A stretch of 64,000 bases of DNA from Segetibacter sp. 3557_3 (GTDB taxonomy: Bacteria > Bacteroidota > Bacteroidia > Chitinophagales > Chitinophagaceae). The position numbers were made by a program, and so were the translations under genes. The stretch covers positions 124,001-188,000 of the forward strand of contig NZ_SMSK01000013.1 of NCBI RefSeq assembly GCF_004354985.1. Reading direction: 5' to 3'. Within the stretch, counting starts at the first letter, position 1, and each line of letters starts with the position of its first letter. The notes under the pieces are model-generated. The model was given only the letters and a program-made list of their open reading frames with translations. It was not told the origin of the DNA and did not search any database. Shown piece after piece: positions 1-64,000 of this stretch.

Positions 1-1
1 G

Positions 2-346
2 CTTACAACACCAACCGGTTCTGTGGATGTGGTTTCAAGCGTTTCTACCCTTCGTAACCTGAAAAATGGGGTAGTTTTTACTTTTGAGAACGCCTGGGTT
101 GAGTGCCGCTTTTCGGCCGACTCCGATTTAAGGGTATACGCCAACTCGGGCAAGCAGCTCTCGTTCGACATTGAGGCCCTCCTGGCAAACGAAAACAATA
201 TTGCTACCACTGTAGGTGCTTCTTTCTACTTTTTCTGGAAAAAATTCCTGGAAGCGCTGGACGAAGAAAAAGCCAATTTCACCTCGGCACAGGAAAGCTT
301 ACTTACTACCAAATGGATGGAGAAAATTTATGGAAAGATCAAATAA
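2..346 (+). CDS. Gfo/Idh/MocA-like oxidoreductase, C-terminal fragment (5' truncated by window edge)
   Basis: The frame is open from the first bases of the window, so the gene starts to the left and only about 114 C-terminal residues are visible. The segment reads as alternating beta strands followed by a helical tail with an ALDEEKANFTSAQESLLTT stretch, which resembles the C-terminal end of Gfo/Idh/MocA sugar oxidoreductases. These enzymes are common in surface-polysaccharide loci, where they oxidise or reduce nucleotide sugars with NAD(P). The last 17 bp overlap the next gene, so the two are probably translationally coupled. The N-terminal Rossmann domain cannot be seen, so the family call is tentative. 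Confidence 0.5.
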   Translation, partial: LTTPTGSVDVVSSVSTLRNLKNGVVFTFENAWVECRFSADSDLRVYANSGKQLSFDIEALLANENNIATTVGASFYFFWKKFLEALDEEKANFTSAQESLLTTKWMEKIYGKIK

Positions 347-1415
347 AGAAAAGTTGCGCATAGCCATATTTGCTGCGAGCAGCCAGGTTGGAAGTTCGGT
401 TGCATTTTACCTGAAGCATTTTACCAACCATGAACCCGTTTGTTTTATCCGATCGAAATACAGCGCTGTTTTTTTTGAAATGGCGGGTATCACTACGATT
501 TCTGCAGACATAAACGACGGTGCCGTACTAAAAGAATACCTGAAAGATGTTGACGGTGTACTCGATTTTAGCTTTCCGTCGGGCCAGATCTTCGAGATTC
601 CCGGATTGATCGAAAAGAACTTCGAAGGCATAATGGGCAATATGCCGGCAGGCATCCCCTTTTTTCATATGAGCAGTATTATGGCTTATGGAATGCCGTC
701 CGACGACAAACATCTGCGATCATATTCAATGCCCCGGGCCTCTTATGGCTATATAAAAAGAAATGCTGAGCAAAAAGCCCTGGCCGTAGGTGCAAAACAT
801 GGGGTACCTGTTTTTAACTACCGCCTCGGCCAGGTACATGGCTTCCTGCAGTCGGTAAGTGAGTCCTTCAGGGAAAAACTTGCCGCTGAACCCACAGCCT
901 ACCTCGATGGTAACCCCTCAGACCTCACCAATACCATTTTTATTCCTACACTTGCCGAGGCAATTATCAAATCTGTTACCGGAGAAATGAAACCGGGACT
1001 TTATACCCTCGTCGCCTCCCCACAATGGACCTTAAAAGAACTTTACGACTACTACCTCGATTGGTATCAATTGGATACCATGTTGAACTACAAGCCGCAG
1101 ACTGCGGGACACCAGGTGCCTTTTGTTGCAAAGGCTTTCAGCCAACTCAAAAAGTACCGGCCACTTATTGAAACTTACCTGCTGCTTAAAATGCCTGAAA
1201 CTTCAGTTAAAATAAAAGGCAGGTTTAGAAAGAGTGAGATAGCCAACCAGGTTTCCGGTGAAAGCATTAAATATGTTGACTTCAACCTGCTCGGAACGCC
1301 CACGACTGATGTGCCCAAAGGCATAAACAGCAGCGTGGCAAATGTAAAACAGGTTGAACAAGCCATGCAGGACCTGTACCTTTCCATGCTAGAAGCACGT
1401 ATCGTAAAAGCATAG
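330..1415 (+). CDS. NAD-dependent epimerase/dehydratase-like protein (atypical SDR)
   Basis: The protein has 361 residues. It begins with a Rossmann-type strand and turn (LRIAIFAASSQVGSSVA), a variant of the GxxGxxG dinucleotide-binding motif. A serine-rich strand end (FHMSSIMAYG) and a YGYIK match the SDR Ser and YxxxK catalytic positions. I chose the ATG at 330 because the longer frame to 216 lies wholly inside the upstream gene and lacks family-like sequence. It sits in the polysaccharide locus next to a Gfo/Idh-like gene, so a role in nucleotide-sugar conversion is likely. The substrate cannot be read from the sequence. Confidence 0.65.
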   Translation: MERSNKEKLRIAIFAASSQVGSSVAFYLKHFTNHEPVCFIRSKYSAVFFEMAGITTISADINDGAVLKEYLKDVDGVLDFSFPSGQIFEIPGLIEKNFEGIMGNMPAGIPFFHMSSIMAYGMPSDDKHLRSYSMPRASYGYIKRNAEQKALAVGAKHGVPVFNYRLGQVHGFLQSVSESFREKLAAEPTAYLDGNPSDLTNTIFIPTLAEAIIKSVTGEMKPGLYTLVASPQWTLKELYDYYLDWYQLDTMLNYKPQTAGHQVPFVAKAFSQLKKYRPLIETYLLLKMPETSVKIKGRFRKSEIANQVSGESIKYVDFNLLGTPTTDVPKGINSSVANVKQVEQAMQDLYLSMLEARIVKA

Positions 1416-1774
1416 TTACACCAGCGCCCGCCAAACTAACCCGGCACCTTTATCGGTATTACAGCAGCTCAGTTTCGACCTGCAGGCATACCAATAAGGA
1501 CCGGGAAATCGGCATTACGCGTTTATAATTTTTGGATACCGGTAAACGTTATAATTCGAAAAACATTTTTTGGTACAGTTCCGTCTTAAAGCGCTGTTAA
1601 CTAATGTTCCTTAAAGATAGCGTGGTACAAGAGTGCGACGCAACGGCTGCTACATAGTACTACCTTTGCCTGGTTCAAAATAAAAACAGTATTCCGGCAT
1701 AAGTTTGTACCGTGTATGGTATTCGTGCATTCTCCCCTACGCGGGTAGGTCGCACTTGCCGCAACTTAATAGCA
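1416..1774. other. Intergenic gap with repeat copy and possible promoter
   Basis: No credible coding frame is seen in these 359 bp. The gap holds a minus-oriented copy of the dispersed repeat core at 1622-1644. A TACCTTTG box at 1661-1668 matches the Bacteroidota -7 consensus TAnnTTTG and could drive the downstream glycosyltransferase with a leader of about 100 nt. No clear -33 TTTG is present, so the promoter call is weak. Confidence 0.4.
1622..1650 (-). repeat. Dispersed intergenic repeat, copy D
   Basis: On the minus strand, 23 bases (1622-1644) are identical to 27428-27450 on the plus strand, reading gttgcgtcgcactcttgtac plus three more bases. The match lies between two polysaccharide genes. 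It belongs to the degenerate family also seen near 6, 11, 27, 32, 42.6, 54.7 and 60.5 kb. Confidence 0.7.
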
Positions 1775-2728
1775 ATGACACCTGATTTAGCAGTTATAAT
1801 ACCCACCTTTAAAAGAACCGATAGCCTTGAAAGGCTGTTGGACCATTTGGAAGCACAGCAAGGCGTTTCGTTAGAAGTTATTGTTGTTGACCAAAATGAG
1901 CCCGGTTATTTTGCGGGATCACTGTTGCAAAAACTTCAGCAGCTTATTTGGGTAAAACAACCGGTGCCAAATGCCTCGGTTGCAAGAAACAATGGCTTCG
2001 CCCACTCAACAGCACCACACATTCTTTTTGTTGATGACGACTTAGTGCCGGAGCCAAAGTTCTGTGCAGAGGGCTTAAACATTTTTAAGACTCACCAGGA
2101 TATAAAGTGCTTTGTTCCGTTGGTTTATGCACATTCCGGTAAAAGTCTTGCCCTGCAATCAGGAAAGGAGAAGTTTACCGAAGAACATTCCTCCGGAACC
2201 GGCATTTTCGGGATCACCGAAACAATAAGTGCCTGTATATTCTTTGAGCGCTCGTATTACCAGCAATCCGGTGGATTTGATGAGTTGCTGTTTGAATTTG
2301 CAAAAACTTCGGAGGACCAGGAATTCTTTTTGCGAATGAGAACCAACGGTTTAAAGCTTTGGTTGGTGCCATCAATCGAGATCTTTCATGATGAAAAAGT
2401 GGGTGGCGGTTGTGAACTTCGAACAGCAGGATACTGGAACACCCGGACCAAATGTATGCGGGCAATCGCATTACGGCACCGCATACATAAAGATCAACCC
2501 GGTGCGCTGTCGTTGTCGGACTTATTGCAACTATCACGATCCTCATTCCTGAACAAGCGCGCTATCACTTCCGGTGTCGGCAACCTTGTTTCGGAACTGC
2601 GGCTGCTTAAGAAGAGCATAGATGAAAGCCGTACTTTTTTCGAGGCCAACCGTAATGTTTACACCTCCGGTAAACCCGATTTTTTGAAAAATCATTCAAA
2701 GAAAAAGCAACAGGTAACTAACTATTAA
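1775..2728 (+). CDS. Glycosyltransferase family 2
   Basis: The protein has 317 residues and a GT-A fold N-terminus: DLAVIIPTFKR at residues 3-13, NASVARNNGF for nucleotide-sugar binding, then a FVDDD metal-binding DxD-type motif near residue 85. A later acidic segment (SEDQEFFLRM) matches the GT2 ED(x)E region that provides the catalytic base. I prefer the ATG at 1775 to the GTG at 1712 because family homology begins immediately after it. It transfers a sugar onto the growing lipid-linked repeat unit at the inner face of the cytoplasmic membrane. Donor and acceptor are unknown. Confidence 0.85.
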   Translation: MTPDLAVIIPTFKRTDSLERLLDHLEAQQGVSLEVIVVDQNEPGYFAGSLLQKLQQLIWVKQPVPNASVARNNGFAHSTAPHILFVDDDLVPEPKFCAEGLNIFKTHQDIKCFVPLVYAHSGKSLALQSGKEKFTEEHSSGTGIFGITETISACIFFERSYYQQSGGFDELLFEFAKTSEDQEFFLRMRTNGLKLWLVPSIEIFHDEKVGGGCELRTAGYWNTRTKCMRAIALRHRIHKDQPGALSLSDLLQLSRSSFLNKRAITSGVGNLVSELRLLKKSIDESRTFFEANRNVYTSGKPDFLKNHSKKKQQVTNY

Positions 2729-2850
2729 CCGGCTAAACCGCTGATCAACCGTACGAGTTTTTCAGCGGCGAAACTTTTTCCTTTCCTTTCACGTCTATAA
2801 AGTAAGCCGGTGTTCAGGATGGTTTAACAACCATTAACCGGGTAAGATAT

Positions 2851-4227
2851 ATGGAGCAGCATTTTGTAAAAAAGTCATTGGTATTTGCGCTAACAATTAT
2901 CCTGATTATTAAGTTTTCTTTCCCGCTCTATACATTATTGGGGTTAGTAGCCCTGTTTGTATTTTTTCAACAACTCGGCTTTCTTATTCTTCAACTGGGC
3001 GACTGTATTCCTTACCGCAGTTTATTTGGGGTGATGATGTGTTTGCAAATGTTGGTTGGTCCCTCGCTGGTGTACAACGGCCTTGAGGATGATACCTCTA
3101 TTTACCGGATGAAGATACCGCAGGAGGAATACTTCTTTTATGTATTGCCATCCATCATACTTTTTTTACTTGGCTTGTACCTGAGGGGCAACAAACGTGG
3201 CGAACTGTTCGACGCCGAAGCGATTACGGAACTGGTCAACAGGAATAAAAAGATGCCATTTGCCTTGATTGCCGTTGGTTTTGCGGCCTCGTTTGCAGGC
3301 GGCAGTGTGGCAGGAGGACTGGGGTTTATTTTTTACCTGATACAGATGTTTAAGTTTATCGGCTTATTCCTGCTGTTTTTTGGCGATTATAAGTTTAAGA
3401 TAGCGTGGTTGTCGGTGATCTTTGGTTTATCCGTAGCGTCGTCGTTTGCGCAGGCCCTGTTTCACGACTTGCTGACCTGGATTATTCTTGCCGGCACCTT
3501 TATCTGTATGCGTTATAAATTCACCTTCCCGGTAAAGATTGGCGCATTCCTGGTATTTGCTGCGCTGGCCATATTTCTGCAGACCATCAAAACCAGTTAT
3601 CGCCAGATTGTATGGGAAGAAGGTGCAGCGGGCGATCTTGGAGCAATTACCGAGGCGAGCCGTAAAACCCAGGAAAGTACAGGTGGGATATTTACTGCGG
3701 AAAGTATTTCTGCCCAGGTTGTACGAATTAACCAGGGATGGATCGTTGCATCGGTAATGGATAATGTTCCGAACAATGAACCTTATGCAAACGGGCAGTC
3801 GCTGTACAAATATTTTGAGGCCGCCCTGTTACCCCGGTTTTTGGCGCCCAATAAACTGGAAGCCGGCGACCAGGAGATTTTTACCAAGTATTCCGGGATA
3901 CGAATAAGTGAGGGAACGTCGATGGCACTGAGTTCTGTTGGCGATGGTTATGCCAACTTCGGCATATTTGGTGGGTGGATCTTCATGTTTTTTTACGGCC
4001 TTATGTTTAACTATGTTATCAAGCTGGTGGGTAAGTATTCAAGGATTTTTCCGGCACTCGTTATGTTTGCCGCAATCATATTTGTTTATCCCATCAGACC
4101 GGACTGTGAGCTGCAAACGATTTTAGGTCATTTGGTAAAAGCTTCGTTCCTCATCTTTTTACTTCACAGGACTTTTCCCAACTACTTTAAACTTGAACAA
4201 AAAGCCCAAACTCTTAATTTTAGTTGA
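2851..4227 (+). CDS. Wzy-like polysaccharide polymerase (integral membrane protein)
   Basis: The 458-residue protein is mostly hydrophobic, with roughly ten or more predicted membrane spans and a long soluble stretch around residues 245-330 that contains charged and aromatic residues. This layout is typical of Wzy O-antigen/EPS polymerases, which join repeat units in the periplasm. Sequence conservation in that family is poor, so the call rests on topology and context between glycosyltransferases. It overlaps the next gene by 35 bp. A second Wzy/WaaL-like protein lies at 20.8 kb, and the sequence does not show which is polymerase and which might be ligase. Confidence 0.65.
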   Translation: MEQHFVKKSLVFALTIILIIKFSFPLYTLLGLVALFVFFQQLGFLILQLGDCIPYRSLFGVMMCLQMLVGPSLVYNGLEDDTSIYRMKIPQEEYFFYVLPSIILFLLGLYLRGNKRGELFDAEAITELVNRNKKMPFALIAVGFAASFAGGSVAGGLGFIFYLIQMFKFIGLFLLFFGDYKFKIAWLSVIFGLSVASSFAQALFHDLLTWIILAGTFICMRYKFTFPVKIGAFLVFAALAIFLQTIKTSYRQIVWEEGAAGDLGAITEASRKTQESTGGIFTAESISAQVVRINQGWIVASVMDNVPNNEPYANGQSLYKYFEAALLPRFLAPNKLEAGDQEIFTKYSGIRISEGTSMALSSVGDGYANFGIFGGWIFMFFYGLMFNYVIKLVGKYSRIFPALVMFAAIIFVYPIRPDCELQTILGHLVKASFLIFLLHRTFPNYFKLEQKAQTLNFS

Positions 4228-5338
4228 TTGGTTTGCGCCGGGTTACAAGGCCGGCGGACCTATCCAATCATCCGTTAACCTTGCTATTGCTTTAAAAAAT
4301 GATTTCGAGGTTTTTGTACTTACTGCCGATACCGATCATGGGGAAACCCTGCCGTACCCCGGTATAGTGCCGAACAAATGGACAAACGACTTCGATTCGC
4401 AGATCAGCGTTTATTACGCCCGTAAAGCGACCTTGTCTGCAGGCCAGATAAAGCGGGAGATGCTGGCGGTAAATGCCGACTTTGTTTACCTCAATCACAT
4501 GTGGAGCCCGATGTTCGTGGTTTATCCATTATGGCTGAAGTATGTCGGCGTAATTAAGGGTAAGGTAATTGTTTGTCCCCGTGGTGCGCTTTACGACAGT
4601 GCATTATCGGTGAAGCTGTACAAGAAGAAACCATTTTTATTGGTTTTTAAGCTGTTGCAAATCAGTAAAAAAGTAACTTTCCACGCGACAAATGATCGTG
4701 AGAAAACGGCAATTTTAAAATACTTTCCTGGTGCCAGGGTTTTAACAGCGGACAACCTGCCAAAGACCCTTCAAAAAGAATGGGTTCCAATATCAAAGGA
4801 AAGTGGATCGGTGAAGTGTATATTCATCGCCCGGATTGTACCGATCAAAAACATTTATTATTTACTGGATGCACTTTCCAGGGTAAAGTGCAAGGTTGAA
4901 TTGAGCATTGTCGGACCAATCGAGGACCAGAACTACTGGAACTCCTGCCTTCAGCTTATCAGTCAGTTACCTGCAAACATCCAGGTAAAATATAAAGGCA
5001 GTATCGAAAACGCTTTGCTCGCCGATATCGTAAATACACATCATATTTTCGCCTTACCCACAACAGGCGAAAACTTTGGCCATTCAATATTCGAAGCACT
5101 ACTAGTGGGGCGCCCTGTGTTAATTAGTGATCAGACGCCCTGGTTGAACCTTCCGGACGACAAAGCCGGGTGGGACTTACCCCTAAATGCTCCTGAAAAA
5201 TTCACAGCTGTGATAGAAGAGGTTTGTGCCTGGGACCAGGCAGCATTCGATGAATGGTCCCATTCGGCATGGAACTATGCGCGAAAGTTTATATCAAAGC
5301 CTTCATTAAAAACAGATTACTTAGAACTCTTTTCATGA
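4193..5338 (+). CDS. Glycosyltransferase family 4
   Basis: The protein has 381 residues with a GT-B layout. The N-terminal domain has a glycine-rich loop (APGYKAGGPIQSS near residues 14-26). The C-terminal domain has FIARIVPIKN, a typical GT4 donor-domain strand, and an ENFGHSIFEAL segment that fits the GT4 E-x7-E motif binding the nucleotide sugar. It starts at a TTG inside the end of the polymerase gene and ends in an ATGA overlap with the acetyltransferase, so the three genes are probably co-translated. The sugar specificity is not readable. Confidence 0.85.
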   Translation: MNKKPKLLILVDWFAPGYKAGGPIQSSVNLAIALKNDFEVFVLTADTDHGETLPYPGIVPNKWTNDFDSQISVYYARKATLSAGQIKREMLAVNADFVYLNHMWSPMFVVYPLWLKYVGVIKGKVIVCPRGALYDSALSVKLYKKKPFLLVFKLLQISKKVTFHATNDREKTAILKYFPGARVLTADNLPKTLQKEWVPISKESGSVKCIFIARIVPIKNIYYLLDALSRVKCKVELSIVGPIEDQNYWNSCLQLISQLPANIQVKYKGSIENALLADIVNTHHIFALPTTGENFGHSIFEALLVGRPVLISDQTPWLNLPDDKAGWDLPLNAPEKFTAVIEEVCAWDQAAFDEWSHSAWNYARKFISKPSLKTDYLELFS

Positions 5339-5892
5339 ATCACTTGAAAAAGGTTAACAACGCCCTTTATACGGTTAGTATAGAGATCGGAGCGTCGCGC
5401 CTTAAACAGATGGCCTGGTACATTATTAATGTCGTTTTTTTCAAAAGCAACCTTTTTATATTTTCTTCCTTCAAGGTAACGTTGCTCAGGTTCTTTGGTG
5501 CACGTGTTGGTGCCGGTACGGTTATCAAACCGGCGGTAAACATCAAGTACCCCTGGAAACTCGAGATCGGCGAACATTGCTGGATTGGTGAAAAGGTATG
5601 GATCGACAACTTATCTGAAATAACAATTGGTAATAGCGTAACGATTTCGCAAGGTGCTTTATTGCTTACGGGCAGCCATGATCATTCAAAAGAAACCTTC
5701 GACTATATCTCTAACCGTATTGTTTTGGAAGATGGGGTTTGGATAGGTGCAAAAGCAACGGTTTCGGGTGGGGTTACGTGTAAGTCGCAGAGTATACTGG
5801 GTATAGGTTCGGTTGCGGAACACAATCTCGACTCGTACATCATTTATAAAGGCAACCCAGCGATCCCCGTAATTACGCGAATGATTTACTAG
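5335..5892 (+). CDS. WcaF-like left-handed beta-helix O-acetyltransferase
   Basis: The protein has 185 residues. Its second half contains hexapeptide repeats (IGEHCWIGEKVWIDN, ITIGNSV, VWIGAKATVSGGVT) with the SHDHS segment typical of the WcaF/colanic-acid acetyltransferase group. These enzymes use acetyl-CoA to O-acetylate a sugar. The ATG at 5335 overlaps the upstream stop by 4 bp and is preferred to the in-frame start at 5254. It is the last gene before the 2-oxoacid dehydrogenase-like module, so it is also a candidate user of an unusual acyl donor, but that is speculation. Confidence 0.85.
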   Translation: MNHLKKVNNALYTVSIEIGASRLKQMAWYIINVVFFKSNLFIFSSFKVTLLRFFGARVGAGTVIKPAVNIKYPWKLEIGEHCWIGEKVWIDNLSEITIGNSVTISQGALLLTGSHDHSKETFDYISNRIVLEDGVWIGAKATVSGGVTCKSQSILGIGSVAEHNLDSYIIYKGNPAIPVITRMIY

Positions 5893-6200
5893 CAAAACAG
5901 GGGTGAGTGTGTTTGAACGGGTTTTGTTTAAAGGCATTTTTTTTGGAGACCGGCAGTGGGATCACGATGAGGCTTTTGTTGTGTCACTCACTTGTACGGC
6001 AGTAATGCTAAGCAGCCGGTTTTGGTATACCAGCGAATGTGGAATTATAAATAACAGCAAGGAGGTACTTAACAACAGGAAGGAGTGCCACCTGGTTTTT
6101 TGTTGACAGGCAGTAGGGTCAACCAACAAATACCAGGATTAAGAACAGGCAACGGTTATTTAACTGGTTGCGCACGTATAAGAATCATTTTAGGCTAAAC
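5893..6200 (+). repeat. Intergenic gap with dispersed repeat, copy G
   Basis: The gap carries a poly-T/gga stretch near 5937-5947 and the core gtgtcactcacttgtacg at 5981-5998. That core is identical over 18 bases to 42624-42641. No credible gene is present; the short open frame here covers the repeat and has no recognisable protein features. Confidence 0.6.
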
Positions 6201-8150
6201 ATGAAGACGGTCCCTTTAAAGATCAATCACAAGCATATCAAAGACGCGCTCCGGATACGAATAGTAGAGGAGAAGTTTTTGCAACTATTTTCTGAAGGTA
6301 AGCTCAACGGAACCGTTCATACCTGTGTCGGGCAGGAGTTTTCGGCGCTCGCTTTTGCAGGGCAGTTGAAAAAGAGGGATTTTGTTTTTTCAAATCATCG
6401 TTGCCACGGCCATTATATTGCTTTCACGGCCGACGTCAGGGGTTTGCTTGCCGAACTCATGGGCAAAGCATCGGGCACCTCCGGCGGTATAGGCAGTAGC
6501 CAGCACCTGTGTCACAACAACTTTTTTTCTAATGGCATCCAGGGAGGTATTGTTCCCGTGGCTGCCGGTTATGCATTGGGCAATAAGCTTAAAGAAAACG
6601 GAGCCATTGGGGTAGTATATATAGGAGACGGCACACTAGGTGAAGGTGCTCTCTACGAAACGATGAACATCATCTCCAAGTGGAACATCCCGCTTTTAAT
6701 CGTTTGTGAAAACAACTTTTACGCACAGTCTACGCCCCAGTCAGTAAACCTTGCCGGCGACATTCAGGCCCGTGCCGAAGCCTTTGGCATTCGAAGCTGG
6801 AAAGGTAATACCTGGTCGCCCGATCAGTTGATGGATGAGGCACAGGAAGCAATCAACTATGTGCGTTCCGGATCGAAGCCCGGGTTTTTTCTTGTTGAAA
6901 CTTACCGTTTAAATGCGCACTCCAAGGGAGATGACGACCGCACCCGCGAAGAAGTAGAAGAACATAGCGAGCGTGACTTTATTAACCAGTTTAGTAAAGA
7001 CGGGAGTTCCTATTTTAAAATGTACCACGATGGTATTTCGGCGGAAGTTGATGCATTGGTAGCTGATATACTGTTGGAGTCCGAACAACCCATAGCGGAT
7101 TATTACCAGCCCGCAACCGGCAACACTGATCAAACCTGGTTACCCCTGAGTTCGGTTAACAAGCGACAGGTTGAACTAATAAACACCTTTTTTCGTGAGC
7201 GCATTGCTACCGACGACAAGCTGATATTCATTGGTGAAGACATCCTGTCTCCCTATGGGGGAGCGTTTAAGGTTGCCAAAGACCTTTCATTTATCAAGCC
7301 CGGCCAGGTATTTTCGACTCCAATATCGGAAGCAGCAATCATGGGCATCTCTAACGGGCTTGCGTTGAACGGCTTCAAGCCGTTTGCCGAGATTATGTTT
7401 GGTGATTTTATGACGCTTGCATTTGACCAGATCGTCAACCATGCGTCAAAGTTTCACCACATGTTCAATAAAAAGGTAAACTGTCCGGTTGTGGTGCGCA
7501 CGGCAATGGGCGGGCACCGGGGTTACGGGCCAACCCATTCGCAAACGCTCGACAAATTTCTTATAGGTATCGACAATGTAAAAACCGTTGCGATAAACAC
7601 GTTGTTTGACCCCACCGTTATTTACGAATCCATATACAAGGAGCAGCATCCCGTAATCCTGATCGAAAATAAAGTTGACTACGGCAAGAAAATCCTTGCA
7701 AACCCCTCCAAACATTTTGTTTACGAACGAAGCACGGAACAGTACCCTGTTGTACGTATACGACCCGCTGTTTCTGAGCCAGCTCTAACCATCGTTGCCT
7801 ACGGTGGTATGGCAGATATGCTTGCCCCTATGCTGGAGCAAATCTTTCTTGAAACTGATCAAAAACCAGAACTTATTGTACCCTCACTCATTTCGGATCT
7901 GCCAATTGATTTTGTTGTAGCATCTGTTCAAAAAACCAGGCGTTTGGTAATGATAGAAGAAGGAAGCGGCTATGGCGGAATCGGAAGCGAACTTATTGCA
8001 GCAGTTTCAGAAAGGATAGGTGATGGAGGTTTTAAAACTAAGCGCATATCGGCGATGCCGGTGCCAATACCATCGGTGAAGAGCCTGGAGCAAATAGTGT
8101 TACCGGAAAAAAACAGGATAATAAAAGAACTAAAAGAAAGTTTTCTCTAA
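6201..8150 (+). CDS. Fused alpha/beta 2-oxoacid dehydrogenase E1 (ThDP enzyme)
   Basis: The 649-residue protein fuses both E1 chains. The alpha part (about 1-300) has HCHGHY and the ThDP motif GDGTLGEG (from about 142) ending in ENN near 170-172. The beta part (about 319-649) has the catalytic IGED glutamate near 345, FMTLAFDQIVNHASK and the RTAMGGHRGYGPTHSQ stretch. E1 decarboxylates a 2-oxo acid and transfers the acyl group to lipoyl-E2. The gene overlaps the E2-like gene by one base. It lies between an acetyltransferase and a glycosyltransferase, with no E3 nearby, which argues for a glycan-related rather than central metabolic role. The ATG at 6201 fits the homology better than the TTG at 6168. 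Confidence 0.85.
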   Translation: MKTVPLKINHKHIKDALRIRIVEEKFLQLFSEGKLNGTVHTCVGQEFSALAFAGQLKKRDFVFSNHRCHGHYIAFTADVRGLLAELMGKASGTSGGIGSSQHLCHNNFFSNGIQGGIVPVAAGYALGNKLKENGAIGVVYIGDGTLGEGALYETMNIISKWNIPLLIVCENNFYAQSTPQSVNLAGDIQARAEAFGIRSWKGNTWSPDQLMDEAQEAINYVRSGSKPGFFLVETYRLNAHSKGDDDRTREEVEEHSERDFINQFSKDGSSYFKMYHDGISAEVDALVADILLESEQPIADYYQPATGNTDQTWLPLSSVNKRQVELINTFFRERIATDDKLIFIGEDILSPYGGAFKVAKDLSFIKPGQVFSTPISEAAIMGISNGLALNGFKPFAEIMFGDFMTLAFDQIVNHASKFHHMFNKKVNCPVVVRTAMGGHRGYGPTHSQTLDKFLIGIDNVKTVAINTLFDPTVIYESIYKEQHPVILIENKVDYGKKILANPSKHFVYERSTEQYPVVRIRPAVSEPALTIVAYGGMADMLAPMLEQIFLETDQKPELIVPSLISDLPIDFVVASVQKTRRLVMIEEGSGYGGIGSELIAAVSERIGDGGFKTKRISAMPVPIPSVKSLEQIVLPEKNRIIKELKESFL

Positions 8151-9454
8151 TGGCTTTACTGCAACAAATAAAAGTGCCGCTGTTGTCGGTTAACGATACC
8201 ACCTTAACGGTGGTTGAGGTGCTTTTTAAAACCGGCGAAGCTGTTTCGAAAGGAAGCCTGGTGCTGGTTTTTGAAACGTCCAAAACCACTTATGAAGTTA
8301 TTGCTGAAGCCGATGGCTATATCGACTACCAATGTAAAGCTGGTGAAGACTACGAAGTGAACAGGGTTGTGGCAAATATCTACAGCGACCTTGCCGAAAT
8401 CGAAGTTGCAGTAAAATCGAAACTCAACGGAACTAAGGTTCATGTTGACCAGGCAAGCTACCAAACGGTTAGCTGGAATGGTGACACCATGTTTTCGAAC
8501 AAGGCGCTCGACCTTATAAAGCAGCATGGTTTTGACAAAGGAGTGTTTGCCGACTACGACTTTGTGAGTTCAACAGATGTTGAAACGAAGTTTGGCCTGG
8601 CTTCACCGGTTACCGCTATGCCCGTGCAACCACCGGCAACTAAAAAGATGGCCGGCCAGGGCTCCGTACCTGCAAATGTGACAATGCAGAAATTGTCTTC
8701 CACCAAAAAACGGGAGATCGAATTTCTTTCCGCGGTTCAATCTTCCGGCTTAACCAGTACGCTGCACATCACCGTTGAAACCGCGGGTATCTTTTCGAAT
8801 ATCAATAACTCCCTTAAGTACCTGAAGAATTCTCTCCTTCCAATAATACTGTACGAAAGTGCCCGGTTGCTAAAGAAGCATCCACTGTTAAATGCTTTTC
8901 TAAACAATGACCAGATAGGCCTGTACGACAGGGTTAACACGGGTTTTGCGATTGATGCAGGCAAGGGCCTGAAGGTGTTGAAAGTTGAGGATACGAACCA
9001 AAAAACGATCAACCGGATAGAGGAGGAGATCATGCAGCTGTCTGAGCGCTACCTGCAGGATCAGCTCGCGATTGAAGATCTGAGCGATATCACCTTTACG
9101 GTAACAGACTTGTCATCAGAAGGCGTTACAGCCTTTCAGCCCCTGGTGAACATGAATAACAGTGCGATCCTCGGCGTTTCTGCTGTCGACGAAAAGCTGG
9201 GCAGGTGCAACCTTAGTATAACGTTTGACCATCGTGTAACAGAAGGCAAGCTGGGAGCGATCTTCCTGCGTGAGTTAAAAGAGCGGCTGGAGTCTTACGG
9301 GTTAGAAAATGGTGCCATTGACACTTCCGGGATTGCTTGTTTCAGGTGCTATAAAACACTTGCTGAAGACCTTAGCGGAATTGGATTTGCAAAATGTGTT
9401 ACCAGCGCCGGCAAAGAGGCATATGTCTGTCAAAGTTGTCTTAAAGGATTTTAG
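8150..9454 (+). CDS. Lipoyl-E2-like acyltransferase with C-terminal zinc-ribbon-like tail
   Basis: The protein has 434 residues. Domains in order are: a lipoyl domain (1-80) with the attachment lysine in FETSKTTYEV (Lys45), a degenerate subunit-binding segment near 115-150, and an E2 catalytic domain (about 180-385) ending in FDHRVTEG. The active-site His361 is kept, but the usual DHRxxDG Asp is Glu365. The last 40 residues hold CFRC (397/400), C416 and CQSC (427/430), a pattern that fits a zinc ribbon and is not part of normal E2 proteins. Expected chemistry is acyl transfer from lipoamide to an acceptor thiol, here perhaps the carrier protein encoded 2 bp downstream. The acceptor is an inference. 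Confidence 0.8.
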   Translation: MALLQQIKVPLLSVNDTTLTVVEVLFKTGEAVSKGSLVLVFETSKTTYEVIAEADGYIDYQCKAGEDYEVNRVVANIYSDLAEIEVAVKSKLNGTKVHVDQASYQTVSWNGDTMFSNKALDLIKQHGFDKGVFADYDFVSSTDVETKFGLASPVTAMPVQPPATKKMAGQGSVPANVTMQKLSSTKKREIEFLSAVQSSGLTSTLHITVETAGIFSNINNSLKYLKNSLLPIILYESARLLKKHPLLNAFLNNDQIGLYDRVNTGFAIDAGKGLKVLKVEDTNQKTINRIEEEIMQLSERYLQDQLAIEDLSDITFTVTDLSSEGVTAFQPLVNMNNSAILGVSAVDEKLGRCNLSITFDHRVTEGKLGAIFLRELKERLESYGLENGAIDTSGIACFRCYKTLAEDLSGIGFAKCVTSAGKEAYVCQSCLKGF

Positions 9455-9456
9455 CT

Positions 9457-10200
9457 ATGGAGGAGAAACTTAAAGAACTGGTATCAACTTATATTAATGT
9501 TCCGGGAGAACAGATAACTGCAGATACCGCCATCGATCGTTTGCGGGTTTCCAGCTCTATAGTTCTGCATCGGATGTATGCAAAGCTTGCCGAAAACGGG
9601 TTTAAAGTAGATAATTACTGGAACATCAAAACATTTGGGGGGCTGGTAAAGCTCAATAATGGCCAGGTTGTGAATGGTACTGCTACAAGCCAATCCTTGG
9701 GCGTTGAAACGGTTGATCAAGGTGTTTCATCAGGCATCGACATTGAAGAAATTGACTCTATGCCGGTTGTAGACGATTTCAGGGAAAGCCCGTTTTACAC
9801 CATGAATTTTGCGCCCTCCGAAATCTCCTATTGCATTCTGCAAAGCAATCCTTATGCATCGTTTGCAGGCTTATTCGCATTAAAGGAAGCAATTGTAAAA
9901 TGTGACAACAGGTTTAAGAACCGTGAACTCAACACGATTGTTATTGAACACTCACCCCTGGGCAAACCGGTTTTCAAAGATTTTCAGGTTTCGGTTTCTC
10001 ACACCGGTACTTTTGCAGCAGCAATTGCCTTAAATATAAAGAACGATACTAAGCAGGCCGTACCGGAAAGGATAATAACACCCGCTGTTATACCAGCCCC
10101 TGTTAAGCCTGCTACAAGCTGTGTTGCGTGGCTTGCGCTGCTCATCTCACTTGGCACATTGGTCGCTATTCTTTTATATATTAAGCCTTTTAATTACTAG
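9457..10200 (+). CDS. Membrane-anchored fusion of acyl-carrier-like and holo-ACP-synthase-like domains
   Basis: Residues 1-66 resemble an acyl carrier protein: a helix, INVPGEQITADTAIDRL, then RVSSSIVLH where carriers have DSL; Ser33 is the likely phosphopantetheine site although the Asp before it is Ser. Residues 90-205 resemble AcpS: GIDIEEI with the metal-binding Asp95, ALKEAIVK with Glu144, and VSVSHTGTFAAAIAL. Residues about 222-241 form one hydrophobic span, with a short tail. AcpS transfers 4'-phosphopantetheine from CoA to a carrier serine, so the protein may modify its own carrier. It follows the E2-like gene by 2 bp. A membrane-tethered acyl carrier for glycan modification is my inference. 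Confidence 0.7.
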   Translation: MEEKLKELVSTYINVPGEQITADTAIDRLRVSSSIVLHRMYAKLAENGFKVDNYWNIKTFGGLVKLNNGQVVNGTATSQSLGVETVDQGVSSGIDIEEIDSMPVVDDFRESPFYTMNFAPSEISYCILQSNPYASFAGLFALKEAIVKCDNRFKNRELNTIVIEHSPLGKPVFKDFQVSVSHTGTFAAAIALNIKNDTKQAVPERIITPAVIPAPVKPATSCVAWLALLISLGTLVAILLYIKPFNY

Positions 10201-10219
10201 AGCCAGCACTCCGAAGCTA

Positions 10220-10969
10220 ATGAAGATATCCATCATTACCGCAACGTACAACAGCCAGGCAACTATTGGCGACACCATCCGATCGGTAAATAGCCAGACT
10301 TATAAAAACATCGAGCACATTATTATTGATGGTGCATCTACCGACAATACGTTGAACATTGTTAAGGAACTACACCAGGGACCTGTAGTTTCTGAACGCG
10401 ACAAGGGTATTTACGATGCCATGAATAAAGGTATTGCCATCGCTACCGGCGACGTTATCGGCATAATCAATTCCGACGACTTCCTGGCCAACGATGAGGT
10501 GATAGAAAATGTGGTTAAAACCTTCCAGTCGGAAATATGCGATGTTGTATATGGGGACCTGGTATATGTTGATCCCGTAGATACGGACAAGGTGCTCAGG
10601 AGATGGATCGCCGGAAAGTATGTACCAAGCCAGTTTTTGCAAGGGTGGATGCCTCCTCACCCAACGGTATTTGTGAAAAAGAAGCTCTATTCAAAATATG
10701 GCCACTTCAACCTCGAACTGAAAAGTTCAGCAGATTATGAATTGTTGTTAAGGTTGCTTTTTGTAAATAAGGCTAAAGTGAAGTACCTGCCAGGTGTGCT
10801 TGTACGCATGCGATCAGGAGGGCAGAGCAACCGTTCCTTCCAAAACAGGTTGACGGCGCACAAAGAAGACTACCTCGCCTGGAAAATCAACGGTCTTTCA
10901 CCAAAATGGTATACGCTAATGATGAAGCCGGTTAGAAAAATCAAACAATTCATCGTGATCGACCGCTAG
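10220..10969 (+). CDS. Glycosyltransferase family 2 (WcaE-like)
   Basis: The protein has 249 residues with a compact GT-A fold: MKISIITATYNS at the N-terminus, HIIIDGASTDNT, then SERDKGIYDAMNKGI and IINSDD as the DxD-type metal site. DKGIYDAMNKG is characteristic of the WcaE-like GT2 subgroup found in capsule clusters. The ATG at 10220 begins directly at the conserved strand. The longer frame to 10121 overlaps the ACP/AcpS gene and encodes unrelated sequence. It is probably the last gene of the preceding transcript, since a hairpin lies at 11072. Confidence 0.85.
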   Translation: MKISIITATYNSQATIGDTIRSVNSQTYKNIEHIIIDGASTDNTLNIVKELHQGPVVSERDKGIYDAMNKGIAIATGDVIGIINSDDFLANDEVIENVVKTFQSEICDVVYGDLVYVDPVDTDKVLRRWIAGKYVPSQFLQGWMPPHPTVFVKKKLYSKYGHFNLELKSSADYELLLRLLFVNKAKVKYLPGVLVRMRSGGQSNRSFQNRLTAHKEDYLAWKINGLSPKWYTLMMKPVRKIKQFIVIDR

Positions 10970-11071
10970 ACGGTGCGTTGTACATCAACCTTATAACCGG
11001 CAACCGGGCGCGGGATTACTCCGCGTAATTTTTAACGGCCGTGTTCCTTCCAGTTCAAATCGGTACGCTTT

Positions 11072-11102
11072 GCCCACAGATGATGTGGGCTATTCCTTTT
11101 TA
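11072..11102 (+). terminator. Possible terminator after the first glycosyltransferase block
   Basis: A perfect 7-bp stem (gcccaca 11072-11078, tgtgggc 11084-11090) is followed by a loose T-rich tract. It sits in a 317-bp gap with no gene between the GT2 gene and the Wza-like gene. Confidence 0.4.
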
Positions 11103-11119
11103 TATGGAATGGAAAGCAG

Positions 11120-11180
11120 CCGTAAAGCCCTGCCCGTCCGAATGGATAGCATGGCGGATGTGGCAACGATGTTGAATCGT
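11120..11180 (-). repeat. Dispersed intergenic repeat, copy E
   Basis: On the minus strand this stretch contains aacatcgttgcc (11162-11173) and ttcggacggg (11133-11142), both shared with copies near 42.6 and 54.7 kb. It also shares ccgtaaagccc (11120-11130) with 32450-32460. The same order, cccgtccgaatgg then gtggcaacg, is found at 60540-60575. The small open frame on the minus strand here is made of repeat sequence. Confidence 0.65.
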
Positions 11181-11257
11181 TAATTCCTGCTGGTCCTATC
11201 ATCTTAACACGCGACAGGAGCATATTATTTCAATTTCTCTCTTAATTTCATATACTT

Positions 11258-11265
11258 TAGTTTTG
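11258..11265 (+). promoter_or_regulatory. Bacteroidota-type -7 box upstream of the Wza-like gene
   Basis: TAGTTTTG fits the TAnnTTTG -7 consensus of the Bacteroidota housekeeping sigma factor. It lies 21 bp before the ATG, which would leave a leader of about 15 nt. The -33 region is T-rich but has no clear TTTG. Confidence 0.45.
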
Positions 11266-11286
11266 CGCTCCAATAAATAACCCTTA

Positions 11287-13716
11287 ATGAAAGTTTTTGC
11301 GAGAATTGGATTCCTGTGTGTTGTTTTTTTATGTCTCTTCCAAATCGCCCAAGCCCAGGACATGTTTAAGCTCAAAGATCTGAGCAGGGTTAATGTAGAT
11401 GCTTTAACAGATGAGGAGGTGTTGCGTTACAGGGATCAGTTCAGGGCTTCCGGGATTTCTGAAACCCAGGCCGAACAACTCGCCATACAAAAAGGGCTTC
11501 CATCTTCGGAGCTGTTAAAGCTCAAGGCCCGAATTACCAAACTTGAAAACCTGGGTCCCGGAAAGGTTACCGCACCACCCATAAAAAGGGGAGTCGATAC
11601 CGTTTTGCCGATCCGGGAGCGTCGTGAGGAAGACCAGGACACAGTTAAGAGCCTGATTTTTGGAAGTGAATTGTTTAGAAATAATAACCTTTCTTTTGAG
11701 CCCAACCTCCGGATAGCATCGCCAAGAAACTATACACTCGGGCCCGACGACGAGGTGCTGATAGATGTTTACGGCTACCAGGAGGTAAATTATCGCCTCA
11801 CGGTAAGTCCGGAAGGCACGATTGTAATTCCCTATGTTGGGGTAATCACCGTCTCAGGATCTACTATTGAACAAGCAACCGTTCGCATTAAGGACCGGAT
11901 GAGCAGGAATGGTTACGCCAGCCTGAGGAGCGGGCAGTCGAAGCTGGTAATCAATGTTGGAAAGATCAAGAGCATACGGGTTACTGTTGTTGGAGAGGCC
12001 AAACGTCCGGGTAGTTATACCGTATCGGGGCTTTCGAACATGTTCAATGCGCTTTATGCTGCTGGTGGTATAACGGATCGTGGATCTTTCAGGACCATTC
12101 AACTGGTGAGAAGTGGAAAAGTGATCGACACCCTTGATGCGTACGACTTCTTGCTCCGTGGCGACCTTTCACACAATTCGGGTTTGATGGACCAGGATGT
12201 AATATTAATACCGGTTTCAGAGGCCCTTGTTGAGGTAAGGGGCGAAGTAAAACGTCCGGGCATCTATGAGATTCTTCCAACCGAAAATCTCAATGACCTT
12301 TTTCGTTTTACCGGGGGCTTTGGCAATGAAGCTTATACCGCCGGAATTCATGTTGAGCAGGTAACTGACAAGGAACGCCAACTTCGCGACGTAAGCAAAA
12401 ACGAGTTTGCCACCTTTAATCCTGGCAGGGGTGATATTGTTTATGTCGACAAGATCCTCGACAAGTTCGTCAACCGTGTTACAATCAGGGGGGCCATTAT
12501 GCGCCCCGGCGCTTATGAACTTACACCGGGGCTCACCATAGGTGGTCTTATTCGCAGGGCTGAAGGTTTGCGTGAAGATGCACTTAAAGACCGTATCATT
12601 ATTTTGCGCAGCCGCGAGGATATGACAGTAGAATATATCCCCGTTCAAGTAAACGAGGTACTAGCCGGACGCGAAAATGACCTTCCGCTTCGTAAGGAGG
12701 ATGTGGTCACCATTGCTTCCGTATTTGACTTTAAGGAAAATTATACCGTAACCATACAGGGAGAAGTGAGAAAACCGGGTGTTTACCGGTACGTAGACAG
12801 CGCAACCCTAAAAGATCTGCTGTTTGAAGCGGGCGGACTAACCGACGCCGCGGCACCCCAGCAGATTGAGATTGCCCGCCGCCTGAACTCCGATACCATT
12901 ACTGCGAACGATCAGCGGGTGTCGCAAATTATAGAGGTAGCTTCAGAACGCGACTTACGGGTGAGGGGTAACGAGGTGAAAATTGCACCATGGGATATTG
13001 TAATTGTCCGAACCAAGCTGGGGTATAAACCTCAGGTTACCGTACGGCTGGATGGCGAGGTGCAGTATCCCGGTATCTACGTGCTCCAGACCAAAGACGA
13101 CAGAATTAGTGATATCATTAGCCGGGCAGGTGGCCTTACACCGCAGGCTAATTTACAGGGGGCTTATCTTAGCCGGATAAATGTAAGTGAGCGCGAGAAG
13201 GATGCCAACATCGATCGGGTGAAGAAAGTGCAGGAAATGTCAAGGGATACCACCGATAGCCTGGTCAAACAGGTAACCAAACCTCTGGTAAAAATTGGGC
13301 TCGACCTCGATAAGATATTAAAGGCCCCACACCAGGGAGAGGATATGATGCTTCAGGAAGGTGATGTACTAAATGTAGGTCGGCACACTTTCGAAGTAAA
13401 GATTAACGGAGAAGTTCTTTTCCCAACCCAGGTTGTTTTTAGGCCCGGTGCCGACGTTCGTTATTATATTGACAAGGCCGGAGGCTTCGCCGAAAATGCT
13501 GTGCGAAAACGAACCTACGTGCTGTACGCAAATGGCTATGCAGCAAAAACACGCAAATTTTTGTTTTTTAAAAATTATCCTGAAGTAAAGCCTGGGTCAG
13601 AAATACTCGTTCCGCTAAAACCTGAACGAAAAGGAGGCCTCAGTACAGGTGAGTTAATCGGCCTGACTTCCGGTTTGGCAACAATCCTCACCCTGATCAT
13701 AACCCTTACACGTTAG
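11287..13716 (+). CDS. Wza-like outer-membrane polysaccharide export protein with multiple SLBB domains
   Basis: The protein has 809 residues. A signal peptide (about 1-23, ending AQAQ) is followed by a polysaccharide-export domain near 140-240 (YTLGPDDEVLIDVYG, then GTIVIPYVGVITVSG). At least five SLBB-type repeats follow, recognisable by GEAKRPGSY, GEVKRPGIYE, GAIMRPGAYE, GEVRKPGVYR, GEVQYPGIYV and GEVLFPTQV. A hydrophobic stretch closes the C-terminus. Proteins of this kind form the periplasmic and outer-membrane channel for EPS or capsule. It is longer than E. coli Wza (about 380 residues), as usual in Bacteroidota. It is followed 67 bp later by a Wzz-like gene. Confidence 0.9.
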   Translation: MKVFARIGFLCVVFLCLFQIAQAQDMFKLKDLSRVNVDALTDEEVLRYRDQFRASGISETQAEQLAIQKGLPSSELLKLKARITKLENLGPGKVTAPPIKRGVDTVLPIRERREEDQDTVKSLIFGSELFRNNNLSFEPNLRIASPRNYTLGPDDEVLIDVYGYQEVNYRLTVSPEGTIVIPYVGVITVSGSTIEQATVRIKDRMSRNGYASLRSGQSKLVINVGKIKSIRVTVVGEAKRPGSYTVSGLSNMFNALYAAGGITDRGSFRTIQLVRSGKVIDTLDAYDFLLRGDLSHNSGLMDQDVILIPVSEALVEVRGEVKRPGIYEILPTENLNDLFRFTGGFGNEAYTAGIHVEQVTDKERQLRDVSKNEFATFNPGRGDIVYVDKILDKFVNRVTIRGAIMRPGAYELTPGLTIGGLIRRAEGLREDALKDRIIILRSREDMTVEYIPVQVNEVLAGRENDLPLRKEDVVTIASVFDFKENYTVTIQGEVRKPGVYRYVDSATLKDLLFEAGGLTDAAAPQQIEIARRLNSDTITANDQRVSQIIEVASERDLRVRGNEVKIAPWDIVIVRTKLGYKPQVTVRLDGEVQYPGIYVLQTKDDRISDIISRAGGLTPQANLQGAYLSRINVSEREKDANIDRVKKVQEMSRDTTDSLVKQVTKPLVKIGLDLDKILKAPHQGEDMMLQEGDVLNVGRHTFEVKINGEVLFPTQVVFRPGADVRYYIDKAGGFAENAVRKRTYVLYANGYAAKTRKFLFFKNYPEVKPGSEILVPLKPERKGGLSTGELIGLTSGLATILTLIITLTR

Positions 13717-13783
13717 GCTCGGGCAGGCAAATAATTCCAACAACACATCAAAGCATCTCATCACCAAACAACCAGGAGTACAC

Positions 13784-14833
13784 ATGAGTGAGTCGGGAGA
13801 ACAGGTAACGATGCACGATTTTAAAAACATCCTCAATGGCTGGTTTAGGTACCTGCTATCGAAGTGGCTTATCATCCTGGTTGTCGGGGCTGTATTTGGT
13901 GTTTGCGGTATTCTGTATGCCTGGTATCAGAAGCCACTTTATACGGCTGAATTAACTTTTGCTTCAGAAAACACCAGTGCATCGAGGTTGAGCGGCTACG
14001 CCGGGCTGGCGGCGCAATTTGGCGTTGACCTGTCGTCGGGTGGAGGAACAGTTTTCGAGGGCGAAAACCTCATGGAACTGTTGCGCAGCAAACTCCTTGT
14101 TCAAAAAACGCTATTGAGCCAGGTAACCGTTGATGGAAAGCCGGAACTCCTGGTGAATTATTACATCCGCATAAACAAACTGGACGAAGGCTGGGATAAA
14201 CGACCAGGGCTAAAAGGGTTCCGGTTTACTAGCGATCAAAAACCGGGTAATCGGTTGAGAGACAGCTTGCTTAAAAACTTCAGCCGCGGTATCATTGAGG
14301 GTAGCCTTGTTATTGGAAAGGTGGATAAAAACTTAAACCTGATTTCCATTGCAATGACAGACTACGACGAGTTGTTTGCGAAAATGTTTGTTGAACAGCT
14401 TGCTGACAATGCAATCCAGTACTACATCGATTACAAGGTGCAAAAGTCACGGCAAAATGTAGCGATACTTCAGCGGCAAACCGATTCCATCCGAAGTTTA
14501 CTTACGGGCAACATCGTATCTGTAGCGGTGTCGAACGACTTAAATGTAAACCCGGTAAGGCAGGTGGTGCGGGCAAATGTGCAGCGTAAGCAGGTAGATG
14601 TACAGGTGAACAGCCAGGTTTACGGAGAACTGCTCAAGCAACTGGAGTTCTCAAAAATTACCCTACGCCGCGAAACCCCGTTGATCCAGTTTATAGACCT
14701 GCCAACACTGCCGCTTGATAAGCAAAAGATGGGTAGGTTTAAGGGAATGATGCTATTCGGAATTGTAGGTGCTTCGTTGGCGATATTTATCCTTTTACTC
14801 AGGAGAATGTTTTCTACAAGCCCGGGCCGTTAG
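13784..14833 (+). CDS. Wzz-like chain-length determinant / polysaccharide co-polymerase
   Basis: The protein has 349 residues. A short cytoplasmic N-terminus is followed by a first membrane span (about 27-48), a PLYTAELTF segment typical of Wzz proteins, a long mostly helical periplasmic domain, and a second span near 321-341 preceded by a proline-containing stretch (TLPLDKQKMG). There is no C-terminal tyrosine kinase domain. It pairs with the SLBB exporter upstream and should set polymer length by acting on the Wzy polymerase in the inner membrane. Confidence 0.85.
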   Translation: MSESGEQVTMHDFKNILNGWFRYLLSKWLIILVVGAVFGVCGILYAWYQKPLYTAELTFASENTSASRLSGYAGLAAQFGVDLSSGGGTVFEGENLMELLRSKLLVQKTLLSQVTVDGKPELLVNYYIRINKLDEGWDKRPGLKGFRFTSDQKPGNRLRDSLLKNFSRGIIEGSLVIGKVDKNLNLISIAMTDYDELFAKMFVEQLADNAIQYYIDYKVQKSRQNVAILQRQTDSIRSLLTGNIVSVAVSNDLNVNPVRQVVRANVQRKQVDVQVNSQVYGELLKQLEFSKITLRRETPLIQFIDLPTLPLDKQKMGRFKGMMLFGIVGASLAIFILLLRRMFSTSPGR

Positions 14834-14980
14834 AGCACAGATCCTATTATCTATCTTCGATTATTGCCACTATTTCGTGATCCAGGCGCTTACCACAATG
14901 CCATACAGCAGCGAAACGTAAACACCGTTGCCCAATAAAGATTTTATCTTTCTTTTGCACAAACTTACCGTGTTAACTTA

Positions 14981-15934
14981 ATGCCCTCCAGCGACCATCT
15001 TAATACAGCTGTTCTACTCATCATCTTCAACCGTCCCCGAAATACACAGGAGGTTTTTGACGCAATTGAAAGAATCCGACCTAAACAATTGTTTGTCGCA
15101 GCGGATGGTGCCAGGGAAGGTGTAGTGGGAGAAGCAGAACTCTGCAACGAGGCCAGGAGTATCGCTACCCGGGTTACGTGGCCATGTGAAGTTAAAACCC
15201 TATTCAGGGAAAAAAATCTTGGCTGTAAAAAGGCAGTAAGCGAGGGTATCAGCTGGTTTTTCCAACACGTACCAGAAGGTATCATACTCGAGGATGATTG
15301 TGTTCCCAATCCTACTTTCTTCGGTTTTTGCGAACAAATGCTGTCGTATTATCGGGAAGATAAACGGGTAATGATGGTATGTGGTACCAACTACCTGTCT
15401 GAAGAAGTCATGGCTATAACAGAAGACTCCTACTTTTTTTCTAATTATTACCCGATTTGGGGATGGGCTACCTGGCGACGTGCATGGGAGTTGTATGATC
15501 CTGCAATGAAAGGCTGGGAAAAACATCGCGAAGCAGGTCAGCTCGACTACCTGTTCCCCTACCAGGCAATTGCCCGATATTACCACACTATGTTTGATAT
15601 GATCACCAATGGCTTTGATACCTGGGACATTCAATGGTGGTACACTTGCATTTTCAACCACGGTTTGTCGGTGATTCCAAAGTATAACCTGATTGCTAAC
15701 CGGGGCGAACAAGGCACACATACAGGAACCCAGGGCAGTTTCGCAATCAACATGCCCACTATCGACATCGATTATAACAAACTCAAACATCCGGCTAACG
15801 TAGTTCCATTAAGGCGGGTTAATGAACTTACCTATACGAACTCCCATGCACAGGTTGTGCTGGTTGAAAGCACATGGGTTAAGGTGAAACAAAAAATTAA
15901 AAGTTCCATTAAAAATAAGGTGGTGCCCAAATAG
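14981..15934 (+). CDS. Putative GT-A glycosyltransferase (HlpA-like nucleotide-diphospho-sugar transferase)
   Basis: The protein has 317 residues. The N-terminus reads AVLLIIFNRPRNTQEVFDAI, typical of a family often annotated as hemolytic protein HlpA-like. ILEDDCVPN is the acidic metal-binding motif, and YPIWGWATWRRAW is a conserved tryptophan-rich segment. The family is thought to contain glycosyltransferases because it shares the GT-A core, not because of the haemolysin name. The gene is bracketed by 147-bp and 65-bp gaps and is followed by its own hairpin, so it may be a separate transcription unit within the locus. Confidence 0.75.
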   Translation: MPSSDHLNTAVLLIIFNRPRNTQEVFDAIERIRPKQLFVAADGAREGVVGEAELCNEARSIATRVTWPCEVKTLFREKNLGCKKAVSEGISWFFQHVPEGIILEDDCVPNPTFFGFCEQMLSYYREDKRVMMVCGTNYLSEEVMAITEDSYFFSNYYPIWGWATWRRAWELYDPAMKGWEKHREAGQLDYLFPYQAIARYYHTMFDMITNGFDTWDIQWWYTCIFNHGLSVIPKYNLIANRGEQGTHTGTQGSFAINMPTIDIDYNKLKHPANVVPLRRVNELTYTNSHAQVVLVESTWVKVKQKIKSSIKNKVVPK

Positions 15935-15959
15935 CCATCCCGCTGCCAGATGGCTTTTT
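15933..15959 (+). terminator. Rho-independent terminator
   Basis: A 7-bp stem (agccatc 15933-15939, gatggct 15949-15955) with a 9-nt loop runs directly into TTTTT. It overlaps the stop codon of the upstream glycosyltransferase gene by two bases. Confidence 0.7.
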
Positions 15960-15999
15960 ATCCGGGCGGCATAACGCGTCAATGAAAAGGTAGAAGAGT

Positions 16000-16794
16000 A
16001 TGAATTGTAAAATTTGCAACGGTGTTTCGACAGTTTTGTTTTCTGCCAGGATCTTAAATAAATACGACACCCGGTATTACAAGTGTGGGCGTTGCGAATT
16101 TATTCAAACCGAAGAGCCGCATTGGCTCGAAGAAGCCTATGCTTCTGCAATTACTTCGCTTGACCTCGGTCTTTTATCGCGAAACCTTGTGTTGATCCCG
16201 ATTACATCAGCGCTGATCAACAAAGGATTTGATCCGTCCGGTAAATTTCTAGACTATGGCGGAGGATATGGCGTTTTTACACGCCTGATGCGTGACCAGG
16301 GTTTTGACTATTATCGATACGATATCCATTGTGAAAACCTGTTTGCCAAACATTTTGATATCGCTGATACCCAAGATGGCAGCAAATTTCAGTTGGCTAC
16401 AGCATTCGAAGTTTTTGAGCACCTGGTGGATCCAAAACTGGAATTGGAAAAAATGCTCACAATGACCGACTCTGTTTTCTTTTCTACCGAATTGGCGCCG
16501 GCCGGGGTCAGTGGGAATAAAGATTGGTGGTACTTTATGCCGGAAACCGGTCAGCACATCGCGTTTTATTCGGTTAAGAGTTTAACCTACTTAGCAAGCC
16601 TTTATCAATTGAATTTTTATACCAACGGGTTTAATCTTCATTTACTTACAAAAAAGAAGTTTTCGCCGCTTACCTTCAGGCTGATGACGAAATACAAAGC
16701 TGCGAAGGTGTACAACTGGATTTCTAATCGAAAGAAGTCGTTGTTAATGAAAGATTATCAGCAGGTTTTAAAAAACCTGCAAAAGCAGGATTAA
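16000..16794 (+). CDS. Class I SAM-dependent methyltransferase with N-terminal zinc-binding knuckle
   Basis: The protein has 264 residues. It starts with CKIC and a second pair CGRC near residue 30, a four-cysteine knuckle typical of sugar-modifying Methyltransf_23-type enzymes. The SAM-binding glycine motif is FLDYGGGYGVFTR near 84, and TAFEVFEHLVDP is a typical post-motif acidic segment. It likely methylates a sugar or sugar-linked group of the polymer. It follows a terminator and precedes a GMD-like gene. Confidence 0.8.
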   Translation: MNCKICNGVSTVLFSARILNKYDTRYYKCGRCEFIQTEEPHWLEEAYASAITSLDLGLLSRNLVLIPITSALINKGFDPSGKFLDYGGGYGVFTRLMRDQGFDYYRYDIHCENLFAKHFDIADTQDGSKFQLATAFEVFEHLVDPKLELEKMLTMTDSVFFSTELAPAGVSGNKDWWYFMPETGQHIAFYSVKSLTYLASLYQLNFYTNGFNLHLLTKKKFSPLTFRLMTKYKAAKVYNWISNRKKSLLMKDYQQVLKNLQKQD

Positions 16795-16912
16795 TTCATC
16801 GGTTGCTTGCACCGGGAAAGTTTTTTCCGGAAATTGCCGCCGCTAACATCAGCAATACACCGCTATATATGTTCAACGAATGCTGTCTGACATTAAATTT
16901 CTGCAACAAAGT

Positions 16913-17911
16913 ATGAAGACAGCAATAATTACGGGTATCACGGGGCAGGATGGAGCATACCTTGCAAAACTGCTTCTTGAAAAAGGGTATAAAGTCATTG
17001 GTGTTACGCGTAATATCAGCAAGATCAGCAACTTCAGGTTTCAATACCTGAATATCGCTAATGCAGTACAGATCGTTGAATACGATCTAATGGACCTCTC
17101 CAGCGTTATTAAATTGATCCGTGAGTATAAGCCTGACGAATTTTACAACCTTGCTGCCCAAAGTTCAGTCGGGCAGTCTTTTGCTCAGCCAATCGGCACC
17201 TTACACTTCAACATTATATCCGTTCTGAATATACTGGAAGGCATCAGGTTGATGAATCCCTCCACCCGCTTCTACCAGGCTTCCAGCAGCGAAATGTTTG
17301 GTAAGGTGGCGAACCTCCCTGTTACCTTACAAACCCAGATGCATCCGCTAAGTCCCTATGCCATTTCCAAAGCATCGGCGCATTGGATCGTAGTAAACTA
17401 CCGCGAAGCATACGGCATTTTTGCATGTAACGGAATACTCTTTAATCATGAATCATTCCTTCGCGAAGGCAACTTTTTCGTAAAGAAAGTAATCCGGGAA
17501 AGCATTTTGAACCGGAATAATCCCGGCTGGAAGTTGCAGGTAGGCAACCTTAATGTAAAACGGGACTTTGGGTACTCCCCGAAATTTGTAGAGGCGATGT
17601 GGCTCATCATCCAGCAGGAAAAGCCACGCGACCTTATCATTTGTTCAGGAAAAAGCATACTCTTGCACAACATTGTTGAGCACATTTTCTCAAGGCTGAA
17701 CCTTGATATTAAAACCCAGCTCCTGATCGACGAGAAGTTATTTCGCCCTGTGGATATCGAGGATATCTATGGCGATAATACCGAATCAAAAGCAGTTCTG
17801 AACTGGGATTATGATCTCGACTTTATGGATGTATTGGACTTACTGATAGAAGAAGAACGCAGGTTTTTGGAATCGTCCGGGTCTCAATGGAACCCAGGTA
17901 ATAAAAACTAA
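16913..17911 (+). CDS. Divergent GDP-mannose 4,6-dehydratase-like SDR
   Basis: The protein has 332 residues. The N-terminus ([20 protein letters not shown]) is nearly the same as that of the canonical gmd at 25.3 kb. The SDR pair is YAISK. The catalytic Thr of GMD (QASTSE) is Ser here (QASSSE). The substrate loop [13 protein letters not shown] is replaced by ESFLREGNFFVKK, and the RRSS NADP-contact segment is missing. These changes suggest a different nucleotide sugar or a different reaction. The start at 16913 matches the family; the frame to 16880 adds only 11 unrelated residues. The gene is 13 bp upstream of a GT4 gene. Confidence 0.75.
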   Translation: MKTAIITGITGQDGAYLAKLLLEKGYKVIGVTRNISKISNFRFQYLNIANAVQIVEYDLMDLSSVIKLIREYKPDEFYNLAAQSSVGQSFAQPIGTLHFNIISVLNILEGIRLMNPSTRFYQASSSEMFGKVANLPVTLQTQMHPLSPYAISKASAHWIVVNYREAYGIFACNGILFNHESFLREGNFFVKKVIRESILNRNNPGWKLQVGNLNVKRDFGYSPKFVEAMWLIIQQEKPRDLIICSGKSILLHNIVEHIFSRLNLDIKTQLLIDEKLFRPVDIEDIYGDNTESKAVLNWDYDLDFMDVLDLLIEEERRFLESSGSQWNPGNKN

Positions 17912-17924
17912 AGGAAAGGAACAT

Positions 17925-19040
17925 ATGAAGGTTTTATATGATCATCAAACTTTTAGTTTGCAGGATTATGGTGGTATTTCACGCATATACACTGAGCTAC
18001 TTAAATTTGGACCGTCTCACCCGGAGATCAAGGCTGAACTTTCCATACTGTTTTCAAATAATGCATATCTCGAAGAACTCAGGAATGTACCTTATCGTCA
18101 CTTTCTAAAGCGCTGGGACTCCTACCACAAGACTCGCGTGATGATGGTGATCAACCGGCTTTATACGATTGCGAAGCTAAAAACTACCAAAGTAGACATC
18201 TTCCACCCAACCTATTACGATCCCTATTTCCTTCCCCATCTGAAGGGGACTCCCTTTGTCGTTACTTTTCTCGACCTTATACATGAACGTTTTGGTAACC
18301 GATACTCGCAACTCGCTGACGATAAACTGATGTTCGGTCGTAAGAAAATCATGCTCGAACACGCATCAAAAGTTATTGCAATTTCGGAATGTACTAAAAA
18401 GGACATTGTAGAGGTATTTGGAACTGACCCGGCGAAAATTGAAGTGATATATCTCGGGAACTCCCTTCGCGTCGACCGCAATAACGACATACCTGCACTT
18501 ATTAAAGGCGACTACCTGCTTTTTGTAGGCAATCGGGGAACATATAAAAACTTTGATTTTTTTCTTGATGCTACCCGTGAATTGCTAGTAAAGAACAAGG
18601 AGTTGAAAATTGTTTGCGCAGGCGGTGGCAGGTTTTCACCGCATGAGTTGGAAAAGCTTCGAAAGCTCGAACTTACCAGCCAGGTTGTACATGTTCCGGT
18701 GGTAAACGATAACACCCTTGTTAGCTTGTATAAAAACGCGGTTTGCTTCATTTTTCCCAGCCTCTACGAAGGATTTGGGATCCCTGTTCTTGAAGCTTTC
18801 TCCTGCGGCTGCCCGATTGTGCTGAGTAACCGTGGATCTTTGCCCGAAGTAGCTGGTGATGCCGTTTTGTATTGCAACCCTGAAGATGCACATTCAATAG
18901 CTACGCAGGTAACTGCCTATCTGGACGATGCCGGACTTCGAACGCTCAAAAGCGGAGAGGGCTATAAGCGGCTGGAATCCTTCTCATGGGAAAAGACGAG
19001 TGCTGAAACTTTCGCATTATACAAGACGATAGCCAGATGA
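17925..19040 (+). CDS. Glycosyltransferase family 4
   Basis: The protein has 371 residues with a GT-B fold. The N-terminal domain begins MKVLYDHQTFSLQDYGGISR, the acceptor-side glycine loop seen in mannosyltransferase-like GT4 enzymes. The C-terminal domain has LFVGNRGTYKNFDFFL and the donor-binding SLYEGFGIPVLEAFSCGCP, with the E-x7-E pair. An aaaggaaagg stretch just before the ATG may act as a ribosome-binding site. It ends in an ATGA overlap with the next GT2 gene. Confidence 0.88.
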   Translation: MKVLYDHQTFSLQDYGGISRIYTELLKFGPSHPEIKAELSILFSNNAYLEELRNVPYRHFLKRWDSYHKTRVMMVINRLYTIAKLKTTKVDIFHPTYYDPYFLPHLKGTPFVVTFLDLIHERFGNRYSQLADDKLMFGRKKIMLEHASKVIAISECTKKDIVEVFGTDPAKIEVIYLGNSLRVDRNNDIPALIKGDYLLFVGNRGTYKNFDFFLDATRELLVKNKELKIVCAGGGRFSPHELEKLRKLELTSQVVHVPVVNDNTLVSLYKNAVCFIFPSLYEGFGIPVLEAFSCGCPIVLSNRGSLPEVAGDAVLYCNPEDAHSIATQVTAYLDDAGLRTLKSGEGYKRLESFSWEKTSAETFALYKTIAR

Positions 19041-19750
19041 CTATGGTTAACCAGGGCGCCCGTATTACCATTATTACTGCTGTGTTTAATGCTGCGGCTG
19101 CTCTTGAGGAAACCATTCAAAATGTACGGGAACTCAATTATACCCCCCTCGATGTTATTGTTGTTGATGGTGGATCTACCGACGGAACTCTTGAAGTAAT
19201 TAAGCGTTACCCTGAAGTTATTACCAAATGGGTCACCGGCCGCGACAGCGGTGTTTACGACGCCATGAATAAAGGTTGGGAGCTTGCGACCCATGAAAGT
19301 TACGTCTTGTTCCTGGGGGCGGGCGATAAGGTGCTCTCGCTACCTGCTTACCTTTCTACGAGATATGATGAGGTGGTATTTGGCCAGGTTTACAAAGGGG
19401 ACCTCCTGTTTAAGTCTGTGTACAATTTCAAGCTAAAACTTGGGAATACATTGCATCACCAGGGACTTCTTGTTCCCCGGAGGCTGCATATTGAGCCGCC
19501 TTTTGATCTTTCCTTTCCGATATATGCTGACTTCGACTTTAACCAGAGGTTAGATAAGATGGGCGCCACTTTCCGATTCGACGAAGCATTTAAGGGCTAT
19601 GCAATGCCCGGCGGAATAAGCGCAGTACAAAATGATCGGGAAATGTCGTCTGTAGTTCAAAAAAATTACGGTTGGGCCGGAAAATTTGCTGCCAGGCTTT
19701 TCTATTCGCTGCAGAAACTAAAAAGTACATTTTTTTTTAAAGAGTCATAG
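19037..19750 (+). CDS. Glycosyltransferase family 2 (WcaE-like)
   Basis: The protein has 237 residues. It has ITIITAVFNA, VIVVDGGSTDGT, GRDSGVYDAMNKGWE and a degenerate metal site VLFLGAGDK where most relatives have a DD pair. The DxGxYDAMNKG block matches the same subgroup as the gene at 10.2 kb. The start overlaps the GT4 stop by 4 bp. An inverted repeat (aaatcgtg/cacgattt, 19766-19793) lies just downstream. Confidence 0.85.
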   Translation: MTMVNQGARITIITAVFNAAAALEETIQNVRELNYTPLDVIVVDGGSTDGTLEVIKRYPEVITKWVTGRDSGVYDAMNKGWELATHESYVLFLGAGDKVLSLPAYLSTRYDEVVFGQVYKGDLLFKSVYNFKLKLGNTLHHQGLLVPRRLHIEPPFDLSFPIYADFDFNQRLDKMGATFRFDEAFKGYAMPGGISAVQNDREMSSVVQKNYGWAGKFAARLFYSLQKLKSTFFFKES

Positions 19751-19765
19751 CCGTAATTTTGGCCG

Positions 19766-19793
19766 AAATCGTGTTTAATGGTTACCACGATTT
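19766..19793 (+). terminator. Inverted repeat after GT2 gene
   Basis: Perfect 8-bp arms (aaatcgtg 19766-19773, cacgattt 19786-19793) flank a 12-nt loop, 16 bp after a stop codon. There is no T-run, so it may be a transcript end or processing hairpin or a binding site. Confidence 0.3.
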
Positions 19794-19946
19794 GCAAAAG
19801 GGTAAACACCAATAACCTATACATTATTTTATAAGTAGCTGTGTTCCATCGGAATCAGTAGTCGTAAAGGGTTGAGTTCTGGTAACAGATATACACTTAA
19901 GTTCGATACCAGAATTATCATCCAATATTCTTTTAATAGGAAAATA

Positions 19947-20798
19947 ATGTTTGAAGTACAAAATCTTATTGGTGTCGTTGTCACTTATAATATAAAAGTG
20001 CAGGAGACACTAACCCTCCTGACCTTAAACGACGCTGCTGCATATGCAGGGGTAAAGCTGGACATGATCATTTATGATAACAGCAATGCTCCGCAGGCGG
20101 TGTCGGCGGATTTATTCAGTAATCTGAATTGTACTTATTACCACGACACGAGTAACCCTGGAGTAAGCGCGGCTTACAACTTCGCTGCAAATGAAGGACG
20201 TAAGCGGAACAAAAAATTTATTCTCTTACTCGACCAGGACACGAGTTTTCCCGCAGACACCCTCCTCAAATACATGGAGGGTTTGAACTCAAACGCCAAC
20301 ATCAATTTACTTTGTCCAATCCTGCATACTCCTAAAGGGATCTTTTCCCCGTCTAAATACTATTTCAGGAGGGGAGTGATCTGGAAAAATGTGGAGCCTG
20401 GAAAATATCGTTTAAAAAACCGGTCGGCTTTAAACAGCGGGATGCTGATCAACCTGGATGCTTACCATTCAATTGGCGGTTACAATCCCGACATTCAGCT
20501 TTACTTTAGTGATTTCGACTTTCTAAACAGGTTCAAAAAAAGGTTCCAGGAAATGGTTGTGCTGGATATCCGTTGTACCCACACGCTTTCGGATATTGTA
20601 AAAGGAGACCTGTTTTCGGCGGTGAGCCGGTTTACCTACTATGTTCACGGTTCGTATAACAGCGTGTTGTGCTTCAAGGATTATTCGTTTCTTTTTCTAA
20701 CGATCCTGTTAAGATCACTCAAATTAAGCCTGCAGTATAGAAATACCCAGTTTTTGAGTATCTTTTTCAAAAAGTACCTGATTGAGAGAATATTTTAA
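19947..20798 (+). CDS. Glycosyltransferase family 2, rhamnosyltransferase-like
   Basis: The protein has 283 residues. The N-terminus reads IGVVVTYN, followed by IIYDNSNAP, GVSAAYNFAAN and LLLDQDTSFP, where DQD is the metal-binding site. This order is typical of the RfbN/WbbL-like rhamnosyltransferase subgroup. The ATG at 19947 is preceded by a purine-rich aggaaaata stretch and is preferred over the in-frame codon at 19872. The donor could be dTDP-L-rhamnose, given rfbABC in the same locus, but rfbD is not in the window. Confidence 0.8.
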   Translation: MFEVQNLIGVVVTYNIKVQETLTLLTLNDAAAYAGVKLDMIIYDNSNAPQAVSADLFSNLNCTYYHDTSNPGVSAAYNFAANEGRKRNKKFILLLDQDTSFPADTLLKYMEGLNSNANINLLCPILHTPKGIFSPSKYYFRRGVIWKNVEPGKYRLKNRSALNSGMLINLDAYHSIGGYNPDIQLYFSDFDFLNRFKKRFQEMVVLDIRCTHTLSDIVKGDLFSAVSRFTYYVHGSYNSVLCFKDYSFLFLTILLRSLKLSLQYRNTQFLSIFFKKYLIERIF

Positions 20799-22017
20799 GT
20801 TCGGCATAAACGCTCTCTTGTACCCGCTGGTGTTTGTACTCTTAATGGATCCGGCAGACCGGATATTTCGCCTCAAACTTCCCCTTTTCGCGTTAATTTT
20901 TGGCCTTTGGTTACTGGAAAAGATCGTAACCAACAAGATAAAAACCAAAAAGGACTCGTTAATACTGATCCTGGTTTATTTTCTCATTTCCGTTACCGGG
21001 ATATTTGTTGCTTTGGTCCAGAATAACTTTGCCGACCAGGGATTCGCATTTGGCTTCCTGAAATCGCTGGTTGTACTTGTTTTGCTTTTCCTCATAGATG
21101 ACTATGGGTTGAGGATAGACACCATACTTATCAGGGCATCGATAGTATTGCCCATTATGACTGTGGGTGTCTTCTTTGTTTTCCTGTACGGATCGGGAGC
21201 ATTTATCCACCAGGTATTTTTGTTCTTTGCTGAAGAGAACGGCGCTGCCGCGTTTTCGTTAAGGAACTTTTACGGGTTTGAGCTATCAATGTTTTTCTTC
21301 AAAACCTCACCGTTGCTCGTTTTTCCCATGGGGTACTATACCCATAAGTTAATGAAAGGGGAGAAGCCGGTTCTTAATACTTTCCTGGTTGTAACTTTCC
21401 TTATAACGATGATCTTGTCAGGAACCAGGGCGAATATCCTTTCAGCTTTTTTGATCCTCATCATTATCGTGTTTCTCGGCCTGGCAAAAAAAAGGAACAA
21501 GTTTCCTTTATTGCTTGCTTCCATGGTTATGGTGTACCTGGTTTCCTTGTTTATTTCTAGAGCAACATTTGCCAAGGCCGACGTATCCCAGCAGGCAAAA
21601 ACCGAGCACCTGGATGCTTATGTACAGCTCTTTAACAATAATCCTGAGTACCTCATTTGGGGCCAGGGCCTTGGAAGTGTTTTCTATTCCCGTGGGTTTA
21701 GTAATTATGTTCCACAGTCTGAACTTACTTATATTGACCTTATACGAATGTTTGGCATCCCTTTGGGCCTGGTCTTCATACTTTTTACTTTTTATCCGGT
21801 CTTCAGCCTTTTGCAACTCTTGCGCAGGAACAAAGAAGTTTTTTATTCGTTAATAAGTTTCACTGCCTACCTGTTTATTGCCGGAACTAACCCACTTTTG
21901 ATTAGTTCAACCGGTATGCTTGCGATTTTGGCGGTATTTTCAACGATTAACTATGCAAGTAGTTCTAAATCAAAGCCTTTCGTAAGCGATAGACCGCAAC
22001 CGATAGGAGGTATGTGA
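20782..22017 (+). CDS. O-antigen polymerase/ligase-like membrane protein (Wzy/WaaL type)
   Basis: The protein has 411 residues with about ten hydrophobic spans and one larger non-membrane loop around residues 260-320. That loop contains NPEYLIWGQGLGSVFYSRG, similar to the periplasmic loop signature of Wzy/WaaL proteins. A TTG start overlaps the upstream glycosyltransferase by 17 bp, so the two are coupled. It is the second polymerase-like protein in the locus. One may polymerise and the other may ligate, or the locus may make two polymers. Confidence 0.7.
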   Translation: MREYFKFGINALLYPLVFVLLMDPADRIFRLKLPLFALIFGLWLLEKIVTNKIKTKKDSLILILVYFLISVTGIFVALVQNNFADQGFAFGFLKSLVVLVLLFLIDDYGLRIDTILIRASIVLPIMTVGVFFVFLYGSGAFIHQVFLFFAEENGAAAFSLRNFYGFELSMFFFKTSPLLVFPMGYYTHKLMKGEKPVLNTFLVVTFLITMILSGTRANILSAFLILIIIVFLGLAKKRNKFPLLLASMVMVYLVSLFISRATFAKADVSQQAKTEHLDAYVQLFNNNPEYLIWGQGLGSVFYSRGFSNYVPQSELTYIDLIRMFGIPLGLVFILFTFYPVFSLLQLLRRNKEVFYSLISFTAYLFIAGTNPLLISSTGMLAILAVFSTINYASSSKSKPFVSDRPQPIGGM

Positions 22018-22199
22018 CTTTCGTTAGTTGACTTTTGAAGGGTTATCAACTAATTTCGCCGGCCGGAAGCAATATCGACGGGAAAAACACCGTTTTATTT
22101 GTTGGCACAATGACGATTTAATTACTTAATTAAAGCATCTTTGAAAAAATCCCGGAGGTAGTTAAAATCATTAATATGTATAATTACGCTTTATAACCT

Positions 22200-22958
22200 A
22201 TGCTAGTTTCTGTGTGTCTTGCAACATATAATGGTGAGAAGTATATTAAAGAGCAAATTGAGTCCATTCTGAAGCAACTCCAGCCCGACGATGAATTGGT
22301 AATAACAGATGATGCTTCAATTGACAATACCGCCGAGATCATTCGGTGCGTTCAAGATGACAGAATTGTATTTATCCAGAATAGCAACCGTCTCGGAGTT
22401 ATTAAGAACTTCGAAAAGGCGCTAAAAGTTGCACAGGGCGAATATATTTTTTTGAGTGACCAGGATGATGTTTGGCTTGATGACAAGTTACAGACCTTTT
22501 TGCGCTACCTGCAGAAGTCTGATATCATTGTTTCTGACGCGATCATTGTAAACGCCGAGCTTGAAGTATTGCACGCAAGCTTTTTCAGGCAAAAGGGGGT
22601 TAGGAAGGGATTGCTCAGAAATTTTTACAAGAACAATTATATGGGTTGCAACATGGCCTTTCACCGAAAGGTGCTATCTATTGCATTACCCTTTCCCGAC
22701 GATATCCCCATGCACGATATCTGGCTTGGCATTATTGGTGAAATGTTTTTTACCACCAGGTTTATACCCGAAAAATTAAACCTCTATCGCCGGCATTCCT
22801 ACAATGTCTCCCAGGCCGGCTCAACATCTCCATTTAGCCTGGCACAAAAAATTAAGTTCAGGCTGAATCTGCTCAAGTATTTCCCGCTGCTGTTCGCCCG
22901 TAAGTATTTCGGTCAAAAACAACGACCCGTTCCCCGCCCTGCAGAAAAAATACACTAA
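22200..22958 (+). CDS. Glycosyltransferase family 2
   Basis: The protein has 252 residues. MLVSVCLATYNGEKYI, ELVITDDASIDNTAEI and FLSDQDDVW are hallmarks of the WcaA/RfbF-type GT2 subgroup; SDQDD is the metal site. NYMGCNMAFHRK is the usual acceptor-side segment. A 182-bp gap precedes it, AT-rich near the start, so it may have its own promoter, though no clear -33/-7 pair is visible. Confidence 0.87.
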   Translation: MLVSVCLATYNGEKYIKEQIESILKQLQPDDELVITDDASIDNTAEIIRCVQDDRIVFIQNSNRLGVIKNFEKALKVAQGEYIFLSDQDDVWLDDKLQTFLRYLQKSDIIVSDAIIVNAELEVLHASFFRQKGVRKGLLRNFYKNNYMGCNMAFHRKVLSIALPFPDDIPMHDIWLGIIGEMFFTTRFIPEKLNLYRRHSYNVSQAGSTSPFSLAQKIKFRLNLLKYFPLLFARKYFGQKQRPVPRPAEKIH

Positions 22959-23119
22959 CTCGTTAAAGGCTTCGGTATAGATATTGCATTTTCGTCAGGT
23001 GCAATGTTATACGCATGATCAATTGTGTTACATGAATTGTAACAACAAATTGGAGCCCGCTTACGGTCCGGTTTTGTCCCGCTTTGGTGCGGTACCCATG
23101 TAACCCGGACCCAAACCGT

Positions 23120-24895
23120 ATGAAGTTGCGCGCGATTTTTCTTTTAACTAAATCAACGATTATCAAAAACTTATTCTTCTTCCCCATACTGCTGCTGTTT
23201 GTCGTTGGCCAAGCCCAACGGCCCCTGGTAATAACTGCCAACAGCAAAAGCGATTATTCAATTGTGATACGGCCTGATGCTACCAACATGGAAAAGCATG
23301 CCGCAGATGTGCTTCAAACTAACCTGTTCAAAGTAGCCCAATGCCGGCTCCCGATCGTCACTCAGGAAAAGCCATCGACTGTTAAACAGATTATCATCGG
23401 GAGAACCACCAAGCTGTCTGCTGCCGATACGAAAGGAATTGAGCTTGATGCCGTTTTGATCAAATCAGAAAACAATAGCCTTATCCTTACCGGCGGCAAT
23501 CGTAAGGGTGTTCTCTATGCAGTTTATACGTTTCTTGAAGATTTTGTCGGCTGCCAGGCTTACAGCGCTAAACTCATTGATATTCCACGAAAAAATACCA
23601 TTTCTATACCTACACCGATCAATGTGCGGCAGGTGCCATCGTTTGCTTACCGTATGATGTTCTTTCCCGACATCCGGAACAACGAATATGCCGACTGGAG
23701 AAAGGTGAGCTACTTTTATGAGGACTGGGGCCTTTGGGTGCACTCTTTCGCAACCCTGCTACCGGAGAAGGAGTACTTCGCAAGCCATCCTGAATACTTT
23801 GCCCTCGTCAATGGAAAACGCAATCCGGCTCAGCTTGATCCCAGCAATCCGGCTGTCATCAAAATTGTTGTTCAAAACCTTAAAAAACTTATCGATGCTA
23901 AGCCTGGGGTAAAGTTCTGGAGCGTTAGCCAAAACGATAACCAGGAATATTGTCACTGTGCCGCTTGTAACCGGATCAACACCCAACAGGAAAGCCCGCA
24001 AGGGGCATTGCTTTCTTTTGTTAATGCGGTCGCCAAAAACTTTCCCAATCAAATTATCACTTCCCTGGCTTACGGCTATTCTGAGAAACCGCCTAAAACC
24101 CTGGTGCCGGAAAAAAATGTCATGATCATGTTAACGGCGTCTTCCATTACCGACCGTCGCAAATCCATAACAACCCAAAGTCCCGGCCTTCAGCAGAGTT
24201 TTAAAAAATGGTCCCGTATCTCAAATCACTTGCTCGTATGGGACTACGTGGTCCAATTTGAACATACCACATTGCCTTTTCCAAACCTGAATAGTTTACA
24301 GCCCAACATGAGGTATTTTGCCTCAGGTAATACCGATTATATGTTTATTCAGGGAACTGGCGACATCGTCGGCGAATTTTCTGAACTAAAATGCCACCTC
24401 CTTAGCAAACTGATGTGGAACAAAGACATTAACGTGCCGTTGACGGTAAAACAGTTTCTCACCAATTTTTACGGCCAGAAAGGAGGTGCTTATGTGCAAC
24501 AATACCTCGATCTTTTACAAAAGGAAGCAAACGCGAGCAGTGCGCCTTTGTACACGTCCGGAACATTAAAAGGTGCACTTTCAAGCTACCTTTCTGTAGA
24601 TAAGATCAGGAGTTATAAAGCCATATTCCAGAAAGCTTTTACCGAGGTGGACTCAAAAACCATTTACGGAAAACGCCTTTCCAAAGAGTATGCAACGCTA
24701 TTGTATGCTGAACTCGAAAATCTTCAACCAAATGCAGGCAATCAACAAACATCGCGTTCTGCGCCACGCACGAACACCAAAGAGATTCTAAATGAATGGT
24801 ACAAAAGAGTAAAAGAGGCAGACATCCAGTATTTGAACGAAGCAAGGATGGGAATCGACGATTATTATAATACTTACGCGGCCAAGCTCAACTGA
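23120..24895 (+). CDS. Secreted DUF4838 protein (GH67-like)
   Basis: The protein has 591 residues. A signal peptide ends near residue 32 (LLLFVVGQAQ). An N-terminal alpha/beta domain follows, with IIIGRTT and ILTGGNRKGVLYAVYTFLED, resembling the N-terminal domain of GH67 alpha-glucuronidases. The main DUF4838 domain contains VSQNDNQEYCHCAACNRI, the conserved Cys-His-Cys-x2-Cys block. Domain members are thought to be glycoside hydrolases, but their activities are mostly unproven. Its place inside a biosynthetic locus suggests trimming, release or remodelling of the exported polymer. The ATG at 23120 fits the signal peptide. Confidence 0.8.
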   Translation: MKLRAIFLLTKSTIIKNLFFFPILLLFVVGQAQRPLVITANSKSDYSIVIRPDATNMEKHAADVLQTNLFKVAQCRLPIVTQEKPSTVKQIIIGRTTKLSAADTKGIELDAVLIKSENNSLILTGGNRKGVLYAVYTFLEDFVGCQAYSAKLIDIPRKNTISIPTPINVRQVPSFAYRMMFFPDIRNNEYADWRKVSYFYEDWGLWVHSFATLLPEKEYFASHPEYFALVNGKRNPAQLDPSNPAVIKIVVQNLKKLIDAKPGVKFWSVSQNDNQEYCHCAACNRINTQQESPQGALLSFVNAVAKNFPNQIITSLAYGYSEKPPKTLVPEKNVMIMLTASSITDRRKSITTQSPGLQQSFKKWSRISNHLLVWDYVVQFEHTTLPFPNLNSLQPNMRYFASGNTDYMFIQGTGDIVGEFSELKCHLLSKLMWNKDINVPLTVKQFLTNFYGQKGGAYVQQYLDLLQKEANASSAPLYTSGTLKGALSSYLSVDKIRSYKAIFQKAFTEVDSKTIYGKRLSKEYATLLYAELENLQPNAGNQQTSRSAPRTNTKEILNEWYKRVKEADIQYLNEARMGIDDYYNTYAAKLN

Positions 24896-25333
24896 GGATC
24901 AAACATCCACTTTTAACATACCTTAATTCTAGTTATATAACATTTACTTTAATACTTTTGCCGAAATTCTGATTTCTGCAGTTTACAAGCAACATTCGTC
25001 CCAACGTTTTCGTCTTGTAAGGGCTCCTTGAAAACCAATACAGCTTGCTGGCGGCTGTTGTAGGTGTTATGTAACACGATTACGATCGGCTTACTTGTAA
25101 CACCATCACGGATGAGTATTGAGATTGCCTTATGATTATTCCCCTGATCAACTGACACCTGATTACCAGGGCAAAGGTTTCTTGCAAATACACTTAAACG
25201 GGCATTGATACGTTATTAATGGTATCAATACAATCCTGGTAAATGGGTATGAATGGCATACCTGGCGACCAGCCGGAAAAATACAGCCAGAATTAAATAA
25301 TTAAATTTAAAATTGCAGCAATTCTAATTACAA
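24896..25333. other. 438-bp gap with a minus-strand coding-like remnant
   Basis: Between stop codons on the minus strand at about 25213 and 24949 there is an open stretch of roughly 85 codons. Its sequence looks protein-like (CPGNQVSVDQGNNHKAIS, VTSKPIVIVLHNTYNSRQ) but has no ATG; the first possible start is a GTG at 25158. It could be the end of a decayed secreted-protein gene or a small unknown gene. The right-hand part (25280-25330) is very AT-rich and is the likely promoter region for gmd. Confidence 0.3.
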
Positions 25334-26443
25334 ATGAAAAAAGCTCTGATCACGGGTATTACGGGCCAGGATGGCGCCTACCTTGCAGAATTACTACTCA
25401 GTAAAGGATATGAAGTTCACGGAACAAAGCGTAGAAGTTCCTTGTTTAATACTGATCGTATCGACCACTTGTACCAGGATCCACACGTTTCTCACCGCAA
25501 TATGGTTCTGCACTATGGCGACTTAACCGACTCAACCAACCTGATCCGCATTATACAGGAAGTTCAGCCCGACGAGATTTACAACCTCGCCGCAATGAGC
25601 CATGTACAGGTTAGTTTTGAAACACCTGAATATACGGCTAATGCCGATGGTATCGGAACCCTGCGCTTGCTTGAAGCAATACGTCTATTGGGTTTAATTA
25701 AGAAAACAAGAATTTACCAGGCATCTACATCTGAATTATACGGACTGGTACAAGCGGTTCCGCAAAGCGAAACCACTCCGTTCTATCCAAGATCTCCTTA
25801 CGCTGTTGCAAAACTTTATGCTTACTGGATAACAGTAAACTATCGTGAAGCATACAATATGTTTGCCTGCAATGGTATTTTGTTTAACCACGAGTCTCCG
25901 CTTAGGGGTGAAACATTTGTAACCCGTAAGATCACGAGGGCGGTCGCTAAAATTGCGCTGGGATTGCAGGATACTGTTTACCTGGGTAACCTGAATGCTC
26001 AACGCGACTGGGGTCATGCAAAAGACTATGTAGAAGCAATGTATCTGATCCTACAGCAGGATGTGCCTGAAGATTTTGTAATCGCAACGGGTGTAACAAC
26101 AACCATTCGCGACTTTATTCACATGGCATTCGATAACGTAGGTATCGAGATCGAGTTTTCAGGCGAAGGTGTCGACGAAATTGGTGTGGTTAAATCATGC
26201 CGCAGCGAATACCAGATTGCTGAAGGAACAGTGGTGGTAAAAGTTGACCCACGCTATTTCAGGCCAACTGAGGTTGAGTTGTTGATTGGCGACGGTACCA
26301 AAGCGAAAGAAAAACTGGGTTGGACACCAAAATATAGCCTGGCAGAATTGGTACAGGAAATGGTGGAAGCCGATATTCAACTGTTCCGTAGTGAAGTTCT
26401 GCTTAAAGAAAGCGGCTTCGTAATTAAAAATCAATACGAATAA
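25334..26443 (+). CDS. gmd: GDP-mannose 4,6-dehydratase
   Basis: The protein has 369 residues, normal for the family. [20 protein letters not shown] is the NADP-binding motif; [16 protein letters not shown] is the family's NADP/dimer segment. The catalytic residues are in QASTSELYG (Thr, Glu) and YAVAK (Tyr, Lys). [13 protein letters not shown] binds the GDP-sugar. It converts GDP-D-mannose to GDP-4-keto-6-deoxy-D-mannose. The stop codon overlaps the fcl start by one base, giving a coupled gmd-fcl pair for GDP-L-fucose. Confidence 0.95.
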
Positions 26444-27375
26444 TGGAGAAAGACGCCAGGATATACGTTGCAGGTCACCGTGGAATGGTTGGAAGCGCGC
26501 TCATTCGCAAAATGAAAGCGGAGGGCTACAGTAATTTCATATTCCGGAATTCTGGTGATCTTGACTTGCGTAGCCAGCAGGCTGTCCGCGACTTTTTTTC
26601 GCTCGAAAAACCCGACTACGTGTTTCTTGCAGCAGCTAAGGTTGGGGGCATTCATGCAAATAATGTTTATCGCGCAGAGTTCCTGTACGATAACCTGATG
26701 ATTGAAAGTAACGTTATCCATACTGCTTACGAGCACAAGGTTAAAAAGTTGTTGTTTCTTGGTTCAAGTTGTATCTACCCAAAGATGGCTCCACAGCCAT
26801 TAAAGGAGGATTACCTGCTCACGGGCCCGCTTGAAGATACAAATGAGCCGTACGCAATTGCCAAAATTGCGGGTATTAAGCTTTGCGATGCTTATAGGGC
26901 GCAATACGGTTGTAACTTCATTTCGGTGATGCCAACCAACCTCTTTGGGCCAAACGATAATTACGATCTTCATGGCAGTCATGTATTGCCGGCCTTGTTG
27001 AGAAAGATTATCACGGCTAAAAACCAGAATGCTGACTCAGTCGAGATTTGGGGGAGCGGAAAACCATTGCGCGAGTTCCTGCATGTCGACGACCTCGCTA
27101 ATGCCTGCTACTACCTGATGGAAACCTATAACGAACCAGGATTGGTAAACATTGGAACAGGTACGGATATCAGCATCATGGACCTTGCTAAAATGATCAG
27201 CAAAATCGTTGGATTTGAAGGTGAAATCAAAAATGATCCTTCCAAGCCTGATGGTACCCCCAGAAAGTTAATGGATGTTTCGAAGCTTGCTGCTGTAGGT
27301 TGGAAAGCGCAGATACCCCTCGAACAAGGGATACAGATGGTGTACGATGAAGTTAAAGACTCCGACTGGAAGTAG
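26443..27375 (+). CDS. fcl: GDP-L-fucose synthase
   Basis: The protein has 310 residues. It has YVAGHRGMVGSAL for NADP binding, LGSSCIYPK with the active-site Ser and Cys, and EPYAIAKIAG with the YxxxK pair. PTNLFGPNDNYD and HVLPALLRK are family signatures. It carries out the 3,5-epimerisation and 4-reduction of GDP-4-keto-6-deoxymannose to GDP-L-fucose. The gene is coupled to gmd. It is followed by a 91-bp gap with a repeat copy instead of a terminator. Confidence 0.95.
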   Translation: MEKDARIYVAGHRGMVGSALIRKMKAEGYSNFIFRNSGDLDLRSQQAVRDFFSLEKPDYVFLAAAKVGGIHANNVYRAEFLYDNLMIESNVIHTAYEHKVKKLLFLGSSCIYPKMAPQPLKEDYLLTGPLEDTNEPYAIAKIAGIKLCDAYRAQYGCNFISVMPTNLFGPNDNYDLHGSHVLPALLRKIITAKNQNADSVEIWGSGKPLREFLHVDDLANACYYLMETYNEPGLVNIGTGTDISIMDLAKMISKIVGFEGEIKNDPSKPDGTPRKLMDVSKLAAVGWKAQIPLEQGIQMVYDEVKDSDWK

Positions 27376-27386
27376 ACACTTAACCC

Positions 27387-27450
27387 GAATTTTTTTGGAC
27401 CTGGCATTAAATCGCTGATCAAACATCGTTGCGTCGCACTCTTGTACCAC
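27387..27450 (+). repeat. Dispersed intergenic repeat, copy C
   Basis: A poly-T/ggac stretch (27388-27400) is followed by aaacatcgttgc (27421-27432) and a core at 27428-27450. The core is identical over 23 bases to the reverse complement of 1622-1644. It fills most of the gap between fcl and the next glycosyltransferase gene. Confidence 0.7.
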
Positions 27451-27466
27451 ATAACGTTTAGCAACG

Positions 27467-28762
27467 GTGCATATTATTGAACGAGCAAATTACCTGCATA
27501 TAACTACGCCAGTAAATATTTTGAAATCGGGCCAGGAAAGCAGGACTTTTAAGCAGGTTGTCAGGCCGCGCTTATTGGTAATCTTAAACAGGTTTGTTAT
27601 CGGTGGCCAGTCCACCGACACCATACCTTTGCTGTACCAACTCAGCAAACGGTATCATGTCAAAATCATATACGGAAAAAAAGAAGCGGACGAAATTGCG
27701 CCGCTTTTTTTATTGGAGCAATATCCGGGTTTAACAATGATCGAGGTTCCTGCCATGCAGCGAACGCTAAACCCAGTAACAGATGTAGTTGCGTTCCGCA
27801 ACATCGTGAAAGAAATAAAGGCCTTTAAACCCGACATTGTGCATACTCATGGCGCAAAGTCGGGTTTTCTTGGGAGGCTTGCTGCCCGCATGTGTAAGGT
27901 GCCTGTTGTTGTACATACTTTTCATGGCCACGTGTTTCATTCTTATTTCAATCGTATTATTTCTAAAGCCGTCGTAAATACCGAGCGGCTAATGGCGTCA
28001 GTAACCGATGCAGCTATAGCACTTAGTACTTCGCAGAGGAACGAGATCGTAAATACATTCAAGGTTTTTCCCAGGATGAAAGTACACGTGATCCCCCTTG
28101 GGCTGGAAATGAAATTGGCAGGCAGTGACGCCCGCATGAACTTTCGTGATGGTTATGGGCTTCCCTCCCATGAAGTAGCGGTTGGTATAATCGGAAGGAT
28201 CGTTGCCATAAAAAACCATCACCATTATTTGAGGATCGCAAAAAACTTACTCGACAGCGGTTGTAACAACTGTACTTTTTTTATTATTGGCGATGGTAAC
28301 CTGGCTGCTGCCCTGCAGCAGTACCTTGATGAAAACGGAACCCTGTATTCGACACCACACAAACCCAGCGCTGGTGCAAAGGTGATTTTTACTTCCTGGC
28401 TTTACGACATGCCAACAGTAGTTGCCGGGTTGGATATTATTGCACTTACCTCTTTAAACGAGGGAACACCGGTATCGCTGATTGAGGCACAAATGGGTGG
28501 CAAACCCGTAATCGCTTACGATGTTGGCGGTGTTGCCGACACCTTTCTTGATAATGTTTCCGGCTACCTTGTGCCCAAAGGAGATATCGAAACCTTTACT
28601 CAAAAGCTTAGTCAGCTTATTGGTAATCCTCAGTTGAGGCAGGATATGGGTGAGCAGGGGAAGGTATATTGCACACAAAAGTTCTCGAAAGTATCGGAGG
28701 TGAACGCAACGGACAATTTATATATAAGTTTGCTGGCCAAACGCAATCTAGCAACAGTATGA
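27467..28762 (+). CDS. Glycosyltransferase family 4
   Basis: The protein has up to 431 residues. After a loosely conserved first 30 residues comes LLVILNRFVIGGQST, the GT4 N-terminal loop. DIVHTHGAKSGFLGRLAAR is a strong GT4 signature and VGIIGRIVAIKNHHHYL opens the donor domain. TSLNEGTPVSLIEAQMGGKP carries the E-x7-E donor motif. It resembles WcaL/EpsD-like transferases. The start codon is uncertain: GTG 27467 gives the full length, and no ATG lies between it and the homology. It ends in an ATGA overlap with the epimerase gene. Confidence 0.85.
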   Translation: MHIIERANYLHITTPVNILKSGQESRTFKQVVRPRLLVILNRFVIGGQSTDTIPLLYQLSKRYHVKIIYGKKEADEIAPLFLLEQYPGLTMIEVPAMQRTLNPVTDVVAFRNIVKEIKAFKPDIVHTHGAKSGFLGRLAARMCKVPVVVHTFHGHVFHSYFNRIISKAVVNTERLMASVTDAAIALSTSQRNEIVNTFKVFPRMKVHVIPLGLEMKLAGSDARMNFRDGYGLPSHEVAVGIIGRIVAIKNHHHYLRIAKNLLDSGCNNCTFFIIGDGNLAAALQQYLDENGTLYSTPHKPSAGAKVIFTSWLYDMPTVVAGLDIIALTSLNEGTPVSLIEAQMGGKPVIAYDVGGVADTFLDNVSGYLVPKGDIETFTQKLSQLIGNPQLRQDMGEQGKVYCTQKFSKVSEVNATDNLYISLLAKRNLATV

Positions 28763-29814
28763 AAATATTGGTTACAGGCACTGCAGGTTTCATCGGTTTT
28801 CACGTTGCAGCAAGGCTGGTGCAACGGGGCGACATTGTTGTTGGTCTTGATAGCATCAACGAGTATTATGATATCGACCTTAAATATGCCAGGCTTGCGG
28901 AACATGGTATCCAGCGTTCAGTAATCAAATACAATTCACTCGTACAAAGCGATGTTTTTCCAAACTATTCATTTATCCAGTTGCAGTTGGAAGACAAAGA
29001 AAGTTTTGATCGCCTGTTTGCGGAGCAGCAATTTGATGCAGTAATTAATCTTGCCGCTCAGGCCGGGGTAAGGTACAGCCTTACCAACCCCGATGTTTAT
29101 ATAACCAGCAACATCGTAGGATTTACCAATATTCTCGAAAATGTACGCCACCACAAGGTTGGTCACCTGGTATATGCCAGCAGTTCGAGTGTTTATGGTT
29201 TAAACGAAAGCGTACCCTTTACAACGTCGCAAAATGTAGATCATCCAATGTCGCTTTACGCCGCAAGTAAAAAAAGCAACGAACTGATGGCGCATGTGTA
29301 TAGTCACCTTTTTAATATCCCGACTACGGGCTTACGTTTTTTTACGGTTTATGGTCCATGGGGACGGCCCGACATGGCCCTTTTTCTTTTTACCAAAGCT
29401 ATCATCGATGGCAAACCTATAGAGGTTTACAACAACGGTAATATGGTGCGCGACTTTACTTATGTGAATGACATTGTCGAGGGGATTGTTCGCGTAGTTG
29501 ACCACCCACCACCAGGTAATGAACATTGGAGCGCAAAGAACCCGGATCCGTCCAGTTCCAAGGCTCCATACAGAATATATAATATAGGGAACAATTCTCC
29601 CGTTACTTTACTGGATTTTATTATTGCCATTGAATCAGAACTGGGCATAGCGGCGCGGAAGGAGATGAAAACCATTCAGCCGGGCGACGTGCCGGCCACC
29701 TTTGCCGACGTGTCGGGTTTGATAGAAGACTTCAATTATAAGCCTGAAACCACAATTAAGCAGGGCATAAAGGAGTTTATCAAATGGTATAAAAATTATT
29801 ATAGCATAAAATGA
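28759..29814 (+). CDS. UDP-glucuronate 4-epimerase-like SDR
   Basis: The protein has 351 residues. MKILVTGTAGFIGFHVAARL is the NAD-binding start. GLDSINEYYDIDLKYARL is the signature of UDP-GlcA 4-epimerases (the NDYYDxxLKxxRL block). YASSSSVYG and YAASKK are the catalytic Ser/Tyr/Lys segments. It should interconvert UDP-glucuronate and UDP-galacturonate, giving an acidic sugar. I used the ATG at 28759, which overlaps the GT4 stop by 4 bp; the upstream frame to 28669 is shadow of the GT4 gene. The stop overlaps rfbB by 4 bp. Confidence 0.88.
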   Translation: MKILVTGTAGFIGFHVAARLVQRGDIVVGLDSINEYYDIDLKYARLAEHGIQRSVIKYNSLVQSDVFPNYSFIQLQLEDKESFDRLFAEQQFDAVINLAAQAGVRYSLTNPDVYITSNIVGFTNILENVRHHKVGHLVYASSSSVYGLNESVPFTTSQNVDHPMSLYAASKKSNELMAHVYSHLFNIPTTGLRFFTVYGPWGRPDMALFLFTKAIIDGKPIEVYNNGNMVRDFTYVNDIVEGIVRVVDHPPPGNEHWSAKNPDPSSSKAPYRIYNIGNNSPVTLLDFIIAIESELGIAARKEMKTIQPGDVPATFADVSGLIEDFNYKPETTIKQGIKEFIKWYKNYYSIK

Positions 29815-30863
29815 AAAATGTTTTAATTACCGGTGGAGCCGGATTCATCGGTTCACATGTTGTCAGGTTATTCGTAAATACCTATCCTGAATATAAGATT
29901 GTTAATCTCGACGCACTGACTTACGCAGGCAACCTTGAGAATCTATCAGATGTTGATGGTTCTTCAAACTATACTTTTGAAAAAGTAAATATTCTTGACG
30001 TCGAAGAACTCGAAAGGGTGTTCTCCGAACATGAGATCACCGATGTAATTCACCTTGCAGCCGAGTCGCACGTGGACCGTTCCATTCATTCACCGCTGGA
30101 TTTTGTGCATACCAATATCGTTGGAACAGTTAACCTGCTGAATACTGCTAAAAAACATTGGGCAAATAATTTTAGCGACAAGCTATTCTATCATGTTTCA
30201 ACGGATGAGGTTTATGGTGCCTTAGGTGCAACCGGCTTCTTCACAGAAACAACACCATACCATCCCAATTCACCCTATTCGGCCAGTAAAGCAGCCTCCG
30301 ACCATTTCGTACGTGCATATGGCGAAACATACGATTTGCCATTTGTGATCTCGAATTGCTCAAATAACTACGGGCCTTATCATTTTCCTGAAAAGCTGAT
30401 CCCGTTGTTCATCAACAATATTATAAACAAAAAACCTTTGCCGGTTTACGGGGACGGTCTTTATACAAGAGACTGGCTTTTTGTAAAAGATCATGCTACT
30501 GCAATCGACCGGGTATTTCACAAGGGAAAACGTGGCGATACCTACAATATAGGTGGCTTTAACGAGTGGAAGAACATTGACCTCGTGAAGCTTTTGTGCA
30601 GCCAGATGGACGAGAAGCTTGGCAATCAAAATGGCACCAGTGAACAACTGATTACCTACATTAAAGACCGGCCAGGGCATGATCGTCGCTACGCCATAGA
30701 CGCGACAAAAATCAACCAGGAGCTTGGATGGAAACCTTCGGTGACCTTTGAAGAAGGACTGGCTGAAACCATCGACTGGTACCTGGAGAATACCGGTTGG
30801 CTTAACAATGTGACATCGGGTGCCTACCAACAATATTATAGTAATATGTACACCAACAGATAA
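29811..30863 (+). CDS. rfbB: dTDP-glucose 4,6-dehydratase
   Basis: The protein has 350 residues. ITGGAGFIGSHVVRLF binds NAD. NLDALTYAGNLENL is the RfbB signature. HVSTDEVYG holds the Thr-Asp-Glu catalytic triad typical of dTDP-glucose dehydratases, and YSASKAASDH has the Tyr and Lys. It forms dTDP-4-keto-6-deoxy-D-glucose. The gene is translationally coupled on both sides: ATGA overlap with the epimerase gene and no gap to rfbC. Confidence 0.95.
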   Translation: MKNVLITGGAGFIGSHVVRLFVNTYPEYKIVNLDALTYAGNLENLSDVDGSSNYTFEKVNILDVEELERVFSEHEITDVIHLAAESHVDRSIHSPLDFVHTNIVGTVNLLNTAKKHWANNFSDKLFYHVSTDEVYGALGATGFFTETTPYHPNSPYSASKAASDHFVRAYGETYDLPFVISNCSNNYGPYHFPEKLIPLFINNIINKKPLPVYGDGLYTRDWLFVKDHATAIDRVFHKGKRGDTYNIGGFNEWKNIDLVKLLCSQMDEKLGNQNGTSEQLITYIKDRPGHDRRYAIDATKINQELGWKPSVTFEEGLAETIDWYLENTGWLNNVTSGAYQQYYSNMYTNR

Positions 30864-31415
30864 ATGAAAATAGAAGAAACACCGTTACAAGGCTGCCTGC
30901 TTGTTCACGACACCGTATTCAATGATGAGCGGGGTTATTTTTTTGAAGGTTTTAATGCACAGCGCTTTGCTAAAGAAACAGGGATAACAACACCCTTTGT
31001 ACAGGATAACCAGTCGAGGTCGACCCGGGGTGTGCTACGGGGGCTTCACTTTCAAACTGGTGAACACGCACAAGCTAAGCTCGTACGCGTTTTAAGGGGA
31101 GAGGTGCTGGATGTAGCAGTCGACATCAGGAGAGACAGCCCGACTTTTGGACAATACTATTCTACAATACTGTCGGAAACCTCGAGAACCCAGCTTTTTG
31201 TTCCGCGCGGATTTGCACATGGGTTCCTCGTGTTAAGCGATGTTGCAGACTTCTTTTATAAGTGCGACAACTACTACAACAAGGCTTCCGAAGGAGGAAT
31301 AATCTACAACGATCCACAAATAAATATTAACTGGCAAATGCAGTCAGACGAGCTGATCATTTCTGAAAAGGACACCGTACTACCGCTACTCGCCGATCAA
31401 ACAAAGCTTTTTTAA
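30864..31415 (+). CDS. rfbC: dTDP-4-dehydrorhamnose 3,5-epimerase
   Basis: The protein has 183 residues, the usual length. It shows the cupin signature [31 protein letters not shown] with the catalytic His, and [15 protein letters not shown]. It epimerises C3 and C5 of dTDP-4-keto-6-deoxyglucose. The start codon follows the rfbB stop directly, and rfbA begins 2 bp after its stop. Confidence 0.95.
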
Positions 31416-31417
31416 AG

Positions 31418-32293
31418 ATGAAAGGAATTATTTTAGCAGGCGGTTCGGGAACCAGGTTGTATCCGATTACAAAAGGTGTAAGTAAGCAGCTTATGCCGGT
31501 GTACGACAAACCCATGATCTATTACCCGATATCGATATTGCTGTTAGCCGGCATAAAAGATATTTTAATCATCACCACCCCTGAAGACACTGTGCAGTTT
31601 CAAAAGCTGCTGGGTGACGGTACTGATATTGGATGTACATTTTCTTATGCTGTACAGGCAGTACCCAACGGTCTTGCGCAGGCCTTTGTAATTGGTGAGG
31701 AGTTTATTGGTAGTGATAAGGTAGCGCTTATTCTTGGCGATAATATATTTTATGGTACCGGCTTTGGTAACCTGGTAAGGTCGTTTAATAACGTTAATGG
31801 CGCTGCGGTTTTTGCCTATGAAGTATCTGATCCGGAAAGGTATGGTGTGGTGGAATTCGACAAGAACTTCAAAGCGGTAAGTATTGAAGAAAAGCCTGTG
31901 CAGCCGAAGTCGAATTTTGCGGTACCGGGTTTATACTTTTACGACAATTCGGTAATTGATATTGCCAAAAACATAAAGCCATCTCCACGGGGTGAATTCG
32001 AGATAACCGATGTGAACCGGGTTTACCTTGAAAATGGTACGCTTCACGTTGGTGTTATGGACCGGGGAACCGCCTGGCTTGATACAGGTACGTTTGACTC
32101 GCTCAGTGATGCTTCAGAGTTTGTTCGGGTTATTGAAAAACGACAAGGTCAGAAGATTGGCTGCATCGAAGAGATCGCCTATCGTATGGGGTTCATTGAT
32201 AAAGACGGTTTGGATGCGCTTGCAAAAAAATACGATAAAAGTGGATATGGGGAGTACCTGCGAAGGGTAAAGGCTTCAACAGAACTTCTTTAA
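31418..32293 (+). CDS. rfbA: Glucose-1-phosphate thymidylyltransferase
   Basis: The protein has 291 residues. [18 protein letters not shown] is the nucleotidyltransferase G-x-G-T-R motif. [16 protein letters not shown] contains the active-site Lys. [10 protein letters not shown] and [13 protein letters not shown] are RmlA signatures. It makes dTDP-glucose from dTTP and glucose-1-phosphate. It closes the polysaccharide operon and is followed at once by a strong terminator. The reductase rfbD is not adjacent, which is unusual for a full rhamnose set. Confidence 0.95.
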
Positions 32294-32315
32294 ACCGGCA
32301 AGTGCCGGTTTTTTT
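32293..32315 (+). terminator. Rho-independent terminator closing the polysaccharide locus
   Basis: An 8-bp perfect inverted repeat (aaccggca/tgccggtt) overlaps the rfbA stop and runs into a T7 tract at 32309-32315. Confidence 0.85.
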
Positions 32316-32672
32316 GTGCTGCAAATAGCATAGCTGCTTGCCGGTAAAATGTTTTCATCGGCGCAGACAGCCTGATGATTGCAGGCATGGGTGAGGGATT
32401 GAAGGGGAAAGCCCGCAGTACCCAACGTAGTTGGGGACGAGGACTTGTACCGTAAAGCCCGACCCCAACCCTTAGGGTGGGGGCACCCCCAATTAAACCT
32501 GCTTTCCACATGGCTGATAAGTTTTACCTGGCAGTATCGTACTTGTTTTGGCTTTATGGATGCTGGATTATGTTGTTAAATTATGATTATTGTTTGCAAG
32601 TGAACCATCTTGCTTGTTGAGCGTTAGTTGTTTGAGTAAACATTTTTAACCACCCTCCCTGTTTCTTTGCAT
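32316..32672. repeat. Gap with GC-rich hairpins related to the dispersed repeat, copy I
   Basis: No real gene is seen. The stretch 32400-32495 contains a perfect hairpin (cccaac 32421-32426, gttggg 32430-32435) and a second GC-rich one near 32463-32483 (ccccaaccc against gggtggggg, one mismatch). It also contains acttgtaccgtaaagccc at 32443-32460, whose halves are shared with copies A, B and G (acttgtac) and E (ccgtaaagccc). Two overlapping minus-strand open frames are by-products of this GC-rich block. Confidence 0.5.
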
Positions 32673-33551
32673 ATGAATGCGTTCACCATCAAAGATCTAG
32701 AAAACCTTTCCGGGATAAAGGCCCATACCATCAGAATATGGGAGCAGCGGTATTCCTTCCTGAAGCCGCAGCGTACGGAAACCAACATCCGTTACTACTC
32801 CAACGATGAGTTAAAGATGATCCTTAATGTGGCCCTGCTGAATAAGTATGGTTTCAAGGTTTCGCACATCAACAAAATGAACCTGTTGGAGATGGAAGAA
32901 AAAGTTTTCTCCCTATCTCCCGGACAGGCTCAACAGGAACGTGTTGTGAACCAACTTATACAGGCAATGGTTGATCTCGACATGGATGTGTTTGAACGTG
33001 TTCTGGAAGCCTATATCTCGAGTGTGGGGATAGAAAAAACCATCACCCAGATCATATTTAGTTTTCTTGAGCGTATCGGTATTCTTTGGCTAACCAATCA
33101 TATCAATCCTGCGCAGGAACATCTTGTAACGAACATCATTCGGCAAAAGCTGATTTCGGGTATTGAAAATGCACCGCCTACCATCGTCAGGGAGAAGTTG
33201 ATAGTACTTTTTTTACCTGAAAATGAGTACCACGAACTTGGCTTATTGTTTATTTATTACCTGCTGAAACGCAATGGCATAAAGGTGCTTTACCTTGGCG
33301 CAAACGTTCCGTTGAAGGACGTTGAGTATATTGTTAAGTTGAAAAAACCCGATGCGCTCTATTGCCATCTTACCTCTGTTGCAAGCAATTTTAACTTTGC
33401 AAGGTTCCTGCAACAAATGCAAACCCGCATGCCTGATGTTGCTCTAACCATCTCGGGCCCACTTACGCAGTCCTACAAAAAGAAGATACCTGAGAATATC
33501 CTGTTTAAACGATCGCTGTCGGAAGTGGTTGAATACATTGTAACACTTTGA
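32673..33551 (+). CDS. MerR-family regulator with cobalamin-binding domain (CarH/LitR type)
   Basis: The protein has 292 residues. Residues 1-70 form a MerR winged helix (FTIKDLENLSGIKAHTIRIWEQRY). A four-helix cap domain has W139-x9-E149-H150, the CarH signature that packs against adenosylcobalamin. The B12-binding domain has ENEYHELG with the cobalt-ligand His187, a variant of DxHxxG. CarH proteins are tetrameric repressors that fall apart when light breaks the Co-C bond. The next genes encode an ECF sigma factor and Idi. The ATG at 32673 matches the family start better than the TTG at 32667. Confidence 0.88.
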   Translation: MNAFTIKDLENLSGIKAHTIRIWEQRYSFLKPQRTETNIRYYSNDELKMILNVALLNKYGFKVSHINKMNLLEMEEKVFSLSPGQAQQERVVNQLIQAMVDLDMDVFERVLEAYISSVGIEKTITQIIFSFLERIGILWLTNHINPAQEHLVTNIIRQKLISGIENAPPTIVREKLIVLFLPENEYHELGLLFIYYLLKRNGIKVLYLGANVPLKDVEYIVKLKKPDALYCHLTSVASNFNFARFLQQMQTRMPDVALTISGPLTQSYKKKIPENILFKRSLSEVVEYIVTL

Positions 33552-33590
33552 TAATCCACCCTGTTGAAACTACCGTTAGGTAGACAAAAT

Positions 33591-33618
33591 CCGTTGCCCA
33601 TGGCAGCGGTTTTTTTTT
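33591..33618 (+). terminator. Rho-independent terminator after the MerR gene
   Basis: An 8-bp stem with one G-T pair (ccgttgcc 33591-33598, ggcagcgg 33602-33609) is followed by nine T residues. It separates the regulator from the sigma-factor gene. Confidence 0.75.
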
Positions 33619-33710
33619 GCATTAAATCATCCTAACGACATCTATTCCCGTATATACCTGTGTTCGTTTTTTCCGACATTCTGATACTAAAAATATTATA
33701 TGAAAACTGG

Positions 33711-33737
33711 TTTGTTACAAAAGTTTGTTTAACTTTG
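33711..33737 (+). promoter_or_regulatory. Promoter upstream of the ECF sigma gene
   Basis: TAACTTTG at 33730-33737 is a full match to the -7 consensus TAnnTTTG, and TTTG at 33711-33714 is a candidate -33 box with a somewhat short 15-bp spacer. Transcription would start near 33744, about 20 nt before the ATG at 33764. This supports that start over the one at 33725, which would lie inside the promoter. Confidence 0.55.
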
Positions 33738-33763
33738 AGTATAACATTCCTAAACAATATTCC

Positions 33764-34264
33764 ATGGGTAGCATAGAATTTAATCAACTGCTTTTATCTA
33801 ATGCTGAATTCCTGAAGCCTTTTGCGGTTACCTTAACACGCGACCAGGAGACTGCTAAAGACCTGTTTCAGGAGACTTTATACCGGGCATTGGCTAACAA
33901 GGACAAGTATAATGTGGGGACCAACATCAAGGCCTGGCTTTATACCATCATGCGCAATGTATTTATCAATAACTATCGTCGCAAGCTTAAGCAGAATACC
34001 GTACTAGACAGTACGCCCAATGAGTTTTTGCTTGACTACAATCAAACATCTGTAGCAAATTCGGCGGAGACAACGATGAATTTAAAAGAGATCAAAGAGG
34101 CTATACACAAATTGCCGGAGATCTTTCGTAAGCCTTTCCTAATGTACTTTGATGGTTACAAGTACAACGAAATTGCCAACATTGTTGATGAGCCGCTAGG
34201 TACGATTAAGAGCAGGATCCACTTTGCGCGTAAGCTCCTGAAAAGCCAGATCCAACGCTATTAG
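33764..34264 (+). CDS. ECF-type RNA polymerase sigma factor
   Basis: The protein has 166 residues. Region 2 contains ETAKDLFQETLYRALANKDK and IKAWLYTIMRNVFINNYRR, matching the core-binding and -10 recognition helices. Region 4 contains IHKLPEIFRKPFLMYFDGYKYNEIA and LGTIKSRIHFARKLLK for -35 recognition. No anti-sigma gene is adjacent. It lies between a CarH-like regulator and idi, an arrangement like LitR-LitS, so light or cobalamin control of this sigma is a fair inference. Confidence 0.9.
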   Translation: MGSIEFNQLLLSNAEFLKPFAVTLTRDQETAKDLFQETLYRALANKDKYNVGTNIKAWLYTIMRNVFINNYRRKLKQNTVLDSTPNEFLLDYNQTSVANSAETTMNLKEIKEAIHKLPEIFRKPFLMYFDGYKYNEIANIVDEPLGTIKSRIHFARKLLKSQIQRY

Positions 34265-34449
34265 GCTGAAGTTCATTAGAAGCTAAGCTTTATAATCAAG
34301 CTGCGACTATTTAAAATAGTTGTGCTAGTATCTAACAGATTCCAGGTAATTATTTCTTTAATCGATAGCTTTGAATTACTACTTTTACCAACCCTGAAGT
34401 GGCTGGATCGCCTTTGAATAAGGCTAAGATCCTGTATAAATTTATATCG

Positions 34450-34986
34450 ATGGATGAAGTGATTTTGGTGAATGAACAGGATGAAGCCATTGGTACTATG
34501 GAAAAAATGGAGGCGCATTACAAAGCTGTTCTTCACCGTGCATTTAGTGTATTTATACTTAACAGTAAGGGTGAGATGCTGTTGCAGCAAAGGGCCTTTT
34601 CGAAATACCACAGCGGCGGTCTGTGGACCAATGCCTGTTGCAGTCACCCCCGCCCCGGTGAAGAAACGTTGGCTGCTGCTGAACGAAGGTTATATGAAGA
34701 ACTTGGCTTTAATACCCCACTGGAGAAAGTTTTTGATTTTACCTACAAGTCTCAATTTAATAATGGGTTAACAGAACATGAGTTTGATCATGTTTTCCTG
34801 GGATCGTATCATGGAAGTGTACGCCCTAACAGTGCTGAAGTAAATGACTTTTGTTACAAACCTCTTGATGAAATTGCGGGCTTACTTAAAACAAGCCCGG
34901 ACAAATTTACCTCCTGGTTTCATATTGCATTCTCCCGCTTAATGGAATGGAAACGTAGTGTTGAATTGCCGGCAGCTGTCTCCTGA
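34450..34986 (+). CDS. idi: Isopentenyl-diphosphate delta-isomerase, type I
   Basis: The protein has 178 residues. It has LHRAFSVFILNSKGEMLLQQRA, WTNACCSHPRPGE with the catalytic Cys, and ERRLYEELGF as the Nudix-like metal-binding helix. EHEFDHVFLG carries the second catalytic Glu region. It interconverts IPP and DMAPP for isoprenoid and carotenoid synthesis. The ATG at 34450 starts where family homology begins. The gene is 185 bp downstream of the sigma factor and could be one of its targets. Confidence 0.93.
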   Translation: MDEVILVNEQDEAIGTMEKMEAHYKAVLHRAFSVFILNSKGEMLLQQRAFSKYHSGGLWTNACCSHPRPGEETLAAAERRLYEELGFNTPLEKVFDFTYKSQFNNGLTEHEFDHVFLGSYHGSVRPNSAEVNDFCYKPLDEIAGLLKTSPDKFTSWFHIAFSRLMEWKRSVELPAAVS

Positions 34987-35036
34987 GTGTGCCAGGGCAT
35001 TGATTCCGCCGTTTAAATAATATATAATTTTCCCCT

Positions 35037-35060
35037 AAGGCCATGATTGTTCATGGCCTT
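35037..35060 (+). terminator. Hairpin after idi
   Basis: A perfect 10-bp stem (aaggccatga/tcatggcctt) with a 4-nt loop lies between idi and the MoxR gene. The T-tract is poor, so termination efficiency is unclear. Confidence 0.5.
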
Positions 35061-35089
35061 TGTGATATTTTCACCGCTAAATAGTTTAC

Positions 35090-36088
35090 ATGCAAACAGC
35101 AGAGGACATTAAGCTGCTCAACGAAAAAATACAGCACGCGTCGGGATTTGTTGAAAGATTGAGAACGGAACTGGGAAAGGTGATTATCGGGCAGCTTTAT
35201 ATGGTTGATCGTTTGTTGATTGGCTTGTTGAGTAATGGACATGTTTTGCTGGAAGGTGTACCGGGGCTGGCCAAGACATTAACGATAAAGTCGCTTGCTG
35301 ATGCAGTAAACGCCCGCTTTAGCAGGATACAATTTACGCCCGACTTGTTGCCCGCTGATGTTGTAGGAACGATGATCTACAACCAGCAACGCAATGAGTT
35401 TTTGATCAGGAAAGGACCCATATTCGCCAACTTCATTTTAGCGGATGAGATTAACCGGGCCCCTGCAAAGGTGCAAAGTGCATTGCTGGAGGCAATGCAG
35501 GAGCGGCAGGTGACAATAGGTGAAGAAACACATAAGCTTGAACAACCGTTCCTGGTGCTCGCAACACAGAACCCTATAGAGCAGGAAGGAACCTATAACC
35601 TGCCTGAGGCGCAGGTGGACCGCTTTATGTTGAAGGTTGTTGTTACTTATCCCGACAGGGCAGAAGAACAACGTATTATCCGTCAACAGGTGCAGGGAGA
35701 AATGAATCAGCCTATTCAGCAAGTGGTAAGTGTACAGGAGATCATCCAGGGTAAAGACCTGGTTCGACAAGTGTACATGGACGAAAAAGTTGAGCAATAC
35801 ATTATCGATATCGTTTTTGCGACCCGCTTTCCTGAGCAATACCGGCTTGAACGATTAAAGCCGTTGATCAGTTATGGTGGCTCACCACGTGCGAGCATTA
35901 ATCTTGCCCTGGCGGCAAAGGCACATGCCTTTATGAACAAACGTGGGTTCGTTATACCCGACGACGTTAAAGCGATCTGTAAAGACGTAATGAGACACAG
36001 GATAGGCCTGACTTACGAAGCAGAAGCTGAAAACATCAACTCCGAAAAAATCATTGACGATATTCTAAAAACCATAAACGTTCCATAG
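35090..36088 (+). CDS. MoxR-family AAA+ ATPase
   Basis: The protein has 332 residues. Walker A is GVPGLAKT, Walker B ILADEINRAP, and sensor-region LATQNPIEQEGTYNLPEAQVD is diagnostic for MoxR. The C-terminal lid has SYGGSPRASINL. MoxR ATPases act as chaperones with VWA-domain partners in the envelope, and here the partner genes follow: DUF58, BatD-like and BatA. It leads the operon and is separated from the DUF58 start by 63 bp. Confidence 0.93.
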   Translation: MQTAEDIKLLNEKIQHASGFVERLRTELGKVIIGQLYMVDRLLIGLLSNGHVLLEGVPGLAKTLTIKSLADAVNARFSRIQFTPDLLPADVVGTMIYNQQRNEFLIRKGPIFANFILADEINRAPAKVQSALLEAMQERQVTIGEETHKLEQPFLVLATQNPIEQEGTYNLPEAQVDRFMLKVVVTYPDRAEEQRIIRQQVQGEMNQPIQQVVSVQEIIQGKDLVRQVYMDEKVEQYIIDIVFATRFPEQYRLERLKPLISYGGSPRASINLALAAKAHAFMNKRGFVIPDDVKAICKDVMRHRIGLTYEAEAENINSEKIIDDILKTINVP

Positions 36089-36151
36089 CATCCGGTTCAA
36101 CACTCACACGTGATATTTTGCCCGGATCAACCCATACCTGTTAAGTACTAC

Positions 36152-37021
36152 ATGCCCGCTATTGAAGACATATTGAAAAAGGTTAGAGCGCTTGAAATAA
36201 AAAGCAAGCGGCTGACTAACCACCTGTTTACGGGCGAGTACCACACCGCTTTTAAGGGTAGGGGAATGTCGTTTAAGGAGGTTCGGGAATACCAGCCTGG
36301 TGATGATACCCGCTTTATCGATTGGAACGTTTCGGCTCGTATGGGACATCCTTACAGCAAGTTGTTCGAGGAAGAACGGGAGTTGTCGGTCTACCTGTTG
36401 GTTGACCTTAGCGCGAGTAGCCTGTTTGGAACTTTTCGCCAGAATAAAAAGGACCTGATTATCGAGATCTGTGCGGTGCTTGCGTTTTCTGCAACAACAA
36501 ACAATGATAAGGTTGGGATTATATTTTTTAGTGATAAGGTAGAAAAGTTTATCCCGGCAAAAAAAGGCAAGGACCATATCCTGTACATTGTTCGTGAACT
36601 GATCAACTACCAGCCACACGCCGCCGATACCCATATCATTAATGCACTTCAATACCTCAACAGCGTTACCCGTCATAAAAGCATTGTGTTTATCCTAAGC
36701 GATTTTGCCGATGCGGGCTACCAGGATGCCTTGCGGGTTGCTGCAAAGCGGCATGATGTAATCGGACTACAGGTTTATGATAAGCGGGATGAACACCTGC
36801 CGCAAATTGGCTTGTTACAGGTTATGGACTCGGAAACTGGTAAAATGGTACTGCTGGATACGAATGATACTTATACCAGGTTCAAGTATAATCAACAGTT
36901 CAACAAAATACTTGATGACGCAAAGGCGGCCTTTCGCAAATCAGGAGCCGATCTAATGCAGGTTGCCACAGGGGAGGACTATGTAAAACTTCTTCAACAA
37001 TTTTTTATCCGGAGAGCATAA
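36152..37021 (+). CDS. DUF58 domain protein (VWA-like), Bat operon
   Basis: The protein has 289 residues. The signature REYQPGDDTRFIDWN (about residues 46-60) is the DUF58 hallmark. A VWA-like half follows with LLVDLSASSLFG in place of the full DxSxS motif, so metal binding may be preserved by the Asp and Ser residues. DUF58 proteins are encoded next to MoxR and are probably its substrate or adaptor. The ATG at 36152 gives the usual length. The next gene starts one base after the stop. Confidence 0.88.
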   Translation: MPAIEDILKKVRALEIKSKRLTNHLFTGEYHTAFKGRGMSFKEVREYQPGDDTRFIDWNVSARMGHPYSKLFEEERELSVYLLVDLSASSLFGTFRQNKKDLIIEICAVLAFSATTNNDKVGIIFFSDKVEKFIPAKKGKDHILYIVRELINYQPHAADTHIINALQYLNSVTRHKSIVFILSDFADAGYQDALRVAAKRHDVIGLQVYDKRDEHLPQIGLLQVMDSETGKMVLLDTNDTYTRFKYNQQFNKILDDAKAAFRKSGADLMQVATGEDYVKLLQQFFIRRA

Positions 37022-37990
37022 GTGAAAAGCAAGGTCTATAACATAGGATTGGGATGGATGCTTTTGTTGATCAGCTTTTCATCATTTGCACAAACGATAT
37101 CTGCAGAAGTAGACCGGGACCGGATATTTATTGGTGAACAGATTGTGCTGAAGTTAAAAGTATCTGAGTTCAACCCCAATAGCCGCGTTGTTCAAACCTG
37201 GTTTCAACTCCCTGATACCATAAATCACCTTGAGGTAGTTGAAAGGCCCAATATTGACACGATCCAGGTTGATGGCATCTATAGCCTTCAACAAAGAATT
37301 ACAATTACATCATTTGATAGCGGTCAGTGGGAAATTCCCGGGTTGACGGTGGTGGTAAAAGACCGGGTGAACAATTCGGTAATAACCCAAACGACCAAAC
37401 CGCTAAGTATCCAGGTGTTGCCTGTAGATGTTTCGGAGCTTAAGGATTACCACGAGATCAAAGAGATTATCGCCGTAGAGGAAAAAAATAATCCGTTGAT
37501 CATTGGCTTGATTGCCGCAATTACAATCCTCTCCTTGTTCGCGATATATCGTTTGTCAAAGTCACGCAAGAAGGTTGCATTAGCTAAGCCGGTTATCGGG
37601 CCAACAGATATGTCGCCCTACGAATGGGCCATTTCGGAATTGGATAAGCTTCAAAGACAGAACCTTGCCGGCAAAGAATCCAGGGCCCATTATGACCAGC
37701 TAACACAGATCAGCAGGCAGTTTTTTCACCTGCAATTGTTGCAACCCTCTTTACAGCAAACAACCGATGAATGGATGGTTCAGCTTCAACCCTTGCGTGT
37801 TGGGCACGATACGAAAACCTCGTTCTTCCAGGTTTTGCGTTTAGCTGATACGGTTAAGTTTGCCAAATACATTCCGCCGGCAACCGACAACGAACAATCT
37901 ATTACCACGGTGAAACATATGCTCCGTGAAGTGGTAGAGCAACAAAAACAATTTGCCCCAAATCCAAATGCAAAATATAAACCTGTATAG
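37022..37990 (+). CDS. BatD-like membrane protein
   Basis: The protein has 322 residues. It starts from a GTG with a signal peptide (LLLISFSSFAQ near 15-25), then a beta-sandwich domain similar to BatD/oxygen-tolerance proteins (AEVDRDRIFIGEQIVLKLKV), one membrane span near 155-175 and a cytoplasmic helical tail. It lies between DUF58 and BatA genes with one-base spacing or overlap, so it belongs to the same complex. Full BatD proteins are longer with several beta domains, so this is a short version. Confidence 0.7.
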   Translation: MKSKVYNIGLGWMLLLISFSSFAQTISAEVDRDRIFIGEQIVLKLKVSEFNPNSRVVQTWFQLPDTINHLEVVERPNIDTIQVDGIYSLQQRITITSFDSGQWEIPGLTVVVKDRVNNSVITQTTKPLSIQVLPVDVSELKDYHEIKEIIAVEEKNNPLIIGLIAAITILSLFAIYRLSKSRKKVALAKPVIGPTDMSPYEWAISELDKLQRQNLAGKESRAHYDQLTQISRQFFHLQLLQPSLQQTTDEWMVQLQPLRVGHDTKTSFFQVLRLADTVKFAKYIPPATDNEQSITTVKHMLREVVEQQKQFAPNPNAKYKPV

Positions 37991-38997
37991 TGCTGAGTAG
38001 CTGGTTACGTGATATCACATTTTTATACCCCTGGGTCCTTAGTTTACTGCTTTGGATCCCGATCATGGTGTTTTGGTACTACCGGAACAATACGAAGCGG
38101 CAGGCATCAATGCTGATTACAACAACGCATTTCATTACTTCGGTCAGGAGTTATCGCACCTGGCTGATCCATACACCATTTGTACTTCGGATGCTGGCGC
38201 TTGGTTTTATTATCATTGCCCTTGCAAGGCCCCGGCACCAGTTTAACGAACAAAGTACTGAAGGCGAAGGCATCGACATTGTATTGTGTTTCGACATCAG
38301 CGGAAGTATGACGGAAAAGGACTTCCTGCCGAACCGGCTTGAGGCCTCGAAAGATGTTGCGCGCACATTTGTTGACAACAGAACCGGCGACCGCATTGGT
38401 ATCGTAATTTTCAGTGGTAAAAGTTTTACGCTTTGCCCCATTACGACAGATAAGAAAGCCGTTCAGTCGCAAATTGATGTTATCCAAAGCGGCTACCTTG
38501 AAGAAGATGGTACCTCAATCGGTTCGGGTCTTGCAACCAGTATCGACAGGCTCAAAGATGCAAAAACAAAAAGTAAGATCATTATCCTGCTCACAGACGG
38601 TGTTGATTTTGGGGGGATGATCCCGCCGGATATTGCAATGGAGATGGCAAAACTGTATGGTATTAAGATTTATGCTATTGGTGTTGGCTCCGAAAAAACG
38701 GTGGATGAGCAGGTTGAAACGCCCTTCGGCAGAATGAATAACAAGAAGAAGCTTGAATTTAATGAAGGGCTGCTCAAAAACATTGCACTTCAAACCGGGG
38801 GTCAGTATTTCCAGGCTACTGACCGTGCTGCGCTCGAGCGTATATATGCAAGCATTAATAAGCTGGAAAAATCAAAGGTGAAAATAACCACGTATAACAG
38901 GTATACAGAAGAGTACCTGCCCTGGGTACTGATTGCACTTGGATTGCTGTTGCTTGAGTTTGTGTTGCGGTACACTATTTTCAAGAAGTTTCCTTAG
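37990..38997 (+). CDS. BatA-type VWA-domain membrane protein
   Basis: The protein has 335 residues. Two N-terminal spans (about 12-30 and 60-80) are followed by a VWA domain with the MIDAS motif DISGS in VLCFDISGSMTEKDF, and a C-terminal span near 312-330. It starts at a GTG overlapping the BatD-like stop by one base. BatA proteins in Bacteroidota act with MoxR in the envelope and have been tied to stress tolerance. BatB, BatC and TPR partners do not follow: the next gene is rsgA. Confidence 0.88.
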   Translation: MLSSWLRDITFLYPWVLSLLLWIPIMVFWYYRNNTKRQASMLITTTHFITSVRSYRTWLIHTPFVLRMLALGFIIIALARPRHQFNEQSTEGEGIDIVLCFDISGSMTEKDFLPNRLEASKDVARTFVDNRTGDRIGIVIFSGKSFTLCPITTDKKAVQSQIDVIQSGYLEEDGTSIGSGLATSIDRLKDAKTKSKIIILLTDGVDFGGMIPPDIAMEMAKLYGIKIYAIGVGSEKTVDEQVETPFGRMNNKKKLEFNEGLLKNIALQTGGQYFQATDRAALERIYASINKLEKSKVKITTYNRYTEEYLPWVLIALGLLLLEFVLRYTIFKKFP

Positions 38998-39082
38998 GAG
39001 GAATAATTCCTTCCTTAGCACCTGAACCCCCGTCCTATTCACCAGTAATTGATGAGGCTTCATAATCGTATCTTAGCAGAAT

Positions 39083-40009
39083 ATGAAGGCGCTTATTTAT
39101 AAATCTACCGGGAGCTGGTACTTCGCAAAAATTCCTGGCGGAAAGGTATTCAACGCCAGGATTAAAGGAGTGCTTAAGCTTGATGGGATAACCTCTACAA
39201 ACCCTATCGCGGTTGGAGATTATGTTGAAATGGAACAGGAAACCGACGGCCAGGAAAATGCGATCATTTCCCGCATTTACGATCGGAAAAATTACATTGC
39301 CCGGGTCTCACCTCATAACAAGAATCAACATCACATTGTAGCTTCAAATCTCGACCAAACCCTTTTGTTTGCCACCCTTCGGGACCCGAAGACGTCACAG
39401 GGGTTTATCGATCGTTTCCTGATTTCTGCGGAAGCTTACCATATACCGGCTGTGATTATCTTTAATAAGGCCGATCTGTACCGGAAAAAAGAATTGGAGA
39501 AGTTCGACGAAGTAAAACAGATCTATGAAGAAGCCGGTTACCGGGTGGTGCTCACCAGTGTTCAGGATGGTAGGGGAGTTAGCGAGATTAAAGGCCTTTT
39601 GCAAGACAAAGTATCGCTGCTAAGCGGCCATAGCGGGGTCGGAAAATCAACCCTGATTAATGCATTGTTTCCCGAACTGAATCTTAGAACCAAGGAAGTA
39701 AGTGAATGGAGCGGAAAGGGCATGCATACAACTACGTTTGCCGAGATGTTTGACCTTCCGGGAACGGGCCAAGTTATAGATACACCAGGTGTGAGGGAGT
39801 TTGGGCTTGTTGATATCTCAAAGCAGGAGTTGTCGCATTATTTTCCTGAAATGCGAAACAAGTTAAACGATTGCCAGTTTAACAATTGTATGCACATAAA
39901 TGAACCCGGATGTGCTGTTAAGGAAGCCGTAAGTGATGGTGTTATTCATGAAGACAGGTATGTAAGTTATGTTACCATACTCGACACAATGACGGACAAA
40001 AACTATTAA
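39083..40009 (+). CDS. rsgA: Ribosome small-subunit-dependent GTPase A
   Basis: The protein has 308 residues with the circularly permuted GTPase order: an N-terminal OB-fold, then NKADLY (G4), GHSGVGKSTLIN (G1) and DTPGVREFG (G3). The C-terminal zinc site is NDCQFNNCMHINEPGC. It assists late 30S subunit maturation. A TATCTTAG box 10 bp before the start may be part of its promoter. The stop codon is 2 bp from the end of a convergent small gene. Confidence 0.95.
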   Translation: MKALIYKSTGSWYFAKIPGGKVFNARIKGVLKLDGITSTNPIAVGDYVEMEQETDGQENAIISRIYDRKNYIARVSPHNKNQHHIVASNLDQTLLFATLRDPKTSQGFIDRFLISAEAYHIPAVIIFNKADLYRKKELEKFDEVKQIYEEAGYRVVLTSVQDGRGVSEIKGLLQDKVSLLSGHSGVGKSTLINALFPELNLRTKEVSEWSGKGMHTTTFAEMFDLPGTGQVIDTPGVREFGLVDISKQELSHYFPEMRNKLNDCQFNNCMHINEPGCAVKEAVSDGVIHEDRYVSYVTILDTMTDKNY

Positions 40010-40011
40010 GC

Positions 40012-40302
40012 TTAAAAGTATTTTTTCTCCAGTATTGTTGCCAATTCTTTAACAACTGCATTTGCCCTGCTGTTATCCGGTGAAATTGAAACCCCATTGT
40101 ATATATTATAATGCAACTTCAGTGGATGTCCCTTATATAAAAAGGTCCAGTCAGTAGAGTGAAACTCGTCTGATTTAGCAGTAAACTTTACCCTCAGTTC
40201 AGTTGACAGCAGGTTTGCAATACTGTAAAACTTCTTCATCCCGCAATTGTCATCTATAACGGCTTCTACAACGCCGGATGACTTGGTTAATTGATAGCTC
40301 AT
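40012..40302 (-). CDS. Small hypothetical protein
   Basis: This 96-residue protein has no signal peptide or membrane span. It shows alternating hydrophobic residues consistent with a small alpha/beta fold (YSIANLLSTELRVKF, DWTFLYKGHPLKLHYNIYNGVSIS). I do not recognise the family. It is convergent with rsgA and 29 bp downstream of a tiny lipoprotein gene on the same strand, so the two may be co-transcribed. Confidence 0.65.
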   Translation of the reverse strand: MSYQLTKSSGVVEAVIDDNCGMKKFYSIANLLSTELRVKFTAKSDEFHSTDWTFLYKGHPLKLHYNIYNGVSISPDNSRANAVVKELATILEKKYF

Positions 40303-40330
40303 GACATTTTCTTTATGGCAATAGTGGTCG

Positions 40331-40501
40331 TTAGCCTTTGAATTTTTTTGCTTTCTTTAAATCTTTCGCAGTTTGCTTATCAGGGTTTAGCAATCGTTCA
40401 GCACCCACATTGCGGCCGTTACCGGGGCAACCTTTTCGAACATTGCATGACTGCGCGCACATGCATGCAAGAATGATGACAATACCTGTGAATGCTTTCA
40501 T
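40331..40501 (-). CDS. Tiny lipoprotein (56 residues)
   Basis: The start is the ATG at 40501-40499 and the stop is at 40333-40331. The sequence opens with a lipoprotein signal peptide (MKAFTGIVIILACMCAQSC; lipidated Cys near residue 19). A short basic tail follows, with CPGNGRNVGAERLL and ending in KKAKKFKG. I infer export and lipidation; no function is known to me. The unrelated plus-strand frame over the same stretch lacks any protein-like features. It is upstream of, and may be co-transcribed with, the 96-residue gene. Confidence 0.65.
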   Translation of the reverse strand: MKAFTGIVIILACMCAQSCNVRKGCPGNGRNVGAERLLNPDKQTAKDLKKAKKFKG

Positions 40502-40613
40502 AAAAGATTTTCAATTACCCGGAACAGCGGGCTCCGGTTACCCTTGCCGACAACAAATCACCTTATGGTAAGTATTTACGACCGGGTGATATATAACGTT
40601 GCTTTTATAACGA

Positions 40614-41147
40614 TTATTTCTTTATGGAATTAAAATCGTCGAACCACGATGCGTACCTGGTATAGTTGCCGGCTATTCTGTTAATCTGCCCGCTGATCAA
40701 CTCTTCTGAAATGTCTTTCACTTTTTTTGCCGGAACACCTGCATAGATACTTCCGGGCTCTACGATGGTTCCTTCAAGAACAACGGCTCCGGCTGCAATA
40801 ATGGAATTGCTGTTTACCACGCAACGGTCCATTACGATCGCACCCATGCCAACGAGTACATTGTCGTGAATGGTGCAGCCGTGCACAATGGCATTATGAC
40901 CTATAGACACATTTTCGCCGATATGTGTTGCATGTTTGAGGTAGGTACAGTGGATAACGGCGCCATCCTGAACGTTTACGCGGTTGCCCATCTTTATATA
41001 ATTCACGTCGCCGCGTAATACCGCGTTAAACCAGATGCTGCAGCCATCACCCATAGTAACGCTGCCAACAATGGTTGCATTTGGTGCAACAAAACAATCG
41101 TTTCCAAAAACAGGTGATACCCCATGTACAGGAAAAATGTAGGCCAT
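40614..41147 (-). CDS. Gamma-carbonic-anhydrase-like hexapeptide protein
   Basis: The protein has 177 residues formed from left-handed beta-helix repeats. The zinc-ligand positions are met by AVIHCT and IGHNAIVHGC (three His). FNAVLRGDVNYIKMG and VQDGAVIH are YrdA/PaaY family signatures. Members include true gamma carbonic anhydrases and uncharacterised relatives, so catalytic activity is likely but unproven. It is divergent from the aminotransferase gene, with a 130-bp gap between the starts. Confidence 0.9.
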   Translation of the reverse strand: MAYIFPVHGVSPVFGNDCFVAPNATIVGSVTMGDGCSIWFNAVLRGDVNYIKMGNRVNVQDGAVIHCTYLKHATHIGENVSIGHNAIVHGCTIHDNVLVGMGAIVMDRCVVNSNSIIAAGAVVLEGTIVEPGSIYAGVPAKKVKDISEELISGQINRIAGNYTRYASWFDDFNSIKK

Positions 41148-41277
41148 AAGTATTGTTTAAGTTGTTTGTTAAGCTGTTTAGGTTTTCAAGTTAATGTATT
41201 GCAGATTTGATCCCGAAACAAAGCCCGATTATGAATTAAATTGCAGGGCTTCTTTTTTGTAATTAGTAAAGTTTATA

Positions 41278-42462
41278 ATGACCAATCGCCAGATATTTCT
41301 TCAACATGTCGGTCAAACCTCCACTGAGCCCCTTTGTCTTGAGATCGTGAAAGCCGCCGGGGTGGAGATGTGGGATGTGAACGGTAAAAGGTTTATTGAC
41401 CTGATTGCCGGGATCAGTGTTTGTAATGTAGGCCACTGCCATCCTGAAGTAGTTGCTGCTGTTCAAGGCCAGGCAAGTGAGTATATGCACCTCTTGGTTT
41501 ATGGCGAGTTTGTACAGGCACCGCAAGTGCGGTATGCCGCGGCGCTTACGCAGCAGCTACCACCCACATTAAACAGCGTGTACTTCACCAATAGTGGGGC
41601 TGAAGCAACAGAAGGAGCAATGAAGCTGGCGAAACGGTATACCGGCAGGTCTAAAATCATCGCCTTTAACCACAGCTATCATGGCAGCACACAAGGCGCA
41701 CTGAGCATTATCGGCGATGAATTCTGGCGACAAGCATACCGGCCGCTATTACCCGATGTTTACCACTACAATTACAACAGTAACGAAGTACTCGCAGCAA
41801 TCGACGAACAAACGGCTTGCGTTATCATGGAAACGGTACAGGCAGAGAAGGGGATTATTAAACCTGCCGGCGAGTGGATCGCGAAAATAGAACAGCGCTG
41901 CAAAGCTACCGGTACATTGTTCATTCTTGATGAAATACAGACCGGCTTCGGCAGAACCGGAACGCTGTGGGCATTTGAACAATATGGGGTAGTGCCAGAC
42001 ATACTGTTGCTTGGAAAAGCATTGGGCGGGGGAATGCCCCTTGGTGCCTTTGTCGCCGATAAGCAGATCATGGATAGCTTTACCGTTAGCCCCGTGCTTG
42101 GGCACATTACCACCTTTGGCGGGCACCCGGTTTCCTGTGCGGGTGGACTGGCGGCTTTCGAGGTGTTGACTCGTGAGTCACTTTATAAACAAGTTGAAGC
42201 GAAAACCGAACTTTTCCTCCGGCTGCTGAAGCACCATCAAATACTGGATGTTCGCGCTGCAGGGTTATGGATGGCGGTTGAGTTCGATAGCTTTAGCACT
42301 TGCAAAAGGGTCATTGATGCATGTATAGCCAAAGGCCTTATAACAGACTGGTTTCTATTTGCACCAAATTGCCTGCGAATAGCCCCACCACTCACCATAA
42401 GTGAAAACGAGATTGTGGAAGCATGCGAGATCATCCTGGCATGTTTATCAGCCGGTGATTAG
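41278..42462 (+). CDS. Class III PLP-dependent aminotransferase (acetylornithine/ornithine type)
   Basis: The protein has 394 residues. FTNSGAEATEGAMKLAKRYTGR is the class III phosphate-binding region. ILDEIQTGFGRTGTLWAFEQYG has the PLP-contact Asp, and LLGKALGGGMPLGAF carries the PLP lysine. It resembles the ArgD-like/omega-aminotransferase group in Bacteroidota. No arginine genes are nearby, so the substrate cannot be set from context. Confidence 0.85.
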   Translation: MTNRQIFLQHVGQTSTEPLCLEIVKAAGVEMWDVNGKRFIDLIAGISVCNVGHCHPEVVAAVQGQASEYMHLLVYGEFVQAPQVRYAAALTQQLPPTLNSVYFTNSGAEATEGAMKLAKRYTGRSKIIAFNHSYHGSTQGALSIIGDEFWRQAYRPLLPDVYHYNYNSNEVLAAIDEQTACVIMETVQAEKGIIKPAGEWIAKIEQRCKATGTLFILDEIQTGFGRTGTLWAFEQYGVVPDILLLGKALGGGMPLGAFVADKQIMDSFTVSPVLGHITTFGGHPVSCAGGLAAFEVLTRESLYKQVEAKTELFLRLLKHHQILDVRAAGLWMAVEFDSFSTCKRVIDACIAKGLITDWFLFAPNCLRIAPPLTISENEIVEACEIILACLSAGD

Positions 42463-42525
42463 TTTCATCAGCGGGGAGAAAACTGGTGACACGAAATGCC
42501 GTGCAGTATAATCGGGATTTCGCGT

Positions 42526-42641
42526 AATTTTTTTTGGACGAGCACGAGGATCCATTTTCAACATCGTTGCCGGCTCGGCTGCGCCAGTCGGAGGCCCGCC
42601 CGGATGAACCGGTTCGGACGGGAGTGTCACTCACTTGTACG
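42526..42641 (+). repeat. Dispersed intergenic repeat, copy A
   Basis: This is the best-developed copy. It has an aattttttttgga run at 42526-42538, aacatcgttgc at 42560-42570, the palindrome gaaccggttc at 42606-42615, ttcggacggg at 42613-42622, and the core gtgtcactcacttgtacg at 42624-42641. It lies in a 340-bp gap between a plus-strand and a minus-strand gene, with no other gene visible. Confidence 0.65.
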
Positions 42642-42802
42642 CTCTGTTCGCTATTCGACTTACGTAAACCATAGCTAAACACAACCGGGAGTTACCACCA
42701 GGGTCGCTTCGGATAGACATGTATGCAAGGCAGTTGCTTTACTCTCGGGGTAATAATTGAAGTTATAGACCCCAACCTATATTGTTGCCTGAACAGTAGC
42801 AA

Positions 42803-45289
42803 TCAGAAGCCTACTTTGAAGCTTGCGAACACACCAAATCTTTTGTTTTGTTCTTTCGGAAGTGGTTGTGGTAGTACCCGCCAGATGAAATCGAGGCGGA
42901 GAACTTTTAGAATGTTGTCGACACCGGTCCCAACTTCCAGGTACACTTTGTCGTTAAGTGTTGCGAAAGACTGGTTGCCTACAAAATTCAAATTCCTGTT
43001 TGCAGTGCTAAGTCCTCCTATAAGTCCTTTTGCACTCCAGAACTGGCGGAACTTAAGCTTACGTGTTATTGGAATGTATTTAAATAAACCGTTGCCAATG
43101 TTGTGTTCCACATTAAAACCTGCATATCGATCGCTGATGTACTCAAAACGGTTCATCATGTTGAATGCATACTTATTGTAATAGTAAATTTCATTGCCCG
43201 GGTGAATTTCGAGGAACGGATAGGGCACGGTTCCAAATACCCTTCCACCAAACAGGTTGTAATAAAAAGATCCAAAAGGTGGAATCTTCAGGTAGTCGCT
43301 AATGCTTCCGCTTACTTTATGGTAATTGTAACTGCTTCGCATTACCCCTGCCCAACCTTTGTTTACCCGCAATTCAACCACAGGCAGCTCAGAGCCCAGG
43401 CTAGTGCGATAGAAGCTGTTTTCTATGAACTTCTCCATGTATGCAAATCGAAATCGAATGGCAGTCTCGAAATTGCGTAATGGATCGCCGGGAATGTTGT
43501 TGGAGAACAGGAGTTTTCCGGGCAGGTTCATGAGAGGATCATATTGTTTATGCGTTACCTCCAGCAGAAATGACAAACCGAAATTGGTCTCTTTAAAGGC
43601 TTCAAACCGCTTTTCTTCGAGGCTCAGGTATTTTACCGGTACCCCGCTTTTCCGGATGGCAAGCGAAAAGATGTTGTCTGTACTTACTTCGTCATAGTAG
43701 TTTTGCGCAAAGTCTCTATCCTTACTGTAAGAGGCGTACAGGTAGAACCTCGGATGTTTTTTTGGAAGCACAAAAATTTCTGCTTTGCCTTTGAACTTTT
43801 TATCACCAAAGCCATAGGCCAGGTAGCCATGCAGAAATAGCTTTTGGTTAAATTTATAGTTGGTCGCGAGGTCGAACCTTACACGGGTGCCTTCCTGCAG
43901 GTTTCCACTCACCCAGTTATACCATGGTCCAATACGATAATTACCAATGTTTTTATAACCCGTTCCGAGAAAGGTGATTGCATCGTTGTACTTTTTGAAC
44001 GCCGGAATACTTTGGATGGTATCGATCATTTTATAAACGTCCGACTCGTTTTTGTTGAGCTTTTCATGGCGGCTCTGCACCCAGAAGCTGTCTGTATGTA
44101 TCTCCGCATCGGGTAGTACATCAACCTGTTCAGGCTTCTTATTTTCTTTAAGTATTGCCGCGATACTTTCCTGGTTCAGGGCAACGTTCCGGTAGGTCGC
44201 CGTTTTGCGTCCCTTAAATCCGCCACGCGATTTCCCCATAGGAGAGATGTCCACTACAAATCTGTCTTTACTCAAAAACCAGGTGGTGTCGTTAACAAGC
44301 CGAAACTCCTGGATGAGTGTTAGTTTTTCTACAAAGTTGATGTTTGCTTCTACAGAGGGGCGAAGCGTAATCTTTTGAATAGCATAAGAACTATCTACTA
44401 CCCAACAGTCACCTTCAAACGTATTTCCACCTTTGCTCTTCGGTGTAAACCGGAGGTGTACCAGTCTTTTGTTATTGAGGTATTGGGTATCGAGTAATTT
44501 GAAATTATAATAATTGTCGCCACGCTCGTGAAATGGACTCACAAATTGTTTGTCGAGAACAGGGATGTAGTTAAGGTAAATGTTTACATTTTGGTAGGTG
44601 CCGCCAAGAAATTTGGTGACACTTTCATTTTCGATACCGTTGGTTTTGCTTGCTTTGATGATCTCCCTTGTGCGCCGTGGATTGTGTTGTACATAGAAGT
44701 CAGACAGGGTTTCAGTAAGAAAAACCGGTAAAAACGGCTTTCCTTCAGTCGTATCGATGTTTTGAAGAATAAAATTAAAAGGCTTCAACAATCGTTTACC
44801 GGCAAGTTTTTCCTGGTCTACATTAATGAGATCTAGTTCGAGCTTATTGTAGATCTCGTACGAAAAGTTTTCAAACTGCGCCGGATCAAACTTGTACTTG
44901 TTTTTGATAATGCGGTTCCAAAGCCAGAGTGCACGATTGAACTTGACCTTTACTACAGCTTCTTTGCCAACCTGTGCAACGGCTAGTTTGATTTCAATAG
45001 AAGTTGAGTCCTGGTATTTTGGTAAAACGACGGCCAATGGATTGTACCCAACTGAAGTTACCAACAGGGTATCGCCACCCGTTGAACTATAGCTAAATAC
45101 AAATTTTCCCAATGAATCGGTTAACGAACCGGCCGTGGCGTTTTTCAACTGTACGGAAGCAAAAGGAATGGGCTCATCACTCTGCTGATCCCTTACGCTG
45201 CCTGCAATAGTTTTCCTCTGGCTGAACAGACTACCAGGTATAAAGAACAGCATCGCTGCAAGAAGAAGGAAAGGAATTTTAGGTCGCAT
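42803..45289 (-). CDS. DUF5686 outer-membrane protein with carboxypeptidase-like N-terminal domain
   Basis: The protein has 828 residues from the preferred ATG at 45289. A signal peptide ends near residue 24 (GSLFSQ). Next comes a CarboxypepD_reg-like beta sandwich (IAGSVRDQQSDEPIPFASVQLKN). The rest (about 110-828) is the DUF5686 region, ending in amphipathic strands typical of an outer-membrane barrel (WSAKGLIGGL, FGVFASFKVGF). The domain pair is common in Bacteroidota and is often near TonB-dependent systems, but its role is unknown. Confidence 0.85.
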   Translation of the reverse strand: MRPKIPFLLLAAMLFFIPGSLFSQRKTIAGSVRDQQSDEPIPFASVQLKNATAGSLTDSLGKFVFSYSSTGGDTLLVTSVGYNPLAVVLPKYQDSTSIEIKLAVAQVGKEAVVKVKFNRALWLWNRIIKNKYKFDPAQFENFSYEIYNKLELDLINVDQEKLAGKRLLKPFNFILQNIDTTEGKPFLPVFLTETLSDFYVQHNPRRTREIIKASKTNGIENESVTKFLGGTYQNVNIYLNYIPVLDKQFVSPFHERGDNYYNFKLLDTQYLNNKRLVHLRFTPKSKGGNTFEGDCWVVDSSYAIQKITLRPSVEANINFVEKLTLIQEFRLVNDTTWFLSKDRFVVDISPMGKSRGGFKGRKTATYRNVALNQESIAAILKENKKPEQVDVLPDAEIHTDSFWVQSRHEKLNKNESDVYKMIDTIQSIPAFKKYNDAITFLGTGYKNIGNYRIGPWYNWVSGNLQEGTRVRFDLATNYKFNQKLFLHGYLAYGFGDKKFKGKAEIFVLPKKHPRFYLYASYSKDRDFAQNYYDEVSTDNIFSLAIRKSGVPVKYLSLEEKRFEAFKETNFGLSFLLEVTHKQYDPLMNLPGKLLFSNNIPGDPLRNFETAIRFRFAYMEKFIENSFYRTSLGSELPVVELRVNKGWAGVMRSSYNYHKVSGSISDYLKIPPFGSFYYNLFGGRVFGTVPYPFLEIHPGNEIYYYNKYAFNMMNRFEYISDRYAGFNVEHNIGNGLFKYIPITRKLKFRQFWSAKGLIGGLSTANRNLNFVGNQSFATLNDKVYLEVGTGVDNILKVLRLDFIWRVLPQPLPKEQNKRFGVFASFKVGF

Positions 45290-45414
45290 AGGAGAATAAC
45301 AAATGCAAGATACAACATAGCTGTTCAAGCTTCTACCAGCACCTGCGTTCCCCGGTGCAAAAGAATTTGGAAGAGTGGCAAACTATCTATTCCTTTGAAT
45401 TTCAAAGTACTTTT

Positions 45415-46071
45415 ATGCCGGACGCACTGCAACACCTTAACGATCTCAAAGACATCAAAAAGATGATGGAGCGAAGCAGCCGTTTCATAAGTTTGAGCGG
45501 ACTAAGTGGGGTTTCAGCGGGTATCTGTGCCTTAATTGGTGCCTGGTTTGCAAACGAGACCTTGAATGCTGATTACTATTCACCGGCCAATGGTCGCATG
45601 TATGACGAGGCCGGGGTAAGTAGATTTGCAGATGGAAGTGCTCTACTGTTTAACCGGTTATTTCTGATCGCTGCCGCCACGTTCATCGCTGCCTTTGTAC
45701 TGGCTTTTGTATTTACTTATATACGAAGCAAGCGGGCAGGGCTTGCGATATGGGGAAGCACCGCACGCAGGCTTATGTTTAATGTTAGTATTCCCATGCT
45801 GGCCGGTGGCATTTTCATAATTCACCTGGTGCAGAGCGGGGCGGTTGGCATGATTGCGCCTGCCTGCCTTATATTTTATGGACTTGCATTGGTAAATGCA
45901 AGCAAATACTCGCTGGAGGAAATCAGGTATCTCGGTTATGGTGAATTATTGCTGGGTGTGATTAGCTGCTGGTTCGTTGAATATGGCCTTCATTTTTGGG
46001 CAGCTGGGTTTGGTGTATTGCACATCATTTATGGCGCACTGATGTGGTGGAGATACGAACGTGCAGACTGA
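45415..46071 (+). CDS. Multi-span membrane protein, partner of the HTH regulator
   Basis: The protein has 218 residues. A charged N-terminal 35 residues precede five or six hydrophobic spans (about 40-58, 88-112, 130-150, 155-175, 185-205). I do not recognise the family. It is divergent from the DUF5686 gene and 145 bp upstream of a small HTH regulator on the same strand. Such membrane-protein/winged-helix pairs are common in this phylum. The ATG at 45415 is preferred because the upstream 20 residues have no membrane-protein character. Confidence 0.6.
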   Translation: MPDALQHLNDLKDIKKMMERSSRFISLSGLSGVSAGICALIGAWFANETLNADYYSPANGRMYDEAGVSRFADGSALLFNRLFLIAAATFIAAFVLAFVFTYIRSKRAGLAIWGSTARRLMFNVSIPMLAGGIFIIHLVQSGAVGMIAPACLIFYGLALVNASKYSLEEIRYLGYGELLLGVISCWFVEYGLHFWAAGFGVLHIIYGALMWWRYERAD

Positions 46072-46216
46072 TTTGGAATTACTCCGGAGCACAATTACAG
46101 GCAATTGCCGACCTGGTTTACAGGTCATGGCTGACGGGGAGTTGCACAGTCGTGGTAAAACACCTGTATAGTGTTTCTACCGCCGGCCTTTAACTATGGT
46201 TTAGACCATCAATGAA

Positions 46217-46516
46217 ATGAAGAATCCTATAGAGCACTTAAATAAAACTTTTGATAGCCGCATCCGCCTCGGTATAATGAGTGCGCTGATGGTGAATGCA
46301 GAAGTAAATTTTAATGAACTCAAAGAGTTGATTCAGGTTACGGATGGGAATCTCGCCAGCCACTTGAAGACCCTTGAAGAAAATGATTATGTGAAGGTGC
46401 ATAAAGGATTTATCGGGCGCAAAACAAATACCACCTACACAATAACGAAAGACGGGGAAAAGGCATTTAAAACACACCTTGATGCATTGGAAAAAATGAT
46501 CCGTGCACTGGATTGA
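46217..46516 (+). CDS. Winged-helix transcriptional regulator (HTH_34/ArsR-like)
   Basis: The protein has 99 residues and a single winged-helix domain: FDSRIRLGIMSALMVN, then NFNELKELIQVTDGNLASHLKTLEENDYV as the recognition helix, then a wing (GRKTNTTYTITKDGEKAF). This order matches the HTH_34 family. No sensor residues such as metal-binding Cys are present. It probably regulates the upstream membrane-protein gene. Confidence 0.85.
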   Translation: MKNPIEHLNKTFDSRIRLGIMSALMVNAEVNFNELKELIQVTDGNLASHLKTLEENDYVKVHKGFIGRKTNTTYTITKDGEKAFKTHLDALEKMIRALD

Positions 46517-46741
46517 TATTTCCTTTTTACGAGAAACGGAGTTAACGTTCCAGGCACAAACACAAGGTGCATCGATCAGGGATTAGCGTGGAAAATGAAA
46601 GAGGAAAGCGCTTCATCTGCGTAGTGCAGGGCCATAATGATAACCGGGTTGGGTATCATGAAAGTGGCCTTGATGCCATGAAATACAAACTTTGAACGGA
46701 GCGTCGCAACTAATGTCTCCCAAAGTTCAACTGTTGGCTAC

Positions 46742-46773
46742 AAAAAAAAGAACCGCTTTTGAGGGCGGTTCTT
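46742..46773 (-). terminator. Rho-independent terminator of the large surface-protein gene
   Basis: Read on the minus strand, a 9-bp stem (aagaaccgc/gcggttctt) ends in a run of eight T residues. It lies 20 bp after the stop codon of the minus-strand gene. Confidence 0.85.
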
Positions 46774-46792
46774 CTTCATTTGTATGAATATC

Positions 46793-49700
46793 TTAGAAGT
46801 CTAAGCCAAGTGCGAAATACGCTAATGGTTTGCCCTTGAACACACCATTCATTTCCCATGCAAGGTCGAATTTAACAAAGTAACCCAACAGCGTGCTTCT
46901 TGCACCAAAACCATAACCCCCCGCGAAAGGCCCGATACCACCTGCTTTTACTTTAACGCTAACCGGGTTGGTAGCGTCGCCGGGATACACCACATTCGGC
47001 CGTTCGATACTGTTGTACTGACCGTTCCATGCTGAACCAAGATCAAAGAACTGGATCAGCTGGAAGTTACGCAGCAATGCGTTGTTGATGGGTTTATTCA
47101 GCAACGTAGAAAATACCGGCAACCTGAATTCACTGTTGATTACAAAAGCGTTGTTGCCATTGGCAACGTTCTGGTTAAAACCACGCAGATTTACTGCCAG
47201 GGACTGGAATGCATACGACTGATCCTGGGCAGGCTTGTTAGCTGAGTTGAAGCGTGGGCGCAACCATCCATCAACACCACCAAGATAGTAGATGATCTTT
47301 TGGGTACCCCAGCTGACATCAGCAGCGCCACGAACTGCCCAAATGAAGTTGCGGTATATGGGTACATAATAGCGCGCATCAAAGCCAAAATTGTAGGTGT
47401 ATTTGCCACCATTAACTTTATCGCGAACCGGCATGTTGATGTCCATAAATGCTTTCCACCGCAAACCGTTCCAAATGTTTTGGGTTGGATTGATCGTGTT
47501 ATCATGTACATATTCAATACGACCAAGCGCATATTGCACCAGCTGGTCTGGAAGTTCGAGGGCCCCAGGATCGGGCTGGTCATTTTTGAGCTTAAATATG
47601 TAGCGATCTTTACGATAACCCAAGGTTGCACGAAGGCTCTTTACTTCGTTGAACGGGTAAGATACATGCCCCTGGTAAAGGCTGGTGTTTAATTGCCCGT
47701 TGAAGTATGAATTCGGGTTATTGAAGTTTTCGAGTATCTGGATATTACGATCACTGGTTTTGTAATAGGTAATCCCCCAATCCAATCGCTTGCGCAGGTT
47801 CCAGAAGTTAAGCAAGTAGTCATTATCCCTCAGGTTGGTACCTAACCGGAAGCCGCCGGTGAACTTAATATCTTCCATCAGGTCGCTGATGGTTGCACGA
47901 AACGTGAAGTTGAGGTTTGATCCATTACCAAGTTGTATTGGTCCTGAACCCCCCTGGTAGGGCTGGTAGCGGTTGATGAGAATATTATTGGAAACCCCGC
48001 TAACAATGTTATCGGTACTGAATTTAAGCTTGTAGTTATACAATTTTGATTGAGACAGTATGGTCTGTTGTTCCTCTGTTTGAGCAGCGGTTATTGCTGC
48101 TGCAGCACTGTCCCAGTTTTCGTCCTGGAACTCGTTGAGGAATACATCCCGCTTGCGAACGGTATCAACATCCGTACGCTGGTAGGTTGTGGCTTTGCCT
48201 GCCCTTGCCTTTTCTTCCGCGATCATTTTCTTCATGTACTCGGTAGGGCGTGCGTTTACGTTACGCCGGCGGAGTGCAAGTGAGTCGACCCGAAGTTTGT
48301 AGAGAAACTTAAGATCGCCCTGGCGCAGGACCTCGCTTACCTGCCCACGATCACCTGCAACCCGGGTTTCGAGCAGGCTGCTTTGATAGTTGGTAAGTGG
48401 AAATGTATAAGTAGAGTCTTTGGTAACCTGGAAAGTTGAAATACTATCCGGCTCATTTTTTTGCCAAGCAACCATGGTCGAGTCCAGCTCCTTATCGGAA
48501 GGATTTCTAAGAATTTCATCACCGATAAAGAACAAGGTATCCAGGCCTTCGCGTTGTGTGGTAAAGAATCCCGCCCACCTGTTGCCGATACCATTTTCGT
48601 CGGTTACAAAGGTGAAGTGGTTAACATTATATTGAGATGGATAACTGCCATTACCATACTTAAGGTTCGACAGTTGAGTGATCTGTTGTTTGGTAAGGTA
48701 GTCGAGCAAAAATATGTTGAAACGGTTTTTGCTTGGCAATACCGTATCCGCACTCACCGCCTCGGGCGATGGACGGTTGGAAGAGAAGATAATACCTGAT
48801 TTATTCGGAAAGGAAACAAACGAAGGATTCAGGTCATCATAAACATCGTTGGTCAACTGCTCGAGCTTCTGGTTATCTATTTTGAACGTGTAGATGTCGC
48901 TATGTCCGTTTTTCACGGCACTAAGCAACAACGTATTTGCATCGAGCATGTATTGAACATCGAGTACCTGGTCAACACCTTCAATCACCTGCCGGTCGCG
49001 GAAATAGCGGGCAATAGCATCGTAAACAAACATCTTGATTTTACCATTTTCCCAGTAGATCACCGTTACCCTTGTGCCCTTGCCATCCCAGGCCATTATA
49101 GGATAGTTTGGGTTGATGTCGTTTTGATTGGTTCTTACGCCACTCTTCAACAACACCTTTACGGTTTCGTAGTTCTCGTTAAGCTTAACGCTGTAGATCC
49201 CTTTCTTGTACTCCACCACTACATAAGAGTTGTTGCGTGGGTTTGGATTGGCATTGAAGCGGAAGAAATCAGACTTGCGGATCTCTTCAGAAACAGAGAT
49301 GGTTCCCCTGGGTACGTTACGCCGTTGACGAATGTCTTTGTAATACTTGTCTTGCTGGTTTTGCATAAACTCCGCAAGCAGCGCCTTAAACTTCATCTTG
49401 GTGATACGTTGTGAAGCGGAGTTGAGGTTCTTATAAATGCGGGACAGATAAAGGAAGTAGGCTACGTTTTCTTTCTTGTAGCGTTCACTGATGTAATACC
49501 AGAAAGCATGACCAGCAAGAATAGGCTTCTCAAATGCAAACTGGTAAAAGTTGTTGTAGTTGCCGCTAAGCATTGCACTTTTGAGCTCATCATCCTTTTC
49601 GGTGCTCCATGTTTGCGCAACATAACTTACATAACCATCGGTTAGCCATTGGGGGAGATCAAGTAATGCCTGGTTGCTGGCGAACTCACCTATGTCATCT

Positions 49701-50167
49701 CCGAACAGTTGGTTATCGAGCAGCACCTTTGCTATGCCCTGCCGTATCTGTAAACGAAGATTTGCATGGTTACCGTTGAAGTAAACAACCATTTTGTTGT
49801 TTACCAGTTTGGTAAGTCCTCCCGCATTCATCCAGTCTTTACCGAGGCCGATGTTCGAGCTTCGCATATCGTTATAGTTGTTGTAAACGATAATATTTAT
49901 GCGTCGCTGAACCGAATATTCAATTGAAGATTCAATGCTTTCCAACTCTTGTTCTGCTACCTGTGCAACAAACTTTCCGAGTTCGAGACCGCCCTGGTTG
50001 AAGTATGAATTGAAGTTTTGAGATTGATAAAATTTCCAGGTGAATTTTTTATGTTGGATCCTGTTTTTCCCAAATTCCACTGTGTTCACCTGCGCAAGTG
50101 CCGTAGCAGAAAAAACACAAAGAACTAAAAAAGCAGCTAATCTGTTGCTGTTACTAGTAAATTGCAT
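46793..50167 (-). CDS. Large surface protein: peptidase-MA-like, TolB-like propeller and outer-membrane barrel
   Basis: The protein has 1124 residues. A signal peptide ends near 25 (ATALAQ). Residues 30-290 resemble the MA-family metallopeptidase fold, but the LPQWLTDGYVSYV segment has no HExxH upstream, so it may be inactive. Residues 300-600 have TolB/WD40-like strands (NPSFVSFPNKSGIIFSSNRPSPE). Residues about 700-1124 form repeated amphipathic strands like a bacterial surface antigen barrel, ending in phenylalanine (LAYFALGLDF), as outer-membrane proteins do. This architecture is widespread in Bacteroidota without a defined function. Confidence 0.75.
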   Translation of the reverse strand: MQFTSNSNRLAAFLVLCVFSATALAQVNTVEFGKNRIQHKKFTWKFYQSQNFNSYFNQGGLELGKFVAQVAEQELESIESSIEYSVQRRINIIVYNNYNDMRSSNIGLGKDWMNAGGLTKLVNNKMVVYFNGNHANLRLQIRQGIAKVLLDNQLFGDDIGEFASNQALLDLPQWLTDGYVSYVAQTWSTEKDDELKSAMLSGNYNNFYQFAFEKPILAGHAFWYYISERYKKENVAYFLYLSRIYKNLNSASQRITKMKFKALLAEFMQNQQDKYYKDIRQRRNVPRGTISVSEEIRKSDFFRFNANPNPRNNSYVVVEYKKGIYSVKLNENYETVKVLLKSGVRTNQNDINPNYPIMAWDGKGTRVTVIYWENGKIKMFVYDAIARYFRDRQVIEGVDQVLDVQYMLDANTLLLSAVKNGHSDIYTFKIDNQKLEQLTNDVYDDLNPSFVSFPNKSGIIFSSNRPSPEAVSADTVLPSKNRFNIFLLDYLTKQQITQLSNLKYGNGSYPSQYNVNHFTFVTDENGIGNRWAGFFTTQREGLDTLFFIGDEILRNPSDKELDSTMVAWQKNEPDSISTFQVTKDSTYTFPLTNYQSSLLETRVAGDRGQVSEVLRQGDLKFLYKLRVDSLALRRRNVNARPTEYMKKMIAEEKARAGKATTYQRTDVDTVRKRDVFLNEFQDENWDSAAAAITAAQTEEQQTILSQSKLYNYKLKFSTDNIVSGVSNNILINRYQPYQGGSGPIQLGNGSNLNFTFRATISDLMEDIKFTGGFRLGTNLRDNDYLLNFWNLRKRLDWGITYYKTSDRNIQILENFNNPNSYFNGQLNTSLYQGHVSYPFNEVKSLRATLGYRKDRYIFKLKNDQPDPGALELPDQLVQYALGRIEYVHDNTINPTQNIWNGLRWKAFMDINMPVRDKVNGGKYTYNFGFDARYYVPIYRNFIWAVRGAADVSWGTQKIIYYLGGVDGWLRPRFNSANKPAQDQSYAFQSLAVNLRGFNQNVANGNNAFVINSEFRLPVFSTLLNKPINNALLRNFQLIQFFDLGSAWNGQYNSIERPNVVYPGDATNPVSVKVKAGGIGPFAGGYGFGARSTLLGYFVKFDLAWEMNGVFKGKPLAYFALGLDF

Positions 50168-50231
50168 ATCCGGTCTTTAAATTTTTAAAATTAGGATAAA
50201 AGAATTGTAATCGACAGTTAAAAATAACCTT

Positions 50232-50873
50232 ATGTTGACGGTCAGCTTCTTCACTTTTAGCCCTGTTCAGGAAAACACTTACATCGTTTCGAACGACCAA
50301 AATGAGGCGATAATTTTTGATCCGGGTTGTTATTCAATCCAGGAGAAAAACAGGTTGAAACAACACCTTACCGACAAAGGTTTAACGGCTGTACAACTCG
50401 TGAATACACACTGCCACCTTGATCATGTTTTTGGAAATAAATGGGTTGCCGAAACCTATGATCTTGAACTATTCCTGCACCCGTTAGAGGAGCAGTTGCT
50501 GGCATATGCACCCACCTCTGGCGATAAATGGGGTTTGCCGTTTAACAATTACGAAGGAAAGCTGCACTTCTTAAACGAAGGTGATGTCGTAAACCTTGGA
50601 ACAGACAGCTTAAAGGTGATGCTGACACCTGGCCACTCACCGGGAAGTATTTGCTTTTATTGCGAAGAACAAGGCTTTGTAATTGGTGGAGATGTCTTGT
50701 TCCGGGAAAGTGTCGGCAGAACCGACCTTCCATTCGGTAGTTACGAACAGTTGATGAACAGCATACGCACGAAACTTTTTACCTTGCCCGACGACGTGAT
50801 TGTTTATCCCGGGCACGGGCCCTCCACCACAATTGGTTGGGAAAAAAAGCATAATCCATTTTTGGCGGAATGA
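50232..50873 (+). CDS. MBL-fold metallo-hydrolase (glyoxalase II-like)
   Basis: The protein has 213 residues, a single metallo-beta-lactamase domain. NTHCHLDHVFG is the HxHxDH metal motif (Thr-His-Cys-His-Leu-Asp-His). TPGHSPGSICFY and VYPGHGPSTTIG supply the remaining metal ligands. The protein is shorter than classical glyoxalase II and lacks the C-terminal helical domain, so substrate may be a different thioester or lactone. It is divergent from the large surface-protein gene, 64 bp away. Confidence 0.9.
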   Translation: MLTVSFFTFSPVQENTYIVSNDQNEAIIFDPGCYSIQEKNRLKQHLTDKGLTAVQLVNTHCHLDHVFGNKWVAETYDLELFLHPLEEQLLAYAPTSGDKWGLPFNNYEGKLHFLNEGDVVNLGTDSLKVMLTPGHSPGSICFYCEEQGFVIGGDVLFRESVGRTDLPFGSYEQLMNSIRTKLFTLPDDVIVYPGHGPSTTIGWEKKHNPFLAE

Positions 50874-51142
50874 TGCGCTATGCGCTGCAATGGTTGTAAA
50901 GCAGGAGAAGCCATTCGAATTAGAACGATATCCTTGCGACAGCATTCAGCCATCCTACGCGAATCAAACCACGCATGGAAGATCATTGCCCGGTGCTTCA
51001 CGTGCAAGGCTTTCGTGAGCTAACGTGGTGGTAAGCTGGCAGCTTGTGCAACCGTTGCACCCCAAACAAATTAGAACCATTAACAAACACAACAGGTGTT
51101 AGCGATATTGATTACCTATTTTTATCTCATATATTTTTCCCT

Positions 51143-53545
51143 ATGCCCCGCTTTTGTTTAGTTGTATTAACCTGTTTACTGTATTCAACAATGTATGCGC
51201 AGAGTCCGGACTCGATGATGCGGGTATATGCAGACGAGATACCCCACGAAAAGATTCATGTTCAATTTGATAAAGGTGTTTATCGCGCGGGCGAAACCAT
51301 ATGGTTTAAGGCTTATGTGTTTGCAGGTTACCAGCCATCGCTCACCAGCAAAAACTTTTTTGCTGAACTCATCGACCCTGGTGGAAATGTACTGCAACGC
51401 AAAACTTATCCGGTGTTCCAATCGGCAGCTGCAGGGGATTTTGACATTCCCGAGAATTTCGGTGCAGGTCATTTAACCTTTAGGGCTTATACTACGATGA
51501 TGCTGAACTTCGACACTGCTTTCTTATATCAAAAAAACCTCGACATCATAGGCAAGGCCGGAGCATTGCCCGCCAAAACTCCGGCGCAAGCCCAAACAAC
51601 TTACAACCTTCACTTTTTTCCAGAGGGTGGCGACCTGGTGAATGAACTGGAGTCGGCAATGGCATTTAAGGCAAACGACAACTTTGGAAACCCTGTAAGT
51701 GTAAGTGGCACGATCATAAATGCAGCCGGTGAAACTGTTGAGTCGTTTAAATCGGTACACGACGGTATGGGAGTGGTTACATTTACCCCGAAGGCTGGAC
51801 AGGTTTATAAGGCAACCTGGAAGGATCCCAATGGTATTCAGCAAACCACACCCTTACCCGAGGCAAAACCGCAAGGCGTGGTTTTAACGATGTCAACAGC
51901 AGGGAATAAAAAAATATTCATCGTTAAGCGATCGGAAGCTGCGCCGCAGAACTACCAGACACTTAACGTTGAGGCACACCTGGGACAGGAGTTGGTATAT
52001 AAAGCCAGGGTGCCCTTGATCAATACCATGGTAAACAGCGGCAGTATTCCTGTGGGCGAATTGCCTGCCGGCGTTTTGCTCGTAACGGTATTTACAGAGA
52101 ACTGGCAGCCTATTGCAGAGCGGATCATTATGGTGAACAATAACAATTACAGGTTCAACGTAGATGTTAAAGCGTTGGAGGTAAATACTGCCATCCGTGC
52201 AAAAAACGCCTTTGAAATACAAACTGCCGATACCACGCTTTCTAACCTGTCTATCGCGATCACCGACGCCGAAATCAATAACAAACTGGCGGATGACAAT
52301 ATCATCTCACGACTTCTTTTAACCGGCGATATCAAGGGCTATGTGAACAACCCTGCCTATTATTTTTCCAATTTATCAGACAGTGTGTCGAACCACCTAA
52401 ATCTTGTTTTGCTTACACATGGATGGAGAAAGTACAACTGGGCCGACATGGTAAGCAATCGAAGACCCAAACTCAAGTTCCCCACCGATCCACCTTTAGC
52501 ACTTACAGCCAAAGTATTTGGGATCACCAGCCTGAACCCTTTGAGTCGTGATGAACAGATAATTGCTATTGTAAGAAACCAGGACTCAACCACCCAGGTG
52601 CTGCAGCTGCCGAAAACCGGAGCCGACGTTTTTTCGCTTCCCGGGCAGCTTTACTTCGATACCATAAACGTCATCTACCAGTTCAATAAAGACAAAAGGC
52701 TCGACCGGAATGCAGCGGTGAAGTTCGACAACGGGTTGTATAAAGGACCGGCAATGGTTCACGCCAACGCACTCCCATTCTATTTTGTTTCCGACAAGGA
52801 TAGTATACTCATGAACCGTTCAAAATTCCTGGCCCAACAAATTTCTAAATTCGGCAGTTCATGGACGGCTTCGGGCAATGTTTTGCAGGGAGTAACCGTA
52901 AAAGCAAGGGTGAAAACCCGCCTCGAAGAATTGGATGCGAAATATGCGTCAGGATTGTTTAAGGGAGATGCGATCACGTTTGATATGTCGGAGAATATGT
53001 CGATGGACATTTTTACTTACCTGCAGGGTAGGGTGCCCGGGCTGGTAATCAACAATAGCGGAGGGAACGTCAGCCTGCAATGGCGGGGTAGTGGTACCAG
53101 CGTTTTTCTCGACGAAATGCAGGCGCAGCCCGATCAGCTACTTAGTTTAAGCCCGGCTGACATTGCTTATGTAAAGGTTTTCAGACCTCCCTTCTTCGGC
53201 GCAATGGGTGGTGGAGCAGGTGGAGCAATAGCGGTGTACACCCGCAAAGGCAGCGACATCAAGTATGAACCCGGAAAAGGCCTGAACAAATCACAGTTGG
53301 TAGGTTATACTACTGCAAAAGAGTTTTATTCACCCGACTATTCAACGCGAACAGCTTCTACTGATGTGGTTGCAGATTACCGTTCAACATTGTACTGGAG
53401 CCCTTACATTTTTATGGACGCGACAAGGCCTTCGATTAAAATCGAATTTTACAATAATGATGCAACAAAAAAGTTCAGGGTTGTGTTAGAGGGTGTGAAT
53501 GAAACCGGCAAACTGGTACGGATAGAAAAGGTTTTCCCGCAATAA
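51143..53545 (+). CDS. MG2-domain / TonB-plug-like envelope protein
   Basis: The protein has 800 residues. A signal peptide (about 1-20, ending YAQ) is followed by an alpha-2-macroglobulin MG2-like domain (HVQFDKGVYRAGETIWFKAYV) and several beta-rich domains. A C-terminal segment resembles a TonB-receptor plug: VTVKARVKTRLEEL, YLQGRVPGLVINN and VFLDEMQAQPDQL. There is no following beta-barrel, so it is not a receptor by itself. The ATG at 51143 gives a proper signal peptide. Confidence 0.8.
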   Translation: MPRFCLVVLTCLLYSTMYAQSPDSMMRVYADEIPHEKIHVQFDKGVYRAGETIWFKAYVFAGYQPSLTSKNFFAELIDPGGNVLQRKTYPVFQSAAAGDFDIPENFGAGHLTFRAYTTMMLNFDTAFLYQKNLDIIGKAGALPAKTPAQAQTTYNLHFFPEGGDLVNELESAMAFKANDNFGNPVSVSGTIINAAGETVESFKSVHDGMGVVTFTPKAGQVYKATWKDPNGIQQTTPLPEAKPQGVVLTMSTAGNKKIFIVKRSEAAPQNYQTLNVEAHLGQELVYKARVPLINTMVNSGSIPVGELPAGVLLVTVFTENWQPIAERIIMVNNNNYRFNVDVKALEVNTAIRAKNAFEIQTADTTLSNLSIAITDAEINNKLADDNIISRLLLTGDIKGYVNNPAYYFSNLSDSVSNHLNLVLLTHGWRKYNWADMVSNRRPKLKFPTDPPLALTAKVFGITSLNPLSRDEQIIAIVRNQDSTTQVLQLPKTGADVFSLPGQLYFDTINVIYQFNKDKRLDRNAAVKFDNGLYKGPAMVHANALPFYFVSDKDSILMNRSKFLAQQISKFGSSWTASGNVLQGVTVKARVKTRLEELDAKYASGLFKGDAITFDMSENMSMDIFTYLQGRVPGLVINNSGGNVSLQWRGSGTSVFLDEMQAQPDQLLSLSPADIAYVKVFRPPFFGAMGGGAGGAIAVYTRKGSDIKYEPGKGLNKSQLVGYTTAKEFYSPDYSTRTASTDVVADYRSTLYWSPYIFMDATRPSIKIEFYNNDATKKFRVVLEGVNETGKLVRIEKVFPQ

Positions 53546-53572
53546 CACCAGTTTGGTTTTTAATAACAGCTT

Positions 53573-54490
53573 ATGTCTTGCATACTTATAACGGGTGGAA
53601 CGGGATTGATTGGTGCTGCACTCACAAAAATGCTCGTGGCAAAAGGTCACGAGGTTATTATCTTAAGCAGGAGCGCTAAGCGCCCTGCCGAAAACAATGT
53701 CCGGTTTGCAGCATGGGATATCAATGCAGGCATTATCGACCGCGAAGCAATTTCGCAGGCAGATGTACTTGTTCATCTTGCCGGTGCAGGCGTTGCTAAT
53801 AAGCGATGGACCTCGTCGAGGAAAAAAGAAATCGTTGAAAGCCGTACCAAAAGCTCGGCCCTGCTGGTAAAGGCGCTTACCGAGATTCCCAACAAAATCA
53901 CGACTGTACTAAGTGCATCGGCAATTGGCTGGTATGGTACCGATGAACGGCATAAATTCACCAACAAACCATTCAACGAAGAAACTCCCGCCGACACCGA
54001 CTTCCTTGGGGAGACATGCCGGCTATGGGAAGAAAGTATAAATCCCGTTGAAAAGCTCGGGAAAAGGCTGGTTAAACTGAGAACGGGTATTGTGCTTAGC
54101 AACGAAGGCGGCGCATACGCCGAATTTAAAAAGCCAATCCAATTTGGAATTGCCGGTTTCCTTGGTAGTGGCAAGCAGGTTATCAGTTGGATACATATGG
54201 AAGACATGTGCCGGATGTACCTTTATGCAATGGAAACCAACATCAGTGGCGTATTCAATGCGGTGGCCCCAATGCCGGTTACCAATAAGGAACTCACTTT
54301 CAAGTTGGCCAATAAGATTCGCGGAAAGTTTTTTGTGCCTTTACACGTGCCCGGTTTTGCGCTTCGGATGTTGCTTGGAGGGATGAGTGTGGAGGTGCTA
54401 AAAAGTGCAACAGTAAGTGCCGAAAAAATAAGAGTAGCAGGCTTTCATTTCTTATACCCATCCATCGATGCAGCACTCGATGCATTGTAA
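53573..54490 (+). CDS. TIGR01777-family SDR epimerase
   Basis: The protein has 305 residues. ILITGGTGLIGAALTKMLVAKGH is the NAD(P)-binding start. VLVHLAGAGVANKRWT is the family signature (HLAGxxI...RW). SASAIGWYG and WEESINPVEKLGKRLVKLRTGIVLS are further YfcH/SDR39U1 hallmarks. The physiological substrate of this family is unknown. It begins 27 bp after the preceding plug/MG2 gene, so they might share a transcript. Confidence 0.92.
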   Translation: MSCILITGGTGLIGAALTKMLVAKGHEVIILSRSAKRPAENNVRFAAWDINAGIIDREAISQADVLVHLAGAGVANKRWTSSRKKEIVESRTKSSALLVKALTEIPNKITTVLSASAIGWYGTDERHKFTNKPFNEETPADTDFLGETCRLWEESINPVEKLGKRLVKLRTGIVLSNEGGAYAEFKKPIQFGIAGFLGSGKQVISWIHMEDMCRMYLYAMETNISGVFNAVAPMPVTNKELTFKLANKIRGKFFVPLHVPGFALRMLLGGMSVEVLKSATVSAEKIRVAGFHFLYPSIDAALDAL

Positions 54491-54634
54491 ACTTTACAAC
54501 AGCTTTACTTAAGTAATTTTCTCTTTGCTTTTAGATTTGGTCTCGACCAAATTACGGCTAAATCACACTTAGCATGCGGAGGTGAACTGGTCTAGGTTTA
54601 AATTTTCCTGGGGACAAGTATTTGGAATGCTATT

Positions 54635-54716
54635 AACATCGTTGCCTGCCCGGATGAACTCCCACCAGAATGAATTCATCCGGCTAACGGTTCGGACGGG
54701 TGTCACTAACTTGTAC
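54635..54716 (+). repeat. Dispersed intergenic repeat, copy B
   Basis: It contains aacatcgttgcc (54635-54646), a hairpin (ccggatgaa 54650-54658, ttcatccgg 54675-54683), ttcggacggg (54691-54700) and gtgtcactaacttgtac (54700-54716). It follows the same order as copy A with one mismatch in the last core. It lies in a 308-bp gap between a plus-strand and a minus-strand gene, with no other gene visible. Confidence 0.65.
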
Positions 54717-54798
54717 CCCTAAGCAGTACTCAGCGCGGTTAACATCTTAACCCCCGGTTTACCACTACTTACTTAGACCAACGAAATGTTTCCCAAAC

Positions 54799-55311
54799 CT
54801 AAAAGGGCGATCCAAAGCCTTTTACCGGCTGAATAACCTGGTAAGGCAAAAACCCGCCAAACGGGTAACCATACGAGCTTTGTTCGATGCCGATACTCCC
54901 CGAAATGCTAAACGTTCTTGCATCATTGGTATAACCCAATCCCAGTTCTGCACGTGGGTTAACGCCAAGGTTCCCTGTACGAAAGAAGTTATTATTACCG
55001 CCCTTGCTGAAGTCTGTTGTAAGAAATGAACGATTGAAGTTCATATAAGTAGGCGCAATACTTACCGCACCAAAAGCAAACACATTGTTATTGAGTGCCC
55101 TGCTTAGCTGTACACCCATTGGAGCCGAATAGGTACTGAAGCCGCGTGAGAAGCCTGCGCTAAAGCCCTGGAAAGTATTGAATGACCATTTCTTTGTTTT
55201 TATACTTTTTTCGGGATTCAGTGAATGATAAGTGGATTCCTCAGGGATGACATCCTGGGCATATGATAATTGACCAATAAATAAACAGATAAGCACAACT
55301 ACATATTTCAT
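54799..55311 (-). CDS. Secreted hypothetical protein, possibly a small outer-membrane protein
   Basis: The protein has 170 residues. The signal peptide ends near residue 18 (GQLSYAQ). The rest alternates polar and aromatic residues with many Gly, Ser and Phe (GFSAGFSRGFSTYSAPMG, GNLGVNPRAELGLGYTND), as in a small beta-barrel. I do not recognise the family. It is monocistronic. Confidence 0.6.
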   Translation of the reverse strand: MKYVVVLICLFIGQLSYAQDVIPEESTYHSLNPEKSIKTKKWSFNTFQGFSAGFSRGFSTYSAPMGVQLSRALNNNVFAFGAVSIAPTYMNFNRSFLTTDFSKGGNNNFFRTGNLGVNPRAELGLGYTNDARTFSISGSIGIEQSSYGYPFGGFLPYQVIQPVKGFGSPF

Positions 55312-55393
55312 GGCCTTTGGTATTAGTCCTAATAAGTGTAGCCATAAAGTTAAAGATTTGCAAGATGGTTGAATGCGGTTTTTAAACTAAAAA

Positions 55394-55427
55394 AACGTTA
55401 TTGTGACTCGCTAACGACGATAACGTT
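55394..55427. other. Inverted repeat between divergent genes
   Basis: Perfect 8-bp arms (aacgttat 55394-55401, ataacgtt 55420-55427) with an 18-nt spacer lie between the divergent genes starting at 55311 (minus) and 55570 (plus). The spacing would suit a dimeric regulator site or a hairpin. Confidence 0.3.
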
Positions 55428-55569
55428 CCGCTGGTTCAGGACAGCAATTGCCATACACACTCCGGACAAAACCTTCTACACCAATTTTAAAAGGGTAAGC
55501 AGCGCCTGGTCAAAAAGGTAGCAGGAATTACCGGCGCTTTATTAATTTCAGCCGGTATAAACAACAGTT

Positions 55570-56142
55570 ATGGGTAAGTTTCACGAGCTAATAAAACCCG
55601 CCCACCGGGATTTCATTAAAAAGCAGCACATATTTTTTGTAGCAGCTGCGCCGCTCGACGGCAATGGGCACGTAAATCTGTCGCCAAAGGGTCTTGATTG
55701 CTTCCGCGTGTTGTCCGACAATCGCATTGCCTACATGGATCTGATCAGCAGCGGAAATGAAACATCGGCCCATGTTATGGAGAATGGGCGTATAACGATA
55801 ATGTTTTGTGCTTTCGCGGGTGCACCAAATATCCTCCGCCTTTATGGTAAAGGCTTTACTGTACTACCGGGTTCACCTGATTGGGACACCTATGCACCGC
55901 ACTTTACCATTTATCCCAGCACAAGGCAGATTATCGTTGCTGATATAACCCTAGTCCAGACCTCTTGCGGCTATGGTGTTCCGCTGTATGAATTTGTCGG
56001 CGACCGCGACATTCACTTCGACTGGGCAGAAGCGAAAGGGGAGAGCGGCTTAAGGCAGTATGTTAACGAAAAAAACCTGGAGAGCCTCGATGGATTGGCT
56101 ACCCCGTTGGGTAATCTCGCCAAAGGCATTCCCCTGGATTAG
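55570..56142 (+). CDS. Pyridoxamine 5'-phosphate oxidase-like flavin/heme-binding protein
   Basis: The protein has 190 residues. The N-terminus contains QHIFFVAAAPLDGNGHVNLSPKGLDCFRVL, typical of the PNPOx-like split-barrel family, and MENGRITIMFCAFAGAPNILRLYGKG is a second family block. These proteins bind FMN, F420 or heme. The sequence does not show which. No true pdxH signature is seen, so I do not use that symbol. Confidence 0.85.
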   Translation: MGKFHELIKPAHRDFIKKQHIFFVAAAPLDGNGHVNLSPKGLDCFRVLSDNRIAYMDLISSGNETSAHVMENGRITIMFCAFAGAPNILRLYGKGFTVLPGSPDWDTYAPHFTIYPSTRQIIVADITLVQTSCGYGVPLYEFVGDRDIHFDWAEAKGESGLRQYVNEKNLESLDGLATPLGNLAKGIPLD

Positions 56143-56228
56143 CAAGCTAAGGGTAAGCGCCTGCTGCGGTGGTAGTTTGTTCTATGGCTTATAAAATAAC
56201 TATATCATCGGTTTAAATCCACCTTCGG

Positions 56229-57017
56229 TTATAGATCGTCGGTTTCAAACTTTCGCATGCTGAGGAAGATGTACAGGGCGAGATAAATCAATGCCATGGT
56301 AAGTAAGAGCGTGGTGTTGTAGGATGCGGTAAACTGGTTGATGATCATTTTAAAGACTGGTATCCTGATGAGGTTGTCGGTTGACTCTAGCGGCAAATAC
56401 CGGCCGACATTATCGAAATACCGGTTTAAAAAACCAGCCAGCATATTTTCAAGAATTAGCGTATAAAGAAAGTAAACCCCGATACTGATACCCGAGCGTT
56501 TGAAAAGCAAGCTAAACAACAGCGCTGCGGCAGAATAGCTGAGTGCCTGGATAAAGAAATAGCCGATAAACTCAAATTTCTCAAACGAGAATAATGACGC
56601 GTCCTCAAACAAACCAAAAGCAAGCGCTGTAAGGATAACAGCTATAGTAGCGGCAATTGAAATGATGAACGTAAGAAGTACTTTGACGCCTACAAACTGG
56701 CGACGGCTCCACCCATCAATGATATTTTGCCGGTGGGTCTTATAACTGTATTCGTTGGTAACCGAAATGATCATCAACAGTCCGAGCATAAACATAAGGA
56801 AGCTACTGGTATAGCTTACAACGTGCCATACATCGGGGAACTTAAAAGGGTTACCAACCAGCATGTTTACGTCGGAGTTCTTTTTTGGGCGCGAGTCCCA
56901 AACAAGCCATGCGATGTAATTTGAGCCAAAGATGCTCACCAGGTACAGGATAGAAAGCACCCAGAAAGTCCTGTAATTTTTTACTTTAAGCCACTCTATT
57001 TTCAGAAGTTGCAACAT
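56229..57017 (-). CDS. ABC-2 type transporter permease
   Basis: The protein has 262 residues with about six membrane spans (near 18-38, 65-85, 105-130, 143-165, 172-192 and 225-250). TNEYSYKTHRQNIIDGWSRRQFVGVK is the usual ABC-2 cytoplasmic coupling segment before the third span. It starts 12 bp after the ATPase gene stop and so forms an operon with it. Substrate unknown. Confidence 0.88.
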   Translation of the reverse strand: MLQLLKIEWLKVKNYRTFWVLSILYLVSIFGSNYIAWLVWDSRPKKNSDVNMLVGNPFKFPDVWHVVSYTSSFLMFMLGLLMIISVTNEYSYKTHRQNIIDGWSRRQFVGVKVLLTFIISIAATIAVILTALAFGLFEDASLFSFEKFEFIGYFFIQALSYSAAALLFSLLFKRSGISIGVYFLYTLILENMLAGFLNRYFDNVGRYLPLESTDNLIRIPVFKMIINQFTASYNTTLLLTMALIYLALYIFLSMRKFETDDL

Positions 57018-57028
57018 ACTTGCGCGGA

Positions 57029-57919
57029 TTAGTTGGTGAGTTCAAAAAATTTAGCTTCGAGGCTTTTCTTTTTAAGCTGCAGATGATTTAATACCACACC
57101 CTGGTTGAAACAATGCCGGTTGATGCTTTCAAGTGGTGCCGTAGTTGCAGCATAAAACAATTGTACAAGCTTGCCATTGTTCTTCATATTTGTATAACCA
57201 TTCATGCCTTGCAACACAGTTATTAACTGGGGCAGGTTCATCGCGCCAACTTCAACAATATCTTCGTTTACAAGCACCTCGTCTACCGCACCGTCTACCA
57301 GCAAGTTTCCTTTTTTTAAAATGGCCACATGGGTACAAACCTTTTCCACTTCGTCTAAGAGGTGGCTTGCCATTATGATTGTTTTACCTTCTGCCGAAAG
57401 CGCCCGGATCAGGTCGCGGATTTCTGCAATACCTACCGGATCAAGGCCGTTTGTCGGCTCATCCAACACCAGCACATTTGGGTTGCCTAGCAAAGCCGAC
57501 GCAATCGCCAGTCTCTGCTTCATTCCAAGTGAGTAGGTGCTGAAACGGCTGTCTTTTCGCTCAAACAGGTTAACCCTCCTGAGTACGTTATCAATATCGT
57601 CTTTGCCTTTACCCTTGATTTCTGCTGCAATGATCAGGTTTCTTTCACCTGACAGGTAATGATAGAAGTTCGGCGTTTCAAGCAGGGTACCCATGTTTTT
57701 CCGGAGTTCAGCGGTTGCCGGCTGTCCAAAAAAAGAATATGATCCCGAGGTGGGCTTAAGCACATCCATAACGATACCAAGCATCGTGGTTTTGCCACTT
57801 CCATTAGGACCAAGAATACCAAAGACGCTACCAGGCGGTATACTAAAAGACACATTGTTTAAAGCCTGGATTTTGCCATACATCTTACTGATGTTGGTTA
57901 ACGTGAGCACACTTTGCAC
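57029..57919 (-). CDS. ABC transporter ATP-binding protein
   Basis: The protein has 296 residues. Walker A is GPNGSGKTT, the signature is YSLGMKQRLAIASALL, and Walker B is VLVLDEPTNGLDP, followed by the switch His in IIMASHLLDEVE. The C-terminal extension is typical of CcmA-type ABC-2 ATPases. It is the first gene of a two-gene minus-strand operon with the permease. Confidence 0.95.
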   Translation of the reverse strand: MQSVLTLTNISKMYGKIQALNNVSFSIPPGSVFGILGPNGSGKTTMLGIVMDVLKPTSGSYSFFGQPATAELRKNMGTLLETPNFYHYLSGERNLIIAAEIKGKGKDDIDNVLRRVNLFERKDSRFSTYSLGMKQRLAIASALLGNPNVLVLDEPTNGLDPVGIAEIRDLIRALSAEGKTIIMASHLLDEVEKVCTHVAILKKGNLLVDGAVDEVLVNEDIVEVGAMNLPQLITVLQGMNGYTNMKNNGKLVQLFYAATTAPLESINRHCFNQGVVLNHLQLKKKSLEAKFFELTN

Positions 57920-58153
57920 GGGAAAAGTTTGAATGGGTAAAATAGCTGCTTTAAACCGAATTAGGAAAATAACGCTGAAATAACTAATGCTTATTTACGT
58001 TAATAAGGAGGTCAAAGTAGTTGTTATTGTCCATAAAACAGGATTGAACCTCACAGGTTTGTCATAATATGTACTTTTTACACTTATTGTCCTTTAATGT
58101 TTTTTTAATAAGATGGTTGGGGCTACCTTGCGCCGCGTTAGAAATAGGTTTTT

Positions 58154-58588
58154 ATGAAAAAGTTTTTATTATTATTGGGCCCGGTGCTATTTAGCCTGGC
58201 TTTACAGGGAAATGTGCGTGAAATGATTACGCCGGAAAAGCCTGTACAGAAGACGGTTCGTTTTTCAATTTATGCGTCGAGCAATTACTCAAAGTCGTTG
58301 TATAAGCAATCCAAAGCAAAGATTATTTTAAGCATATGGAGATATAAGGGACGTAGCCAGGAGCAAATTTGGGAAGGCACGGTGGATGCGGGACGCTTAA
58401 GAAATTACCCCAGTGCCGAGGACCCGCTTTTCCGGGAAGTAAACCTCTTCGGTGTTAAGGAGCACAAAGAGATGCTGGTAGCAGCTTATAAAGTGATGTA
58501 CGATTCAAAGGGATCGACGTTGGCTTATGACCGGGGTTATATTGTACCGGTTGGCGATAGCACGAAATCAGTTACCGTCAGGTTGTAA
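58154..58588 (+). CDS. Secreted hypothetical protein
   Basis: The protein has 144 residues with a signal peptide (about 1-20, LLLLGPVLFSLALQG). The mature part is basic and beta-rich (RFSIYASSNYSKSLYKQSKAK). I do not recognise the family. Its last 11 bp overlap the end of a convergent histidine kinase gene. Confidence 0.6.
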   Translation: MKKFLLLLGPVLFSLALQGNVREMITPEKPVQKTVRFSIYASSNYSKSLYKQSKAKIILSIWRYKGRSQEQIWEGTVDAGRLRNYPSAEDPLFREVNLFGVKEHKEMLVAAYKVMYDSKGSTLAYDRGYIVPVGDSTKSVTVRL

Positions 58589-59720
58589 CCCGGTTTAAAA
58601 CTTCCGTTTTTGTTTTTGCTGCGGGCAGTTCAATCGTAAATGTGGTGCCCTCGCCTGGTTTACTCTTAACTTTTATCGTTCCATTATGCACTTCGGTGAT
58701 CTTTTTACAAATGGCCAGCCCAATACCCGATCCCTCGTAAGCTGATTTGGTATTCAACCGTTGAAAGATATCGAAGATCTTATGCTGGTTTTGTTCGGCA
58801 ATGCCGATTCCATTATCGGTCACATGTATACGGGCCTTGTTTCCAATCAACTCGCCGGTAATATTAATAACCGGTTGCACCTGGGAAAACTTCAATGCAT
58901 TTCCAATAAGGTTGAGAAACAATTGCGAAAGATAACCTTCATTGCCTATCACTGAGGGTAACTCCTCCACGTTTATTACCGCAGCCTTTTCGATAATCTT
59001 AATTTCAAGGTCGGCCAGGGCATTGTCTATGGCTGCGTTTACATTTACTTCCATTGCCTCACCAGGTTCTTTGATGGTTGAAAGTGCCAGCACATCGGTT
59101 ATCATTGTTTGCATTCTTGTTGCTGATCCTGAAATCTTCGCCATTATTGCGTTGTCTTCCTCCAACATATTGGTGTTGCTGTCCATGAGCATCGTGGTAA
59201 AAATCTTGATTTTTCTCAGCGGCTCCTGCAGGTCGTGCGATGCGATGTAAACGAAGGCTTCTAGTTCCTTGTTAGCTTCTTCCAGTTTTCTTTCAGCTTC
59301 TTCCCTCCGCTGAATCTCTTTTTCTAATTCAATGTTGGTCTTTTGCTTAAATGCCTGCGGTAAGATTTTTACCAGGTGGTACACGGTCAGCAGGCTTACA
59401 ATTGCAGTGGCCGTTCTTATAAGGGCGTTAAGCCGGTACATGGGTACCCAAAACATTAAGGCATCAAGAAAGTGGGTTGAACCACATAAGAGTATAAACG
59501 CAGCAAAGTAAACGTAGGCCCGGTTGAATTTTAAAGATGCCTTCTTGCGGGAAAGGTAATTGAGAATGATCAGCGGAATTAAAAAGTAAGCCGTCCAGAT
59601 CAGCAGCTCACTTACAATATAAAGTGAACCATGAAAGTCCGACCAATAACCGCACTTCCATCTTGGTGGCCACTCCGATGTGCTGAAGAGCCCTCTGAAG
59701 AACTCAATGATTTCATTCAT
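58578..59720 (-). CDS. Sensor histidine kinase with ethylene-receptor-like transmembrane domain
   Basis: The protein has 380 residues. Three N-terminal spans (about 32-55, 68-88, 97-121) contain FAAFILLCGSTHFLDALMF. The Cys79 and His83 match the Cu(I)-binding Cys-x3-His of plant ETR1, and Glu38 stands where ETR1 has Asp25 (VSELLIWTAYFLIP). A coiled coil (125-155) leads to HisKA with YIASHDLQEPLRKI (His162) and an HATPase_c domain with N-, G1- and G2-box motifs (LIGNALKF, DNGIGIA, GSGIGLAIC). No response regulator is adjacent. Confidence 0.85.
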   Translation of the reverse strand: MNEIIEFFRGLFSTSEWPPRWKCGYWSDFHGSLYIVSELLIWTAYFLIPLIILNYLSRKKASLKFNRAYVYFAAFILLCGSTHFLDALMFWVPMYRLNALIRTATAIVSLLTVYHLVKILPQAFKQKTNIELEKEIQRREEAERKLEEANKELEAFVYIASHDLQEPLRKIKIFTTMLMDSNTNMLEEDNAIMAKISGSATRMQTMITDVLALSTIKEPGEAMEVNVNAAIDNALADLEIKIIEKAAVINVEELPSVIGNEGYLSQLFLNLIGNALKFSQVQPVINITGELIGNKARIHVTDNGIGIAEQNQHKIFDIFQRLNTKSAYEGSGIGLAICKKITEVHNGTIKVKSKPGEGTTFTIELPAAKTKTEVLNRVTT

Positions 59721-59838
59721 AGGTGGAATTGAATTGGATAATCAGGTGCGACAAAACATCAAACTGTAAAGGTTTTAAAATTAAGTAAAACGATACAAAG
59801 AAACTTCACTGATTTATGGGCGTAAAATTCTGTTGATT

Positions 59839-59865
59839 AGGCGCTTACCTGTTCGGTGAGCGCCT
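59839..59865 (-). terminator. Strong hairpin between osmC and the kinase gene
   Basis: An 11-bp stem with one G-T pair (aggcgcttacc/ggtgagcgcct) lies 100 bp past the minus-strand OsmC stop. A T-run is absent, so it may be a weak terminator. Confidence 0.4.
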
Positions 59866-59964
59866 GGGATCTCAATTCCTGTTCTATAATTACCAGGATT
59901 AGCTTAGCCGGGAATAGCTATACGGGCAAGGTGTTAGAGGTGGATAAACAGCAAAAGAGTAAGA

Positions 59965-60477
59965 TTAAAGAGGTTCAATTGCTGACTGCACCGGGGTTGC
60001 TGCGGCAATTGTCTGATAGATCACGCAATACCTTTCCGTTAGTTTCAGCAGTGACCTTACCGTGTCGTGGTCCGGCTCCCCAGCATATTGCAGGCGAAAC
60101 CCCAGGCGTATGGATGTAAAGCCAACAGGTACCTCTTTAGAAACGCCAAGCGTTCCGCGAAAATCCAGGTCGCCCTCAGCGTATACCGAACCCGCTTTGA
60201 TTTTTACACCTATTGCGGTTGCAACTGCACTAAGTGTTACACCTGCGCATGCAACCAGCGCTTCTAGAAGCAGGTCGCCCGAACAGGCCAACATGCCATC
60301 CCCACCGGTAGCCGGGTGGAGACCGGCTTCGATCATTGCCCGCCCCGTATCTACTTTACACGACAGCCCGTTTCCGATTTCACCCTGAGCTTTCAAGGTT
60401 ATTGTCGCCGCAGCAGGATCATTCCGGTACTTTTCTTTTATCGGGCCCTGTATGATCTTTAATTCATCCGCATTCAT
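59965..60477 (-). CDS. OsmC-family protein
   Basis: The protein has 170 residues. The peroxidatic Cys lies in LLEALVACAGVTL and the second in LTERYCVIYQT. GGDGMLACSGDLLLE is the family's helix start. OsmC/Ohr-type proteins reduce organic hydroperoxides; this one belongs to the YhfA/OsmC branch and may have a different physiological substrate. It has its own gap on both sides, with repeat copy F upstream. Confidence 0.88.
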   Translation of the reverse strand: MNADELKIIQGPIKEKYRNDPAAATITLKAQGEIGNGLSCKVDTGRAMIEAGLHPATGGDGMLACSGDLLLEALVACAGVTLSAVATAIGVKIKAGSVYAEGDLDFRGTLGVSKEVPVGFTSIRLGFRLQYAGEPDHDTVRSLLKLTERYCVIYQTIAAATPVQSAIEPL

Positions 60478-60536
60478 AGGTGGTTGGTTTTATTGGGCTG
60501 CTCTTCACTGACGCCATGAAAAAACAACGTTGAACC

Positions 60537-60590
60537 GAGCCCGTCCGAATGGTTAGCCGGGGGGGACGTGGCAACGGCTGCATAATAAAT
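60537..60590 (-). repeat. Dispersed intergenic repeat, copy F
   Basis: On the minus strand it has gttgcc (from 60568 downward) and ttcggacggg (60540-60549). Its order and sequence match copy E at 11.1 kb over about 38 bases with several mismatches. It lies upstream of the OsmC gene and 60 bp from the beta-oxidation gene stop. Confidence 0.55.
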
Positions 60591-60616
60591 TAACTTCTGT
60601 TCGTCACAAAAAAACA

Positions 60617-63016
60617 TTAGTTCCTTAGCGGTTTGCCTGTTTTTAGCACACTTTGGATCCGCTCGAGGGTTTTCTTTTCGCCACATAAGCTTAGGAATGC
60701 TTCCCGCTCAAGGTCGAGCAGGTATTGTTCGCTCACCTTTGTAGGTTCGCTAAGGTCGCCGCCGCACATAACGTAGGCAAGTTTGCGGGCAACCTTGGCA
60801 TCGTGGTCGGTAGCGTAATTGGAACGCCACATGCCATTGATGCCGGCATATAGCGCACCGAGTGCGGAACGGCCCATCACCTTAATGTCGGTACGTTGTA
60901 CAGGCATAACATAGCCCTGGTCAAACAGCTCAACTACACTTTTCCGGGCCTCGGCAATTCGTCTCTCCTGGTTCATCACCACTTCATCCTGGCCCTTCCG
61001 CAAGATGCCGATGTCGAAGGCTTCAAAGGCGCTGGTAGCTACTTTGGCCGTAGCAATATTAAAAAACCTGCTCTTAAGGGTTACTGTCTCCGGCTCATCT
61101 TCGTGCATATCATCTGCAGCCCTGAGCACAAATTCTTTCGTTCCGCCACCGCCGGGTATCAGGCCAACACCCAACTCAACCAGCCCGATGTATGTTTCGG
61201 CTGCTGCACAAACTTTATCGGAATGGAGGTTCATTTCACAACCTCCACCAAGGCACAAGCCATGGGGTGCAACCACAACCGGAATTGAAGAATAACGAAC
61301 CCGCATCATCGCGTTCTGAAACATGCGGATTGCAAGATCAAGTTCATCATACTCCTGCTCGATTGCATACATGAATATCATACCTACGTTTGCGCCGGCG
61401 CTAAAGTTCGGACCATCATTGGCGATCACGAGTCCTTTAAACTTCTCTTCTGCAATAGCAATTGATTTTTGTACCCCTTCGAGAACCTCCCCGCCAATGC
61501 TGTTCATCTTAGTATTCCATTCGAGCCCAAGTACATCGTCGCCTATGTCGTATGTGGTACAGACGCTATTCTTCCAAACCACCTTGTCTCCATAATTCTT
61601 CAGGATGACAAAAGTTTCAGCACCCGGCACCGGTTTATAGGTTTTTGATGCGACATCGTAATAGAGTTGTTTCCCGTCCTGGACCTTATAAAAACTCGTT
61701 GCACCGTTGCTGATCATTTCCTCAACCCAGGCTGCAGGGGTAAAACCGGCAGCTTTCATTTTGTCAACGGTTTGCGCAACACCCACAACGTCCCATGTTT
61801 CAAAGGCACCAATCTCCCAGCCAAACCCGGCCTTCATGGCATCATCAACCCGGTAAATATCATCGCTGATCTCAGGAATACGGTTACTGATATAGCTGAA
61901 CAGGTGGTAGTGAAACTGCCGGTAAAACTCCCCGGCTTTATCGGGCGCACTCACCAGCATCTTCAACCTGGTTTTCAAATCCTCAATAGGTTTGGCAGCA
62001 TCGAGAGATGGAAAACGCGGTTTGGTTCTGGGTTCGTATTCGAGTGAAGAGCGGTTCAAGACCAGAATTTCCTTGTCTTTGCCCCCGGATAGCTTTTTAA
62101 AGAAACCCTGCCCGGTTTTATCGCCAAGCCATTTGTTTGCTACTAGTTTCTCCAGCCACGCGGGTACAGCGAATATCTCTTTTGCTTCGTCTTGTGGGCA
62201 GTTGCCCGCTACACCCTGTGCTACTTTTACCAGGGTGTCGATACCTACTACATCTGCAGTTCTGAACGTAGCCGATTTTGGCCGGCCGATAACAGGGCCT
62301 GTTAATGCATCAACCTCATCTATGGATAAGCCGAGTTGATCAACCAGCTTAAATATCGACATGATGCTGAACACCCCGATACGATTTGCAATAAATGCCG
62401 GAGTATCTTTGGCGAGCACCGTTCTTTTTCCGAGGTACAAGTCGCCATAATGCATCAGGAAATCAACTACCTCCGGATCGGTGTAAGGTGTTGGAATGAT
62501 TTCAAGCAGCCGCAGATAACGTGGGGGATTAAAAAAGTGCGTACCGCAGAAATGTCGTTTAAAATCGTCCGTCCTCTCCTGTGCCATCAGGTGTATGGGA
62601 ATACCCGACGTATTCGAAGTAATTAATGTTCCGGGTTTGCGATATTTTTCTACCTCGGTAAATACCGACTGTTTAACATCCAGCCGCTCTACCACAACTT
62701 CAATAATCCAGTCTGCAGCTGCTATATCCTTCATATTATCCGAAAAGTTGCCGGTTTTTATACGCTTCACCACGTCCTGGGTATAAACAGGGGAGGGATT
62801 GCTTTTTACTGCTGTTGCAAGGGCCTCGTTAACGATCCGGTTTCTCACCGCGGGATGATCGAGTGATAACCCTTTGGACTGCTCGGCAGCACTAAGTTCA
62901 GTTGGTGCAATGTCCAGTAACAATACCTGCAAGCCGATGCCTGCGAAATGCGCGGCTATACGACTACCCATTACACCACTTCCAAGCACTGCAACTTTCT
63001 TGATTGTTCTTTTCAT
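60617..63016 (-). CDS. 3-hydroxyacyl-CoA dehydrogenase / enoyl-CoA hydratase (FadN type)
   Basis: The protein has 799 residues. The N-terminal 3-hydroxyacyl-CoA dehydrogenase has VAVLGSGVMGSRIAAHFAG (NAD-binding), then the HFFNPPRYLRLLEI family segment. The C-terminal crotonase domain, from about 470, has FSAGANVGMIF and HGLCLGGGCEMNLHSD. The dehydrogenase-first order and size fit FadN-like proteins and not FadB/FadJ. It catalyses two beta-oxidation steps. I prefer the ATG at 63016, as 63076 adds 20 unrelated residues. No thiolase or acyl-CoA dehydrogenase is adjacent. Confidence 0.9.
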   Translation of the reverse strand: MKRTIKKVAVLGSGVMGSRIAAHFAGIGLQVLLLDIAPTELSAAEQSKGLSLDHPAVRNRIVNEALATAVKSNPSPVYTQDVVKRIKTGNFSDNMKDIAAADWIIEVVVERLDVKQSVFTEVEKYRKPGTLITSNTSGIPIHLMAQERTDDFKRHFCGTHFFNPPRYLRLLEIIPTPYTDPEVVDFLMHYGDLYLGKRTVLAKDTPAFIANRIGVFSIMSIFKLVDQLGLSIDEVDALTGPVIGRPKSATFRTADVVGIDTLVKVAQGVAGNCPQDEAKEIFAVPAWLEKLVANKWLGDKTGQGFFKKLSGGKDKEILVLNRSSLEYEPRTKPRFPSLDAAKPIEDLKTRLKMLVSAPDKAGEFYRQFHYHLFSYISNRIPEISDDIYRVDDAMKAGFGWEIGAFETWDVVGVAQTVDKMKAAGFTPAAWVEEMISNGATSFYKVQDGKQLYYDVASKTYKPVPGAETFVILKNYGDKVVWKNSVCTTYDIGDDVLGLEWNTKMNSIGGEVLEGVQKSIAIAEEKFKGLVIANDGPNFSAGANVGMIFMYAIEQEYDELDLAIRMFQNAMMRVRYSSIPVVVAPHGLCLGGGCEMNLHSDKVCAAAETYIGLVELGVGLIPGGGGTKEFVLRAADDMHEDEPETVTLKSRFFNIATAKVATSAFEAFDIGILRKGQDEVVMNQERRIAEARKSVVELFDQGYVMPVQRTDIKVMGRSALGALYAGINGMWRSNYATDHDAKVARKLAYVMCGGDLSEPTKVSEQYLLDLEREAFLSLCGEKKTLERIQSVLKTGKPLRN

Positions 63017-63254
63017 ATCCAAACACGTTTTTATATTGCCATTAAGGTTACCGGCGCCGTTGTTCCTGTCGGTCACGATATGTTGTTTGCTCGCCTTCCT
63101 TTGAACATACCCTAAGAGGTTCTTGCCCTTTGGCGGCTCAAAATAGTTAGTTAAACAACTATTTACCGAAGTTAATAACTTTTATGTGTCGTGCAAGGTT
63201 AGCAGTGTTTTAGAGAAAAGAAATCTTGCAGGTGTGGTGAACTACACAGGGTAG

Positions 63255-63296
63255 TAAAAAAATGAAGGCTGCCCAAAGTAGTGAACAGCCTTCAAT
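63255..63296 (-). terminator. Rho-independent terminator after metG
   Basis: A perfect 9-bp stem (tgaaggctg 63263-63271, cagccttca 63286-63294) is followed, on the minus strand, by a run of seven T residues. It lies 64 bp past the metG stop. Confidence 0.85.
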
Positions 63297-63359
63297 TAAT
63301 CAATATCAGGGGTAAACGTTGTTGTGATCGGTTATCACCGGCAATACCGGTGCCCTCCA

Positions 63360-64000
63360 TTAACTTACCCCGCTCCCTTCATCTATTTTTCCTTCAGGGT
63401 TTACAAAGTGCAGTTTTCCATTTTTATCCTCCGCCATCAGGATCATGCCTTTACTTTCGATACCCCTCATTTTCCGTGGCGCAAGATTAGCAACAACAGT
63501 AACCTGTTTTCCCAACACTTCTTCGGGTGTAAAATGCATAGCTATCCCGCTAACAACTGTTCTTGTTTCAAAACCAAGGTCAACTTCCAGCCTCAGCAGT
63601 TTATCTGCTTTTTCAACTTTTTCGCATTTGATCACGGTGCCGATACGCAGGTCAACTTTCGCAAAATCGTCAAATACAATTTCGGGTTTCACTGGGTTTT
63701 CTTTTTCTGATACATCCACCGGTTTGTCAATTGCTGGTTCAGGTTGGCTGGGCGAAGTTTCACCGCTTGCTTGTTTTGCCTCTTCCATTGCTCTTGTTTT
63801 AAGTTTTAGTTTTTCAATCTGTGCTGCAATTTCAGTATCGTCTATTTTTCGAAAGAGAAGCTGCGGTTCTCTCAGGCTGTAGCCAACGCTTAATAATTTT
63901 GACTTACCTGCGTTTTCCCAATCGAGCATCTTATCCACCACCTTCATCATATAACAAAGCTTACGCGCGGTAAATGGTAAAAACGGGTTGACTAGTATCG
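63360..64000 (-). CDS. metG: Methionyl-tRNA synthetase, C-terminal part (5' truncated by window edge)
   Basis: The frame remains open to the right window edge, giving about 213 residues. The visible N-terminal part (NPFLPFTARKLCYMM) is from the anticodon-binding helical bundle. After a linker near residues 80-110, there is a C-terminal EMAP/tRNA-binding OB domain (FDDFAKVDLRIGTVIKCEKV, NLAPRKMRGIESKGMILMAE). Such a fused tRNA-binding domain is usual in Bacteroidota MetRS. The catalytic HIGH/KMSKS domain lies outside the window. Confidence 0.95.
   Translation of the reverse strand, partial: ILVNPFLPFTARKLCYMMKVVDKMLDWENAGKSKLLSVGYSLREPQLLFRKIDDTEIAAQIEKLKLKTRAMEEAKQASGETSPSQPEPAIDKPVDVSEKENPVKPEIVFDDFAKVDLRIGTVIKCEKVEKADKLLRLEVDLGFETRTVVSGIAMHFTPEEVLGKQVTVVANLAPRKMRGIESKGMILMAEDKNGKLHFVNPEGKIDEGSGVS

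Follow-up and report, generated by a model that had tools for sequence, protein, structure and literature searches.

The closest described systems are sets of genes that supply a two-carbon unit to an acyl carrier protein (ACP). In the available part of PMC6335953, the Qnc and Scl sets are held to build glycolyl-ACP, with a ketose phosphate proposed as the source, and QncL/M/N make up the same set lacking only a named PPTase. Deletion of sclQ1-4 left residual product, and feeding of glycolic acid restored the product (PMC6335953, same part). The NapB/NapD and DinS/DinU pairs are described, in the portion of PMC7570522 available, as passing a hydroxyethyl unit from ketose phosphate to ACP.

The window, a stretch of 64,000 nucleotides from Segetibacter sp. 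3557_3, carries a module of E1, E2-like and gene 3 reading frames lying between the genes for WcaF and a GT2 glycosyltransferase. We put at roughly 0.55, slightly better than even, the probability that WcaF, E1, E2 and the ACP-PPTase-anchor protein form a transferable four-gene acylation cassette in a fucose-type exopolysaccharide operon, probably delivering a glycolyl group via ACP. The chemistry of such a cassette looks like that otherwise known from antibiotic assembly lines. The features are as follows.

4193..5338, + strand: GT4 glycosyltransferase, just upstream and outside the cassette (Pfam; GT4 tree)
5335..5892, + strand: acyltransferase of WcaF type with a left-handed beta-helix, the proposed last enzyme of the cassette (NCBIfam; clade; mechanical ORF 5254-5892)
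5818..5820, + strand: Glu189 codon of WcaF, aligning with LacA T165
5872..5874, + strand: Ile207 codon of WcaF, falling on LacA R183 by counting onward past the end of the printed alignment
6201..8150, + strand: E1, fused alpha-beta, ThDP-dependent, of the ACP-linked clade (Pfam, RenH identity, motifs, tree)
8150..9454, + strand: lipoyl/E2-like acyltransferase with a C-terminal four-Cys ribbon (Pfam, 13-member alignment, Foldseek)
8282..8284, + strand: Lys45 of the E2-like protein, predicted lipoylation site (ETSKTTY, in 15/15)
9230..9232, + strand: His361 of the E2 motif HR[VI][TS]EG (14/14 EPS E2s that reach it; L035, ending before the motif, is left out of the count)
9338..9439, + strand: Cys397/400...427/430 ribbon at the E2 C-terminus (four Cys invariant in 13/13)
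9457..9666, + strand: putative ACP domain of gene 3, Ser34 codon 9556-9558 (AF2 helices; invariant Ser34)
9730..10035, + strand: AcpS-type phosphopantetheinyl transferase (PPTase) domain of gene 3 (Pfam ACPS, Foldseek)
10114..10182, + strand: C-terminal membrane helix of gene 3 (AF2 helix 220-242; hydrophobic in 13/13)
10220..10969, + strand: GT2 glycosyltransferase with WcaE similarity, outside the cassette (start inferred from ATG)

The spacing of -1 and +2 bp given in the earlier note was reproduced. E1, with its ATG at 6201 (the mechanical ORF opens at TTG 6168), ends at 8150, the base in which it overlaps the E2-like gene (8150-9454), and gene 3 occupies 9457-10200. The 660-aa E1 ORF scores 144 bits for E1_dh, 81 for Transket_pyr and 47 for Transketolase_C. 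Gene 2 scores 122 bits for 2-oxoacid_dh and 30 bits for Biotin_lipoyl, placing a lipoyl and E2 core protein beside E1 as in the Qnc, Nap, Scl and Ren modules. The note had also seen no E3 nearby. Lipoamide-dehydrogenase matches number 22 genome-wide, none of them on the module contig (C4), so that the operon has no E3 match of the kind expected for a 2-oxoacid dehydrogenase complex; the sole match above cut-off is at C29:206070. The three-gene list given there omitted one part, the WcaF-type acyltransferase at 5335-5892, which is a candidate for the acyl-transferring enzyme. The GT2 on the other side scores 72.8 bits for TIGR04009, far under its cut-off of 369, and adjoins WcaF in 19 of 20 module-negative loci.

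The proposed search for the three-gene neighbourhood was run as a scan of genome contigs and found E1-E2 in the same order on 14 contigs; gene 3 is visible in 12 of these, and the other two contigs stop within E2. The recurrence of the module is not chance. An NRPS or PKS acceptor, as in the Qnc, Nap, Scl and Ren clusters, was not seen from either frame lengths or the Pfam scan: the 14 module loci (contigs of 8-22 kb) contain no stop-free frame longer than 858 codons, and the Pfam scan, which covered 20 proteins and in the window did not go past 40 kb, showed no NRPS/PKS domain. Past that point the window has one frame of 1127 codons.

Among named E1s the nearest match found is RenH of the renieramycin cluster, with 45.8% identity over 99%. 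Against its own genome, the module E1 is 24.6% identical to one fused E1, 26.1% over 383 residues to another and 29.7% over 293 residues to an alpha subunit. In the tree, which carries long-branch warnings, 25 E1s including RenH and those of ACP-linked operons form one clade with support of 100/100, and the module E1 stands apart from all eight sampled control E1s and does not group with the PDH/BCKDH/acetoin type. RenH and uncharacterised operons served in this test as stand-ins for QncN and NapB. The ACP-E1-E2 operons of Streptomyces and Paenibacillus fall in the same clade, and there clade mates of the module E1 adjoin annotated ACPs and E2s. The motifs SQH, G[IV]QG and RGYGPTHS are present in 25/25 clade E1s and 0/8 controls; the lysine of 'HSK' is not exclusive to the clade, occurring in 2/8 controls too. 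Judged from sequence, the three-gene set is not an ordinary 2-oxoacid dehydrogenase.

Decarboxylation of a 2-oxo acid, the role first suggested for E1, is not its likeliest chemistry, because the described E1/E2/ACP relatives are proposed to draw their C2 unit from ketose phosphate. The same cassette could nevertheless contain a true decarboxylase of pyruvate, 2-oxobutyrate or a branched oxoacid, with acetyl, propionyl or a branched acyl group on the ACP. The module E1 retains an intact framework of ThDP and E1 active-site residues, and the best profiles are PDH-type for E1 and PDH- or OGDH-type for E2, albeit all far below their equivalog cut-offs. We regard this as unlikely, since E1 stands apart from the eight controls and in a clade with RenH and the ACP-linked operons, ketose phosphate is the donor proposed for the described sets, and a dedicated path would presumably gain little because acetyl or propionyl is available from CoA.

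The terminal step is provisionally assigned to WcaF, a member of its family by the NCBIfam WcaF subfamily model (206.7 bits, cut-off 192), which lies upstream of E1 in 15/15 module loci. In the WcaF tree these 15 loci form one clade (96/99; 98% of bootstraps), while the trees of the neighbouring genes need more changes of module label: five for GT2 (three forced), five for GMD (two forced), four for GFS (two forced) and three for GT4 (at least two forced). Alignment columns fixed by module status number ten in WcaF (two of them gaps in the negatives), one in GT4 and none in GT2, GMD or GFS. Within each of two sets of loci one flank of the cassette is near-identical, and the breakpoints lie at WcaF and after gene 3; the flank on the far side of the cassette differs as well. 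Module-linked WcaF departs in 15/15 from the conserved residues at the positions paired with LacA T165 and R183 (the latter by counting), which we take to be acetyl-CoA contacts. Position 189 is acidic in 15/15 module-linked proteins and in 0/28 others, and position 207 is hydrophobic in 15/15 and Lys or Arg in 28/28 others.

All 20 of 20 control loci have WcaF without the module, and linkage, instead of use of a particular donor, could account for its clade. The triplet might serve another acceptor, either a membrane acyltransferase (AT3) where one is present or a small molecule, with WcaF still using acetyl-CoA. Seven of the 15 module loci, and none of 20 module-negative loci, have an AT3 orthologue between WcaF and E1 (48-78% to the AT3 of L023, which belongs to the seven); an eighth locus retains a 66-aa AT3 fragment there, and the AT3 of the window cluster, some 10 kb upstream of E1 (L020:11030-12100), is a different one (<30%). 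However, an AT3 between WcaF and E1 is missing or fragmentary in 8/15 loci, in two of which a methyltransferase takes its place, and distant AT3s (27-31%) occur in 3/20 module-negative loci too. Of the five families compared, only WcaF exceeds a single fixed difference; by residue class, two of its differences fall at aligned CoA-contact positions, and the lipoyl-NeuD fusions described below also indicate hexapeptide acyltransferases. Another acceptor is therefore improbable.

The E2-like protein, modelled at a mean pLDDT of 69, matches E2 folds in Foldseek. Its best plasmid match is RenI (32.7% over 86%), and two distant relatives have a similar Cys ribbon. The change in the E2 motif does not separate ACP from CoA acceptors; the title of 1dpc names Asn614. 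The identities first proposed for the fused E1, lipoyl/E2-like protein, PPTase and anchor hold up by Pfam, hydrophobicity and AlphaFold2, but the carrier assignment is putative, drawing on predicted topology and the invariant Ser34. In the model, helices span residues 2-13, 34-46 and 60-67, and Ser34 opens the second. This serine is invariant in close orthologues and retained by two distant gene-3 relatives. PF00550 does not match the domain in any of 13 close or two distant orthologues, its hhalign comparison with four ACPs from related operons gives a probability of 0.5, and in a PDB profile search the ACP 2ehs comes up at no better than E 0.72; one of the two annotated ACPs scanned from related operons elsewhere exceeds the PF00550 cut-off. 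The PPTase domain is recognised by Pfam ACPS (33.7 bits, cut-off 25, residues 93-173) and by Foldseek matches to a fungal FAS PPT domain and bacterial AcpS, and PF01648 (ACPS) matches 13/13 gene-3 orthologues, giving a PPTase in the cluster as in Scl. The C-terminal stretch has a best 19-residue Kyte-Doolittle mean of 2.5-3.0 in 13/13 close orthologues; the distant relative G839 has no clear anchor. That the E2-like protein still produces acyl-CoA, gene 3 being a PPTase with an irrelevant N-terminal domain, would suit the retained fold and catalytic His of the E2 core and the escape of the ACP domain from profile detection, but is very improbable given the Ser34 that opens a helix and persists in both distant relatives, and the annotated ACP of related operons elsewhere.

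In the glycolyl-ACP cassette, E1 would charge thiamine diphosphate with a small acyl-type adduct, the likeliest being a two-carbon dihydroxyethyl unit from ketose phosphate, and oxidation by the lipoyl partner would turn this into a glycolyl (hydroxyacetyl) thioester. From there the E2 core may load the acyl onto the ACP domain, on a phosphopantetheine arm installed by the domain's own fused PPTase; the C-terminal helix would keep the domain at the membrane. WcaF would draw the acyl from ACP, not CoA, and attach it to one of the sugars in the membrane-bound repeat unit, and a housekeeping E3 encoded elsewhere in the genome would re-oxidise the lipoyl arm. The passage of an acyl group from lipoate through a tethered ACP to a sugar without CoA, as the earlier note had it, has comparative support, short of proof.

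Four other Bacteroidota encode the same E1 next to a fusion of a lipoyl domain with a NeuD-like acyltransferase, an adjacency seen in 4/4 genomes where the fusion was found; the lipoyl match exceeds the Pfam cut-off in 1/3 fusions, and the NeuD match is below its own cut-off in 3/3. With the lipoyl domain fused directly to the acyltransferase, transfer would need neither CoA nor ACP. Tentatively, and with somewhat less than an even chance, Bacteroidota may have a general CoA-free glycan route from a ThDP-dependent E1 via lipoate to a hexapeptide acyltransferase, in which E1 would make a glycolyl-type unit drawn from central carbon. In one architecture E2 and a membrane-bound ACP would relay the acyl to WcaF; in the other it would pass straight from lipoate to the sugar. 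Cassettes might be swapped between loci along with their acyltransferase, re-specifying the acyl decoration of the polymer.

To our knowledge, the acyl groups of bacterial polysaccharides are generally traced to acyl-CoA or, in lipid A, to acyl-ACP. If true, a ThDP/lipoate/ACP path that serves glycans would be a separate source of such decorations and would account for how glycolyl and other groups absent from the CoA pool could arrive at sugars. The E1 motifs and the WcaF residue switch provide a marker set for finding these polymers, and related bacteria offer natural comparisons in cassette-plus and cassette-minus loci with one near-identical flank.

The gene set itself is less new than first claimed, since E1, E2, ACP and PPTase are known together from SclQ1-4 + SclP, in a cluster of antibiotic type; no such set was found in glycan loci in the titles and abstract openings of the literature searched. 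On the available parts of their descriptions, SclQ1-4 + SclP (scleric acid) and QncN/QncL/QncM (quinocarcin) share with the module a ThDP E1 and a lipoyl-E2, and the former a PPTase as well, and would share an ACP with a C2 unit passed to it; they differ in feeding an NRPS, in an E1 that is split or fused differently and in an ACP that is a separate protein, and their gene table passage has no hexapeptide sugar acyltransferase. NapB/NapC/NapD (naphthyridinomycin) and DinS/T/U (dnacin), as far as their source was available, likewise bring C2 to ACP, in an NRPS context. RenH/RenI (renieramycin) include the nearest named E1; the context, unlike that of the module, is NRPS, as we presume for the cluster genes, and the neighbours of RenH are annotated only as RenE-RenL. 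Pyruvate and branched-chain 2-oxoacid dehydrogenase complexes have the fold, cofactors and lipoyl swinging arm in common with the module, which differs in its E1 clade, its contig without E3 and its additional gene, for a PPTase joined to a putative ACP domain. Colanic acid WcaF belongs to the same family and keeps the same company (WcaE-like GT2, GMD, GFS), whereas module WcaF is changed at two aligned CoA-contact positions and linked to its own acyl supply. In the DltC (D-alanyl teichoic acid) and AlmF (glycyl lipid A) systems, a carrier protein donates the acyl group to an envelope glycan after activation by adenylation; the module would share the carrier donation to a glycan, with activation by ThDP and lipoate instead.

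The open reading frames of the module lie at the positions, and with the spacing of -1 and +2, that had been reported for them in the earlier note, and the fused E1, the lipoyl/E2-like protein and the carrier-activating AcpS-type PPTase named there are all backed by Pfam.

Genes of the module in the window
6201-8150, E1 gene, fused E1 (Pfam)
8150-9454, E2-like gene, lipoyl and 2-oxoacid acyltransferase domains (Pfam)
9457-10200, gene 3, AcpS-type PPTase (Pfam)

The claim that no E3 lies nearby holds for the whole contig, on which no E3 match was found; the single match over the cut-off in the same genome is at C29:206070. Gene 3 had been read as a carrier, its activating enzyme and a membrane anchor in one protein. 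The PPTase stands by Pfam and the C-terminal helix by AlphaFold2, and the carrier domain is drawn from topology and Ser34 only, the profiles being negative or not significant. The AlphaFold2 model (mean pLDDT 81) has helices at residues 2–13, 34–46 and 60–67, the second of which is opened by Ser34, followed by an AcpS-like part and then by a helix at 220–242. The 50 matches listed by Foldseek for this model are to the fungal FAS PPT domain and to bacterial AcpS. Ser34 and the motifs GID.E and KEA..K are unchanged across all 13 gene 3 orthologues. PF00550, which passes the cut-off for one of two ACPs from related operons, has no match in any of the 13 orthologues or in two distant relatives; hhalign of the putative ACP domain against four ACPs gave a probability of 0.5, and a PDB profile search with it reached an ACP only at E 0.72. 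The predicted topology and the placing of Ser34 suggest that the first 70 residues of gene 3 may be an ACP.

The best match of the E1 in the plasmid collection is RenH, the E1 of the renieramycin symbiont (45.8%, with 99% of the query covered). With two fused E1s of its own genome it shares 24.6% and, over 383 residues, 26.1%, and with an alpha subunit of that genome 29.7% over 293 residues. The motifs HTC[VIL]GQE, SQH, G[IV]QG and RGYGPTHS are present in all 25 E1s of the clade (15 from EPS loci, RenH, those of Streptomyces sp. NBC_01136, S. cattleyicolor, Nonomuraea and Paenibacillus, and five from other Bacteroidota) and in none of eight controls (Rhizobium, Shinella, Azospirillum, Pacificitalea, C. 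difficile, Priestia and the two from the window's genome). In the E1 tree, to which long-branch warnings apply, all 25 fall on one branch (100/100), and the E1 of the Bacteroidota genome G839 pairs with RenH (100/99). A lysine in the E1 'HSK' motif was considered as a phosphate clamp and dropped, because two of the controls, those of C. difficile and Priestia, share it. Annotated ACP and E2 genes adjoin the clade E1s of Streptomyces sp. NBC_01136 and Paenibacillus polymyxa, and in S. cattleyicolor a PKS-like gene is followed by an ACP-like frame, E1 and E2, as read by eye. A BLAST search for E2 across 13.6 kb around the clade E1 of Nonomuraea found none; small ArsR-like ORFs, also read by eye, lie close to this E1 pair of the ACP-linked clade (L057:5977-7892).

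The E2 proteins differ from the controls at the D of the motif HRxxDG, which is E in all 14 EPS E2s that reach the motif, T in RenI (the renieramycin E2) and in the E2s of genomes G585 and G839, and N in Streptomyces, S. cattleyicolor and Paenibacillus. It is D in eight of nine control E2s, the ninth (Pacificitalea) being without the DHR motif. As a diagnostic of ACP transfer this change was dropped, as the title of structure 1dpc assigns Asn614 a role in E2 catalysis, in an enzyme that we take to use CoA. A four-Cys ribbon at the E2 C-terminus (window 9338-9439; L121:7386-8633; L122:7841-9292) is kept in the glycan-type E2s and was not seen in RenI.

A search of other genomes for the three-gene neighbourhood, proposed in the earlier note, returned 14 related stretches among 78 matched. 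The titles of all 14 name Bacteroidetes, and most are from Chitinophagaceae or from genera that we take to belong there. The window brings the number of module-positive loci to 15: all three genes are visible in 13, and two stop inside E2; short contigs cut off L026, L034 and L035, and L029 and G018, probably one genome, are counted once. G018 and the window's genome are of the same family. In the sample of 99 relatives, gene 3 is full-length in two genomes, the window's own among them, and has any match in 11, those beyond the full-length ones being AcpS-like only. The E2-like protein at E <= 1e-60 is found in one of 395 genomes of the class, again the window's own.

The hexapeptide acyltransferase gene WcaF is upstream of E1 in all 15 loci. 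The interval between them holds an AT3 gene in seven, a 66-aa AT3 fragment in one, a TylF-type methyltransferase in two and nothing in five, including the window. AT3 was thus ruled out as the general acyltransferase, being intact beside E1 in just 7/15 loci. The fragment (L030:7860-8060) occupies the place of a full membrane acyltransferase in close relatives, and the E1-E2-ACP genes beside it are intact. GT4 stands ahead of WcaF in 15/15 loci (at only 26% likeness in L029 and L030). Of the 12 loci that show the other side, 11 have GT2 just 3' of gene 3, L033 being the exception, and GMD-GFS come after GT2 in 10 of these 11; in the window this pair lies some 14 kb further along. Beyond the EPS operon, on its downstream side, the window encodes a MerR/B12-type regulator and an ECF-type sigma factor (32667-34264, by eye); in L023, too, the EPS genes are followed by one gene of each kind (Pfam). 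Genome G014 was rejected as a relative: one of its EPS clusters encodes an AcpS-like protein, but the 20 kb examined hold no triplet. This stand-alone protein (L007:1492-1815 / L019:8139-8462) is 50% alike to the gene 3 PPTase domain, and its gene adjoins those of a hexapeptide-like transferase and a CapK-like protein (by eye), with E1 and E2 absent from the stretch.

Comparison with operons that do not have the triplet indicates that WcaF travels with it. These operons were found among 148 relatives by similarity to the WcaF of L023 (E <= 1e-20), which gave 38 matches in 32 genomes; matches without a locus were left out, and 30 loci were kept, two of them module-positive (the window's own and G018). 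Twenty of the other 28 have up to 20 kb of context (two contigs are below 8 kb) and are the basis of the trees and fixed-difference counts; the remaining eight (L069, L082-L088), with at most 1.5 kb each side and no E1 match there, enter only the residue-switch count. In 19 of the 20, WcaF adjoins the same GT2, so the triplet appears to be an insertion into a widespread operon, at the point where WcaF and GT2 meet. None of the 20 has an E2-like or gene 3 match above 45 bits, and two (L092 and L096) have a distant E1 nearby (31% and 23%). In the WcaF tree the module-positive loci form one clade (96/99, 98% of bootstraps). The trees of the neighbouring genes require five changes of module label for GT2 (three forced), three for GT4 (two; L029 and L030 excluded, their GT4 being at 26%), five for GMD (two) and four for GFS (two). 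Columns fixed in the positives and rare in the negatives number 10 in WcaF (two being gaps in the negatives), one in GT4 and none in GT2, GMD and GFS; on matched loci with gap columns excluded, the counts for WcaF are 9, 4, 10 and 10 against 0, 1, 0 and 0 for GT2, GT4, GMD and GFS.

Two sets of loci locate the breaks. The Niastella loci L024 and L036 resemble the module-negative L093 in GT2 (81%), GMD (92–93%), GFS (86–88%) and five more downstream ORFs (81–99%), with WcaF at just 60% and different upstream genes. L033 and L034 resemble the module-negative L104 in the upstream GT4 (81–82%), with WcaF at 54–55%; Wza, further downstream, is 94% alike between L033 and L104, and the intervening genes differ. 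Combined, these sets place the upstream break between GT4 and WcaF and the downstream one between gene 3 and GT2; none of the compared pairs of loci has both.

The WcaF of the window aligns with the galactoside acetyltransferase LacA (1kqa, E 1.3e-9), residue 189 with T165 and, by counting beyond the end of the printed alignment, residue 207 with R183, both presumably acetyl-CoA contacts. Residue 207 is L, I or F in 15/15 module-linked WcaFs and K or R in 28/28 others, and residue 189 is E or D in all 15 and acidic in none of the 28 (L064, the same gene as L091, having been removed from the count). The two groups are less clearly distinct at the positions of K166 and R180, which we take to be further acetyl-CoA contacts. 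To judge from the alignment, the switch at 189 and 207 may mean that the module-linked WcaFs have lost their CoA site and take the acyl group from a carrier instead.

In the likeliest mechanism, a ketose phosphate and the ThDP-bound E1 would give dihydroxyethyl-ThDP, the lipoyl arm would oxidise the dihydroxyethyl unit to glycolyl-lipoyl, E2 would hand the glycolyl group to holo-ACP at the membrane, and WcaF would move it from holo-ACP onto a sugar. A hydroxyacetyl group would be the smallest change from acetyl, the normal cargo of WcaF-type enzymes. If colanic acid is a guide, the acceptor would plausibly be a fucose of the lipid-linked unit. Two papers place WcaF and WcaE in the repeat-unit synthesis of colanic acid (PMC9143390, PMC6801904). 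The whole route, from ketose phosphate by way of glycolyl, lipoyl-E2, ACP and WcaF to the sugar, is given a probability of roughly 0.55.

The E1 also occurs in a second architecture. At E <= 1e-100 it is found in six of 395 sampled Bacteroidota genomes, the window's own among the six. In G585 and G839 the E1 is part of an E1-E2-gene 3 triplet that lies in other glycan-type clusters, and both stretches also encode a hexapeptide acyltransferase (by Pfam in G585; by BLAST, a 28% NeuD match, in G839). Directly 3' of gene 3 in G839, L122:5285-7045 encodes a 586-aa protein with weak similarity to lipoamide dehydrogenase (34.9 bits, cut-off 408.8), which is a possible candidate for a dedicated redox partner. 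In the other three of the six (G691, G786 and G119), and in a further genome, G876, a lipoyl domain is instead fused to a NeuD-like acyltransferase directly 3' of E1.

Lipoyl-NeuD-like fusions beside the same E1 family
L123:11567-12670, lipoyl-NeuD-like fusion
L124:11312-12466, lipoyl-NeuD-like fusion
L125:11668-12822, lipoyl-NeuD-like fusion
L127:1501-2646, lipoyl-NeuD-like fusion

The fusion clusters are of nonulosonate or amino-sugar type and belong to other Bacteroidota. In G691 a cytidylyltransferase precedes the E1-fusion pair and NeuB follows it; in G786 the pair is flanked by genes for a DegT aminotransferase and a Gfo/Idh oxidoreductase. Fusions are rare, occurring in 2/98 relatives of G119 and 1/98 relatives of G691, these two genomes counted in. 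Each of three fusions checked has ETSKAD or ESSKAD as its lipoyl motif, and the lipoyl match passes the Pfam cut-off in one of three scanned; NeuD_NnaD scores are 152, 121 and 122 bits, below the cut-off of 160.8. In all three the NeuD match ends at 195 of 202, and the GxPA end, present in the NeuD of the window's genome, is absent. The shortened match and missing end would fit a loss of CoA use in the fusions. CoA-free glycan acylation in Bacteroidota, by ACP relay to WcaF or by direct lipoyl-NeuD fusion, is a tentative proposal that we hold at somewhat less than even odds.

The earlier note knew of no EPS system with this gene set. For glycans this stands, in that the papers listed by literature searches, with few subscription journals among those covered, showed no glycan system with these parts in their titles or the openings of their abstracts; the chemistry itself is known from antibiotic clusters. 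In one paper, SclQ1 is an ACP, SclQ2 and SclQ3 have ThDP and transketolase domains, SclQ4 combines lipoyl and acyltransferase domains and SclP is a PPTase (PMC6335953). The same paper describes SclQ1-4 as homologous to QncN/L/M, which reportedly were shown to direct the making of a C2-glycolicacyl unit and its attachment; as the source of the unit the authors propose a ketose phosphate; after deletion of sclQ1-4 residual product remained, and feeding of glycolic acid restored the product (PMC6335953). Similarly, in another paper, DinS/DinU, homologues of NapB/NapD, take a hydroxyethyl unit from a ketose phosphate to the ACP DinT, as credited to Peng et al. 2012 (PMC7570522). The set in the window thus appears to be the same chemical kit outside an NRPS. 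What appears to be new is its use in a glycan locus, the WcaF carried along with it and the lipoyl-NeuD fusion.
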